From IMG/VR virus record IMGVR_UViG_3300006224_000017, positions 1 through 43,088 of that record: a stretch of 43,088 nt of DNA; one strand, given 5' to 3'. Positions within the stretch are counted from its first letter, which is position 1, and each line of letters begins with the position of its first letter. The translations under genes and the position numbers were made by a program. The notes under the pieces are model-generated. The model searched no databases. It was given only the letters and a program-made list of their open reading frames with translations, and had not been told where the DNA came from. Below are positions 1 to 43,088 of this stretch, piece after piece. The stretch is from a virus.

Positions 1-13
1 AAGGGGGAACACA

Positions 14-205
14 ATGTATAACGGACACACCATGACAAAAGAGGAATTCATCATTCTGAACAGGAAGTATGGCATGAAAGAGGAATATGCCGCCCGCATT
101 TGGGATGCCCGCCCTGCTTGGTTTCCCTTGGAAGATGTTTCTGAGGAAATGATTGCGGACATTAATCCCAAATACTTAGCCCAGTTTCCTGAAAGACGAG
201 CCTAA
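14..205 (+). CDS. hypothetical 63-residue protein
   Basis: I do not recognise this protein. It is small, soluble and mixed-charge, with no Cys pairs and no membrane segment. The start at 14 is preceded by a G-rich ribosome binding site (AGGGGG at 2-7); an in-frame ATG at 32 is a possible alternative. It is the first of a run of small + strand genes with strong ribosome binding sites, an arrangement common in phage early regions. Whether the transcription unit begins upstream of the window cannot be seen. The reading is supported by its start context and by the absence of a competing frame, not by homology. Confidence 0.55.
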   Translation: MYNGHTMTKEEFIILNRKYGMKEEYAARIWDARPAWFPLEDVSEEMIADINPKYLAQFPERRA

Positions 206-210
206 TCAAA

Positions 211-244
211 TGCCCAAACTTGACTCGTTGGTCAAGCAAGGGCA
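211..244. other. intergenic hairpin with TGCCC/GGGCA base
   Basis: TGCCC (211-215) pairs with GGGCA (240-244) and CTTGAC (219-224) pairs with GTCAAG (231-236), with a TCGTTG loop and a small internal loop. It is followed on the + strand by A-rich rather than T-rich sequence. It would therefore act as an intrinsic terminator only for minus-strand transcripts; on the + strand it may be an mRNA processing or stability element. The GGGCA stem base recurs in other intergenic hairpins of this window. Confidence 0.5.
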
Positions 245-267
245 AATAAAATAAAAAGGGGGTGAAT

Positions 268-372
268 ATGGATGACAAAGTTTGGGTTTGTATTAAATGC
301 CATACTGTCCATGATGGCAAATTAAACGCCTGTCCCAAATGTGGATGTCAGTACAGTTTGAAAATAAAATAA
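268..372 (+). CDS. 34-residue zinc-ribbon miniprotein
   Basis: This very short gene encodes two Cys pairs, CIKC near residue 8 and CPKCGC near residue 22, the spacing of a minimal zinc ribbon (rubredoxin-like knuckles). The ATG at 268 has a good ribosome binding site, AAGGGGGTG, just upstream. The protein ends in Lys-rich residues. Such miniature zinc ribbons are common among phage early genes, where they may bind nucleic acid or proteins, but no specific role can be assigned. Confidence rests on the two intact Cys knuckles and on the start signal. Confidence 0.6.
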   Translation: MDDKVWVCIKCHTVHDGKLNACPKCGCQYSLKIK

Positions 373-382
373 GGAGAGTCCA

Positions 383-538
383 ATGCTTACAATTTGCAAA
401 TGTGGTGAAACATGGTACATAGGTGAGCCAAAAGACTTCCGTTCCAAAAAAGAACACGGCAAGGAACTTGACCGACACATGGCTCACATCCAAGAGCATC
501 TCAAGAAATGCACTTACCGACAGCCAAAGGGTAGCTAA
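383..538 (+). CDS. 51-residue Cys/His small protein
   Basis: The reading frame encodes CKC at residues 5-7 and later a His-rich stretch (HMAHIQEH) followed by KKC near residue 43. This CxC...HxxHxxxHxxxxC arrangement could hold one zinc ion in a C2H2-like finger. The ribosome binding site AAGGAGAG lies at 371-378, a few bases before the ATG. It is followed after one base by the next gene. A DNA- or RNA-binding role is plausible for such a finger but is inference only. Confidence 0.55.
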   Translation: MLTICKCGETWYIGEPKDFRSKKEHGKELDRHMAHIQEHLKKCTYRQPKGS

Positions 539-539
539 G

Positions 540-683
540 ATGAAACCAATAGAACAACTCAAACAAGAATGTCCAGAACTCTACCGACTCATACTCGCCA
601 TTAAATATCATAAGCCAAGAATGACAAGAAAGGAGAAACAAAAGTGGATGGACATGAATTCAAAGGTAAGCTATGGCAAATAA
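540..683 (+). CDS. 47-residue hypothetical protein
   Basis: The ATG at 540 follows the previous stop (536-538) by one base, suggesting translational coupling. The product starts with an acidic, helical part and ends in a Lys/Arg-rich part, and no family is recognised. Its last 40 bases overlap the next gene and include that gene's ribosome binding site, so the basic C-terminus is partly set by this overlap. The frame remains open upstream to about 423, but a start there would overlap the preceding Cys/His gene almost entirely, so 540 is preferred. Confidence 0.4.
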   Translation: MKPIEQLKQECPELYRLILAIKYHKPRMTRKEKQKWMDMNSKVSYGK

Positions 684-904
684 ATAAACACAACTGCCCT
701 GAAGAACTGCATCACCTGTTTGAAGAGCCGTTTACCAAATCTCAATTTGAAGCTAAAATACTTCAAACCCATGCAAGTATTAGCTTCGGCGATGCAATCA
801 AGGCACGTTGGATAAGGAAGGTAAAGGCTTGGATACCAAACGAAAACTTGACGCATACTTTTGTGGAACAGACGAAGCCAAGTTTGCCCACCGTAGAGAT
901 TTGA
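644..904 (+). CDS. 86-residue hypothetical protein
   Basis: The ribosome binding site AGGAGA at about 630-635 lies a few bases before GTG (641) and ATG (644), which are in the same frame; ATG is chosen. The first 55 residues contain aromatic and His residues (HNCPEELHHLFEEPF) and look like a folded small domain. The last 32 residues overlap the next gene in another frame. The true protein may stop here, or the two frames may belong to one gene joined by a frameshift. No family is recognised. Confidence 0.45.
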   Translation: MDGHEFKGKLWQINKHNCPEELHHLFEEPFTKSQFEAKILQTHASISFGDAIKARWIRKVKAWIPNENLTHTFVEQTKPSLPTVEI

Positions 905-1113
905 AGCCTAAGCCTTACTTAGTCAATATAACTTGCAAGATAGACACATACCAAATCGAAGCCCATTGGAAGCCAACAGGTGCTTTAATTATTCTTAAGT
1001 TAGGTAAAGAACAAGTTGGCAAACTTTACCTAGCCAATCCCAAACAGGATGAGTTTCAGCGTGAGCTTGAAAGGCTCAAGAATATAATTAAAGGAGTAGA
1101 CAATGGTAAATAG
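808..1113 (+). CDS. 101-residue hypothetical protein
   Basis: No ATG opens this frame: the only start candidate after the in-frame stop at 781-783 is TTG at 808, with AAGG at 800-803 as a close ribosome binding site. The product has an alternating strand-like middle (residues 40-75) and a helical C-terminus. It looks like a compact alpha/beta domain of unknown function. Its 97-base overlap with the upstream gene and its poor start make it possible that this is the second half of a frameshifted gene beginning at 644. Confidence 0.5.
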   Translation: MDKEGKGLDTKRKLDAYFCGTDEAKFAHRRDLKPKPYLVNITCKIDTYQIEAHWKPTGALIILKLGKEQVGKLYLANPKQDEFQRELERLKNIIKGVDNGK

Positions 1114-1429
1114 TCATTGTAAACGGCGTGGAACATTGTGTCAGCAAAGGGAATGTGATTATTGTTTGCTGATGAATGAGCCTTGCCCTGACTTCGACTT
1201 GATTGCAGAGCCGCTTGACGAGCAATCAAGGGCAGCCCTGAACAGGCAGATAGTCAAGGCAGGGTATGGGGATGAAGAACTAGAGAGGATTTTCCAAACT
1301 GACTCAAGGAAACTATCAACCCATATAACCTACGGAGACTTGCCTCAACTAAGTTTGTATGAACTAAACCAACATCGCAAGTCTGAACTGCCTATCACTG
1401 GTCAGCCAATTAGCATAAGTTTTGATTAA
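1103..1429 (+). CDS. 108-residue Cys-rich N-terminus protein
   Basis: AAGGAGT precedes the ATG at 1103, and the gene overlaps the end of the preceding one by 11 bases. The first 30 residues contain several Cys residues (C6, C13, C18, C21, C28), enough for a zinc site. The rest is acidic and helical without Cys. No family is recognised. The N-terminal cluster resembles the zinc knuckles of its small neighbours, so a role in binding nucleic acid or host protein is possible but unproven. Confidence 0.55.
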   Translation: MVNSHCKRRGTLCQQRECDYCLLMNEPCPDFDLIAEPLDEQSRAALNRQIVKAGYGDEELERIFQTDSRKLSTHITYGDLPQLSLYELNQHRKSELPITGQPISISFD

Positions 1430-1442
1430 AGGAGAGAAACAA

Positions 1443-1667
1443 ATGAAGAACTCAGAAATTCCCACTTGCCATGAATGTGGCAAACCCATTACTGAAGCCT
1501 CTGTACAAAAGCCTGAATATACAACTGCCCGAATAAATTGGAACTCCCACACCATATATGAGCATGGGGACTATGATTACGGAGACGCCACTTATACTTG
1601 TGCCAATTGTGGTTCAAGTATAGAACACGAATTGTTTGACACTGACATTCAGTGGGATTGGATGTAA
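1443..1667 (+). CDS. 74-residue zinc-ribbon protein
   Basis: The protein has two well-formed Cys pairs, CHEC at residues 9-12 and CANC near residue 51, about 40 residues apart, typical of a zinc ribbon. Between them lies an aromatic and Gly-rich stretch. The ATG at 1443 is chosen because AAAGGAGAG lies just upstream; an earlier TTG at 1422 would overlap the previous gene and has no ribosome binding site. The gene ends 12 bases before the inverted repeat at 1679, so it is the last gene of its block. Confidence 0.6.
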   Translation: MKNSEIPTCHECGKPITEASVQKPEYTTARINWNSHTIYEHGDYDYGDATYTCANCGSSIEHELFDTDIQWDWM

Positions 1668-1678
1668 CCCAAACAATC

Positions 1679-1705
1679 TTTACGTATAAATTAATAATAC
1701 GTAAA
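1679..1705. promoter_or_regulatory. candidate operator palindrome TTTACGTAT-N9-ATACGTAAA
   Basis: A perfect 9-base inverted repeat (1679-1687 and 1697-1705) with a 9-base AT-rich spacer lies directly upstream of the promoter at 1719. The core ACGTAT occurs again downstream at 1773-1778, where ACGTATTAT (1773-1781) is the exact complement of 1694-1702. Sites therefore bracket the promoter on both sides. This layout fits a dimeric repressor or activator. It is not followed by a T-run, so it is unlikely to be an intrinsic terminator. Confidence 0.5.
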
Positions 1706-1718
1706 GGCACACACGAAC

Positions 1719-1747
1719 TTGACACCCGATGTTCGGGGTGAGATACT
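1719..1747 (+). promoter_or_regulatory. sigma70-type promoter TTGACA-17-GATACT
   Basis: A perfect -35 box TTGACA (1719-1724) is separated by 17 bases from GATACT (1742-1747), one mismatch from TATACT. The spacer holds a small inverted repeat, CCCGA-TGT-TCGGG (1725-1737), which could be a further protein site. Transcription would start near 1754 and run into the gene at 1800. A second possible -10 box, TATAAT at 1779-1784, lies too close to the ribosome binding site and lacks a good -35 box. Confidence 0.5.
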
Positions 1748-1799
1748 GAAAGTGCGAAGGGGAAATTCGTTCACGTATTATAATATAAAGGAGAGGCAC

Positions 1800-1994
1800 A
1801 TGAAAACAATATACTATCCCATAGTAAACAAACGTACAGCTACCAAAGCATTTAATTGTTCTTCCTGCCAAACGCTAGTAAGCAAGGGTGAGACTTACTA
1901 TAAGACTCATCATGGTCGATATTGCTCTGCTTGTTTGGCTGTCGCAACTGAAGAAAATAACCACAAGGGGGTGGTTCAAACTGAAACTAACTAA
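1800..1994 (+). CDS. 64-residue zinc-finger protein
   Basis: The ATG at 1800 follows AAGGAGAGG at 1788-1796. The protein carries CSSC at residues 20-23 and CSAC near residues 42-45, separated by a short basic and aromatic stretch. This is a treble-clef or zinc-ribbon-like arrangement seen in small phage proteins that meet nucleic acid. It is the first gene after the regulated promoter at 1719, so it may be expressed early or under repression. An open frame extends upstream to 1719 but would include the promoter and has no better start. Confidence 0.6.
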   Translation: MKTIYYPIVNKRTATKAFNCSSCQTLVSKGETYYKTHHGRYCSACLAVATEENNHKGVVQTETN

Positions 1995-2301
1995 AGAGAA
2001 AGCCATCGATATAGCCATAGACCTATGGACTTACCTTGCAGAGACAGGGGGGGATGAAGTATCCAAAGCCGAGTGGCTTACCAATAATGGATACCTTGAC
2101 TTTGATTGTGACTGTTCCCTCTGTGAATATGATGTCCTCTATGGCAACGGAACTTGCCACAACTGTCCTCTATGGCAACGGTTTACCTATTGCTCAAGTC
2201 TTTCGAGTTTTTCTCGATGGTTAAGAGCCAAAACAGCTGACGCCCGAAAGAAATACGCCAAACGATTTTTGGTAATAATAAAAGAATTAAAGGAGAAATA
2301 A
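1912..2301 (+). CDS. phage CPLW-motif zinc-binding small protein
   Basis: After a helical start (KEKAIDIAIDLWTYLAETG) the protein has CDCSLCEY, then CHNCPLW, then a Tyr-Cys pair and a C-terminal helix rich in Lys (RKKYAKRFLVIIKEL). From general knowledge this pattern matches a small phage family of unknown function with a Cys cluster followed by CPLW. The start is uncertain: the ATG at 1912 overlaps the previous gene by 83 bases, while the conserved part begins near 1978, where only CTG codons and a GGGGGTGG ribosome binding site are available. A perfect 18-base repeat lies inside. Confidence 0.6.
   Translation: MVDIALLVWLSQLKKITTRGWFKLKLTKEKAIDIAIDLWTYLAETGGDEVSKAEWLTNNGYLDFDCDCSLCEYDVLYGNGTCHNCPLWQRFTYCSSLSSFSRWLRAKTADARKKYAKRFLVIIKELKEK
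2133..2181 (+). repeat. 18-base direct repeat read in two frames
   Basis: TGTCCTCTATGGCAACGG occurs at 2133-2150 and again at 2164-2181. The offset is 31 bases, so the copies are translated in different frames (VLYGNG and CPLWQR). Both products fall inside the Cys cluster of the host gene. Confidence 0.8.
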
Positions 2302-2302
2302 A

Positions 2303-2542
2303 ATGGCTTGGAAAGTAAAAGACGATGAAGTAAAGTATGTCCTTCTTGACAATGAAAATCAGTCACTCCATGTAAACTACTCTGCTCAGGAAGTCAAGGA
2401 AGTCCTGTCCGAGTTAATGGATGAAGAAGGAACGGATGACGTAGATGACATCAGCTACGAACTTTACAAAATTGGAAACGGTAGACTGGAACCCGCAAGG
2501 GTGGAAGTAACAGCAAAGAAAGTCGAATTCGAGATTACCTAG
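2303..2542 (+). CDS. 79-residue acidic protein, possible beta-grasp-like fold
   Basis: AAGGAGAAATAAA precedes the ATG at 2303. The product reads as two strands (VKYVLLD, SLHVNY), a helix (QEVKEVLSELMDEEG) and two further strands (YELYKIG, VEVTAKKVEFEI). This order resembles the beta-beta-alpha-beta-beta core of a ubiquitin-like fold, but there is no C-terminal Gly-Gly and no family match is claimed. It lies two genes upstream of the E1/E2/JAB cassette, which is why the possibility is noted. It could equally be an unrelated small early protein. Confidence 0.6.
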   Translation: MAWKVKDDEVKYVLLDNENQSLHVNYSAQEVKEVLSELMDEEGTDDVDDISYELYKIGNGRLEPARVEVTAKKVEFEIT

Positions 2543-2596
2543 TATAGAGTGTTGGTCGGCTCTAGTAAAATTAAAATTAAAGGAGAAAATCAAACT

Positions 2597-2863
2597 ATGT
2601 GGACTTCTGGTTCAAGAAATATAATTCATACCCCTAGAGGGGATTATGTCTGTGTTACAGACGACATCGAGACTGAAGCCTATGCAGCTGCAAGGTTTGC
2701 GGGCATCAGGGACTTCAATTTCAGGATTAACGGCAAATACTACAACAACCCATCAGAGCTGCCTACCAAATCTATTTCGGCTCTGTGCCAATCCATGACA
2801 ATTGAGTCCGTAGATGTCAGTCCCTTCGATACCGCTGGAAAGCATCCAGCTTTCCATAACTAA
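2597..2863 (+). CDS. 88-residue hypothetical protein before the ubiquitin-like cassette
   Basis: The ATG at 2597 is preceded by AAAGGAGAAAATC; a GTG at 2549 in the same frame lacks a good ribosome binding site. The protein begins with a strand-rich part and contains NGKYYNNPSELPTKS and SVDVSPFD. One Cys is present and there are no membrane segments. No family is recognised. It is the last gene before the hairpin at 2894-2923 and the 577-residue E2-like gene. A role as the modifier protein or as a target of the cassette is possible only by position. Confidence 0.55.
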   Translation: MWTSGSRNIIHTPRGDYVCVTDDIETEAYAAARFAGIRDFNFRINGKYYNNPSELPTKSISALCQSMTIESVDVSPFDTAGKHPAFHN

Positions 2864-2893
2864 ACCATAGCCCGTTGTTACTCCTTGTTTCTG

Positions 2894-2923
2894 GGGGCAG
2901 CCTTGACGACCAAAGGTTGCCCC
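2894..2923. terminator. GGGGCAGCC hairpin before the E2-like gene
   Basis: GGGGCAGCC (2894-2902) pairs with GGTTGCCCC (2915-2923), with one G-T wobble and a 12-base loop. No T-run follows, so it is a weak or factor-dependent terminator, or an mRNA 5' end stabiliser. It separates the small-gene block from the cassette that starts at 2968. Confidence 0.45.
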
Positions 2924-2967
2924 TAAGAAGCTAGGGGAACAGAATAAAAACAAAGGAGAGACAGTAG

Positions 2968-4701
2968 ATGTACTTCGATACAAAAGAAGAAGCCCAAGCT
3001 GCTGGAATTACACGCTTCAGACACTACCCAACAGGGGAAGAAGTTATAGTTGGAGACCGAGTTGCCTTTATTGGCAGCGGTTATGAGTCCTATGGCTTAG
3101 CCAATGGAGACGTTGGGCTTGTCATAGGCTACTCTGACCAGTACCCAATGATAGATTGGCAGAAGCCTTTGGTTGGTGCCAATGGCAGCTACATGGGAAC
3201 TAACTATGAGCATCGTCTCAATGATAGGTCTGGTTATACATTTGACCTAAACCATCTAAAGTTTCTGGAACGTGGCAAAATTCCAACAGAGGAAGAAAAA
3301 TTAGACCTGTTTGTGGAGACAGTAGACAAAGCTCCACGAACCTTAATCGTTGATGGCAAAGTTTACAAACTTGAACTAGCCGCCAATGCACCAGCTATGG
3401 AAGTCAAGCGTCAATTACTTGACTCTATGGCTACTCGTATTCGGACAATTCGTAGTCAAGCCAATGCCGAAATTGACAAGATGAGAACCAAACTTGATAA
3501 GCAACAACTCATGCCCGCAATAACAGTCAATGATGCGGCAACCTTTGACATCCACTTAAACGTAACCAATGGCTACGTAGCCTATCTTATGCCCTTTCAT
3601 TATACCCCAAAGTACATTGTTACAAGGGACTCGGAAGGTCGGATACCAGATAGGGAAATCAAAGCTGAAACGCAGAAAGCACTTAAACGTGATGTTTTTG
3701 TAAATCTCTTAACTAAGGCTGGCAAAGTTGTTGAAGCTGGCTTGTATGAACGTCTGCCCAACGGCAGCATCACAGGTTTCTACCACTATCATGGCGGCGG
3801 ACACGATTGCTTAGGAAGCATGGGTGCTTTCCGTACAATGAAAGCGGAGACACTAGCCGATGTAATAAGTTTTAGAGCAGAGATGGAGAAAATGATGGAG
3901 ATTGTCAATTACAAATCGCTTCTCCATAGAAATCCGGGCGGTGATTTTCCAGATTCAGAACAACTATTGCGTGACTCGAAGCCTCTAAAGCAGGAAGTCG
4001 CATGGTCTGCAAGCCCAAAAGAGCTAAAAGTGGGAGACTTAGTTGAAATCATAGAACCCATAGATAGTTTCCCACCCCATATGGTAGGAACTATCGGTAG
4101 AGTCGTTAATAGCACTAGGGGGGGTGAGTACAATTATGGTATTGAGTTCGCCGTCAATTTTGGTGGACACGATTGCGATGGCAAGTGTCGTCATGGTTAC
4201 GGATACAACTTCCCTGACAGATGTCTGTTGCTAGCCAGAGAAGGTGCGGTCAATCCTTTCACTAACCCAACTCCAGCTGACACAGGAGAGCCTAGAATGG
4301 TTCCGCCAGCCACTACTGACCGACCAGCTGCACCCTTTGGTAGCGGCGGTATTCGTTTATCTGGGGCAGCTAGTGTGCTGGAAACTATAGCAGCTCAACA
4401 GCAGAGAACACCTGAAAACTGCCCAGCTAATGAAAGAGGAGAGAAGTTCCCTGCTTATGGCTACGAACTACTCCAATGCACTCGATGTGGTAGAAATTGG
4501 GGAGACCATCACGATTGGCTCTGTGAAGACCAATACCAAGCATGGATGCAGGAAGGGCGTGTGATACAAAATACAGACACTTCTCCTACAGCTTCTGGCA
4601 TCTTTACTTTCAGCCCATCTCCAATCCAACCTCAATCCGCTGGAATAGACGGTTGGACAACAACCTTTACAACTTCAACAGGGGGTGGAACAATTGTTTA
4701 G
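2968..4701 (+). CDS. E2-like (UBC-fold) protein with SH3-like and zinc-finger domains
   Basis: This 577-residue protein starts at 2968 after AAAGGAGAGA. Residues 22-102 and 348-425 look like two copies of an SH3/KOW-like barrel (VGDRV..., VGDLV..., each with a GxVG turn and a closing GYxF...LxxL). Between them, about residues 185-320, lies an E2-like segment whose HYHGGGHDCLG (273-283) resembles the HPN...G-x-CL active site of ubiquitin-conjugating enzymes, with Cys281 as the candidate catalytic residue. A Pro-rich linker (425-480) leads to a zinc finger, CTRCG and HHDWLC (504-519). The C-terminus ends in TGGGTIV. It overlaps the E1-like gene by 17 bases and is followed by a JAB peptidase, the usual partners of prokaryotic E2 proteins. 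The E2 call is by motif and context, not by alignment. Confidence 0.6.
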   Translation: MYFDTKEEAQAAGITRFRHYPTGEEVIVGDRVAFIGSGYESYGLANGDVGLVIGYSDQYPMIDWQKPLVGANGSYMGTNYEHRLNDRSGYTFDLNHLKFLERGKIPTEEEKLDLFVETVDKAPRTLIVDGKVYKLELAANAPAMEVKRQLLDSMATRIRTIRSQANAEIDKMRTKLDKQQLMPAITVNDAATFDIHLNVTNGYVAYLMPFHYTPKYIVTRDSEGRIPDREIKAETQKALKRDVFVNLLTKAGKVVEAGLYERLPNGSITGFYHYHGGGHDCLGSMGAFRTMKAETLADVISFRAEMEKMMEIVNYKSLLHRNPGGDFPDSEQLLRDSKPLKQEVAWSASPKELKVGDLVEIIEPIDSFPPHMVGTIGRVVNSTRGGEYNYGIEFAVNFGGHDCDGKCRHGYGYNFPDRCLLLAREGAVNPFTNPTPADTGEPRMVPPATTDRPAAPFGSGGIRLSGAASVLETIAAQQQRTPENCPANERGEKFPAYGYELLQCTRCGRNWGDHHDWLCEDQYQAWMQEGRVIQNTDTSPTASGIFTFSPSPIQPQSAGIDGWTTTFTTSTGGGTIV

Positions 4702-5506
4702 ACTATTGAACAATCAAACAACGGAAGAACGGTTACGCCTTTACACTAGACAGCAACCAATAGGGTTGCTATTCCCATCAGGGGCAATCGTTGTAGGCTG
4801 CGGCGGAACAGGAATGTGGACAGCATTTCTTTTAGCCATGTCGGGCGTTGAAAGTTTAATGTTAATGGATGGCGACCATCTTGAGGAAAGCAATCGAAAC
4901 AGGCTGCCCTACAAACCAGAGGATGTAGGTCTGCCCAAAACAGTAGCCCTTAGACAGATTATCCAATCAATTAGACCTGAATGTTCCATTGACACCGATG
5001 GAATAGCCGATACCTTTACTTTAGCTTTGATAGACACTAGAAAGTTCTGTGTCTTGTTTGACTGTACTGACAACATTAGAACTCAACGCTTCCTCAATCA
5101 ATGGTGTAAGGACAATGATGTTGAGTACATTCGGGCAGGATACAACGGACTTCACATGACAGTCGGTATTCCACCACCTGCTTGGACAACTGACGATGCA
5201 GAACATACAGGTTATGACATTATACCAAGCTGGGTGATTCCAGCAATTATACCAGCGGCTTTAGCAGTAGCTAAGGCTTGCTTGTATCCTGACTTGACTT
5301 TCTCTGGAGAGTTAGGTACAATCACATCAGGTACCCAAAGATTAATGACACATGAAGAAAAAATAGAGGAGAAAGAAAATGTGGAAAGACAACGAGAACG
5401 AGACGAGTGGGAAGAAGAAAGAGAAGATTGCTCAGAGTCAGCTACACATGAAGATTGCAACAGCTGTGAGCATTCCAACGACTGCCCATTCAGACACGAA
5501 GAATGA
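4685..5506 (+). CDS. ThiF/E1-like adenylating enzyme
   Basis: Proteins of this family adenylate the C-terminus of a ubiquitin-like partner using ATP. Seen here: the Rossmann loop VVGCGGTG (36-43), the acidic end of strand 2 (LMDGD, 60-64), SNRNRL (69-74, the Arg-containing ATP contact), GLPK (82-85) and FDCTDN (125-130). The segment IIPSWVIPAIIPAALAVAKA follows as in ThiF/MoeB proteins. No Cys is present in the crossover region (about 150-185), so the usual thioester Cys seems absent. A Glu/Arg-rich tail ends in a four-Cys cluster (C249, C258, C261, C267). GTG at 4685 is used; TTG at 4694 is also possible. The gene overlaps the E2-like gene by 17 bases and the JAB gene by 128. Confidence 0.85.
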   Translation: MEQLFRLLNNQTTEERLRLYTRQQPIGLLFPSGAIVVGCGGTGMWTAFLLAMSGVESLMLMDGDHLEESNRNRLPYKPEDVGLPKTVALRQIIQSIRPECSIDTDGIADTFTLALIDTRKFCVLFDCTDNIRTQRFLNQWCKDNDVEYIRAGYNGLHMTVGIPPPAWTTDDAEHTGYDIIPSWVIPAIIPAALAVAKACLYPDLTFSGELGTITSGTQRLMTHEEKIEEKENVERQRERDEWEEEREDCSESATHEDCNSCEHSNDCPFRHEE

Positions 5507-6338
5507 AAACAAAGAGGACACACCCAAAGAGGTGGACACACAAGAACCAAACTTAGCAGAGACGTCAGAGCCAAAGGTTAAGAAGATTGAAATCAAACCA
5601 GACGAGCTAAAGCAACCATCTACTTGCTGGACTACCAGACTTAAAGTAATAGACAAGTGTGAAATTGGCAAGGATGAGGATGTCTACATTGGGATGAACA
5701 GCGATGTCCATTCCAAGATTGATGCCCTAACCCTTGAGATGGAAGGTTGCGAGTGGCTTGGTTATCTAGTTGGCTTTGAGGCAGATGGAAACTACGTCAT
5801 TGAGGACATCATTATTCCAGAACAAACAGTCGCCTCAGCCAGCGTCAATGTAGACAATCCACACATCGTGGATGATAACATCATTGGCACAGTCCATAGC
5901 CATCATAGAATGGGTTCGTTCCATAGTGGAACGGATAACGAATACTTAGTCGGCAACTATCCAGTTTGCCTTGTCTACTCAAACACAGGCAAGTATGCTT
6001 GCAAAGTTCGTAGACAACTTCCTTGTGGACATTACTTTGTCAAAGAGTGTGAAGTTACAATCGAGTACCCTGAAGCAGAGGATGTTGTTGCTTTTGTTAA
6101 GGAAGCCAAGACTAAATTCACTCAACGAACTTATGGTAACAGAGATTACAGTCGTAACGTCTATCAAAGGGATGTCTACCAACAATCCAATCGCTTCTGT
6201 ACAAAATGTCGGAAGTGGGTTGTCTATGGAGAAGGCTGTTACGATGACCAAAAGCAGCTGTTTCATGATGAGTGTCTCGATACCTTGCATACTGCAATGT
6301 GGGAAGTCCCAGATGCATACAATTACGGTTGCTGTTAG
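5379..6338 (+). CDS. JAB/JAMM metallopeptidase with C-terminal zinc ribbon
   Basis: The protein has a complete JAMM motif: Glu125 in CEWLGYL, then HSH (173-175), Ser183 and Asp186, exactly the HxHx7Sx2D spacing that binds catalytic zinc in isopeptidases of the Rpn11/JAB family. Such enzymes mature ubiquitin-like precursors or cleave conjugates. The first 80 residues are charged and low in complexity; the C-terminus has a separate zinc site, CTKC (274-277) and HDEC (296-299). The start at 5379 is supported by GAGGAGAAAG just upstream, though it lies inside the E1 gene, and ATG 5448 is a later alternative. It closes the E2/E1/JAB cassette and stops at the edge of a large hairpin. Confidence 0.88.
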   Translation: MWKDNENETSGKKKEKIAQSQLHMKIATAVSIPTTAHSDTKNENKEDTPKEVDTQEPNLAETSEPKVKKIEIKPDELKQPSTCWTTRLKVIDKCEIGKDEDVYIGMNSDVHSKIDALTLEMEGCEWLGYLVGFEADGNYVIEDIIIPEQTVASASVNVDNPHIVDDNIIGTVHSHHRMGSFHSGTDNEYLVGNYPVCLVYSNTGKYACKVRRQLPCGHYFVKECEVTIEYPEAEDVVAFVKEAKTKFTQRTYGNRDYSRNVYQRDVYQQSNRFCTKCRKWVVYGEGCYDDQKQLFHDECLDTLHTAMWEVPDAYNYGCC

Positions 6339-6403
6339 AGAGTAGTTATTCTACACTATATACTCTACTACGTAGAGTATATAGTGTAGGGACAACTGCT
6401 CTC
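6338..6403. other. 66-nt extended hairpin with a perfect 18-bp stem
   Basis: CTACACTATATACTCTAC (6351-6368) and its exact complement (6372-6389) enclose a TAC loop. Outside this, GAGAGTAGTT (6338-6347) pairs with AACTGCTCTC (6394-6403) with one G-T wobble, across a small internal loop. No T-run follows. It begins at the last base of the JAB stop codon. It could be a processing site for a double-strand-specific ribonuclease, a cruciform, or a strong mRNA end. Confidence 0.85.
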
Positions 6404-6420
6404 GTCACTTAAACTTTGCG

Positions 6421-6524
6421 TCGCCCTTAGCTAAGGCGATGTAACCTCCAACATGGGGCGGCGAGTTTTCCTTTGTTGTGCCTCCAGCAAAGGTTTGTAG
6501 TCGCCCCGAATTATCTTGAAAGGA
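6421..6524 (+). ncRNA. structured leader of the RNase H gene
   Basis: Several nested helices can form. TCGCC with GGCGA around CTTAGCTAAG (6421-6439); GGGGCG (6455-6460) with CGCCCC (6502-6507); inside the latter, CCTTTG (6470-6475) with CAAAGG (6488-6493). Alternatives exist: TCGCC (6421-6425) can also pair with GGCGA at 6460-6464, and TCCTTT (6469-6474) can pair with the ribosome binding site AAAGGA (6519-6524). Mutually exclusive pairings that involve the ribosome binding site suggest a switch or attenuator. A 15-codon frame from 6453 lacks a ribosome binding site. No known riboswitch class is recognised. Confidence 0.45.
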
Positions 6525-6531
6525 CTAGACT

Positions 6532-6903
6532 ATGAAAGTATATGTAGACAGCAGTACCAAAGAAAGCTGTTTCGTATTGCTCAATGGACACTCCCAACAA
6601 GTATTCATTGAGGAGTACGAAACCAAAGAGACAAACAATTCTGGTGAGTACAAAGCGGTTATCCGTGCCCTGACGTATTTGAAGGAGAACGGAATGACCG
6701 ACTTTATCATTTTTACGGACTCCAAACTTGTAGTCCAACAAACCAAAGGCTTCAATAAATGTTACAGTCCAACCCTAGCACCTTTACGTGATGAGACACG
6801 CCGTTTATTAGGGGCAGACCATATCATGTTCAAGAACCTGCGTATTGAATGGGTTCCAAGAGAACAAAACCTAGCTGGAATAATTTTAGAGCATAGGAGT
6901 TAA
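6532..6903 (+). CDS. ribonuclease HI family protein
   Basis: RNase HI cuts the RNA strand of RNA-DNA hybrids, for example replication primers. The 123-residue protein has the expected metal ligands: Asp6 in VYVDSS, Glu39 in NSGEYKAV and Asp63 in FTDSKLVV. The last conserved region reads WVPREQNLAG (107-116), with Gly where E. coli RNase HI has the fourth acidic residue; from general knowledge this NxAG variant occurs in short RNase H proteins. The ribosome binding site GAAAGGA precedes the ATG and may be masked by the structured leader. It opens the replication module, three genes before the first recombination or repair genes. Confidence 0.85.
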   Translation: MKVYVDSSTKESCFVLLNGHSQQVFIEEYETKETNNSGEYKAVIRALTYLKENGMTDFIIFTDSKLVVQQTKGFNKCYSPTLAPLRDETRRLLGADHIMFKNLRIEWVPREQNLAGIILEHRS

Positions 6904-6905
6904 GT

Positions 6906-7106
6906 ATGCACTACACACTACATAACATACCCGAAATATTAGAAATACATAAAGACCATGACCACACTTACATGGACTCAACAGGGGCAACCAATTATGA
7001 ATGTACAGTCTATGAGCTAGTGAAGTCAGGAAGTACTAATCAACAAATATTAGTCGCTCTCAATGAGGACAGGGGGTTTATGACAAGAAGGAGAACCCAA
7101 CAGTGA
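6906..7106 (+). CDS. 66-residue hypothetical protein
   Basis: The ATG at 6906 lies two bases after the RNase H stop, with GGAGT upstream. The gene ends in a GTGA overlap with the helicase gene, so all three genes are coupled. The protein has several His residues near its start (HKDHDHTY) and a helical middle with a possible helix-turn-helix character (ELVKSGSTNQQILVALNED). No family is recognised. Its place directly before the helicase suggests a replication accessory or DNA-binding role, by inference only. Confidence 0.55.
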   Translation: MHYTLHNIPEILEIHKDHDHTYMDSTGATNYECTVYELVKSGSTNQQILVALNEDRGFMTRRRTQQ

Positions 7107-8113
7107 AAGATGGATTATGGGTTACAATAGATGGGCAAGATACCTTTGTCCATTACTCTGACCTTGAAGAAGAACTCATGCCCCAAGTACTACGCCCAAT
7201 CGGGGGCTTTGTTTACCAAGCTGATGCCTTTCGGCACATGAACCTGCCCAGAGTCCCATTCTACATTGAGGATTGGCTGCCCAAACAAGGCAAGATGTTG
7301 CTTTATGGTGAAGCCAAATCTGGCAAAAGCTATCTGTCAATGCAAATTGCTCGGTGTTTGGGGCAGGGTGAACCGTTCATGGGACTGATAACCCAACCTT
7401 GCCGCTCGCTCTATACCCAATTTGAACTCGGTGAAGCTGTCCTCATGGACAGGATAAACCAAACCAACAAGGACTACGAGAACGTCTACGTTGGAACTCG
7501 GCTGGGCATGAAGCTCGATACCCAATCAGGGCAGTCCGATCTACGCCGTGCTATTGAAGCAGTAGAACCCAATGTCCTCATTCTTGACCCACTTTACAAA
7601 GCTATCAGGGGAGATGAAAATGAGGCGTCCGATGTCATGGCTGTCCTAGATTTCTTGGATCAAATGATTGAGGGCTACGAGTGTTCAATAATTCTTGTCC
7701 ACCATGCTGGCAAAGACCTGACCAAAAGAGGTCGTGGCTCCTCAGTCCTTGAAGATTGGGTGGACAGCTATGTCCAAATTAGAAAGATTAAATCCCAATC
7801 TCACGAGTTGATCATTAAGATTGAGCCCCAATTCATGCGTCATGCAAGTCTGCCCGATGAACCCATCACAGCACGCCTTGTCAACTACGAATTTGTACCA
7901 GAGGGAGTCCAATCAGTGACTTCAAAAGTTCTTGACTACTTCAAGAGCAACGCTGACAAGGAGATCGAGCCACATGAATTGCTCGATGCCAAATTAGGGT
8001 CTAACACAGCCGTTTATAAGTCCCTACGTGAGCTTCAACAGGCAGAGCTAATTGAACGCTTGGATTGGGGCAAATATAAATTAAAGGGGGGTGAGGACTT
8101 GACAAAACCATAA
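7103..8113 (+). CDS. RepA-like AAA/RecA-fold replicative helicase
   Basis: This 336-residue ATPase resembles the RepA/AAA_25 hexameric helicases used by plasmids and phages. The Walker A loop is GEAKSGKS (69-76), the Walker B strand is PNVLILDPLY with Asp162, and the sensor strand ends in ILVHHAGKD (197-205), a hallmark of this group. The last 80 residues look like a winged-helix domain (VTSKVLDYF...SLRELQQAELIERL). GTG at 7103 is chosen because GAAGGAGAACC lies upstream and the codon overlaps the previous stop as GTGA. It probably unwinds DNA at the fork with the polymerase encoded downstream. Its last codons overlap a consensus promoter. Confidence 0.85.
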   Translation: MKDGLWVTIDGQDTFVHYSDLEEELMPQVLRPIGGFVYQADAFRHMNLPRVPFYIEDWLPKQGKMLLYGEAKSGKSYLSMQIARCLGQGEPFMGLITQPCRSLYTQFELGEAVLMDRINQTNKDYENVYVGTRLGMKLDTQSGQSDLRRAIEAVEPNVLILDPLYKAIRGDENEASDVMAVLDFLDQMIEGYECSIILVHHAGKDLTKRGRGSSVLEDWVDSYVQIRKIKSQSHELIIKIEPQFMRHASLPDEPITARLVNYEFVPEGVQSVTSKVLDYFKSNADKEIEPHELLDAKLGSNTAVYKSLRELQQAELIERLDWGKYKLKGGEDLTKP

Positions 8114-8127
8114 TCGATGTGTATAAT
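8099..8127 (+). promoter_or_regulatory. perfect sigma70 promoter TTGACA-17-TATAAT
   Basis: TTGACA (8099-8104) and TATAAT (8122-8127) are both exact consensus hexamers at the optimal 17-base spacing. The -35 box lies in the last codons of the helicase gene. Transcription would start near 8134 and give a short leader with the ribosome binding site AAGGAG before the ATG at 8159. It would drive the single-strand-binding-like and downstream repair and replication genes with the host polymerase. Confidence 0.8.
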
Positions 8128-8158
8128 GAACTTAGAGATTATATAAAAGGAGTTTAGT

Positions 8159-8806
8159 ATGGCATTTGTAACTTCATCTAAGGAAGCCTCTCGCGGTGGG
8201 TTTTCCAACATCAAGACAATCAAGGGAACCGTAGTAAAGATTGACGAGGTTGCCGCTCCCCCAACATGGCAGACAACCAAGTCCCAAATCAAGATTTGGC
8301 TAGAGAATGCCCAAATCATTGATAAGTTTGACCCCGACGATGAGTTCGAACTGAAAGAGGGTAAGTTTGAATTCCAGTATCCCTATGCAGAACCGGGAAA
8401 GAAACCCTCGGCAATCGGTCCGTACATGAGATGTCTTATCATGCCCCTAGAGAAAGCCGGCAAGAAACTTGAGGACTTGCTTCATCAGGAAGTGACGTTC
8501 ACCAAGAAAGAAATGGAAGCTGGCTTCGATCAGAAAGACAAAGATACCGGTGCCAAAACCAAAGTAACCTATACCCAATACTTCGTTCCTGTAGAAGATG
8601 AGGGCGTTGCTAACGTCAATACTCTAGCCTACATCAAAGCCGGCGTCAAAGACAAGAATGTCAAGCAAGCACTCCGCTGGTTGATTACAGACACCAGAGC
8701 CCATTCAATGCCTGAGTTTAAGGATGCCCTGAACGCTGGCACATTGGCTGGTATGCTCGGTCTAACCTTAGTGAACGATGTATTTGTGGAGCAGCCTAGT
8801 GCTTAG
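8159..8806 (+). CDS. phage protein of unknown function, possible ssDNA-binding role
   Basis: The 215-residue protein has a strand-rich N-terminal two-thirds (TIKGTVVKIDEV, SQIKIWLENAQII, EFELKEGKFEFQY, EVTFTKKEM) compatible with an OB-like barrel, then a helical C-terminal part (KDKNVKQALRWLITDT). No catalytic motif is seen. It is the first gene after the strongest promoter in the window and lies beside nuclease, ATPase and helicase genes, where phages often keep a single-strand DNA-binding or annealing protein. The ribosome binding site AAAAGGAG supports the start. The binding role is inference from position and secondary-structure impression. Confidence 0.75.
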   Translation: MAFVTSSKEASRGGFSNIKTIKGTVVKIDEVAAPPTWQTTKSQIKIWLENAQIIDKFDPDDEFELKEGKFEFQYPYAEPGKKPSAIGPYMRCLIMPLEKAGKKLEDLLHQEVTFTKKEMEAGFDQKDKDTGAKTKVTYTQYFVPVEDEGVANVNTLAYIKAGVKDKNVKQALRWLITDTRAHSMPEFKDALNAGTLAGMLGLTLVNDVFVEQPSA

Positions 8807-9071
8807 GTTGGTTTTAGTTCGTTTCAAAGATACCACTACCCATGACCACTGGACAGCCGTGGACATAGTAAAGAGCTCGATGGAGTGCATTGACTGTAAA
8901 GCTGTAGGCTGGATTATGGAAGAGACTGTAGATACAATCAAGCTAGCCAGCTTAATGGACTCCCAAGAAAATGTTTCAGGCACAACTATTCTAGTGCCTA
9001 AAGGTGGGTGCATAATTGAAGATATCTCCATCCCCGGAGTTCAAAACAACAATTCTCCAAAGAATCCATGA
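8799..9071 (+). CDS. 90-residue conserved phage small protein
   Basis: GTG at 8799 overlaps the end of the preceding gene; TGGAGCAG lies seven bases upstream. An ATG at 8778 and a TTG at 8808 are alternatives. The protein shows an early WTAVD, then CIDCKAVGWIMEE, TIKLASL and finally VPKGGCIIEDISIP. From memory this order (Asp/Trp region, GW with small strand, then a Pro-Lys-x-Cys-Ile closing strand) matches a widespread small phage family of unknown function. Its last 56 bases overlap the nuclease gene. Confidence 0.6.
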   Translation: MLRLVLVRFKDTTTHDHWTAVDIVKSSMECIDCKAVGWIMEETVDTIKLASLMDSQENVSGTTILVPKGGCIIEDISIPGVQNNNSPKNP

Positions 9072-9696
9072 CCGAGAGTTTAAAGAAAGGACTGGTGTCC
9101 ACTGTTCAGACCTACTCTATTGTCTGAATAAACAAGCTCTTCGGAGACTCAATCCCCAACCTGCCCTAGAGCATGAGACCTTGACCTATAGTATCGGCTG
9201 GTCTACCCAACGATGGCTAACAGGACAAGATCGAGATGCAGAAGAAAAGGAAGTCGATGGGATTATCGTAACCTGTGACGAGCTTATCCAAGGGGAGCCT
9301 TGGGAACTAAAAGCCACGTTCACATCTAAGGACAAACCCATTGACGAGAACGACTCATGGCTTCGGCAGATCATGGCTCAATGCTACGTGCAGGGCACGA
9401 CCAAAGCATACCTAACTCGCCTTGAATTGATGGGCAACTGGAAGTCTGTGTTCGGCAAGAAAGAAGAGAAAGACCTGCCTGAAAACAGAAAGCCTACTCT
9501 ATCAGCTTGGCGTCTGGAGTTTACCGATGAAGAACTCAGGGACAATTGGCTCTGGCTAAAACGCCGAGCAAGTTTGTTCCGAGAGCTTCTCCAACGGCAG
9601 AACTTATTATCTCCCAATGCGGCTTTGCCACCTAATCACGAGTGGGAATGCAAGGGATGCCCCCCAGCTTTCAGAAAGGTGTGCAAAAATGAGTGA
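9016..9696 (+). CDS. Cas4/RecB-like PD-(D/E)XK nuclease
   Basis: The protein has the PD-(D/E)XK core: Asp81 in EVDGIIV, then ELK (Glu97, Lys99) in PWELKATF, and a following helix with WLRQIMAQCYVQ, typical of RecB/Cas4 nucleases. Cys30 near the start with Cys212, Cys215 and Cys223 at the end (CKGCPPAFRKVC) reproduce the iron-sulfur cluster arrangement of Cas4 and AddB. It is likely to resect DNA ends for recombination together with the Sak4-like ATPase two genes on. The start codon is TTG (9016) with AAGGTGGG upstream, which keeps the Cys30 region intact. Confidence 0.82.
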   Translation: MKISPSPEFKTTILQRIHDREFKERTGVHCSDLLYCLNKQALRRLNPQPALEHETLTYSIGWSTQRWLTGQDRDAEEKEVDGIIVTCDELIQGEPWELKATFTSKDKPIDENDSWLRQIMAQCYVQGTTKAYLTRLELMGNWKSVFGKKEEKDLPENRKPTLSAWRLEFTDEELRDNWLWLKRRASLFRELLQRQNLLSPNAALPPNHEWECKGCPPAFRKVCKNE

Positions 9697-9778
9697 AGTG
9701 ATCCTACCTGTTGTTGTTATTGTAGCGTTTCTAGTCATATTTAAGATCATTAGGGAGAGACCATGGAAAAGAAAGTAG
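9689..9778 (+). CDS. 29-residue single-span membrane protein
   Basis: ATG at 9689 overlaps the nuclease stop and is preceded by AGAAAGGTG. The product has a short acidic start, a continuous hydrophobic stretch of about 17 residues (ILPVVVIVAFLVIFKII) and a strongly basic tail (RERPWKRK), so by the positive-inside rule the tail would face the cytoplasm. It overlaps the start of the ATPase gene. Phages encode many such miniproteins; no function is assigned. It is real only if the overlap context reflects translation. Confidence 0.5.
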   Translation: MSEVILPVVVIVAFLVIFKIIRERPWKRK

Positions 9779-10449
9779 AACATCCCTTCGTATCCTGTTC
9801 AATCTCAGCACCGCCCAAGTCAGGAAAGACCTATCTAGCTTGCACTTTCCCTGAGCCAATCAAGCTCTACTCGTTTGAGCATGGGGCAAAGTTCGTGGTA
9901 GAGAAGTGTTTCCCGGGCAAGAAGATTGACATTCAGGAGTTCAAGTTACCAATCATTGATTCTGATAGCCCTGCCCCATATGCTGAAAAGATATGGGAAG
10001 AGTTTCAGAAACAGTTCAAGGAAGATGCTTACAGCGGTAAGTATCAAACCCTTATCGTTGACACAGCCACACATCTTTGGGCAGTCCTACGTCAGGCTAT
10101 CACTGAAGCCAAGAACCGAAAACGCTTGACCGAAGTTGAGTATGCCCTGCCCAATCTTAAGATGGGCTCAATCTACACCCATGCTTACGAAGCTGGTGTC
10201 AACTTTGTTGTCATCAACTATCTTCGGGACAAGTATGTTAAGGGTGAGAACACAGGTGAACTAGAGTTGAACGGTTGGAGCCAAACGGAAGGCTTGGTTG
10301 ACGTTGTCATTGAAATGAAGCGTGAAACTAAGGGGGGCAGAACCCAAATGACTGCCCTCATCAAAGACAACCGCTTTGACCGTGACCAAAACGGCAAGTC
10401 CTTTATTGACACATCATATGATGAGCTTATGTTAGTCTTAGGAGTCTAA
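9763..10449 (+). CDS. Sak4-like (AAA_24) recombination ATPase
   Basis: The 228-residue protein is a short RecA-fold ATPase: Walker A SAPPKSGKT (15-23), Walker B YQTLIVDTATHLW with Asp100, and a later strand NFVVINYLRDKY. This matches the AAA_24/Sak4 group, which phages use with single-strand binding proteins and nucleases for recombination. The ATG at 9763 follows AGGGAGAG at 9752-9759. It overlaps the tiny membrane protein gene by 16 bases and is followed by two short genes before the polymerase. No extra domains are seen. Confidence 0.8.
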   Translation: MEKKVEHPFVSCSISAPPKSGKTYLACTFPEPIKLYSFEHGAKFVVEKCFPGKKIDIQEFKLPIIDSDSPAPYAEKIWEEFQKQFKEDAYSGKYQTLIVDTATHLWAVLRQAITEAKNRKRLTEVEYALPNLKMGSIYTHAYEAGVNFVVINYLRDKYVKGENTGELELNGWSQTEGLVDVVIEMKRETKGGRTQMTALIKDNRFDRDQNGKSFIDTSYDELMLVLGV

Positions 10450-10450
10450 A

Positions 10451-10597
10451 ATGACCAGCGACCAGACCAAACTGCCAATCGAAATGCAAATGCTGAAAAT
10501 TCTACTAGAGATGTCAGAGAACTTGGAGCGTATCGCCGATGCTCTGGACAAACTAGAGTACGACGTGGCCCATGGAGATGTGCATTTCAATGAATGA
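10451..10597 (+). CDS. 48-residue helical small protein
   Basis: The ATG at 10451 follows the ATPase stop by one base, with AGGAGT at 10440-10445 as ribosome binding site. The product is almost entirely predicted helix with heptad-like Leu/Ile spacing (MLKILLEMSENLERIADALDKLEY), suggesting a short coiled coil. It overlaps the start of the UDG gene by eight bases (or 26 with the earlier UDG start). It may be an accessory subunit of a neighbour, but no family is recognised. Confidence 0.5.
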   Translation: MTSDQTKLPIEMQMLKILLEMSENLERIADALDKLEYDVAHGDVHFNE

Positions 10598-11036
10598 AGA
10601 ACTGGATCGCATTGCCCAAGAGATTAGGGCGTGCCAGCGGTGTCCATTGCGTGCAGGGGCTACCCAACCAGTGCCCGGATTTGGGCCAGATCAGGTTAGA
10701 TACGTGCTAATTGGTGAAGCTCCCGGCAAACAAGAGGACGAAGCTGGCATCCCATTCGTTGGGGCAGCTGGACGAAGATTAGATAAGCTCATGGACTTAG
10801 CCCAAATGGATATGAACACAGTTTACCTGACCAATGTCTGCCGTTGCAGACCACCCGACAATAGAGTACCGAAGAAGAAAGAGATCAACGCATGCAAACC
10901 CTTTTTGTTCCGCGAGTTGCGGATACTTAAACCAGAATACATAATCACGCTAGGTCGAACGCCACTAGGATTGTTTTCAACCAGTGGTGTAAACCAAATG
11001 CATGGGACAATGATCGATGTGGAGATACCAGAATGA
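10590..11036 (+). CDS. family 4 uracil-DNA glycosylase, N-terminal part (interrupted)
   Basis: Family 4 UDGs remove uracil from DNA and carry a 4Fe-4S cluster. Seen here: CQRCPL (15-20), the active-site region GEAPGKQEDEAGIPFVG (42-58), and the later cluster Cys residues around TNVCRCRPPDN (84/86) and Cys102. The protein stops at 148 residues, before the essential HPxxxL motif near the C-terminus of normal enzymes of about 200 residues. That motif (YHPAAAL) is found in the same frame at 11235-11261, inside the 5' part of the polymerase gene, after a stretch with several stops. ATG 10590 is chosen; ATG 10572 is in frame. Alone, this product is probably not active. Confidence 0.8.
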   Translation: MNEELDRIAQEIRACQRCPLRAGATQPVPGFGPDQVRYVLIGEAPGKQEDEAGIPFVGAAGRRLDKLMDLAQMDMNTVYLTNVCRCRPPDNRVPKKKEINACKPFLFRELRILKPEYIITLGRTPLGLFSTSGVNQMHGTMIDVEIPE

Positions 11037-11216
11037 GAATAGAGCACGCCTTAACTTATTCCATAGACGGAGACGTTATTCTAAGATTAGAATTTCCAGA
11101 GAGTGCTTACTTTGCAGCAGGAGACTCAATAACCATTATTCTTCTGCCAGAGGTATCCGTTGTCGATTATACCCAATTTCCGACCAATGCTGAAAGAGAG
11201 AGACGAAATCGTGCCA
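11031..11216 (+). other. intervening segment that splits UDG from its C-terminus
   Basis: In the UDG/polymerase frame this stretch has stops at 11034, 11040, 11052 and 11130, yet the UDG sequence resumes in the same frame just after it. Joining CCA at 11028-11030 to the codon after CCA at 11214-11216 gives DVEIP followed by IKCKLIAQYHPAAAL, a natural UDG reading; the removed length is 186 nt, a multiple of three. In another frame an ATG at 11033 opens a plausible 45-residue beta-rich sequence (MRIEHALTYSIDGDVILRL...). A near-perfect palindrome ATTCTAA-GA-TTAGAAT lies at 11078-11093. The exact borders are inferred. Confidence 0.5.
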
Positions 11217-12998
11217 ATCAAATGCAAGCTTATAGCCCAATACCATCCGGCGGCGGCTCTACACAACCCGAGACTCTGGGCGACTTTGCTAGAAGACTGG
11301 GAGCATCTGCCGGAACACGTATCAGCAGATTTCCAAGTGCTCAAGGAGAAGGATTTGCCGACATCTACGACTCCCCCAATGTCGTTGGATACGGAGACAG
11401 ATCAAGCGGGGTCGGTAGGTACATGGTCAGTCGCTTTTCGGAACGAGTCCGGGACACTTTGCGTAGTGCCATTCAATGGGGACAGACACTTGACTTTCCC
11501 GGGCACCATCGTAATGCACAACGCGAAGTACGACTTGAGGGAATTGAGGAAAACCCATATCAAAGTCTCGCCGAACATGGTTCACGACACAATGATCATG
11601 GCGTACTCCCTTGGGCTGGGGAAGCAAGGAGTCAAGGACAGCTCTAAAAATGACGATGGCGGCAAGATGACCGGCGGACTTGGACTAAAGTACCTTGCTC
11701 GCCGCCAGCTTGGTATGACCATGCTAACCTATAACGACGTCAAGGACTGCCCTGAACTTATACCAGAGTACAACGCCCGAGACTCCGTGGCAACTTACTT
11801 GCTGTTCGAGAAGTGGATTGATCAAATGCCTGAGTTTTATTATCGTATCGACCGCCCCCTATTGGATGTCTGTATGTCCATGGAAGATAGGGGCATGCTC
11901 ATTGATGTTGATTACCTCACTGAGTTTGCGGGTGAGCTAGATAAAAGACTTAAGGAATTTGATCTGCCCTTAAACCCAAATGCTCCGCAGCAAGTACAAT
12001 CCTATGTATACGGAGCCTTGGGCGTTGAGCCGTGGAAGTTCACAGACTCAGGTGCCCCAAGTGTGGATGACGACGTTTTGGAAGTGCTACATGATCCACT
12101 CATCGATAAAATTCTTGAGTACAAGGCCATTTTCAAGGAGAAAGGAACCTATGTTGACAACTACGTCAGAGCGATGGACGAAGAACATAGAATACACCCG
12201 GAGTTTAAGCAAACGTCGACTTCCACTGCGAGGTTATCCTGTGCTCGTCCCAATCTCCAGAATGTCTTTAAACGTGACGATAGAGTTAGGGTTCGTCAGC
12301 TATTCATTGCTCCAGAGGGTCAAAGCATTGTTCGCATGGACTATAACCAGCTGGACTATAGGGCTTTGGCTGCTCTCACCAAGGACGACGTTCTTATCCA
12401 AGCTCTGGCAGCGAATAAAAAGATCCACCAAGTCACGGCAGACGAGCTAGGTATAAGCTACGACGACGCTAAGACCACCAACTTTGCCCTCTTATTTGGG
12501 GCAGAAGCATGGACAATTAGTCAGTCGTTACACATTACAATTGAACAAGCCAAGGATTTCATGAAGCACTACTTCGAAAGATTCCCGGGAATCAAACGGT
12601 TCCGAGATATGATGACCGCTCAGTTGAAAGAGACCAAGCGAGTCGTCGGGTACTATGGCAGGGAAAGACGGATAGATGCAATGTTCGTGGAGAACTGGCG
12701 AGTTCAGCAAGAAGGACTCAAAGAGGGCGTCAACTGGCCTGTCCAGAACCTTGAAGCAGAGGTTGTCAAGCTAGGTATGAATGACTTACACTACCGACAT
12801 GCTGCCCCAATGGTCTGCCAGATCCATGATGAACTCTTGTTTGAAGTTCCAACCACCCAAGCTCAAGAGTTTGGTCACTGGTTGTTAGAATACGTACCCA
12901 CAATAGTAGGAGAAATAAATGGAGTCTCGTTTCCAGTAGAAGTTGGTATTGGAAAGAACTGGTACGAGGCCATGCAAAAGGAGAATGCAATCAAATGA
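11160..12998 (+). CDS. family A DNA polymerase with 3'-5' exonuclease, fused to UDG C-terminus
   Basis: This is a replicative PolA-type enzyme. Exonuclease motifs are LDTETD (Asp77, Glu79), HNAKYDL (Asp125) and YNARDS (Asp208). Polymerase motifs are TARLSCARPNLQN (356-368), motif A DYNQLDYRALA (394-404, Asp in place of the usual Glu), motif B around Lys438 to FG447, and motif C QIHDELL (554-560). The first 50 residues are not polymerase: CKLIAQYHPAAALHNPRLW is the C-terminal motif of family 4 UDG. The frame is open from 11133; TTG 11160 and ATG 11187 are possible starts. Without the UDG part the polymerase could begin about residue 55. Confidence 0.9.
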   Translation: MSIIPNFRPMLKERDEIVPIKCKLIAQYHPAAALHNPRLWATLLEDWEHLPEHVSADFQVLKEKDLPTSTTPPMSLDTETDQAGSVGTWSVAFRNESGTLCVVPFNGDRHLTFPGTIVMHNAKYDLRELRKTHIKVSPNMVHDTMIMAYSLGLGKQGVKDSSKNDDGGKMTGGLGLKYLARRQLGMTMLTYNDVKDCPELIPEYNARDSVATYLLFEKWIDQMPEFYYRIDRPLLDVCMSMEDRGMLIDVDYLTEFAGELDKRLKEFDLPLNPNAPQQVQSYVYGALGVEPWKFTDSGAPSVDDDVLEVLHDPLIDKILEYKAIFKEKGTYVDNYVRAMDEEHRIHPEFKQTSTSTARLSCARPNLQNVFKRDDRVRVRQLFIAPEGQSIVRMDYNQLDYRALAALTKDDVLIQALAANKKIHQVTADELGISYDDAKTTNFALLFGAEAWTISQSLHITIEQAKDFMKHYFERFPGIKRFRDMMTAQLKETKRVVGYYGRERRIDAMFVENWRVQQEGLKEGVNWPVQNLEAEVVKLGMNDLHYRHAAPMVCQIHDELLFEVPTTQAQEFGHWLLEYVPTIVGEINGVSFPVEVGIGKNWYEAMQKENAIK

Positions 12999-13189
12999 AC
13001 CGCGTCGAAATTATCAACGACAATTATCCTAAGACTAGCGCTAAGAGACTAGTGGAGAGCAGCACGACAACTAAGATATCTGCTTTCAAAGACCACGTCA
13101 AAATCTATACCCGAGACCACTGTATCAAGCTGCCGGCTATTACAATCATAGCGGCTAACAAAGCTTTACAGGCTAAGGAGAATGATTAG
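12995..13189 (+). CDS. 64-residue hypothetical protein
   Basis: The ATG at 12995 overlaps the polymerase stop as ATGA, with AAGGAGAATG upstream, and the stop overlaps the next GTG by one base. The product is basic, with strand-like segments (KISAFKDHVKIYTRDHCIKL) and a helical end. The tight coupling to polymerase and exonuclease suggests a replication accessory protein, but no family is recognised. Ser/Thr-rich residues 15-30 may be a flexible link. Confidence 0.55.
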   Translation: MNRVEIINDNYPKTSAKRLVESSTTTKISAFKDHVKIYTRDHCIKLPAITIIAANKALQAKEND

Positions 13190-13971
13190 TGAAGCGCATT
13201 CAACCAGAAGGTAGTGAGTGGGACGACTTTGTTCGAGAATGGAACAAGAGAGACCACATAGGTAAAGTAAACATGGCTAGACTTTATGGTGTCTCATATG
13301 ACCTAGCCAAGCACTGGATATCCAATGCAGGTGAAGCTGGAAAAGGCCAAGTCAAAGAGGAAGAGACAGACGATGACGAAGTCTTAACAGTTGATGATAT
13401 TCTCAAGTCTACCAATGGAGTCAATCTTGACTTTGTCACCTTTGACCTTGAGACTACCAACCTTAAGGCGGACTTCTCAATTGTCCTAGCTGCTGTTATC
13501 AAACCCTTTGGCCGTCCGCCTGTTGTGTTCAGGGCAGACGAATTTGAGGCATGGAATAGGAACCGTGCTGACGATTGCGAGATTATCTGTGCCGTCGCTG
13601 AGGAACTATCAAAGCACGCAATTGTTGTGACCCATTATGGCACTGGCTTTGACATCCCATATCTCAGGGCAAAGATGGTCAAGTATGGTTTGCAACCCCT
13701 GCCCCCAATGTTTGGGGTGGACAGCTACTCAATAGCCAAGCAGAACTTTGAAGTCAGCTCACGTCGTTTGAAGAACCTCGCTCGATACTTTGACCTTGGA
13801 GACAAGACTGACGTAGAGGGAGAACTTTGGATGGAAGCAGCTTATGGTGCCCCAAAGGTAGCCAACAAAGCCCTTGACAAAATCGTAGACCACAACATCA
13901 AGGACTGTGAACTACTTGAGAAACTAGCTTGTCTGAGCTTCCCCTACCTAAAAGCTATAAGGAGATTATAG
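13189..13971 (+). CDS. DEDD-type 3'-5' exonuclease (YprB-like RNase H fold)
   Basis: The protein has exonuclease motif I FDLETT (Asp86, Glu88), motif II HYGTGFDIPYL (Asp155) and motif III DHNIKDCELL (Asp239), the DEDD arrangement of the RNase H-like superfamily; the pattern matches YprB-like predicted exonucleases. The first 50 residues look like a small helix-turn-helix (MARLYGVSYDLAKHWISNAG). A Glu/Asp-rich linker joins the two. GTG at 13189 overlaps the previous stop by one base, with AAGGAG upstream. The polymerase already carries its own proofreading domain, so this enzyme may act in recombination or in breakdown of host DNA. Confidence 0.75.
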   Translation: MKRIQPEGSEWDDFVREWNKRDHIGKVNMARLYGVSYDLAKHWISNAGEAGKGQVKEEETDDDEVLTVDDILKSTNGVNLDFVTFDLETTNLKADFSIVLAAVIKPFGRPPVVFRADEFEAWNRNRADDCEIICAVAEELSKHAIVVTHYGTGFDIPYLRAKMVKYGLQPLPPMFGVDSYSIAKQNFEVSSRRLKNLARYFDLGDKTDVEGELWMEAAYGAPKVANKALDKIVDHNIKDCELLEKLACLSFPYLKAIRRL

Positions 13972-14171
13972 TGTACCGCTTATCAATTAAATTGGACGAC
14001 CACATCGTAATAACACAACAAGCCGAAGATAAGGAAGATGTAGAGTACAAAATAAGTACTATACAATACGACGGACTCTACAATAAAGAGAACGGCTACA
14101 CCGTGTGGTACCCACCTAGACGGATAATGGAAGTCCACATCGAGGAAGAACATGTTAAGCTCAGGAAATAG
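13971..14171 (+). CDS. 66-residue hypothetical protein
   Basis: GTG at 13971 overlaps the exonuclease stop and is preceded by AAGGAGATTATA; an open frame upstream has no better start. The product is strand-rich (YRLSIKLDDHIVITQQ, YTVWYPPRRIMEVHIEEEHV) and may form a small beta barrel. Its last 20 bases overlap the GP88-like gene. No family is recognised and no catalytic residues stand out. Confidence 0.55.
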   Translation: MYRLSIKLDDHIVITQQAEDKEDVEYKISTIQYDGLYNKENGYTVWYPPRRIMEVHIEEEHVKLRK

Positions 14172-14733
14172 TAAAGTTGGGAACCTCTTAAACTTCTCAA
14201 TCCCAGCGTATGAGACATGCCCCGGGCATACCGGTTGGTGCGAAACCCACTGTTATGCCCGAAAGGGCCGCTTTGTATTCGCTAACGTGAAGACTGCCCA
14301 TCGTATGAATGCAATTACCAGCTCTAGCGACAAGTTTGTTTACGACATGCTCTGTGAACTAGACCGTCACCCAAAGGCGAAGTATGTCCGCATCCATGTC
14401 TCTGGTGACTTCTACGATGTTGACTACACGGAACGTTGGCGTCGTATCATTGCGGCTAGACCAGACATAAAGTTCTATGCCCTAACTAGATCGTGGCGTA
14501 TCTCTGAACTCAAGACGAAACTTGAAGAGCTCCGTGCTTTACCTAACTGTGTAATCAGAGCGAGCACAGATGAACAAACAGGGCCCCCGCCAGAGGGTTG
14601 GTTAGAGGGTGGCATAGAAAAGACTTACACTGAGGGAGGAATACTCTGCCCTTACTTTGACAAAGGTATCCAATGTGATAAATGTTTACTGTGTTACAAA
14701 GGAACCAAAGCAATATACTTTAAGGAGCACTAA
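14152..14733 (+). CDS. GP88-like phage protein
   Basis: The 193-residue protein begins with LSSGNSKVG and a Cys cluster CPGHTGWCETHCYARKG (C23, C30, C34), followed by IHVSGDFYD and LTRSW, and ends with CPYFDK...CDKCLLCY (C166, C175, C178, C181). This order matches the phage gene 88 protein family as I know it. The clusters could bind iron-sulfur or zinc, and the fold recalls radical-SAM-like phage proteins of the Gp37/Gp68 group, but no reaction is known. The ATG overlaps the previous gene. Function remains unassigned. Confidence 0.72.
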   Translation: MLSSGNSKVGNLLNFSIPAYETCPGHTGWCETHCYARKGRFVFANVKTAHRMNAITSSSDKFVYDMLCELDRHPKAKYVRIHVSGDFYDVDYTERWRRIIAARPDIKFYALTRSWRISELKTKLEELRALPNCVIRASTDEQTGPPPEGWLEGGIEKTYTEGGILCPYFDKGIQCDKCLLCYKGTKAIYFKEH

Positions 14734-14811
14734 ATGGAACTGTTAGTTTATACTATAGCAATAGCAATCATCGGCTTTCTTGCTGGCCTTGTAGTTGGGA
14801 GACAGAAGTAA
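14734..14811 (+). CDS. 25-residue single-span membrane protein
   Basis: The ATG at 14734 directly follows the preceding TAA and has a strong ribosome binding site, TTAAGGAG, at good spacing. The product is one hydrophobic helix of about 19 residues with a Gly-rich face (AIIGFLAGLVVG) and a basic RQK tail, and the stop overlaps the next ATG by one base. The strong start makes translation likely despite the size. Its small-xxx-small pattern could let it pair with another membrane protein. No function is assigned. Confidence 0.55.
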   Translation: MELLVYTIAIAIIGFLAGLVVGRQK

Positions 14812-15209
14812 TGGACACTAGATATGAAGACATTACAAAAGAAGAACTGGTTTCTCGTGCTAGAAAAGCTCGCGACTATTCTTACGGTGGCGATACTCTT
14901 GGCAACTTTAAGCGTGTTGGCAGCATTATGGCTAACTATCCGGGGCTTAATGTGGACGACCCAGAAGTTGTGGCACTTACTTACATGATGAAACAACTGG
15001 ACTGTATCCTATGGGCAACTGCCAAAGGGTTCACGCCGGAAGTGGATAGTAAGTCCGAACGATACAAGGACGTGTACACCTATGCCAAACTAGCTAGAAT
15101 GTTGTATGAGGAGAAGACTCATGCCGCGAAAGAAGAAGACTCACGAGAAGGTTACACCATGGTTGACGGAAGCGGAGTACCAATCTGCAGTGGGACATTT
15201 ACGCCTTAA
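14811..15209 (+). CDS. helical phage protein, possible MazG/DUF6378-like
   Basis: The 132-residue protein starts with a helical RARKARDYSYGGDTLGNFKRVG and continues with DDPEVVALTYMMKQLDCILWATAKG and ERYKDVYTYAKLARMLYEE. The order of an early GN-F-R region, a helix with Lys and Asp, then an Asp-x-x-x-Tyr-Ala-Lys-Leu-Ala helix, recalls small phage helical proteins related to MazG-type nucleotide pyrophosphatases, but the match is from memory and weak. It follows the tiny membrane gene with a one-base overlap and overlaps the next gene by 89 bases. Confidence 0.6.
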   Translation: MDTRYEDITKEELVSRARKARDYSYGGDTLGNFKRVGSIMANYPGLNVDDPEVVALTYMMKQLDCILWATAKGFTPEVDSKSERYKDVYTYAKLARMLYEEKTHAAKEEDSREGYTMVDGSGVPICSGTFTP

Positions 15210-15381
15210 GATCGGGGCAATCATAGGCTCCACTTACAACATGCACGGTATGGATATGTACAACGTTGGTGTCATCAACGCCGTGGTCAAGCTTGCAGAG
15301 GACTTTGCCCTACAGGTACGAGGGGCAGAGCAGCCCATACAGATCGTCTATCGTGCACCAAATGGGGACTTAGTAGAATAA
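15121..15381 (+). CDS. 86-residue hypothetical protein, last gene of the + block
   Basis: ATG 15121 is chosen because GAGGAGAAG lies just upstream; an earlier start at 15106 has no ribosome binding site. The product has a basic N-terminus (PRKKKTHEK), a helical middle with several Met and Gly residues, and a strand-like end (IQIVYRAPNGDLV). It is the last + strand gene before the convergent terminators. No family is recognised. The overlap of 89 bases with the previous gene is long but typical of this window. Confidence 0.55.
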   Translation: MPRKKKTHEKVTPWLTEAEYQSAVGHLRLKIGAIIGSTYNMHGMDMYNVGVINAVVKLAEDFALQVRGAEQPIQIVYRAPNGDLVE

Positions 15382-15386
15382 AGTTT

Positions 15387-15448
15387 GCCCTCTAGAGCCC
15401 TGCCGAAATCTGGTTAGAACTAAAGAAAGTAGGCCAGCGCTAGAGGGC
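15387..15448. other. long-range hairpin at the convergence point
   Basis: GCCCTCTAG (15387-15395) pairs with CTAGAGGGC (15440-15448). The 44-base loop can add short GC and GCC-GGC helices. The stem could support termination or form a small structured RNA at the end of either transcript. The sequence GGGCAAA just after it offers an alternative pair for TTTGCCC at 15384-15390. Confidence 0.5.
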
Positions 15449-15460
15449 GGGCAAAAATAA

Positions 15461-15496
15461 AAGGGCAGGGGAAATAAATCCTCTGCCCTTCTTTTT
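15461..15496. terminator. bidirectional intrinsic terminator between convergent blocks
   Basis: AAGGGCAGGGG (15461-15471) pairs with CCTCTGCCCTT (15480-15490) with one G-T wobble and an 8-base AT loop. A T-run follows on the + strand (15492-15496). On the minus strand the A-rich sequence at 15452-15462 becomes a broken T-run. It therefore can end the + replication block and the minus late block. Confidence 0.8.
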
Positions 15497-15508
15497 ACCT
15501 GAGATAGC

Positions 15509-15793
15509 CTATTCTTCTATATACGGTGGGTCTTCTTGTTCTCCTACCTTATGGCCCCCCCAAGTGACGTGCCCATTTACGTACCATATGAAAGCGATGA
15601 GTAAAATCCATGGGTTGATCCACCAAGCAAAAGCACCAAGTCCCAAAATGTGGAGAGTCCAATATACTGCTGGACACTTATGTGAGAAATCATGGAATAT
15701 GAAGGTGAAGGGACGTCGTGCCCAAGGGTTCTTTTCCCAAAGGGACTGAACATTGAACCAGAACCAACAATATAAACGTTCAAGCCAATTCAT
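15509..15793 (-). CDS. 94-residue membrane protein, last late gene
   Basis: The product is rich in Trp, Phe and Tyr and has one or two hydrophobic spans in its middle (VYWTLHILGLGAFAWWI and NPWILLIAFIWYVNG), with a soluble acidic end. It follows two small membrane or coiled-coil genes, an arrangement that resembles a lysis module of holin-type proteins. No known holin family is recognised. The start overlaps the end of the preceding gene by one base. It is the final gene before the terminator. Confidence 0.6.
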   Translation of the reverse strand: MNWLERLYCWFWFNVQSLWEKNPWARRPFTFIFHDFSHKCPAVYWTLHILGLGAFAWWINPWILLIAFIWYVNGHVTWGGHKVGEQEDPPYIEE

Positions 15794-15996
15794 TAATGTT
15801 TCTCGCTTTGAGTTTTACGATAGTAATGCTGTATCAGCAAACTCCAAGTAACAAGAAGTCCCCCGGTGATCTGCGATTCTAACTTGATTAGGGCGTACCC
15901 ACAGAGTATCCACAAGGTTGGAATTAGAAAGATTAGAATGAGAGCTAGGAAGTCGTTGAAATTTTGCGGTAGAAACTTTGCAATCGCTTGTTTCAT
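15793..15996 (-). CDS. holin-like 67-residue membrane protein
   Basis: The protein has two hydrophobic spans (LALILIFLIPTLWILCGYALI and LLVTWSLLIQHYY) joined by a short loop and ends in a charged tail (RKTQSEKH), as in many class II holins. ATG at 15996 is preferred over the GTG at 16005 because AGGTGAGAAAT lies just upstream. It sits between the XhlA-like and the terminal membrane gene. Holins open the inner membrane at the time of lysis; that role is inferred from topology and order. Confidence 0.6.
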   Translation of the reverse strand: MKQAIAKFLPQNFNDFLALILIFLIPTLWILCGYALIKLESQITGGLLVTWSLLIQHYYRKTQSEKH

Positions 15997-16005
15997 ATTT
16001 CTCAC

Positions 16006-16389
16006 CTAACTTGGGAATACATGTTTAAACATCGCTGTTAGCAAGGCAATTAAGGCTGCTCCAACTACTCCAACAACCCACCAGAATGCTTTGGACACTG
16101 GAGCGAAAGCATTTATCTCTTTCGCTTGTGACCTCATTATAGTATAGAGATCAGATAACGTATCAGTGCTTTGTTTAGTCACAGCAGCTTGTTCTGACAT
16201 AAGTCTGGCTATTATAAGGTCATGACCAGCAATTCTCTCTCTGTTATTATTAGCGTAACTCTCTAGCTCTACAGCTTTAGCTACCAGCTTTTCCGTCTTT
16301 TCATTCAACGAGTTAATAGCTTCAGCTACAACTATGAGTAACTCTCTGTCACTTTTGGTTTCATAACGGATAGGTTCAGGCATGTCCAT
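16006..16389 (-). CDS. coiled-coil membrane-anchored protein, XhlA-like
   Basis: The first 95 residues form helical coiled coil (VVAEAINSLNEKTEKLVAKAVELES), and the end holds one membrane span (FWWVVGVVGAALIALLTAMF). This is the layout of XhlA-like haemolysin or holin-associated phage proteins. It begins the presumed lysis group and is followed within two gene lengths by two further membrane genes. No endolysin lies beside it, which is unusual. Function is inferred from architecture. Confidence 0.6.
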   Translation of the reverse strand: MDMPEPIRYETKSDRELLIVVAEAINSLNEKTEKLVAKAVELESYANNNRERIAGHDLIIARLMSEQAAVTKQSTDTLSDLYTIMRSQAKEINAFAPVSKAFWWVVGVVGAALIALLTAMFKHVFPS

Positions 16390-16399
16390 AATACTCCTT

Positions 16400-18715
16400 C
16401 TAAGTAAAGTTGGTCTCTCGGAAAGTTACTCTGATTGCAAGATCCGGCTCTCCAGTCTTCTCATTATAAATTTCCTCAATCTGTGGCTCACTCTCCATTG
16501 TAACATAGTAGTAGTTCGTTCCAGCTGTGCCACTAGTCGTCTCATCGAAACGAAGGTCGGCAAACTTGATAAGGTCAGTAGTTGTTCGACCCCCACGTAG
16601 GAAGTCTCTGATTGTTTTAACTGCCTCATCTGGATCTGCCCCAAGTTTATAAACACACTGGTGTAGTCTATAAAGGGTTGGTTTCTCTACACCCAACACT
16701 TCAAAGTAACGTACAGTAGGGATGAGACCACTTGTATCTGTATCCAAATGTATTTCATAGCTAAATCGTTTTCCCGTTATGGGTGTAGACAGATCTATCT
16801 TTTGAATACCATTGGTATCTATGGTAGAGACAATTTCAGTAGCGGTCGTATCCTCATCTTTTAGATAACTGACAGAAACACTGGCTCCATAGAGAGCATC
16901 AGAGCAACCAGCAGTCTCTATAATAACTGAAGTAATAATCTTGTCCCAATTTGGATGTGTGCCGTAGTCGTAACTTGTTCTAAGATAACCTCCAGTAGTG
17001 TTAGAACTTCCTGTAGCTAGTGGATTATCCAGCAGTGCGGCGGTTCCAAAATCGTAGTCATTGTTCCAATAGAGCATGGTAGATGAACTCACGGTCAATC
17101 CTAACCATAGAGCAGCAACCGCCACGTCTACCTTGACTAGCGGTGACCAATTGAACACACCATCAGAAGTTGGTTTACTTTTATAAATGACAGTGTAGTT
17201 ATCTGTGTAGGGATCTGGCCCTTCATAGGTGACCGCGATATAAAGACCATTAACATTAGATGTTATACCTGAATAGAAAGGCCAATAATCAGTGGCGTCA
17301 ATACTCTCCGTTGGAAAATTCAATGGACCGATCTCTCTAATAGAGCCGTAAGATGTTATCTCTAGAACACTGTTCTCCGTAATGAAGTAAAGGTTATTCT
17401 GAAAGTGTGTCTGACCCATTTGAGAATCGAAAGCTCCATTTAATCCAGTAAAAGCATGGCTCAATTCGTTAGGTTGGTAAAGAAGATCGAGACCCCCATC
17501 AGAATTATACTCATAGATAAGTCCAGTATCTAGACCAACCAGTAACGTTCCAGATGGAGATAACATTAAAGTTTCTATTGAAGAACGGACTCCATCTCCC
17601 ACGTAGGCAGGGCTAGTCCACTGTTCTCCACCATTTACAGGATTGGAAGAGCTAGCTATTTCGTTAGCATCAGCTTTCCAAAGGATACTGTCTGTCTTAG
17701 TTACATTCTGTGTAACTATAAATATTGTAGCATCATTATCAGTTAAGGTGGACTCCGTGAATGTATCGTAGGAGTCATAATAGTAATAAGTTGCCCCATT
17801 TAGAGCAATGAATAATTTGCTATCGTACCAAGCCATACTGCTAATCCGTGAGGGGGCTTCCCAAATTTGATACATGTAGATGCCACCGATATCAGCGAAT
17901 AACTTGTACGTTCCTTCCATGTTACAAGAGATGTAACGACAGTCCCAGTACAACTCAAAAAACCCATTGACAACTATTACATGTTGAGCGTAAATTTCCG
18001 TAGCTGGAGCAACTGGAGTTGTCCAGAATACAGCAGCTTTTGGCTGTGTTGTTAAAGATGTGAAGGAAGATAAACGCGCTCTTATCCAATAAGCTTCTTG
18101 CCCGTTTATAGTGGTAGTTGTCCATGAAGATGTATCGTCGATATCTACCCACGGAAGTAAACTATCTGTTTGAAACTGTGCTGCTGTAGAAGCAGTTATA
18201 TTAGCGGAAGACCAGCTACCGCCTTCGTAGATTTCCCAAGTGATTGTCCATGTTCCTGCGCCAGCTGTAGTCTCATCGTAGTTAAGTCTTTCAAACTTAA
18301 CGTCCGATCCAATGTAAATTGCGTCTTCGGCAGCAGGGGCAGCTGGAAGTAAGTTTATATCGTCCGCTGTTAAGTTTTGCGACTCAGCACTATAGTCGGT
18401 AAATGCCCCACCATCATCAAGGTAAACATACTGAGCGAAGAACCGTGGTGTTACACCCCCCACGTTTGGGCCAAGGATTATCTGCCCGAAACTGGTTTCA
18501 ATGTTTTCTCCAGACCGGTAGGCCGTAGGATTGGACATGCGATATTGGTTGAAACCACCTGACCAATCTACCTGACGAAACAGGGAGCCAGTTCGATGTT
18601 CAGACTGTGGTTCTGTCACTGAGTACATGGCCTTTCCTTGGGCATCTCTTAATAGAGTGAGAGTCTTAGTTTCAGAGCCAATAGTAATTTCGTGATCATG
18701 TGTTCTAATTGTCAT
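16400..18715 (-). CDS. large beta-rich virion protein, propeller-like
   Basis: The 771-residue protein is almost all beta, with repeated segments that read like propeller blades (ISSMAWYDSKLFIALNG, SSIETLMLSPSGTLLVGLDTGLIYEY, GQTHFQNNLYFITENSVLEI, VNGLYIAVTYEG). The early part has Tyr/Trp-rich strands (WTITWEIYEGGSW, YWIRARLSSF) typical of phage tail or baseplate proteins. A C-terminal portion ends in a short domain with DEAVKTIRDFL. It probably belongs to the tail or to its contact with the host. It lies after the fibre gene in the late operon. The specific role is not known. Confidence 0.65.
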   Translation of the reverse strand: MTIRTHDHEITIGSETKTLTLLRDAQGKAMYSVTEPQSEHRTGSLFRQVDWSGGFNQYRMSNPTAYRSGENIETSFGQIILGPNVGGVTPRFFAQYVYLDDGGAFTDYSAESQNLTADDINLLPAAPAAEDAIYIGSDVKFERLNYDETTAGAGTWTITWEIYEGGSWSSANITASTAAQFQTDSLLPWVDIDDTSSWTTTTINGQEAYWIRARLSSFTSLTTQPKAAVFWTTPVAPATEIYAQHVIVVNGFFELYWDCRYISCNMEGTYKLFADIGGIYMYQIWEAPSRISSMAWYDSKLFIALNGATYYYYDSYDTFTESTLTDNDATIFIVTQNVTKTDSILWKADANEIASSSNPVNGGEQWTSPAYVGDGVRSSIETLMLSPSGTLLVGLDTGLIYEYNSDGGLDLLYQPNELSHAFTGLNGAFDSQMGQTHFQNNLYFITENSVLEITSYGSIREIGPLNFPTESIDATDYWPFYSGITSNVNGLYIAVTYEGPDPYTDNYTVIYKSKPTSDGVFNWSPLVKVDVAVAALWLGLTVSSSTMLYWNNDYDFGTAALLDNPLATGSSNTTGGYLRTSYDYGTHPNWDKIITSVIIETAGCSDALYGASVSVSYLKDEDTTATEIVSTIDTNGIQKIDLSTPITGKRFSYEIHLDTDTSGLIPTVRYFEVLGVEKPTLYRLHQCVYKLGADPDEAVKTIRDFLRGGRTTTDLIKFADLRFDETTSGTAGTNYYYVTMESEPQIEEIYNEKTGEPDLAIRVTFRETNFT

Positions 18716-18727
18716 AGTCTCTCCTGT

Positions 18728-20674
18728 TTATCTAGCTTGCCAGAGTTTGGGGGCCATAATGCGGACATAGCAGTTTTGCGAAGCTGAACCGTTAGCTGCG
18801 GATATAACCAAGTATCCACTGGCAGAGCCCATACCAGATGGAATGTAACCAGCTGTTGATTGAGTTCCACGGAGTGTACCATTGGTGTACCATTTTATGG
18901 ATACTCCGGGGTCTAAGACAATCGCTACTTGAACATCTCTGGCATCCGTAATTAAGTTGTTGCCCAAAGAAGTTGTTGATCTACCCGAAGCCCCATAACT
19001 TTCACCAGAGTAAATTGCGTTTGCCCCATCTGATGTGATCTTTATTCCTATGCCTTTGGCAGCTAAATCACCTATTGTGCTAACCTGTTTAAGCTGGACG
19101 TAGCCAGTTAGTTGGGAGTTGGTACTAAAGTATGACTGAGATAAGTTAAATATAAGAATTAACTTCTTGTCCCAGTTTATATAGTTGTAGTCCGCCCCTC
19201 CTGCACTCAAACATCTGATACCACATTGAGCTAGGTCAGAACTACCAGAGGTCGCAGAAGAGTTAACAGATACCATAGTTGCATTGGTTACTGTGCTATC
19301 TGATCCACCCCCACTAACCTTAGTTTCAGTCCAGCCAGCTGCCGTAGGAAGAGTCCAGAAGTTTACGCCAGTATCTAAAATGGTTAACGCCCCGAGGTCA
19401 TGTTCCGTAGTTGATCTAAAACCATTGATCCAGATAGAACTCTGGGTGCCGCTGTCTTCCACAGCTGTGCTTGCAGGAGCTCCACTTACATGAGCTTCCG
19501 TATAATAAACTCCACTAGCAATACTTAAGGCTGGAGAGTTGGCGTCCCAATCCCAAGCAAAGATATTATAGAAGATGTTCTGTCCGCCATTTCCAGCGAG
19601 CAAACCTACTCCATAGTTCTCACTTCCAATCCACTGCATCATAATAGCTACAAATTGATTACCGCCTGCTGCTCCCCCTGAAGTGCCATTAATCCTAACA
19701 TGATTCTTAGAGTTGTGGGTGACTATGCAACTAAAGACGTTTCCGTTTACCCATGCTGTTCCAGTTCCAGTTTCATCAGCATAGATATCAAAATCAGTTT
19801 CGAAGCCGTACACAAAGACTGAACCGAACTGACAGAGACCGATATGCCTATCACCAGAAGAAGCTTGGGCATATAGCCTGATTCCTATAGAGTTTGCTTC
19901 CCTACCTCCCGGACTGTTGACAACAAAGACATTATCAAGCAAGCCGGTAGATATATGATAGCTGTCAGTACTATCTGTAGCTTCCAGTTGGATGGCTGTG
20001 CCGGCAGTTACATTGTTTACTGCCCAAACTATACAGTCAGTCAGGTTACCCGGATGGTGTAATGTTATCGTTACTCCACCATCCAAATATAAGTTAGTAC
20101 GATGTACATGGACATTGGAACCATAACCTTGTCCTTGCACCCATACAGTTAAAGTTATGTCTGCTTCAATGTTAAAAGTCTTTCCTAGTAACAGAACTTT
20201 ACCATTCGAACCAGCTGCTGTTTGGGCAGCTGTTATATCAGTTTGATCGTTGGTTCCATCGCAGACCGTACCGCCAGAAGCCAGCGCGTAGGCTTGCTCT
20301 GCCGCTGTAGAGTCACTGGCAGCTACAGCAACAAAGGCTGTCACAGCACTACCGCCCGGGGGTACTGCCCACGTACCATCCTCTTTCAAGTACTTACCAG
20401 ACGCTGTGTTCGGATACTTCATCATCAAACCATGCTTCGAAGTAGAAGCATTAAGGTCTGTGTTGTCATCAGGGGCAGTTAAGTCATCCAGTTTGGTAGC
20501 AGTGACGTTACCGTTGTAGTAAGCGAGGCTATTCCACGCGGTGGAGCCGTCACCTAACTTCCATTTCTTAGTGTCTGTTTCCATGCCCAATTCCCTTAGG
20601 GCTAGTGTTGGATTAGCCGCCGACCAGTTAGCTGCGGTGTCTCCACGGGGTTCTATTTTATAATAATCTACCAT
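18728..20674 (-). CDS. tail fibre / receptor-binding protein with Mtd_N-like start
   Basis: Residues 9-55 (PRGDTAANWSAANPTLALRELG, then DTKKWKLGDGSTAWNSLAY) match the N-terminal module seen in phage tropism determinants and tail fibres. The remainder is a repeat-rich beta solenoid (VFVVNSPGG, GNVFSCIVTHNS, NQFVAIMMQW) and a final beta-sandwich. Such proteins trimerise and bind host surface molecules, or cut them. No enzyme site is visible. The stop of the preceding small gene abuts its ATG. A lectin-like C-terminal domain (IKWYTNGTLRGT) may be the binding tip. Confidence 0.75.
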   Translation of the reverse strand: MVDYYKIEPRGDTAANWSAANPTLALRELGMETDTKKWKLGDGSTAWNSLAYYNGNVTATKLDDLTAPDDNTDLNASTSKHGLMMKYPNTASGKYLKEDGTWAVPPGGSAVTAFVAVAASDSTAAEQAYALASGGTVCDGTNDQTDITAAQTAAGSNGKVLLLGKTFNIEADITLTVWVQGQGYGSNVHVHRTNLYLDGGVTITLHHPGNLTDCIVWAVNNVTAGTAIQLEATDSTDSYHISTGLLDNVFVVNSPGGREANSIGIRLYAQASSGDRHIGLCQFGSVFVYGFETDFDIYADETGTGTAWVNGNVFSCIVTHNSKNHVRINGTSGGAAGGNQFVAIMMQWIGSENYGVGLLAGNGGQNIFYNIFAWDWDANSPALSIASGVYYTEAHVSGAPASTAVEDSGTQSSIWINGFRSTTEHDLGALTILDTGVNFWTLPTAAGWTETKVSGGGSDSTVTNATMVSVNSSATSGSSDLAQCGIRCLSAGGADYNYINWDKKLILIFNLSQSYFSTNSQLTGYVQLKQVSTIGDLAAKGIGIKITSDGANAIYSGESYGASGRSTTSLGNNLITDARDVQVAIVLDPGVSIKWYTNGTLRGTQSTAGYIPSGMGSASGYLVISAANGSASQNCYVRIMAPKLWQAR

Positions 20675-20959
20675 TTAAGCAGTTCCTCCATCAATAATAA
20701 GTACCCAAGACGCCGTGGAAGAATCTCCACCGTCTATAGTCGCAACCCATGAAGCGGTAGCAGCTAAGCCACCATCATAAACAGGGTAGTCAGGATGTAT
20801 TAGATCATCAAACTCATCTTCCAAAGCAGCCAATTCTTTTTGCAACTGCCCGAAGTTCGTGTTCAAAGATTTGATCAGCTTAAGTAATTCATTGACTACC
20901 TTGTCTGTAGGCTGATCCCCTGTAACAAACTTAGTTGAGTCTAGTAAGGTTGAGTTCAT
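20675..20959 (-). CDS. 94-residue coiled-coil protein beside the tail fibre
   Basis: The N-terminal two-thirds is a coiled coil (VVNELLKLIKSLNTNFGQLQKELAALEDEF); the end repeats a short unit twice (ASWVATIDGG and ASWVLIIDGG). It overlaps the start of the preceding gene by four bases and abuts the fibre gene. It may be a fibre trimerisation or attachment subunit. The duplication at its end resembles the small beta repeats of neighbouring tail proteins. No family is recognised. Confidence 0.6.
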   Translation of the reverse strand: MNSTLLDSTKFVTGDQPTDKVVNELLKLIKSLNTNFGQLQKELAALEDEFDDLIHPDYPVYDGGLAATASWVATIDGGDSSTASWVLIIDGGTA

Positions 20960-22245
20960 TGTATGCCCCTCCTACCCCGAATGCTTATAGTGGGCATTTG
21001 AAACTTATACTGAAGACGATCCCTTTCTAGTGCCCAATATGACAGTCTCTCAATAGAGTACTTATTGCCCCCATCTGTATACTGCGCAGCCATGGAGCTG
21101 TACAAAGATACGGCGGCCTCAGCTATCAAGACTTGTAGTTGGGGCTCATCAAGCGTAATAGTCGCTGTCCATGCGGTAGAGGCTACTCCAGAAGAAAGAA
21201 AGTCAAGATACCCATAGCCTTCGATCCGCATTCTGTAGTCTCTCCAGTCTGACTTAAGATACAGATATTCAGAATCAATCTCATACTCTCTGATGGGAAT
21301 GGGTTCATCTTTGACTCCATCCAAAGAAAACAGGCTGACTCTCCTTGGATAATCCTGAGCTAGACTTAGATTTCCAATATAGACCTTTGGATAGTTAGGC
21401 CCGATCAATCTAATGTCGTCTACAATATCAACGGCAGCAGCGTTGTCATGATATACAAGAACCTGTACTGCTGTAGCTTCAGGACTAATATCTACTTCTT
21501 TATACCAAGAGGAACTCTCACTATCCCAAGCCGAGTCTCCAGCATGGTAGTCCGTATACGTTAGAGTTAGACCATCATATACACCTGCCCTAAGAGAACT
21601 GGCTGTATCCGACTTACCCCTCAACTTAAGAGTAACTCTCTTGCCTCTCAGATATTTCAGGTCATCATTGTTAGTAATAGATTGAGAGATATTGCCAGCG
21701 GATCCAGAAAGTTTAGCTGAGTAATTACCATGTATATACTCAAAGGCCGTGGAGTCCTGAGTTAGTGTACAAGTATCTGTAGTCCAGTATGCCAAGGCAG
21801 ACGAGGATGACCAGTATTCCAATGAACCATCTTTCAGCCAGTTACCTGCAACTTTAGTCTCGTCAAATATTTTAGAATATAAAAATGGAAAGACCTTTGG
21901 GGCAGCTCTCACGAGAGCGAGCTTAATCTCCGATGGACTGAAGATTCTATTTAGATAGTAATCGATGCCGGTGCCCGGGGCAGCTGCAAAAGTTAAAGTA
22001 GTAAGCGTTCCTGTAGTATTGTCTAACGCTGTCACTTTTCGTTCATCATAGATAGCTGCTGAGCCACCGGGTTCCTCAGCTAAGATGACATGGCAGTTGC
22101 CTGTCTTTACCCAATCATTTGACTTGCCCATCAACGAGGAATCAACTAATGTAGTCGCTGTGCCAGCATCTGTAGTTGTACCTGCCCAATAGTCTCCAAT
22201 AGCTTTTGAAAAAGCTACGTAGGCGTTAAATAATGTGGTGCTCAA
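20956..22245 (-). CDS. tail or connector virion protein with carbohydrate-binding-like domain
   Basis: The 429-residue protein has an N-terminal part with MGKSNDWVKTGNCHV and strands; a middle jelly-roll-like domain (residues 150-290, GNYSAKLSGSAGNISQSI, RVTLKLRGKSDTASSLRAGVYDG, EVDISPEATAVQVLVYHD) like carbohydrate-binding modules; and a C-terminal helical part (EPQLQVLIAEAAVSLYSSMAAQY...LERDRLQYKFQ). The last part recalls phage neck or connector proteins. It overlaps the upstream repeat protein by four bases. It is likely a tail-associated structural protein that may touch host sugars. Confidence 0.6.
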   Translation of the reverse strand: MSTTLFNAYVAFSKAIGDYWAGTTTDAGTATTLVDSSLMGKSNDWVKTGNCHVILAEEPGGSAAIYDERKVTALDNTTGTLTTLTFAAAPGTGIDYYLNRIFSPSEIKLALVRAAPKVFPFLYSKIFDETKVAGNWLKDGSLEYWSSSSALAYWTTDTCTLTQDSTAFEYIHGNYSAKLSGSAGNISQSITNNDDLKYLRGKRVTLKLRGKSDTASSLRAGVYDGLTLTYTDYHAGDSAWDSESSSWYKEVDISPEATAVQVLVYHDNAAAVDIVDDIRLIGPNYPKVYIGNLSLAQDYPRRVSLFSLDGVKDEPIPIREYEIDSEYLYLKSDWRDYRMRIEGYGYLDFLSSGVASTAWTATITLDEPQLQVLIAEAAVSLYSSMAAQYTDGGNKYSIERLSYWALERDRLQYKFQMPTISIRGRRGIQ

Positions 22246-24626
22246 TTTGACCTCCTAATTCTGAAACCCTTGCCCAATTGTAACCTGTTCGTGATATGAA
22301 CTATATTCTTAACAGCTGAAACTCCAGCTGTATAGATTGCTGTAATTGCTGAGCTCAATGACAACGCTGTAGTTGACGCTCTCTTCCACGCTACTGACTT
22401 AGAGACCGAAGCCTGTAAACTCAGGGCAGCTGTTGTCGCTCTGGTGAATGTCTTGGTTACTCCGACTGACGTTGCCAGCGCTAAGTTGACTGTCAAGGCA
22501 ATTGGGTAATCCTTGACAACTGTGGAGACAATATCAATTAAGGTCTGTAACCTGAGTCCTGTATTTATAACAACATTCTTAGCTACTCTGCGAGATACCG
22601 TTGCTAGCAAATCTACTCCAGTTGTCGTGGCTCTCTTGAATCCAATGAGTTTGCCTACTGTAGTAGACAGGTTTAATTGGGAAGTGGTAGCAATTTTCTT
22701 TCCAAGGTTTCGGGACACTAATGCTTGTAAACGAAGTCCCGTTGAGATAGCGAAAGTCCTACCCCTAGATTTAACCAATGAGACAAGCAAGTCTAGAAGA
22801 CTCGTGGTTGCTCTTTTGTAGGATACAGTCTTACTAACTGTTGTAGACAATCTTAAGTTTGCTGTGGTAGAAAACGACTTTGCTCTTGACCTTATTATAT
22901 TAACAGCTAAGTCAAGACCCGTTGTAGTAGTTACCGTCTTACCAAAGCCTCTGACTAAAGTCACTAAAAGGTCTAAGGCAGAAGAGGATGCTCGGTTGTA
23001 AGCCGTCTGTTTTCCTACTGTTGTAGATAAGTCTAAGTAACTATTCGTCTCGCCAATCCAGTCTGTACCAGAGTTAACCTGTAGTTTGATACCACTAGTG
23101 GTAGATATTGAGTAGCCAAATGCTTTGGCTATAGTTGTTGCCAAACTTAGGGCAGCTGAAGAAGCCCTTTTAGGGTCAAACTTCCTAGCTAGAGTAGCTA
23201 GCAAACTTAGATAGGACGTACTAGCTCTGGTGTAAGCTAGTGATCTACCAACAGACGCAGCCAAAGAAAGACTAGACGTAGTAGTTTCTGTCTGCCCAAA
23301 GCCTTTAGTAACGCTTGGGGCTAATCTAAGATTGGTCGTTGAAGAATACGTCCTGCCCCTAGATCGAGTTAGACTAGGAGATAGACTCATATTGGCCGTA
23401 CTAGCGTATTTTTTACCGAAGCTCCTAGCCAAGTTTGTTGATAAACTAAGACTAGCTGTACAGCTGATAGGATAATCTGTGGAGCCAGCAACCAATTCGA
23501 ACTGGTAGTTCATCATGGTTATTGAACCACTAGCAGCCGCATTCGTATCTAAATGTAAGTTTATTAAATCAGTGCTAGCTAACGTTACTTCATTAGAAGT
23601 ATCGACATTATTGCCTGTAGCTGAAAGACTAGCAGACAAGTCAGAATCTGCTCCACCTACTTGCAAGGCCATTGTCCCTGCCACATTCAATGAGTAGGCT
23701 GAAACGTAGACCTTCAAATTCTTAGCCTTTATGGTTGTTAGGGCATACTCTTGCATATAGGATTGGGTAGTAGCACCAGAGTATCCATCCATAAATGGAT
23801 ACCTATCGTTATCATAGTTGATAGCTGTACCACCTGTACTACCACCAGCTATGACCTGCCCATCAGATACGACTTTAACTTGCGTCATTCCTATTTGAGG
23901 GCCAGTTCCCGAAGCTTCGTTTATTAACCCGATAGTCTGCCCTGCTGTTATAGTATCTGTATGGGTCGGGTCTTCAAATGCCCCAGAGCCACTAACCGTG
24001 ACTGTATTGGTAGCTGTTGCTCCATTATCTCTTATTGATACAGTCGCTGAAGCCCCGTTATAGGTCGCGCAGTATGTTCTTAAATTAGATACTGTAGATT
24101 CTGTGTAACAGATTAGTTTCGTGTTATTCTCTGTAGAAGTGTAAGATTGATGACCACAGAGGAAACTATAAGAAGTAGTAGTAGACGTCATTGTACCGAC
24201 GTTAGCATTGGACATTATATAAGAGCCATTGGCACTGTAAACTTGATAAGCACTTCCAGAGCAGTAGACATTTCCAGATGCTCCACCGTTTACCATTCTC
24301 GTGCAGACTAAATCTCCATCTGCAAAGTCAGCTGTGTGAGAAGGGTCTTGCTTAATTCCTGTTTCTGCGGCACTGAAGGATATAGTGCAAGTCGTTGCAC
24401 TGGAACCATCCATCAATGTGAATACACTTGATCCTGTGTTTAGGGAGTTAGTCGCTATTCGGACTGTCATATTGGAAAAGGTGTATGAGTCACGGATAAG
24501 TGTCTGGGTATTAGCCAAGGTAGTTGTATATACTGTCGGGCCAATGACAGGGCCGTACGCTGTTGTAGCGTAGTTTACAGCGTAAGCGTTAGAGTTACAA
24601 GTAGTTATAAAAAGAAAGTTCTCCAC
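22242..24626 (-). CDS. 794-residue tail protein with long 20-residue repeat array
   Basis: The first 380 residues are beta-rich and contain several copies of lectin-like segments (SYTFSNMTVRIATNSLNTGSS, TVSIRDNGATATNTVTV, NLKVYVSAYSLNVAGTM). From residue 385 a repeat of about 20 residues recurs about nineteen times, with pattern (R/Y)A(S/T)T-x-x-L-x-L-x-x-x-V-x-K/R, for example RASTSYLSLLATLARKFDPK and RATTSLLDLLVSLVKSRGRT. Each unit would make one beta-rich step, so the array could be a long shaft or spine. The same repeat occurs in the gene at 25127-25948. A short basic C-terminus follows. Function is inferred as virion structural. Confidence 0.65.
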   Translation of the reverse strand: MENFLFITTCNSNAYAVNYATTAYGPVIGPTVYTTTLANTQTLIRDSYTFSNMTVRIATNSLNTGSSVFTLMDGSSATTCTISFSAAETGIKQDPSHTADFADGDLVCTRMVNGGASGNVYCSGSAYQVYSANGSYIMSNANVGTMTSTTTSYSFLCGHQSYTSTENNTKLICYTESTVSNLRTYCATYNGASATVSIRDNGATATNTVTVSGSGAFEDPTHTDTITAGQTIGLINEASGTGPQIGMTQVKVVSDGQVIAGGSTGGTAINYDNDRYPFMDGYSGATTQSYMQEYALTTIKAKNLKVYVSAYSLNVAGTMALQVGGADSDLSASLSATGNNVDTSNEVTLASTDLINLHLDTNAAASGSITMMNYQFELVAGSTDYPISCTASLSLSTNLARSFGKKYASTANMSLSPSLTRSRGRTYSSTTNLRLAPSVTKGFGQTETTTSSLSLAASVGRSLAYTRASTSYLSLLATLARKFDPKRASSAALSLATTIAKAFGYSISTTSGIKLQVNSGTDWIGETNSYLDLSTTVGKQTAYNRASSSALDLLVTLVRGFGKTVTTTTGLDLAVNIIRSRAKSFSTTANLRLSTTVSKTVSYKRATTSLLDLLVSLVKSRGRTFAISTGLRLQALVSRNLGKKIATTSQLNLSTTVGKLIGFKRATTTGVDLLATVSRRVAKNVVINTGLRLQTLIDIVSTVVKDYPIALTVNLALATSVGVTKTFTRATTAALSLQASVSKSVAWKRASTTALSLSSAITAIYTAGVSAVKNIVHITNRLQLGKGFRIRRSN
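22302..23474 (-). repeat. tandem 60-bp/20-residue repeat array
   Basis: About nineteen degenerate units of 60 bp occupy the 3' half of the 22242-24626 gene. Conserved positions are Thr/Ser pairs, two Leu two residues apart, and a Val/Leu with Arg or Lys shortly after. One unit is expanded (NSGTDWIGETNS) and two begin with YPI. The related gene at 25127 has four units. Confidence 0.75.
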
Positions 24627-25126
24627 TACTCTATTCTAACCAATCCTTCTCCTAGGCGGTTATCAATTATCCTTTGCAAGTTATTCTTTTGTGCTTGGTT
24701 TAACACAATGCCCAAACCTTCCAAACGAAACACCAGTACTCTATCTAAATCGAAGAGCCATTTGTAAACAGCAGCCTTTAAATTGTTTCCTTCAAGGTCG
24801 CCCTCTATATATCTCAGGGCAGGAAACTGTTCCTGTAAGAGCAAGAACACATTATTCTTTCTATCGTTCTCTACTTTTATAGCTTCTTTTAGGGCAGGAG
24901 TATTTCCATGTTGAGTGTGCACTGGACAGAGTCTAGCTGGAGACAGTGGTTTTTTATTTGTATGTGGTGTTCCAGAGTCTATTCTAGCTTGATGAATTTG
25001 CCGAGCGGTCTCTTCAGTAACGTAAGTATATACGCGCTGTTCTATTGGTAAAGTGTCATCATAAGATGAGTAGATTTTACATCCGCATGTGTCTGGCATC
25101 CAGATTTCAAGTGCATTATCAGCCAT
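24626..25126 (-). CDS. 166-residue zinc-binding-like phage protein
   Basis: The N-terminus carries CGCKIYSSY and later CPVHT, a CxC...CxxH set that could hold zinc. A coiled-coil or helical C-terminus follows (ALKEAIKVENDRKNNVFLLLQEQF). It lies between two structural genes of the tail region, with a one-base overlap into the repeat gene. Similar small CxC/CxxH proteins occur in phage late operons, where their role is unknown. It could be a tail assembly factor rather than a particle component. Confidence 0.6.
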   Translation of the reverse strand: MADNALEIWMPDTCGCKIYSSYDDTLPIEQRVYTYVTEETARQIHQARIDSGTPHTNKKPLSPARLCPVHTQHGNTPALKEAIKVENDRKNNVFLLLQEQFPALRYIEGDLEGNNLKAAVYKWLFDLDRVLVFRLEGLGIVLNQAQKNNLQRIIDNRLGEGLVRIE

Positions 25127-25948
25127 TTAATCCCACCTTTTAGTTTGCCTTGTGTTTGTCCATGAGTGCGCCCAAGACCTAAGCAGTGTGGACAAGACGC
25201 TTAGTAAAGAGGTTGAAGAGCGATTGTAATCTATACTCTTTGAGACACTAGCACTCAGCGATAGATTTGCTGTGCAACTAATTGGATAGTCAACTGCCCC
25301 ACCGTCAAACGTAATAGTAGCAGAGGGGGCTAAAGACAAATTGGCCGTCGAGGCTCTGTGATAAGCCCTAGCGACGGTAGTTGATGCAGACAGCGATAGG
25401 TTAGTTGTTATGCTAATTGGGTAGTCAATACTGACAGTATAGTAGACTGTCATGCGAATGTAGTCTACAAACGCATCAGAGTCTGTACCGGTAGACTGAC
25501 ACCAATAGACAACACCAAACGTAGAGGTCTTGACTATGGTAGCTGAGATACCAGTATAGCCCCAATTGCTAGTTGAGCTACCAATGGTTACTATCCCGAC
25601 GCTAGAGGGGAATGCCCCCCAGTTCGTACCAGTTGTCTGGGCAGTTCCTTGTAGGGTTCCACCGTAGATTAATCTGGCTTGATAGTCAGAGACAGTACCA
25701 TTGGCATAATATCGCTCAACTTCTACAACAATTCCATTAATTGTAGCACCGCTAGGTAAGCTAGAGAAATCAAAGTTAGTAGCTGTCAGACCGTAGCTAA
25801 TGTCCGTGTTATCAAAGGTTGAAGCCGTGATAGACGCATAAGACGCGTTGTCACTGACAATGTTACCAGAATCTGACCAAGTGTTGTTTTCTCCGCTATA
25901 CTTAGTAGTCGCTGTCGTACCGGGATAGGTCGCTGCGGTATTGGCCAT
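25127..25948 (-). CDS. beta-sandwich virion protein sharing the 20-residue repeat
   Basis: Residues 1-175 form a jelly-roll-like domain common in phage adhesins (TYPGTTATTKYSGENNTWSD, ATINGIVVEVERYY, YIRMTVYYTV). From about 180, four units match the repeat of the 22242-24626 protein: YPISITTNLSLSAS, HRASTANLSLAPS, YPISCTANLSLSAS and NRSSTSLLSVLST. The two proteins therefore share a module and may pair end to end. The gene follows a small structural gene with a short gap. A host-surface role is possible. Confidence 0.62.
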   Translation of the reverse strand: MANTAATYPGTTATTKYSGENNTWSDSGNIVSDNASYASITASTFDNTDISYGLTATNFDFSSLPSGATINGIVVEVERYYANGTVSDYQARLIYGGTLQGTAQTTGTNWGAFPSSVGIVTIGSSTSNWGYTGISATIVKTSTFGVVYWCQSTGTDSDAFVDYIRMTVYYTVSIDYPISITTNLSLSASTTVARAYHRASTANLSLAPSATITFDGGAVDYPISCTANLSLSASVSKSIDYNRSSTSLLSVLSTLLRSWAHSWTNTRQTKRWD

Positions 25949-25957
25949 CGACTACTC

Positions 25958-26380
25958 CTAGGCTTGATCTACAACAACATGACCGTCAATTGTTATGGTG
26001 TCTGTATTTTCTACTGCCAAGACGGCATTGAAGCAACACTCTACAAACGTGACGTCTCCATCGCTATTGCATAGATGGATGCCCGCAACGTTCCTAGTAC
26101 CTGTTGCCGTGAACACATGGTTGAAACCTATGGTATCTCCAGTAGTGTTCGTAGTAGGCTGAGACATGGTATCTACCGTAGCGATTAACAGACCAGCATC
26201 AGTATGATGGGTGGCTGTATCCGCAGGGTCTGCAAAAGTAGAAGCGGCCGCAGCGGTGCAGGGTGTAGCCATGTTCAGACAGACTATTTTATTTGCAGCA
26301 GTAGCAGCAGGGGTGACATCAGACATAAGGATCACCCACTCTGTAATGCCCGTATTGGTAACAGTTTGAGTTTGTGCCAT
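25958..26380 (-). CDS. 140-residue beta-rich tail protein
   Basis: The protein is all beta and small-residue rich (TNTGITEWVILMSDVTPAATAANK, DTIGFNHVFTATGTRNVAGIHLCNS, NTDTITIDGHVVVDQA), resembling small phage tail or decoration domains with an Ig-like or jelly-roll fold. Several Cys residues lie near the strands but do not make a zinc motif. It abuts the preceding gene. No family is named with confidence; a particle component is most likely from context. Confidence 0.6.
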   Translation of the reverse strand: MAQTQTVTNTGITEWVILMSDVTPAATAANKIVCLNMATPCTAAAASTFADPADTATHHTDAGLLIATVDTMSQPTTNTTGDTIGFNHVFTATGTRNVAGIHLCNSDGDVTFVECCFNAVLAVENTDTITIDGHVVVDQA

Positions 26381-26755
26381 TTAAACCCTCCGATAATTCT
26401 TGTCGAATAGTAATGGATCGACGTTGTATTTTCTGCAAACCGGGCAGGTTAGTTTTATGTTAGCGTGGATTGCTTGCCATAGATTCTTTGGGCTAGGTTT
26501 TCCAGTTCTGTACCGCTCAAGTATCTTCTTGTCTCTATTATGCGTAGCGTAGTAAACTCGGCGTCTATGGTAGGATGCTAGAAATGCTACATACAAAGAG
26601 TCAATCACATACTTTAACAGGCACCGGAAACTGAGGCATTGAGGAGGAGCTGGCGGCTGGATACTTACAACTGTCGCTATAAGAGTGCCGTCAGCTTTCC
26701 TTTGTTCAGCAGTATAGTCTACTCTAAAACCCGCCCCTGTATTGGTAGCTGGCAT
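26381..26755 (-). CDS. 124-residue hypothetical protein with CPVC site
   Basis: After a short strand-rich start the protein becomes basic and helical (KYVIDSLYVAFLASYHRRRVYYATHNRDKKILERY) and ends with KLTCPVCRKYNVDP. One CPVC pair and an earlier CLSFRC could bind a metal. It overlaps the upstream gene by one base. The product does not resemble its beta-rich neighbours, so it may be an assembly factor. No family is recognised. Confidence 0.55.
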   Translation of the reverse strand: MPATNTGAGFRVDYTAEQRKADGTLIATVVSIQPPAPPQCLSFRCLLKYVIDSLYVAFLASYHRRRVYYATHNRDKKILERYRTGKPSPKNLWQAIHANIKLTCPVCRKYNVDPLLFDKNYRRV

Positions 26756-27501
26756 TAGACCGTAGCCTCCGAATCATCTTTAATCCACGTAACGTTGATT
26801 GTTGGCGTTCCAGCTATATAGAACGCGACGCCCCCAGACTTGTTAGGATCGATGCCAAAGGTATAGTCCGTTGTGGCAGCGAAGTAACCAAATGGTAGTG
26901 TTGCCACTGCAGCTGGTACTATAGCTACCGAGTTCAAAGTGGTCGCTGCATCTAGGGCAGCTGATACTTGGAACCTAGCTACGTACTCATCTGGTTGACC
27001 ATTAAAGGTTATGCGTTTCCAGTTGGTTGGCACAGTCCAGTAGATCATACCATCCTGTGCGAAACACGCGCCACCATTAGCTGTGCCATCAGTTATGCTC
27101 AAGCTCGCCCACTCCGTACCAGTCCAGAAGTAACCAGACTGAACAGAGGCGTTGCTGTTGACACTGTCTACATCACAGATAACTCCCCCAAATGGTTTCT
27201 TAGATGTGACATACCAATAGTCGCCGTTGGCTGCCGTACTCAAAGAGCTTAGGTCAACATCAGTTGATGTGCTCTTATCTGTGGCGTACGTTGTATAGTC
27301 GGTAAAGGTTACAGCGTCGTCAGTTGTCTTTAACACCTGACTTATCTTACCACAAATCTGGGCGGTGAAGGCTGCTGTGCCATTGAGCATGACCATACGG
27401 GTTCCAGCGGGGGCAGCTAGAGCGGCATAAACGGCCGAGACTAGGGTGACTTGCTCACCATAGAAAGCGCTTACAGGTTGTTCACGTATTGCTACTTTCA
27501 T
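26755..27501 (-). CDS. 248-residue beta-rich virion protein
   Basis: The protein has many strand-like segments (GTRMVMLNGTAAFTAQICG, YWYVTSKKPFGGVICDV, SVQSGYFWTGTEWASLSI, WKRITFNGQPDEYVARFQVSA) that resemble phage structural beta-sandwich domains, including the tail protein encoded at 16400-18715. No catalytic motif is seen. It is likely part of the tail or neck. It starts ten bases after a coiled-coil gene ends. Confidence 0.6.
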   Translation of the reverse strand: MKVAIREQPVSAFYGEQVTLVSAVYAALAAPAGTRMVMLNGTAAFTAQICGKISQVLKTTDDAVTFTDYTTYATDKSTSTDVDLSSLSTAANGDYWYVTSKKPFGGVICDVDSVNSNASVQSGYFWTGTEWASLSITDGTANGGACFAQDGMIYWTVPTNWKRITFNGQPDEYVARFQVSAALDAATTLNSVAIVPAAVATLPFGYFAATTDYTFGIDPNKSGGVAFYIAGTPTINVTWIKDDSEATV

Positions 27502-27511
27502 TCAACACCCC

Positions 27512-27811
27512 TTATAGACGTACCTGTTTATTTGACACTTTATCGCCTACAGGTAAGGCAACTCCCTCGCTGTTAAGTACGTCCGTCTTATCGGCGAGCT
27601 CGTCGTTTAGCTCCCCCAACTGTACAATGAGTTTCTCTAGTTTAGCTTGTTTCTCTTCCATGCTAGACTTTATGCTAGCTAGTTTAGAGAGTTCGTGATT
27701 GTCGTTCGCTATTGCTGTTTTGAGACTATCCATTGTACGGGTGATACCATTTATTTTCCCTTGGAGAGCTAAGGTCTCGAGAACAATTTTACCGAGTAAT
27801 TCCAGTTCCAT
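27512..27811 (-). CDS. 99-residue coiled-coil protein
   Basis: Almost the whole protein is predicted coiled coil (ITRTMDSLKTAIANDNHELSKLASIKSSMEEKQAKLEKLIVQLGELNDEL). It overlaps the upstream gene by one base. It may act as a spacer or oligomerisation subunit in the virion or in assembly. No family is recognised. The last 20 residues are short and basic and may be flexible. Confidence 0.58.
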   Translation of the reverse strand: MELELLGKIVLETLALQGKINGITRTMDSLKTAIANDNHELSKLASIKSSMEEKQAKLEKLIVQLGELNDELADKTDVLNSEGVALPVGDKVSNKQVRL

Positions 27812-28338
27812 TATTTCTCTCCCTTAGAGAATGCCCTTTTAAGCAAGCCACCAAGTTCTTTTTCTTCCTTGGCTTTCTTTTCAGCCTCAATTGCAGCCCA
27901 CTCTTCTTTATGTTTACGCTGCATATGCCGAGTCCTCTGGAACTCATTGATTAAGTTCGATTTCTTACAGGTGGCCAAGCCCATCTCATCGAAGTGTGAT
28001 CTCTGAGGATTGTTAGGGTGAAGGTAACATTCTAATGCTCCTCGTTTGGGTTCGAAATCTGGTTTGACCGTTGTGAAGACTCGCTTACCGTTTCTGGTTT
28101 TCTTAAGCTGGGCCGGCAACATGTTGATGTTGACCAAGCTTCTCTCACCAGTTACCATGTCGTAGACATAGACATAGCCAGCCGACTTAACACTCGCGAC
28201 GGTCATTGGGGCAGGTAAATCTGCGTCCTTACCGTCGTGAATGATCCTGTCCTTTAAAGAATCCATGGGTTCGGCTTCCTGCTTTGCTTTGAGCATTTCC
28301 TCGATTAAAACTTTATTTTCCACATCTTGCGGTTCCAT
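27811..28338 (-). CDS. 175-residue protein with C2H2-like finger
   Basis: A central part has strands (AGYVYVYDMVTGERSLVNI) and then a Cys/His set: CYLHPNN, TCKKSNLINEFQRTRHMQRKH. The last forms a single C2H2-like finger (C-x15-H-x4-H). A charged helical tail follows (EEWAAIEAEKKAKEEKE). It lies beside other non-structural-looking genes between the decoration and tail genes. It may bind DNA or protein during head completion, but nothing more specific can be said. Confidence 0.55.
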   Translation of the reverse strand: MEPQDVENKVLIEEMLKAKQEAEPMDSLKDRIIHDGKDADLPAPMTVASVKSAGYVYVYDMVTGERSLVNINMLPAQLKKTRNGKRVFTTVKPDFEPKRGALECYLHPNNPQRSHFDEMGLATCKKSNLINEFQRTRHMQRKHKEEWAAIEAEKKAKEEKELGGLLKRAFSKGEK

Positions 28339-28733
28339 TAACGTTTGCTCCTTATCTTAGATTTAAGTTCGATTTGATCTATCATTTTCCTGATCAGGTC
28401 TGGCCCTTCTAAATGTTTTAGAAGTGCCTTAGGAAATGGTTTTGCCCGGAGATCATCGGCTATTTGTCGAAGCTCCCCCACCGTATGCTCTACGTAGTAC
28501 CTATCCTCGTCGGAGTCATAAAATCCACCGGGGATTCGGAACTGATCATGCTTGAACTTCTTAGTTGCCCCAAGATCCTTACGGTACTCGGCCGGCTTGT
28601 CTTCTCGCATGACGTAGACAATCTGGTAGCGATGGAAACCTTTGCTGTCAGGACTCTGCAGGTTCATCTCGAATAAACCTAAGCAGGGTTCATCTTCGTT
28701 AACGTAGTGGGTTCCGAAAAGTATTTTAGCCAT
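28338..28733 (-). CDS. 131-residue hypothetical protein
   Basis: The protein starts with strands (KILFGTHYVNEDEPCLGLFEMNL, HRYQIVYVMRED), then a Tyr/Asp-rich middle (GGFYDSDEDRYYVEHT) and a helical end. No motif of known enzymes is seen. It follows a hairpin at 28751-28776 in the late transcript, so its level may differ from the decoration-like genes upstream. It overlaps the next gene by one base. No family is recognised. Confidence 0.55.
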   Translation of the reverse strand: MAKILFGTHYVNEDEPCLGLFEMNLQSPDSKGFHRYQIVYVMREDKPAEYRKDLGATKKFKHDQFRIPGGFYDSDEDRYYVEHTVGELRQIADDLRAKPFPKALLKHLEGPDLIRKMIDQIELKSKIRSKR

Positions 28734-28750
28734 TTATCTCCTTACTCTAG

Positions 28751-28776
28751 AGGGGTTGTTTTCAGGCACAACCCCT
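28751..28776. other. intercistronic hairpin AGGGGTTGT
   Basis: AGGGGTTGT (28751-28759) pairs exactly with ACAACCCCT (28768-28776), with an 8-base loop. It lies between the stop of the 28792 gene and the start of the next gene in the minus transcript. No T-run follows on that strand. It may slow transcription or protect the upstream message. Confidence 0.6.
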
Positions 28777-28791
28777 TTAAGCCTCTAAATT

Positions 28792-29265
28792 TTAGTGGAT
28801 GATCGCTAATGACACAGCAGTGGAGCTTGTTCTCCAGATTAAAACTATAACTGCTTCATTAGTTAGGATGGTCGAGCCAGTGTCAACTACTGTGGTAGTG
28901 CCATCGCTGGCGAAGGTTAAGGTCTGTGAGCCATCATTTATATAGTAACAGGTGACGGCCTGATTGTCGGACTGCAACGGAATATTGGCGATATAGTTAG
29001 CCGCCGTATCCGTAGTTACAGTTCCGCCACCAACAGCAGATGTGTGAGTAACAAGACCAGCTGCAACCTGAGCCGCAGAGAAGGTATTGTTCTGAGCATC
29101 TACATCCGTGTTGGTAATAGTTTCCTTTAGCCTACCAGCTTTGACGCCTACACCATTAGTAGCGTCCAAGGACAGGACCTCGGTTCCATCTACAAAGATA
29201 TCTAACTCTGAGTTAGCTGGATCGTAGCTGAAACCTCTTTTGATCTTTGCCGTATTTCTTGCCAT
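28792..29265 (-). CDS. head decoration or fibre-like protein, 157 residues
   Basis: The protein is beta-rich with LDIFVDGTEVLSLDATNG, an N-terminal module common in phage structural proteins, followed by a helix that lists repeats of small residues and a final pair of strands (QTLTFASDGTTTVVDTGS, VIVLIWRTSS). It lies close to the major capsid gene, within a run of separate hairpin-flanked structural genes. A capsid decoration or head-fibre protein is the most likely role. No named family is claimed. Confidence 0.6.
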   Translation of the reverse strand: MARNTAKIKRGFSYDPANSELDIFVDGTEVLSLDATNGVGVKAGRLKETITNTDVDAQNNTFSAAQVAAGLVTHTSAVGGGTVTTDTAANYIANIPLQSDNQAVTCYYINDGSQTLTFASDGTTTVVDTGSTILTNEAVIVLIWRTSSTAVSLAIIH

Positions 29266-29301
29266 TCTTCTCCTTGCTGAACGTCAGCACGTGAAAGGAT
29301 T

Positions 29302-29322
29302 GGGGCAGGGGTTAGCTGCCCC
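29302..29322. other. GGGGCAG/CTGCCCC intercistronic hairpin
   Basis: GGGGCAG (29302-29308) pairs with CTGCCCC (29316-29322) across a 7-base loop. A second small inverted repeat, TGCTGA-ACG-TCAGCA, lies next to it at 29275-29289. It stands between two structural genes of the minus operon. The first stem uses the same GGGGCAG as other hairpins here. Confidence 0.6.
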
Positions 29323-29327
29323 TTAGA

Positions 29328-29996
29328 TTATTCCCGGGAACCCTCAACGAGCAGGTAGTCAACGTACATTGAAGCAGCCGCTGCGTCAGAGTTCTTCAAC
29401 AGAACCTTAGCGCACAGGTCGGTGTTGGCAGTTAACGAACTAGCCACACGAGCTACCTCTTTTCCATTGATTGAACCTACAGCGGTGCCGTCCTCATCAA
29501 TGCTGACACGGAAGGTCTGCCAAGTCGCAGCCGCAGCTAGAGCAACCCCGGTGTTAACCTGAGTTGAATCAGCGTCAGCTTTGACTCCGCCGAACCTAAT
29601 AGTATCCGTAGTAGCGTCGGTATCGAAGTAAAATCCCACACCGTTTGAAGCTGTGGTAGTTACTGTGGTACCGGAGATGCTAATAGGATTCTCTTCGGTT
29701 GAGGCATCATCGGTAAAGCCGATGAATATGCCCCTGCCTTCGGCATCAGTTACCTGAGTCACGCGAGCTTCCATTACACACAGACCGAACGAGGGATTCC
29801 ACGTCTTCAAAGTATTGACAGCCGCAGAGTCATTGTCGTCAGTATGGGTGGTCAGGACGAGGGCACCATTGTTTTGTTCGTTGATTCCGATGGTTGCGGA
29901 TGTTCCTATTTCAGTCAACTCGTTAGTAGCATCGTTCTCTTTCTTAACGAAGTCGTTGAAATATTTTACCCGCCCTAGATTGGTATCAGTCGCCAT
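29328..29996 (-). CDS. LamG/ConA-like beta-sandwich virion protein
   Basis: The 222-residue protein looks like a concanavalin-type sandwich: GALVLTTHTDDNDSAA, WNPSFGLCVMEARVTQV, GRGIFIGFTDD, GVGFYFDTDATTDTIRFGGVK, WQTFRVSIDEDGTAVGSINGKEVARV. Such folds occur in phage head fibres and decoration proteins that bind sugars. It follows the major capsid gene with a 97-base spacer carrying a hairpin. Binding to host or mucus glycans is possible, but is inference. Confidence 0.65.
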   Translation of the reverse strand: MATDTNLGRVKYFNDFVKKENDATNELTEIGTSATIGINEQNNGALVLTTHTDDNDSAAVNTLKTWNPSFGLCVMEARVTQVTDAEGRGIFIGFTDDASTEENPISISGTTVTTTASNGVGFYFDTDATTDTIRFGGVKADADSTQVNTGVALAAAATWQTFRVSIDEDGTAVGSINGKEVARVASSLTANTDLCAKVLLKNSDAAAASMYVDYLLVEGSRE

Positions 29997-30059
29997 TTTG
30001 AAATCCTCCTTAGATTTCTTAGTACTAACCGAAATCTTCGGTGTACTTTATTCTTTTAA

Positions 30060-30082
30060 GGGCAGAGTTTAGGCCCCTGCCC
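30060..30082. terminator. hairpin just after the capsid gene stop
   Basis: GGGCAGAG (30060-30067) pairs with CCCTGCCC (30075-30082), with one wobble in the minus-strand transcript. It lies 12 bases after the capsid stop codon on the minus strand and is followed there by TTAAAAGAA, only weakly T-rich. It may let part of the transcription end or stabilise the capsid message, so that capsid RNA outnumbers downstream RNA. Confidence 0.55.
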
Positions 30083-30093
30083 AAGGCCTTAAG

Positions 30094-30969
30094 TTAAGAA
30101 GTAGGGGCAGTTGCGTCGCTGTAGATTTCATACAGCCAGTTGCCCGAAGACCTCTCACCGTAGGCATACTCGTCATAATGGTAGACGCTAGTAGCGCCGC
30201 CACCGATGTTAGGACGCCTTAGGGTTTCAGTCCATGGGGATTTGCCCTGAACTAGTATGATGCCATCTTTCGCGAATACGCCACCTTTAGCATCGTCGCT
30301 AGAATCTATGGTAATGTTGCCATCTTCATAGATCTCGCAACCGGCAATAGGCATAGCGAATCCACTCTGGAAGACTCTCGCAGTTACTCCATCGGTAATC
30401 GGATAGGTACCGACACCAGAGATCAGTTCATCGAAGATGTCCTTAATCTGGTAACCGTGGAGTACGCAACGGAAGGGTTTCACGCCGGGTTCGGTAGCAT
30501 TGGATGAAATCCTAGTTACCGCAGCAGTAATATAGCCGGAGGTTAAAGTGGTGCCGGCACCGCACAGGCTGGTCGTAGCGCTATCCAGCACAGTCAGACC
30601 ATCCTGATCTTTCTTGCGCTGAATGGCATTCTGAGCCAGTCCGCCCATTTTGGCGTAGCCTTTCTTGGTTATCCGACGAGCGACACGATCAGTGATTAAG
30701 GTTTCAATACCAACCATTGTCGGAGTAATGGTCAGTAAGGTGTCACTGAACTGTTGAGGATTGTCGAGGATTGTAGTTTCGTTAACAGCTGAAGCGGTCA
30801 ACGCAGCATAACTCACCTCGTTCCAGTCAAGGCCAATACCTTCGCCTAGAGTTTGTTTGTCTACCAGTTGGGGCATGACTCCCTCTTGTTCTCGGATGAT
30901 CCTAGCTTCCGCGATAACCGTAGGTAGACTATCAGTTAAAGCAGAGGTAGTAGTATTTCCACTTGCCAT
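30094..30969 (-). CDS. major capsid protein
   Basis: The 291-residue protein has the features of a phage coat protein: a conserved beginning (LPTVIAEARIIREQEG), a central region with NAIQRKKDQDGLTVLDSA, PFRCVLHGYQIKDIFDEL and a C-terminal segment GGVFAKDGIILVQGKSPWTETLRRP ending in DEYAYGERSSGNWLYEI. The gene follows scaffold-like and small head genes and has AAGGAGAAATAAACC before its ATG. The HK97 fold is the expected one but cannot be proven by eye. Hundreds of copies would form the shell. Confidence 0.78.
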   Translation of the reverse strand: MASGNTTTSALTDSLPTVIAEARIIREQEGVMPQLVDKQTLGEGIGLDWNEVSYAALTASAVNETTILDNPQQFSDTLLTITPTMVGIETLITDRVARRITKKGYAKMGGLAQNAIQRKKDQDGLTVLDSATTSLCGAGTTLTSGYITAAVTRISSNATEPGVKPFRCVLHGYQIKDIFDELISGVGTYPITDGVTARVFQSGFAMPIAGCEIYEDGNITIDSSDDAKGGVFAKDGIILVQGKSPWTETLRRPNIGGGATSVYHYDEYAYGERSSGNWLYEIYSDATAPTS

Positions 30970-30972
30970 GGT

Positions 30973-31140
30973 TTATTTCTCCTTGTTTGACTTTTCGCCT
31001 GTTGGTTTCCACCCGTGCTCTACACCTTGAAGTAGTCTCATTGCGGCTTCCGCTGCACCGTGGCTACTACAGGTTTGCTTCACGGACCATTTTCCATTTT
31101 TAAAATGCAGGACTTTGTTGCCTTCAATCTTATACGGCAT
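30973..31140 (-). CDS. 55-residue head-associated small protein
   Basis: This short gene begins at 31140 after AGGAGGACGGCA on the minus strand, an excellent ribosome binding site. The product reads MPYKIEGNKVLHF, KNGKWSVKQTCSSHGAAEAAMRLL and ends in a basic, hydrophilic tail. Short proteins with the order K-V-...-GWxVxxxCxS...A-x-x-x-x-LL lie directly before the capsid gene in many phages. Its stop nearly abuts the capsid ribosome binding site. It may be a head assembly or stabilising factor; function is unproven. Confidence 0.65.
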   Translation of the reverse strand: MPYKIEGNKVLHFKNGKWSVKQTCSSHGAAEAAMRLLQGVEHGWKPTGEKSNKEK

Positions 31141-31150
31141 TGCCGTCCTC

Positions 31151-31345
31151 CTAATGGGGCATCAGCTCCATAGCTTTAAACCAAACCAAGCCGTCCAGAA
31201 GAGACCATAGCAACATAACTCCCAAACACAGCACGCCTTTCTTCCAACTTTTGGTCCACACCAAGCCGGTGTAGAATCCTAAAAAGATGGTCGCAGTGGC
31301 CATTACTATGTCTAGGTACTTGTAAGCCTCGTAAGGGAGGTTCAT
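31151..31345 (-). CDS. 64-residue two-span membrane protein
   Basis: Two hydrophobic spans (VMATATIFLGFYTGLVW and GVLCLGVMLLWSLLDGLVWF) are joined by a short basic loop (TKSWKKG). GAGAGAGAAC precedes the ATG at 31345. It lies between the scaffold and the small head gene, an odd place for a membrane protein. It may act in DNA entry or superinfection exclusion, but no family is recognised and no function is proposed with confidence. Confidence 0.55.
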   Translation of the reverse strand: MNLPYEAYKYLDIVMATATIFLGFYTGLVWTKSWKKGVLCLGVMLLWSLLDGLVWFKAMELMPH

Positions 31346-31357
31346 AGTTCTCTCTCA

Positions 31358-32128
31358 TTATAGTCCTACAATTTTATGATATCGATCCATGTTCTTCTTG
31401 TTCATTGGGATATCTCCATTAGCGAATTTCGCAATGAAATCCTTGTCTGATAATGAAGATCCCCCGGCAGGATTGGAGGTGTCTACGGAGTTTGCTTCTC
31501 CTTTGAGCTCTCGGATTTGCTCTTGTAGCGCTTTTAGTTGTGCCGATTGTGCTGTCTCTACATTCGCTTTTTGAATCTTAGCAGCGGAAGACAACACTCT
31601 CTTCTGGATTTCCCAGTAGCTCTTGGCACCCTCTCCCCGGTCCAGATTCTTGTCATTGGGGTCGACTCCCATCTCTTTGACAGCGTCTGTTAAAGTCTGC
31701 ATGAACTGGTTATGGAATGCCTGTTGCTGTGCTAGAACAGCATTTTCTGCAGCTTCTTTCTGGGCTTGGGAATCCTTAGCTCTAGCTGCCGCTAGTTCCA
31801 AGTCCCGAGCCATTCCCGGATCCGTTTCCGCGAGTTCTCTTTGGGCCGCTATAAGAGTTTCCTCAGCAGCTCTCGCCTTTCGTGCTAGCGCTTGTATCTG
31901 GGCATCTGCTCGATCTCTGGTAGACTGCAATACTCGGCGTGATTCCTCACGTTGTTCCTCGATTGACTTCTGCAAAGTCGAGATTTGCTTGGCAAGGCCA
32001 TCCACTGTGGGCGGTACTTCAGGGGTCTGAGGTTTGGCCTCAGCCGCTGGCTTTGATTCCTTCGTCTCTGGGACAACGGGTGTCTCGGAAACGGGAACCT
32101 CTTGAACGACTAATTCGTCCCCCGGCAT
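31358..32128 (-). CDS. capsid scaffolding-like protein
   Basis: The 256-residue protein has an acidic and Pro-rich N-terminus (EVPVSETPVVPETKESKPAAE), a long coiled-coil middle (LQKSIEEQREESRRVLQSTRDRADAQIQALARKARAAEETLI and on) and a C-terminal DKDFIAKFANGDIPM. This is the layout of phage scaffolding proteins that lie just before the capsid gene, as here. It is expected to be absent from mature particles. No protease domain is fused to it. The call rests on architecture and position. Confidence 0.7.
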   Translation of the reverse strand: MPGDELVVQEVPVSETPVVPETKESKPAAEAKPQTPEVPPTVDGLAKQISTLQKSIEEQREESRRVLQSTRDRADAQIQALARKARAAEETLIAAQRELAETDPGMARDLELAAARAKDSQAQKEAAENAVLAQQQAFHNQFMQTLTDAVKEMGVDPNDKNLDRGEGAKSYWEIQKRVLSSAAKIQKANVETAQSAQLKALQEQIRELKGEANSVDTSNPAGGSSLSDKDFIAKFANGDIPMNKKNMDRYHKIVGL

Positions 32129-32153
32129 TTTAAAACTCCCTTATATTATTCCG

Positions 32154-35100
32154 TTAGAATGCACCAGCATACCAACGGTCATAAGCGTTCATTATTGATT
32201 CGTAATCATTTGGATCACTGGTTAGTTTCATCTCACGTCTCTGTGAAGAGATCTCAGCTTCCGCAGGGAAGATGTATTGTCCGTACTCTTCGTAAATATC
32301 GTAGGCCTTTTGTTTTAGGGCAGTGTTAGTTGAGGCTTTCAACTGAGCCGCTGTCTTAGCCATCGTGCGCATTGGATCTCCACCGTAGCGAGCCCAGACT
32401 GTATCCGCTATTGCCCAATAAGGTCTAAGTAGTTCTTGATCTCTCTCGTAACGCTGTTCTGTAGGGGTCATATTGGCTCTAAGATAGTTCTGCAAGATTG
32501 CGCGGTTCTCTTCCGACAGACTTCCAACGTAGGACTCTCTCGCTGCATAAAACTTCTGCCAATCCATGTCGCCGCCAGTTTTCTCCATTGGTTGAATGGC
32601 GTACCATCCGGCAGCTAGGAAGTACTCCTTGTAAACTGGGTCTATGTTATTCTGTATATATTCATTGTATGCAGCATAGTATGTATTAGCTTTCGCAGGA
32701 TCGAGTTGCACTTGAGCCGCTAGTGGATACTCTTTACCAAGAGCTTTGAGGATACCTTCATATTGCTGGGCTCTAACCTTTCGGTTCTCTCTCCACTGTG
32801 GCCCGGAGATAATTCCTGCCCCGAGACTATTATCATCTTTCATCTGGGCTTCCAAGAACTCAGGTTTAAACTCTCTAAGTTTCTTAGCTACATCAGTAGT
32901 CTCCTGAGCGCTGATACCACTGGCTGCTTGAGCTGCTTCTCTAGCATACTCGTACTGTTGTCCCGATCTTCCCGGCATGAACCGCTCTTTGATCGGGGTA
33001 AGAATAGGTAGGCCACGCTCTGGATACTTAAGAGCTATATCAAGTAGAGCCGCATCATTCGGGGATAGGTTCGTCAAGAATTTCGCTTTCTCTGTTGGCC
33101 CTTTAAGATTGTTGTATTCTTCTTTCAATTGCTCACCACGAGGATCCCCATGACCAGATAGAGACGACTTGACGAAATCAATGATTGAAAGATAAGCGGA
33201 ACCTGTTCCACCGGTAATGCCCTGAATTCCATGTTGCATACGTAGCGGAGAAACTCCTAAAATTTTACTCAGTTCATAGACGGTGGGACTTACCCACGGA
33301 GCCATCTGTTCAGCTGTTGGTAGATCTTTCTGCTCTGGGGGCAGGATGTACGTATCGCGGAAGAAGTCCCAGTTTGCAGCTTGTTGTAGGAACTCACCAT
33401 ACATTTGGGGCACGACAAGTTCTGTAGAGAACGGGGACATTGTACCGAAGTATCTCTCTGCAAAGCCAGCGTAGTCTGAAGGTGTCCGATTATAGAACTG
33501 CTCTTGCGTGTAGATGATAGGGGCAAAGAGCATACTCCACTCTCGGAGTTTTGGAAGTATGCAAAGGTAGTTCGGTTTATTAGTTCCATCCGATTGCTTC
33601 TCAGTTGAGGGCAGCATGATCATCAAGGAAAACTGCCGGACATCTTCTGGGACATCCCAGTACTCTTCGTAGCTCATATTGTAAATGTTCAAGCCAACTA
33701 GGACGGCTGCTATCGCGGCAAGTCTCATTCGACCGCCACGAGATTGCATTGCCCTAAGCGGTTGTTTCATGCCTTCCATGTTGGCATTTAAGAACAAGAA
33801 CGCTGGGTTCAATTGTTTTACTAAGGATCCCCCACGAGCGTAGTTAATTGTAGCATTGACTGCTTTGGAAGCAGCAACTCTAGCTCCGGGTTGCATTGCC
33901 ACATACTCCGGCGGTAGAGTTCTCCAGTTAGGAACCAGTCGGTTCAAGTTCGTTTCAAATACTAGTTCGCGAGTAGTCTGTTCTGTATAGCTGCCCACAG
34001 ATGACATGGCTTGCATTATCCTCATTGGGACACTTCTAGAGTCTCTGACAATTTCTCCGCCACTGTTGGTAGCCAATCCAGAGAGCCGACTTAAAGCTGC
34101 TCGCTCTTGCCATGCTCCAGCCATTCTATAGATTTCTCTGAGCCGTTTGTTTTGTTCACCACGCCAAGCTGTTAACTGTTTCATGAATACACTGGTAGGT
34201 GAAACGCCTTCTCGAATGAAAGCTGTGAACATGTCTATTGCCACGTTAGCTGACCACCATACAGGGTTTGATCCTGTGAAGGCGGTTCGGCTAAAGCTGT
34301 TCATCCATGAGGCTATAGAGATTAACGGATTTTTAAGAACTTTGGGCAGAACAATTAGCTCATCATAAATGTATCGCGCGGGGCCGGTTACATGATACGT
34401 TTTCCGGTCGCCGTTGACGAACATAGAAACGTAACCATCTGCTTGCTTACCACCAGATCGAAACACCGGTCCAGTAGGAGTCCAGATTAACTGAGCTGCC
34501 ATGTCTTCCTTAATAAAGGGAGCTAACTCTGGATCTGCCAGACCATTTAAGATGTAGGATTGGGCCAGCCGATTTTGAGCACGGATCGTAGTGTTCCGAA
34601 TCATCTCCTCGGCCATTACTTCAAATGTGTCTTTCAACGGTCGATTGGTACCTGTTGCAGAATACCTACGTAGACCGTTCCAGACTACGTCATGCCCTGT
34701 ATAGTTTACCCCGGCTACTCTCATGGCATCTTCGGCATCTTGTACATACGAGATAGGATTATAGTCAGGATAAAGTTGATGCAAGAAGTCTGCTCTTTCT
34801 CTGGACATCGTGTGATCTATGACATCCTTTTCAATCATGTCATAGTACACTTTTCTCATGATAGCTATAGCATTTTGAGCTTTAGCTGCTTTCTCTGGTC
34901 CTAGTCTAGCTAAGGTTTCGTTTATATTATCTACAACGTCTTGTAACTGTCTGAATCCAGCCGGCCATTCAGTACGCCCAGCTAAGTTAGGATTCTGCAT
35001 CATAGCTTGAACTTGATAGCCCATGGCTAAAGCTGCAATGTCATCCTTGGGTACATCAGCAGCTACATTACGAATCTGTTGTATTGTCTTCTGGTACCAC

Positions 35101-38100
35101 TGTATAGCTTCGCCGGTTGCCCCAGCAATGAGATCAGCTTGTGTGTTAAAGTCTAACGTTGACCCCGGTTGAACTTGAAGCCGGCGGGTTCTAACATTCT
35201 CAGCTGCCTGACGTCGTCCTTGATACGTACTATCCCAGATTCTTTCCATGATCTTTCTGTACATATCTTGGAGGTCTTTCGGCTGTGACTCACGTCCTTG
35301 ACGTAAGGAATCTTGTATGGCGTTACCATACCCACTTCCGCCCGAAGAGCTGGAAGATACGACGTTGACGCTGGGAGCCCCCGGGACTCCGCCCCCGCTC
35401 AAGGAGCTCGCTAAAGGGGAGTTTGAAACACCTCCCGGGGTTACAGGTTGCCCCGGTACCGGAGGAGTTGGGGCAGTTTGTGAAGGAGGAGGCTGCGTAA
35501 AGATCTTTCTCCTCATCCAAACATTGCCCTTTAATGTTTTAAATTCAAAGTCGTCAGCAGGGCCACGCTGAGATATCATTTGTTCCAGTTGAGGAGTTTT
35601 CTTGCCCAGTTTCTGCCATCCAGCAGAAGCCAGTTGTTGTTCTTCTGTGACTTTTGGAGCCGTAGGAGTAGCAGGAGTAGTCGCGGGTCTTCCAGTAGGA
35701 GGTTGAGCAGCAGGAGCAGGACCACCAATTCCATGTTCTTTATTCCATTTAATTTGTTCGGGTGTTAGTTTGCGTTTGACCCACAACCAACCTTTGTCGT
35801 CGACTCGCGTTTCAAATTGGTCTTTCGGCCACTTAAGAGCATTCTTTCCTTTCTCTGATTCAGCCAATGCGTAGGCAGTCCAGTTCTCAAACTTAGAAGG
35901 AGCTGTCGGCCCGGGTTTGGGTCTAGATGTAAAGATCTGTTGAGCCGGCTGTTGAGTTACCTGTTGTATCTGAGGTTGACCTGCCTGAACTGGCTGTTGT
36001 ACCGGCGCTTGTCCCGCCGCTTCTACCTGTGGTTGAGTAGTACCCTGAGACGGAGGAGCTGTAAAGATCTTCTCTTTCGCTCCTTTCTTAGGTTTCTCAG
36101 CCTTTGGTTCCACGTGGGTCTTAACTTCTAGTTGGCCTTGGGCATTCCGGCGGACATCAAAGTACTTTCGATCCCACTTGGCTTCAATCCATTTAGCTTT
36201 ATCTGGATCGGTTATTACATTCCAGTTCTTGTATGCGTCTTTATTAGGGGCAGACAAATCTCTGGGTTTGTGAAGAGGTACACCCTTTGCATCATACTTT
36301 TCAACTGCGGGTTTCGGTTGTGCCTGATAAACCTCTGGTTCACCCGGTCCAACTTCAACTTTAGGTTGACCCGGTTCTATACCCTGAGCTCGCATCGCAG
36401 TTTGGTCAGCTTCCAGTGCTTCTTCGGCTTTCATAGCTACCTGTTCTTTGGCAGCTCTCTCAGCTCCTTTAGCCTTCTTCCATTCATCTGTCTTTTTGTG
36501 AGCTAGATCATTGACCACTTTCATTTGGGCGTTGATTAAATTCTGGTCTTTGACTTCAGCAGATTGGAGGGACTTTAACTTCTGGTACTCGGCTTCTACC
36601 TCTGGGAACTTCTCACGGGCGTAGCGAACTTCTTGAGTCAGCCTTGGTTTCCGTTCTCCATATCGCAGTTCACTCTTCCGTTTCCTGACAATCTCACGGA
36701 AGTCATACAAGGCTACAGCTCTGGCCTGTTCGTCCGTAGAAGTCTTTAGGACGTCTGACAACATATTGGTAGCTTTCTTAATAATCGGGTCATTAGTAAG
36801 AACCTGAGTGTTATCCAACACTTCACGTTCAAGTAGTTTGATAGCTTTCTCCGAATCAATCGGAGGAGGGACTTGACCGGCCGCGATAGCTTTCCTCTGC
36901 TCCATTGATAGGTCGTCCCACATGGCGTAACCATAGAACCGACCGTAAGAGTTTTCCTTGACATCATCTGGCAAGGCATTGAAAGTCTTAGAGGCCTCTG
37001 TTAAATTGGACCTACGCACCGTATCCGTGGTAACAGTCTTACCCTCAGTCTCTCTAATGACTTTGGGCAGTTCAATCGGGGCAGCCTGTGGTGTAGACTC
37101 CGCAGGTACGAGCTTGTTATTCGGTACGTTCTTGCGCTCAATTTTACCAGACGTTGGGTTGATTCCCTCTACAAGAGAGATATTGGGCCCTTGACTCTTA
37201 ATTGTATAGACGTTGTCAGAGTAGATAGTCCTGCCCTGTTCGTCGGCAATGGTTTGTATAATGCGAACCTGTTGACCGACCTTGGTAGGCTTGGCCTTTG
37301 GAAGAGTTCCACTGACAGAGGCTTCTCCGTGAGGCGATGGCATCATGGGAGCATTGAGTTGCTCACCGAGACGTCGGACCTGTTCTCTAAGAGCATCTAT
37401 ACGGAGTTGATTTCGTGTGCCCTCAGGTAGATCCATTTCATATTCTAAGTCTGCTTTGGCTTGGTCGTAGGCGGCGCGTCGCTGAGCTTTGATTTGCAGA
37501 GCAGTATTCGGGGCCCCTTCAGGCCGTTCAGGTATTGGACCACCTGTCCTTGCTCTACGCGAGCCCGTTGGCGTTTGCCCACCAGTCTCCGGCGATATCG
37601 ATTCACGTGGTTCTCCTGTAGCGAAACGTGTCTTTCTTCCAGTTCCAGTTATATTGGCACCCGTATCCCCCATACTTGTTCTTGACCAGTCCCACCCCAT
37701 CCTCTGGGGCATATGTTCTCGGAGCATACGGTTGTACAGACGTTCTGAGTATTTGGATAAGTCAGCAACGTCAGTTGGGGCTGTCACATTTAAGGGCTTT
37801 AGAGATTTCTGTAGATTGACAACGAATCTTGCTTTTTCCATCTCAGACAAAGCTGGATCAATAGCGATATCATGGAAATTCCACTGACCCGGAATGTCTT
37901 GCATAACTCGGGCGACAGCTTTAACCATACCACTTTGATCTGTCCACTGATATTGGTAACCAGCGATTCTATCGGTGTTACCTTCTACGATGGGTTTGGC
38001 CTTGTACCCCGGCTCATTGGTAAATGGTTTAGAGATCATGCCGGGACTATTGGCTCTAGAGAGAACCGTTTTGACGTAGTCACTTGGTTTGTAACCAGTC

Positions 38101-39524
38101 TGTTCTGACAATTTAGCCAATTCAGAACCGTCTGCCCATTCGTCAAGCGGACCAGTCTTGGAAGTCCGTATTCTTTCTATACCGCCACTGATTGTTCCAG
38201 ACGCTCTGTGTCTCGGAGGAAGAGGAGTCATAGCTTCTTCAAGTTGCTCATAGAAATCTTCGTCCGTGATACGCTCTTGCAAGATATTATAGTCAGGCCG
38301 ACCGATTCTATCTCTAGAGAAAGTGTCCTCTAAGTTGGTCACTCTATCAGATAGTTCTTCAGGAGAAAGAGTGGGAGGTCTGTTTGGTAAACTTTCAAGT
38401 CTGGCTAATTGTCTTAGATCTAATATCGGTTCCAGATCTCCCCCGGGTTGAAGTTGACTTACTTCCGGATGACTTTCTACTCTTCGCAGAACATCCCTAT
38501 AAAAAGTTTGAGATTGGGCTGAGTCACTTAAGGCTCTGAACTCAGCCTCTGCTACTACCCCACGATCTACCAGCTCATTTAGTAAGATATCTCTTCGATC
38601 TTGAGTAGCCCAATTAATTCCTTCTTCAGGAATTCCAGCTGGTAACTGTCTCTCCGGCCTTAAACCTGTGGGAAGTTCACCGGCTCTGTACCGGTTCATC
38701 CGATCAGCCGCTTCTTTGATTACAGCATCGTCAACTTGATCGAGGGTGACATCCATACCTTGTCGGGCCGTCTTGTTTTGGATGGCAGCTTTGACGACGT
38801 TCTCCATGATGTTTGTGTCGTCTTTCATCAGGTCAAACAGTTCTCTCATGTTCTTCGGAGCATAAGCATTCTTGCCCCAAATCTTAGTAGCGAGATTAAA
38901 CATCTCTTCAGATTCTTTGGCCGTGTTCTCAATCAGTTCCTTAGCTTGGGCCCCTCTAGCTGCATTGCCAGCAAAGGGTACTCCAGCCACAACATCTAAT
39001 GGATTAGGTGTAAAAGTTTCAACTGTTTGAGCAATTTGGGCTGGTGATCTACCACCATACAACAGACCTACATCAACCCCCGGTTGAAACCTCTGGGCAG
39101 CCTTGTTTATCGTTTCATACAAAGACCCTTGTGGGGTAGTCTGAGATGCCCACTGTTGATACTGTTGCTGTTGGGCTCCTGTTTTACCAGCTAGTTCAGC
39201 CGGCATATAAGATTCTATACCACCGGTAGATTCAAAACCCTCTCCTCGCATTGGTTGAGTTATAGCTGCCCCGGCCATTCTAGCATAATCCGTGGTAGAT
39301 GCTTTACCAAACTGTGTTAAAGGGTTCTGGTACATTTGCTCTAAGAATGAAGGAGCTTGCCCTTGAGAACCATAGATAATAGGTCGAAGCATAGGGTTCA
39401 TAGGAATCTGGCCGGTTGGAATATAAGGTTTAGACTGCCGGTTCAAAAATTGAGCAGCCGGGGATAGACCGTTGGTTAACGGTGGTTGATTCCATTGGTT
39501 CAGATCGTCATAAAGTATAGGCAT
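32154..39524 (-). CDS. 2456-residue internal virion protein with LPD38-like region
   Basis: This is the largest gene. The C-terminal third contains a helical, partly hydrophobic region (NPLISIASWMNSFSRTAF, GSNPVWWSANVAIDMFTAFIREG, YARGGSLVKQLNPAFLFLNANMEG, RGGRMRLAAIAAVLVGLNIYNM) that matches the large polyvalent protein domain LPD38 known from giant phage virion proteins. The N-terminal half is disordered and Pro/Gln-rich, with predicted helical stretches. Three degenerate modules with an IFT(A/S/Q) linker lie at about 35497-36070. Such proteins are thought to be ejected with DNA and to help it cross the host envelope. AAGGTAGG precedes the start. No lytic enzyme domain was recognised, but one could be hidden in so long a chain. 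Confidence 0.7.
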   Translation of the reverse strand: MPILYDDLNQWNQPPLTNGLSPAAQFLNRQSKPYIPTGQIPMNPMLRPIIYGSQGQAPSFLEQMYQNPLTQFGKASTTDYARMAGAAITQPMRGEGFESTGGIESYMPAELAGKTGAQQQQYQQWASQTTPQGSLYETINKAAQRFQPGVDVGLLYGGRSPAQIAQTVETFTPNPLDVVAGVPFAGNAARGAQAKELIENTAKESEEMFNLATKIWGKNAYAPKNMRELFDLMKDDTNIMENVVKAAIQNKTARQGMDVTLDQVDDAVIKEAADRMNRYRAGELPTGLRPERQLPAGIPEEGINWATQDRRDILLNELVDRGVVAEAEFRALSDSAQSQTFYRDVLRRVESHPEVSQLQPGGDLEPILDLRQLARLESLPNRPPTLSPEELSDRVTNLEDTFSRDRIGRPDYNILQERITDEDFYEQLEEAMTPLPPRHRASGTISGGIERIRTSKTGPLDEWADGSELAKLSEQTGYKPSDYVKTVLSRANSPGMISKPFTNEPGYKAKPIVEGNTDRIAGYQYQWTDQSGMVKAVARVMQDIPGQWNFHDIAIDPALSEMEKARFVVNLQKSLKPLNVTAPTDVADLSKYSERLYNRMLREHMPQRMGWDWSRTSMGDTGANITGTGRKTRFATGEPRESISPETGGQTPTGSRRARTGGPIPERPEGAPNTALQIKAQRRAAYDQAKADLEYEMDLPEGTRNQLRIDALREQVRRLGEQLNAPMMPSPHGEASVSGTLPKAKPTKVGQQVRIIQTIADEQGRTIYSDNVYTIKSQGPNISLVEGINPTSGKIERKNVPNNKLVPAESTPQAAPIELPKVIRETEGKTVTTDTVRRSNLTEASKTFNALPDDVKENSYGRFYGYAMWDDLSMEQRKAIAAGQVPPPIDSEKAIKLLEREVLDNTQVLTNDPIIKKATNMLSDVLKTSTDEQARAVALYDFREIVRKRKSELRYGERKPRLTQEVRYAREKFPEVEAEYQKLKSLQSAEVKDQNLINAQMKVVNDLAHKKTDEWKKAKGAERAAKEQVAMKAEEALEADQTAMRAQGIEPGQPKVEVGPGEPEVYQAQPKPAVEKYDAKGVPLHKPRDLSAPNKDAYKNWNVITDPDKAKWIEAKWDRKYFDVRRNAQGQLEVKTHVEPKAEKPKKGAKEKIFTAPPSQGTTQPQVEAAGQAPVQQPVQAGQPQIQQVTQQPAQQIFTSRPKPGPTAPSKFENWTAYALAESEKGKNALKWPKDQFETRVDDKGWLWVKRKLTPEQIKWNKEHGIGGPAPAAQPPTGRPATTPATPTAPKVTEEQQLASAGWQKLGKKTPQLEQMISQRGPADDFEFKTLKGNVWMRRKIFTQPPPSQTAPTPPVPGQPVTPGGVSNSPLASSLSGGGVPGAPSVNVVSSSSSGGSGYGNAIQDSLRQGRESQPKDLQDMYRKIMERIWDSTYQGRRQAAENVRTRRLQVQPGSTLDFNTQADLIAGATGEAIQWYQKTIQQIRNVAADVPKDDIAALAMGYQVQAMMQNPNLAGRTEWPAGFRQLQDVVDNINETLARLGPEKAAKAQNAIAIMRKVYYDMIEKDVIDHTMSRERADFLHQLYPDYNPISYVQDAEDAMRVAGVNYTGHDVVWNGLRRYSATGTNRPLKDTFEVMAEEMIRNTTIRAQNRLAQSYILNGLADPELAPFIKEDMAAQLIWTPTGPVFRSGGKQADGYVSMFVNGDRKTYHVTGPARYIYDELIVLPKVLKNPLISIASWMNSFSRTAFTGSNPVWWSANVAIDMFTAFIREGVSPTSVFMKQLTAWRGEQNKRLREIYRMAGAWQERAALSRLSGLATNSGGEIVRDSRSVPMRIMQAMSSVGSYTEQTTRELVFETNLNRLVPNWRTLPPEYVAMQPGARVAASKAVNATINYARGGSLVKQLNPAFLFLNANMEGMKQPLRAMQSRGGRMRLAAIAAVLVGLNIYNMSYEEYWDVPEDVRQFSLMIMLPSTEKQSDGTNKPNYLCILPKLREWSMLFAPIIYTQEQFYNRTPSDYAGFAERYFGTMSPFSTELVVPQMYGEFLQQAANWDFFRDTYILPPEQKDLPTAEQMAPWVSPTVYELSKILGVSPLRMQHGIQGITGGTGSAYLSIIDFVKSSLSGHGDPRGEQLKEEYNNLKGPTEKAKFLTNLSPNDAALLDIALKYPERGLPILTPIKERFMPGRSGQQYEYAREAAQAASGISAQETTDVAKKLREFKPEFLEAQMKDDNSLGAGIISGPQWRENRKVRAQQYEGILKALGKEYPLAAQVQLDPAKANTYYAAYNEYIQNNIDPVYKEYFLAAGWYAIQPMEKTGGDMDWQKFYAARESYVGSLSEENRAILQNYLRANMTPTEQRYERDQELLRPYWAIADTVWARYGGDPMRTMAKTAAQLKASTNTALKQKAYDIYEEYGQYIFPAEAEISSQRREMKLTSDPNDYESIMNAYDRWYAGAF
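35497..36070 (-). repeat. three GTAAAGATCT-linked degenerate modules
   Basis: GTAAAGATCT occurs at 35497-35506, 35929-35938 and 36061-36070 and encodes IFT each time. Each is near a segment with a Trp, an F-x-x-R and a W-x-x-R/K-R-K pattern (for example WPKDQFETRVDDKGWLWVKRK). The copies are diverged and of unequal spacing, so they are likely old duplications within the long gene. Confidence 0.5.
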
Positions 39525-39535
39525 TTTTACCTACC

Positions 39536-41047
39536 TTAATATCTGTAGGACAATGTTTGAGCTGCCTTGGGAGGAGCTAACTGCATCATTTTATAGAGTG
39601 TGTCTGCCTCAGTTGCTCCAGTTCTAGCTCGTTCATAACCGGCATAGAGATCCTGTTCTGTCGGGGTGAACTTCGCGTAGGTCTGAGCCCCCGGGGTTTG
39701 TAGTTGGGGCAGCCCCATAGTGTTTGGCGCTCCAGAGACACGAGTGCCCGGGATTGATGGATTAACAGCGCCTACTGCCGATTGTCGTGGGGTAGGGCTA
39801 ATAGTTCCTAGTTGTGGCTTAGTAGGATCAAATAAATTTGCACCGGCACCGAACGTACCAGATTGCTGATTAATAATATTTCCACTGGCATCATAATACT
39901 GCGTAGGATAAGGATTTACCTCAGGCATGGTTCCCGGGGCCCAGTTAGTAAAAGTATCCATCGAGGATACCGCACCAGACGGAGCTCCTTGAGGAACAGA
40001 CGGACTAGCTTGATAACCAGTGCCGGCCGTGTAGTTTTGATAGGATGTTGCAGAAGGGTTCTGTCCTAGTACAGTCCCCGCAGCAGGGCCACCTAGTTGT
40101 TCCATAAATGGTTGAGCTACTGATGGATTGCCCGCAGCTTCATTATATTGCATCCAGTTGATAGGATTGGCAGCCATGTTAGCCAAGTAGTTGTTCTGAG
40201 CTATTTGCTGCCCTGATCGTTCAAGATCCAACTGCCCACCCTGATACTGTTGCAACCAGTCCTGTGCTTGTTGAGCCAGCTGATGGGTTTCCCCAAATTC
40301 CAACTGTCTTTGCTCTAGCTCGGCTTTATTCTGGGCAATCTGTGATTCAAGTTGCATTAAACTCTGGCGAAGTTGTTCCTTGGTGTTAGCATCCTGAGCT
40401 TCGTAATATTGTTTCTGGATGGTAATCCTTTGCTGTTCAAGAGCATTGGTTTCTTGGGCTAGCTGATAATTTTGAGCCATCAGATTATTCTGATAGTCGA
40501 CTAGGTTTTGCTGTTGGAGCTTTTGAAACTCAATATTCTGAGTGAACTGACTTTCATATCCCGGATGCTGGAGATAGTCATTCTCCATGTTAGCTATTCT
40601 TTCTTGAAGATCCCTGTCGGCCTGAGAACTAGCTCCAGTTGTTCCTGCCCAAAAAGCTAATTGATCTGCTAATGACATCTGATTGTTAGAAGAGCCGCCA
40701 GCAGATTGTGATTGATACCATTGGAAAGTGTTTGGGTCATATTTCCACTCATATCCCGGGGCAGGAGCTCCTGTTGGAACTGTACCCCCCCTTGAACTAG
40801 GGTATGTGCCCGGGGTAGTAGGAGGATTAGTCGAACTTCCTAGAGTTAATTGACTAGCGGGTTTGGTAGTATCATAGAAAGGACTGCCGTCGACCTGACC
40901 ACTGAGAGGTGTGTTGGTAAATGCCTCAGGAGGTAAGCCAGCTACAGCTAAAGCTTCCCAAGCGGAGTATCCTTCAGGGACGTACGAGATTGGTTCGTTA
41001 GCTACCTCTTCCCATTGACCTGTTTGTGAATTATACCGAAGAGCCAT
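39536..41047 (-). CDS. 503-residue Gln-rich internal virion protein
   Basis: The protein has a disordered, Pro/Gly/Ser-rich start and end, with a Gln-rich coiled-coil centre (residues about 145-275, LAQETNALEQQRITIQKQYYEAQDANTKEQLRQSLMQLESQIAQ). Low complexity and Gln/Asn content are typical of proteins inside the head that leave with the DNA. It lies between the portal and the giant protein, as do internal virion proteins of podoviruses. No enzyme motif is seen. A minor role in head assembly is an alternative. Confidence 0.6.
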   Translation of the reverse strand: MALRYNSQTGQWEEVANEPISYVPEGYSAWEALAVAGLPPEAFTNTPLSGQVDGSPFYDTTKPASQLTLGSSTNPPTTPGTYPSSRGGTVPTGAPAPGYEWKYDPNTFQWYQSQSAGGSSNNQMSLADQLAFWAGTTGASSQADRDLQERIANMENDYLQHPGYESQFTQNIEFQKLQQQNLVDYQNNLMAQNYQLAQETNALEQQRITIQKQYYEAQDANTKEQLRQSLMQLESQIAQNKAELEQRQLEFGETHQLAQQAQDWLQQYQGGQLDLERSGQQIAQNNYLANMAANPINWMQYNEAAGNPSVAQPFMEQLGGPAAGTVLGQNPSATSYQNYTAGTGYQASPSVPQGAPSGAVSSMDTFTNWAPGTMPEVNPYPTQYYDASGNIINQQSGTFGAGANLFDPTKPQLGTISPTPRQSAVGAVNPSIPGTRVSGAPNTMGLPQLQTPGAQTYAKFTPTEQDLYAGYERARTGATEADTLYKMMQLAPPKAAQTLSYRY

Positions 41048-41322
41048 TAGAAGCCTCCTGTCTCGATCTTCTCTTGGTCAAGTTGATCTGAGATCTTTTT
41101 AATCATAAGTCTGGTGTATGGATTTCCTTTGCCTGAATAAATTTGCCTGAGACGTTGATGATCCTCTTTAGTCCAAGTCTCATATGGCCGGCCCATTAGT
41201 TTCTCTGGGTCGGTAAGAATTTTCATAGGTTCAACATAAGTACTTAGCCACTTAGCAATAGAGTCCATCTGGATAGCTAAGTAACGTTTGATAGCAATTT
41301 GATATGGCGATAACTTTTCCAT
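41047..41322 (-). CDS. 91-residue hypothetical protein after the portal
   Basis: The product is helical and basic (PYQIAIKRYLAIQMDSIAKWLSTYVEPMKIL, KEDHQRLRQIY) and has no Cys. It overlaps both neighbours by one base, so it is translated with the portal. Small proteins at this position may help head-tail joining or control portal assembly. No family is recognised. Confidence 0.58.
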   Translation of the reverse strand: MEKLSPYQIAIKRYLAIQMDSIAKWLSTYVEPMKILTDPEKLMGRPYETWTKEDHQRLRQIYSGKGNPYTRLMIKKISDQLDQEKIETGGF

Positions 41323-43088
41323 TATGGCCTATTGCCCCCGCCACCACGACCGACATTAGGATTCACTGGAACCGGTCGTCTCTGAGCGCGCATTTGATTC
41401 TGCATCGCTGGGGCAGATCCCGGTACAGGAACCTGAGGACGTGCTCTAGGTGGCTGTTGTGTTGACATTGGCATAGCCCCGGGCTGCGGGGTTGGCCCCT
41501 GTGGAGGAACTTGCGGTGCTGTTGGATTAGCTACTTGAGAAGCTAGGCCCAAACGACTCAGGGCCGCGGTTAGTTCCCCGGCAGCCAGCTGGGCGGTTAA
41601 CTTTTGTAACTCAGGATTGTCCAAGAGCTTCTGGAGTTCTGTTTCAATCTCCAGTTCCTTGGGATTCATACTAGACATCTGTTTTCGAGCCCAGTTTACA
41701 GTGGCGATTCGGCTCTCAACTAGACGTTCTAGATCGTCATGCTGACGGTACTCTTTCTCTTCTGACTCCGGCCCGAATTCTACGTAGCAAGTGAACGGGG
41801 GAGTGATCAGCCGGCGGTCAATCTTGACATCGAACTCGTCATATGGAGTCCGGGCCCAGACCCTAATATCTCCGGGCACAACATCCCGAATCAATCGGGC
41901 GCAGTTAGTTAAAATCTTGGCGGTTCCATTGCGGAAAGCCTCTTGACTATATCGATACCGAAGGGCAGCTTGTGCTATAATTTGGCTGCGGTCGGTTCCT
42001 GACCTAACACCCGCTTCACCAAGACCACGTACGGAGTTCGGGGCGGCATGAGAAGCGATAACTGAGGATGAGATATTGAGCTGTTGGAACAGTGCTTGGG
42101 GCGGCAACTGTGGTGTCTGTGCGACAAGTTTAGTTTCTTTGGGCATCGGAGTCCATGTGCCATAAGTTTGATCGAGGTCTCCAACTGTCATAGCTCCCGG
42201 GCCTTCAATTGTTCCCCAAGGCCACGCTTCTTTACTTAGAATGATGTCTGAGATACTGTAGTCACGAGACTCTGAGATCAGTACGTCCTGAATATACCGT
42301 AAAATTCCGACGTATCGTTTGGCCATGTCTCCGTCTGCAGAGAGGTTCCCTAGGCCGGTGTCTATTAAAACGTATGGAAGGAAACCGTAGTCATGTTCTA
42401 CAACTCCACCTTTAAGAACAGGTTCTTCATCCATCAGTTCACACCGATAATTTGGAGTCCAGAAGCTAATCTGCTCTACCTTTTCGTTAGTTCCCCGATC
42501 CTTTGGATTGGTCCAATCTTTATAGCGACTCTTGATATCTAAGTAGTTTCGCTCGCGAATTTCAAATATGAACATGGGAACTTCGTTGTAGGGATCAATC
42601 ATAATGTTCTGAGGGTTGACTGCCTGTATGACCACTGGTAGGGACTCCCCAGATTTTGCTCTCCATTCGTCAGCGCGTTCATTATAAGCTTCATCAGACT
42701 CCCGGGGCTTACGCTTTGGGGCATCTGGCCGACGGTCAAGATCCCATACAGTTTTGGCCACCGCCACACCGTAGAGCCAGTAATGTTTGGCCATGACGCG
42801 CCACGGGCTAATCGAGTTCTCCACGGCTGTGCGATGAATTAAACCTAAATAGAGCTTCCGCATCATCTCTTGCTGTTCTTCATCTTTGTCGTCAGTTCCT
42901 TTCTTATTGACAAAGACCCGGGCGTTGGCAATGTCTGTGTTGTCCACACAAGTGTCCACCATATCGCGACCGGTAGGAAGAACGACGCCCTGCTCGACAA
43001 ATTCATCGGGCAGTTTTAGACGCTCTTTAAATTCCAGTTCATAAAAGATATCATCCTGCTTGAACTTCTCGTAGACTCCTGAGTATAG
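41322..43088 (-). CDS. portal protein, N-terminus beyond the window
   Basis: The reading frame is open to the window edge and reads SGVYEKFKQDDIFYEL and FKERLKLPDEF before the first ATG at 42962, as expected of a portal, so the true start lies outside. Portal-like features are MVDTCVDN near the start, ISPWRVMAKHYWLYGVAVAKTVWDLD, VIQAVNPQNIMIDP, a wing region with EHDYGFLPYVLIDTG and RYVGILRYIQDVLISESRDYS, and APNSVRGLGEAGVRSGTDRS. The last 90 residues are Pro/Gln/Gly-rich and disordered. The portal forms the dodecameric DNA entrance of the head. Terminase is expected next, upstream on this strand. Confidence 0.85.
   Translation of the reverse strand, partial: LYSGVYEKFKQDDIFYELEFKERLKLPDEFVEQGVVLPTGRDMVDTCVDNTDIANARVFVNKKGTDDKDEEQQEMMRKLYLGLIHRTAVENSISPWRVMAKHYWLYGVAVAKTVWDLDRRPDAPKRKPRESDEAYNERADEWRAKSGESLPVVIQAVNPQNIMIDPYNEVPMFIFEIRERNYLDIKSRYKDWTNPKDRGTNEKVEQISFWTPNYRCELMDEEPVLKGGVVEHDYGFLPYVLIDTGLGNLSADGDMAKRYVGILRYIQDVLISESRDYSISDIILSKEAWPWGTIEGPGAMTVGDLDQTYGTWTPMPKETKLVAQTPQLPPQALFQQLNISSSVIASHAAPNSVRGLGEAGVRSGTDRSQIIAQAALRYRYSQEAFRNGTAKILTNCARLIRDVVPGDIRVWARTPYDEFDVKIDRRLITPPFTCYVEFGPESEEKEYRQHDDLERLVESRIATVNWARKQMSSMNPKELEIETELQKLLDNPELQKLTAQLAAGELTAALSRLGLASQVANPTAPQVPPQGPTPQPGAMPMSTQQPPRARPQVPVPGSAPAMQNQMRAQRRPVPVNPNVGRGGGGNRP

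Follow-up and report, generated by a model that had tools for sequence, protein, structure and literature searches.

Why would a phage carry genes for ubiquitin-like protein conjugation, which in bacteria is known mainly as a form of anti-phage defence? The phage record IMGVR_UViG_3300006224_000017, analyzed here over its whole 43,088-nucleotide stretch (the window), contains a compact set of four genes with the look of a full small-scale ubiquitin system, made up of a tag together with activating, conjugating and tag-removing enzymes. A sequence-only reading of the locus had described three consecutive, overlapping genes as an E2/E1/JAB conjugation-type cassette lying between two hairpins. 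The three overlapping plus-strand open reading frames (ORFs) were found exactly where that reading had placed them, and the description as a conjugation-type cassette holds, strengthened by a gene for a ubiquitin-like (Ub-like) substrate and by 35 related phage contigs. The three-gene set was nevertheless incomplete, the Ub-like partner gene upstream (2597-2863) having been overlooked, and the hairpins, although both real, do not enclose the cassette, as the first lies inside it, between the Ub-like and E2-like genes. The locus comprises the following features:

2597-2863, plus strand: Ub-like protein, 88 aa (phmmer against contig L155, relatives-only HMM, AlphaFold/Foldseek, profile against PDB)
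2864-2967, plus strand: strong intergenic hairpin that separates the Ub-like gene from the enzyme genes (RNA fold)
2968-4701, plus strand: E2-like protein, 577 aa (relatives-only HMM; hhalign of the HYH clade against the HPN clade)
3784-3816, plus strand: predicted E2 active-site motif HYHGGGHDCLG, with H273, C281 and G283 (invariance in 22 members)
4685-5506, plus strand: ThiF/MoeB-type E1 adenylating enzyme of 273 aa that carries a Cys cluster at its C-terminus (Pfam ThiF; ATP-site residues)
5379-6338, plus strand: JAMM/JAB metalloprotease of 319 aa whose C-terminal CxxC..HxxC segment is putatively zinc-binding (JAMM residues; AMSH profile match)
6339-6410, plus strand: long AT-rich hairpin directly 3' of the cassette (RNA fold)

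The first hairpin has a predicted folding energy of -41.1 kcal/mol (z -4.5), matched by none of 200 shuffled sequences, and the second one of -38.2 kcal/mol (z -8.5). As the first separates the Ub-like gene from the three enzyme genes, one might guess that the tag is overproduced relative to the enzymes.

Components of the cassette

The identities of the E1 and JAB proteins, previously read from motifs, are secure. The E1 matches Pfam ThiF (E 4.9e-25), and across 38 E1 sequences its GxGGxG motif and residues D62, D64, N70, R73, K85 and D129 are conserved at 95-100%, as in an E1 of the ThiF fold with its ATP-site residues in place. No conserved catalytic cysteine was found in these 38 sequences, in which cysteine columns beyond D129 reach at most 21%. 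The JAB protein matches Prok-JAB just below the Pfam cut-off (E 2.8e-5), and its complete motif (E125, H173, H175, S183 and D186) is invariant among nine family JABs, providing the E, HxH, S and D of a JAMM protease. The best PDB matches to the JAB profile are AMSH deubiquitinases (E 3.5e-6).

The Ub-like gene is preceded by AAAGGAG and lies just upstream of the enzyme genes. A phmmer search with its product among the ORFs of the related contig L155 returned as its top match an ORF occupying the same place (L155:4986-5261, E 1.1e-13; next 0.71). An HMM built from relatives only also gave the putative Ub-like gene the top rank among the window ORFs (E 0.0011; next-best 0.022), a result that is weak if taken by itself. 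The best PDB matches to the family profile are SUMO proteins (E 0.0064), and, among the 50 matches listed for the low-confidence AlphaFold model of the window protein (pLDDT 58), nearly all are ubiquitin, SUMO or UBX-type folds (best E 0.056). At this level of model confidence, the protein has the features of a beta-grasp ubiquitin-like protein (Ubl) ending in, or trimmed to, glycine. A 79-aa ORF at 2303-2542, first considered as the Ub-like gene, was dropped for want of a supporting match.

The tail of the window protein contains the conserved PFDTAG (SPFDTAG followed by KHPAFHN), in keeping with a family consensus of RP[FY]DxAG. Its last conserved glycine, Gly81 (2837-2839), is invariant (n=27) and is followed by seven residues, compared with zero to two in 26 relatives (alignment A5), so that the window form would need trimming. 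The Ub-like protein of L155 ends in DKAA rather than in glycine, and some other distant members likewise lack the terminal glycine. By eye, the Ub-like domain of phage contig L098 is fused to the E1, and in L151 Ub-like genes flank the cassette on both sides, each with two tandem repeats ending in KAG.

Searches of Pfam, PHROGs and NCBIfam assigned the E2-like protein to no family. Reading by eye places one SH3/KOW-like module at the N-terminus of this protein (about 3025-3255), ahead of a coiled coil and the E2-like core (about 3520-3972), and another (about 4030-4227) between the core and a C-terminal Cys/His cluster; SH3/KOW-like segments flanking the E2 core are, by eye, common to the window and L155. 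An HMM built from relatives, with the window excluded, matched residues 153-344 of this protein (E 6.3e-27; next-best window ORF 0.1), and H273, C281 and G283 are shared without exception by 22 members of the E2-like family. The HYH clade, again with the window excluded, is linked by hhalign (probability 89%, p 2.5e-6) to the HPN clade, with which it has no member in common and whose motif, HPNV..G.VCLG, is like that of eukaryotic E2s. The comparison of alignments A6 and A7 (E 2.6e-19) was not counted as evidence, because L175, L176 and L178 occur in both. When the HPN-clade profile (A7) was compared with the PDB, the best 60 matches were ubiquitin- or SUMO-conjugating enzymes only (best E 5.6e-4), and two HPN-clade members match Pfam UQ_con (E 2.9e-4 and 0.0038).

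Foldseek, on the other hand, gave no significant match in the PDB or BFVD, UBC folds included, for an AlphaFold model of residues 185-320 (the E2 region; pLDDT 82, pTM 0.66). Because the profiles lead to UBC and Foldseek does not, the earlier proposal of an E2-like protein stands as a call that is well supported by sequence profiles and unconfirmed by fold.

Tryptophan is present among the last 15 residues of the E2-like protein in 21/21 relatives, versus 24% of neighbouring ORFs, and among the first 25 residues of the Ub-like protein in 18/27, versus 29%. These terminal tryptophan motifs may be docking motifs.

The nature of the components bears on sulfur transfer, one of the functions that the sequence-only reading had raised. 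The Ub-like protein would then be a sulfur carrier, activated by the ThiF/MoeB-type E1 and released by the JAB protein, in the thiolation of a cofactor, cysteine or nucleic acid. A ThiF/MoeB-like E1 with no conserved catalytic cysteine is in line with this scheme, which is harder to reconcile with a linked E2-like protein bearing an invariant cysteine, with SUMO as the first match of the Ub-like profile and with a JAB profile nearest to AMSH deubiquitinases. Furthermore, neither a rhodanese nor a sulfurtransferase stood out among the neighbouring genes, and we consider sulfur transfer to be distinctly improbable.

Relatives in other phages

Direct single-sequence searches of IMG/VR with the three window enzymes returned no relatives; alignment-based profile scans identified 35 relative phage contigs. 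In an IQ-TREE phylogeny of the E1, the 36 family rows (the window and 35 IMG/VR contigs, with identical E1s and the more distant L191 removed) and L098 define a clade (support 95/89), apart from the E1s of crAss-like phages and from the bacterial loci of a genome scan. The rows nearest to the window are L155 and L151, and L155 is syntenic with the window for all four proteins (E 1e-13 to 1e-49), its Ub-like gene having been identified through similarity to the window's own.

The E1 and JAB genes are neighbours in 35/35 relatives, with three short ORFs between them in L154, and an E2-like gene lies upstream of the E1 gene in 33 of the 35. One exception, L163, starts 257 bases before the E1 gene and is therefore cut there; the other, L161, has complete flanks with different upstream genes, including an HNH-type gene (by eye), and thus truly has no recognisable E2 at that position. 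Most of the 35 relatives also have a linked gene for a Ub-like protein ending in glycine, at a position that is not always directly upstream.

Among 50,697 GenBank phages, tblastn with the window E2-like protein gave no match. A search of GenBank phages with the E2 of L190, one of the contigs with clamp genes described below, also returned none, and the sole match to its E1 was a ThiF protein in a Salmonella record. The window JAB protein matches proteins of crAss-like phages, Dulem virus 41, Vibrio phages and Salmonella phage Arash (28-46% identity). A scan of bacterial genome contigs revealed ThiF loci, many of them with a JAB neighbour. These loci branch apart from the phage clade in the E1 phylogeny, and none of them carried this Ub-like protein or E2, as judged by profiles. 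A literature search, with thin coverage of subscription journals and excluding bioRxiv, found no phage-encoded Ubl-E2-E1-JAB cassette.

Taken together, these data make it very likely that the locus is a Ubl-E2-E1-JAB cassette. That it operates as a self-contained phage system for conjugating and deconjugating a Ubl is, as judged from the sequence, a probable interpretation, held with less assurance.

Comparison with known conjugation systems

Bacterial Ub-like operons of this type, as well as pairs of Ub-like and JAB proteins in phage tails, have been described (Iyer et al. 2006, PMC1779556), among them operon type 6d, composed of genes for a Ub-like protein, a JAB protein, an E1, an E2 and an alpha-helical protein (Iyer et al. 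2006, PMC1779556). As in the window, the four activities of type 6d are on separate genes, and the Ub-like protein has a C-terminal glycine. We take type 6d to be the PRTRC system, to which the window proteins show a weak likeness far from the curated cut-offs, in both the JAB protein (PRTRC_A, E 0.0057, 16.2 bits against a cut-off of 101.8) and the E1 (PRTRC_ThiF, E 0.023, 14 bits against 144.75). The E2s also differ, those of the window family having HYH or HPN followed by C(W/L)G and those of type 6d having no upstream histidine. In addition, the window cassette has a phage replication context, and no PRTRC partners were seen.

The CBASS Cap2/Cap3 and Bil/Bub systems also combine E1, E2 and JAB activities, and the window E1 profile matches the Cap2 and BubCD structures and PADLOC E1-E2 models. 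In contrast to these systems, the window cassette is phage-encoded, has its E1 and E2 as separate proteins and includes a Ub-like protein of its own, the tail of which is different. Cap2-type E1s have a catalytic cysteine, which is not conserved in the window E1 family. No CD-NTase was seen, and, of the models of these systems, only those for E1-E2 matched, with the E1 alone. Since the defining features that were tested fail in each case (the E1 cysteine and the models for CBASS/Bil/Bub, the cut-offs for PRTRC), we file the cassette under neither, even though it probably works like both.

These comparisons also bear on a role in counter-defence or inter-phage defence, in which the cassette would modify host antiviral components (CBASS, Bil/Bub), the JAB protein would strip them, or competing phages would be blocked. 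The E1 match to PADLOC E1-E2 models (best E 3.6e-12) fits such a role, and bacterial relatives of such cassettes are reported to act against phages (Jenson et al. 2023, PMC10097602). Against it, PADLOC models gave no match at E<=1 to the Ub-like, E2 or JAB proteins of the window, the neighbourhood has no recognised CD-NTase or effector, and replication-gene surroundings recur across several phage groups. We thus regard counter-defence as unlikely, though it is the least unlikely of the alternatives considered here.

A parallel within phages is the gp79-gp78-gp77-gp76 block of crAss-like phages (e.g. crAss001), which comprises a Ub-like protein with a conserved SG, an HxH..CxG protein, a JAB protein and a ThiF protein, adjoining genes for a primase and a uracil-DNA glycosylase (UDG). 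This block differs in its own E1 clade and in its gene order (E2-like, JAB, E1), and comparison with the window family profiles yields no significant link for the Ub-like protein and only p 0.0016 for the E2.

Replication context and proposed mechanism

The placement of the locus in a phage early region, also part of the sequence-only reading, is supported by the genes downstream of the window cassette, which encode an RNase H, an AAA_25 ATPase, a UDG and a family-A DNA polymerase (PolA). An AAA_25 ATPase gene follows the JAB gene at a distance of 0.07 to 3.3 kb in the window, L152, L153 and L155, and, outside the clamp-linked group described next, cassettes lie near helicase-like/UDG/PolA genes. 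In four further relatives the cassette locus also encodes an SbcD/SbcC-like pair, namely a calcineurin-like metallophosphoesterase and an SMC-like ATPase. In 15 relatives the gene order is clamp-loader large subunit, clamp-loader small subunit, sliding clamp, Ub, E2, E1 and JAB, the clamp and clamp-loader identities being given by Pfam Phage_clamp_A and Gp44_lid and by PHROG processivity-factor and clamp-loader matches. No sliding clamp was recognised within the window.

The same surroundings can be set against a role in virion assembly, in which the Ub-like/JAB pair would process structural proteins, as proposed for the lambdoid tail proteins TAPI/TAPK. Ub-like and JAB proteins of phage tails are known (PMC1779556), and relatives of the JAB protein occur in Vibrio and Salmonella phages, several of its neighbours in Salmonella phage Arash being annotated as structural. 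TAPI/TAPK share with the window a phage Ub-like protein with a C-terminal glycine and a JAB protein; they differ in their tail-assembly context, in the fusion of JAB to NlpC/P60 and in having neither E1 nor E2 (Iyer et al. 2006, PMC1779556). The window cassette, moreover, lies upstream of replication genes, on the strand opposite to a structural-looking block at 16-43 kb, and replication genes adjoin the cassette in most relatives with recognised neighbours. Virion assembly is accordingly the least plausible of these alternatives, and we give it very little credence.

The gene context, and in particular the clamp and clamp-loader genes of 15 contigs, points to replication or recombination rather than to counter-defence or sulfur transfer. 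These 15 contigs share ancestry and amount to few independent events, and because related contigs share ancestry we count approximately four independent settings, all of them in DNA metabolism. Clusters of phage early genes often bring together genes that are unrelated to one another. We favour conjugation in the service of replication or recombination by a modest margin over even chances, this function being read from gene context.

Under this favoured reading, the JAB protein would cut the seven-residue tail off the Ubl after Gly81, and the ThiF-type E1 would adenylate the exposed C-terminus. The Ubl would then pass to Cys281 of the E2-like protein, either via a transient E1 thioester or straight from the adenylate, the direct route being suggested by the lack of a conserved catalytic cysteine in the E1 family. 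The E2-like protein, with its SH3/KOW-like and zinc-like docking modules, would join the Ubl, presumably through an isopeptide bond, to a protein at the phage replication or recombination machinery, from which the JAB protein could take it off again. More tentatively, several unrelated phage groups might use a ubiquitin system of their own on the phage replisome, the target in one group perhaps being the sliding clamp encoded just upstream. If true, such tagging of the replisome or clamp would be a prokaryotic parallel to the ubiquitin and SUMO modification of PCNA.

The small stand-alone E1, E2, JAB and Ubl proteins offer material on the origin of ubiquitin pathways, and culture tests could become possible with crAss001, which carries a parallel cassette and for which GenBank lists a host strain of Bacteroides intestinalis. 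The finding of cassette relatives next to DNA-copying genes in several unrelated groups suggests that some phages tag proteins while replicating their genomes. If phages do carry a complete system beside their replication genes, then bacterial viruses make use of protein tagging too, probably for their own DNA metabolism.

Conserved Trp motifs and Cys clusters of the cassette proteins

In the family alignments, the C-termini of the E2-like proteins share a conserved Trp motif, DVW.S, in 21 of 21 sequences (alignment A6), and the N-termini of the ubiquitin-like (Ub) proteins carry a second one, W[DS], in 18 of 27 (alignment A5), both above background. Cysteines also cluster at the C-termini of two window enzymes:

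5430-5506, plus strand, Cys cluster, C-terminus of the ThiF-type E1
6195-6338, plus strand, CxxC..HxxC cysteines, C-terminus of the JAB metalloprotease

Variant neighbourhoods, repeats and an apparent fusion

Individual phage contigs show these features:

L161 5541-7636, E1-JAB pair of the family
L088 8316-9194, metallo-beta-lactamase-like protein directly 3' of JAB, recognised by eye
L151 1547-2050 and 10503-11024, Ub-like repeats in tandem, every one with a KAG end
L098 5446-6807, E1 with an apparent N-terminal Ub-like fusion (..NEAG|VEYL..)

Upstream of the L161 pair, whose flanks are complete, no recognisable E2 or Ub was found. The L088 gene next to JAB recalls the type 6a operon described by Iyer et al. 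(2006), the L151 repeats resemble a polyubiquitin gene, and the L098 E1 forms a long branch in the E1 tree.

A parallel block and possible Ub repeats in other phages

Two further loci lie in crAss-like phages and in Vibrio phage D69:

L004 2959-8181, block of crAss001, also in crAss-like contigs: Ub-like N-terminal domain, HxH..CxG protein, JAB, ThiF
L005 1139-1930, Vibrio phage D69, three repeats with a GTKG end

The Ub-like N-terminal domain of the crAss-like block contains a conserved SG (27 loci); in one locus, L003, the Ub-like part is a stand-alone 92-aa gene ending in KIKSGKF. A JAB and a protein resembling Prok-E2_D (E 0.00044) are encoded close to the D69 repeats, which, as read by eye, are possibly PRTRC_C-like Ub repeats.
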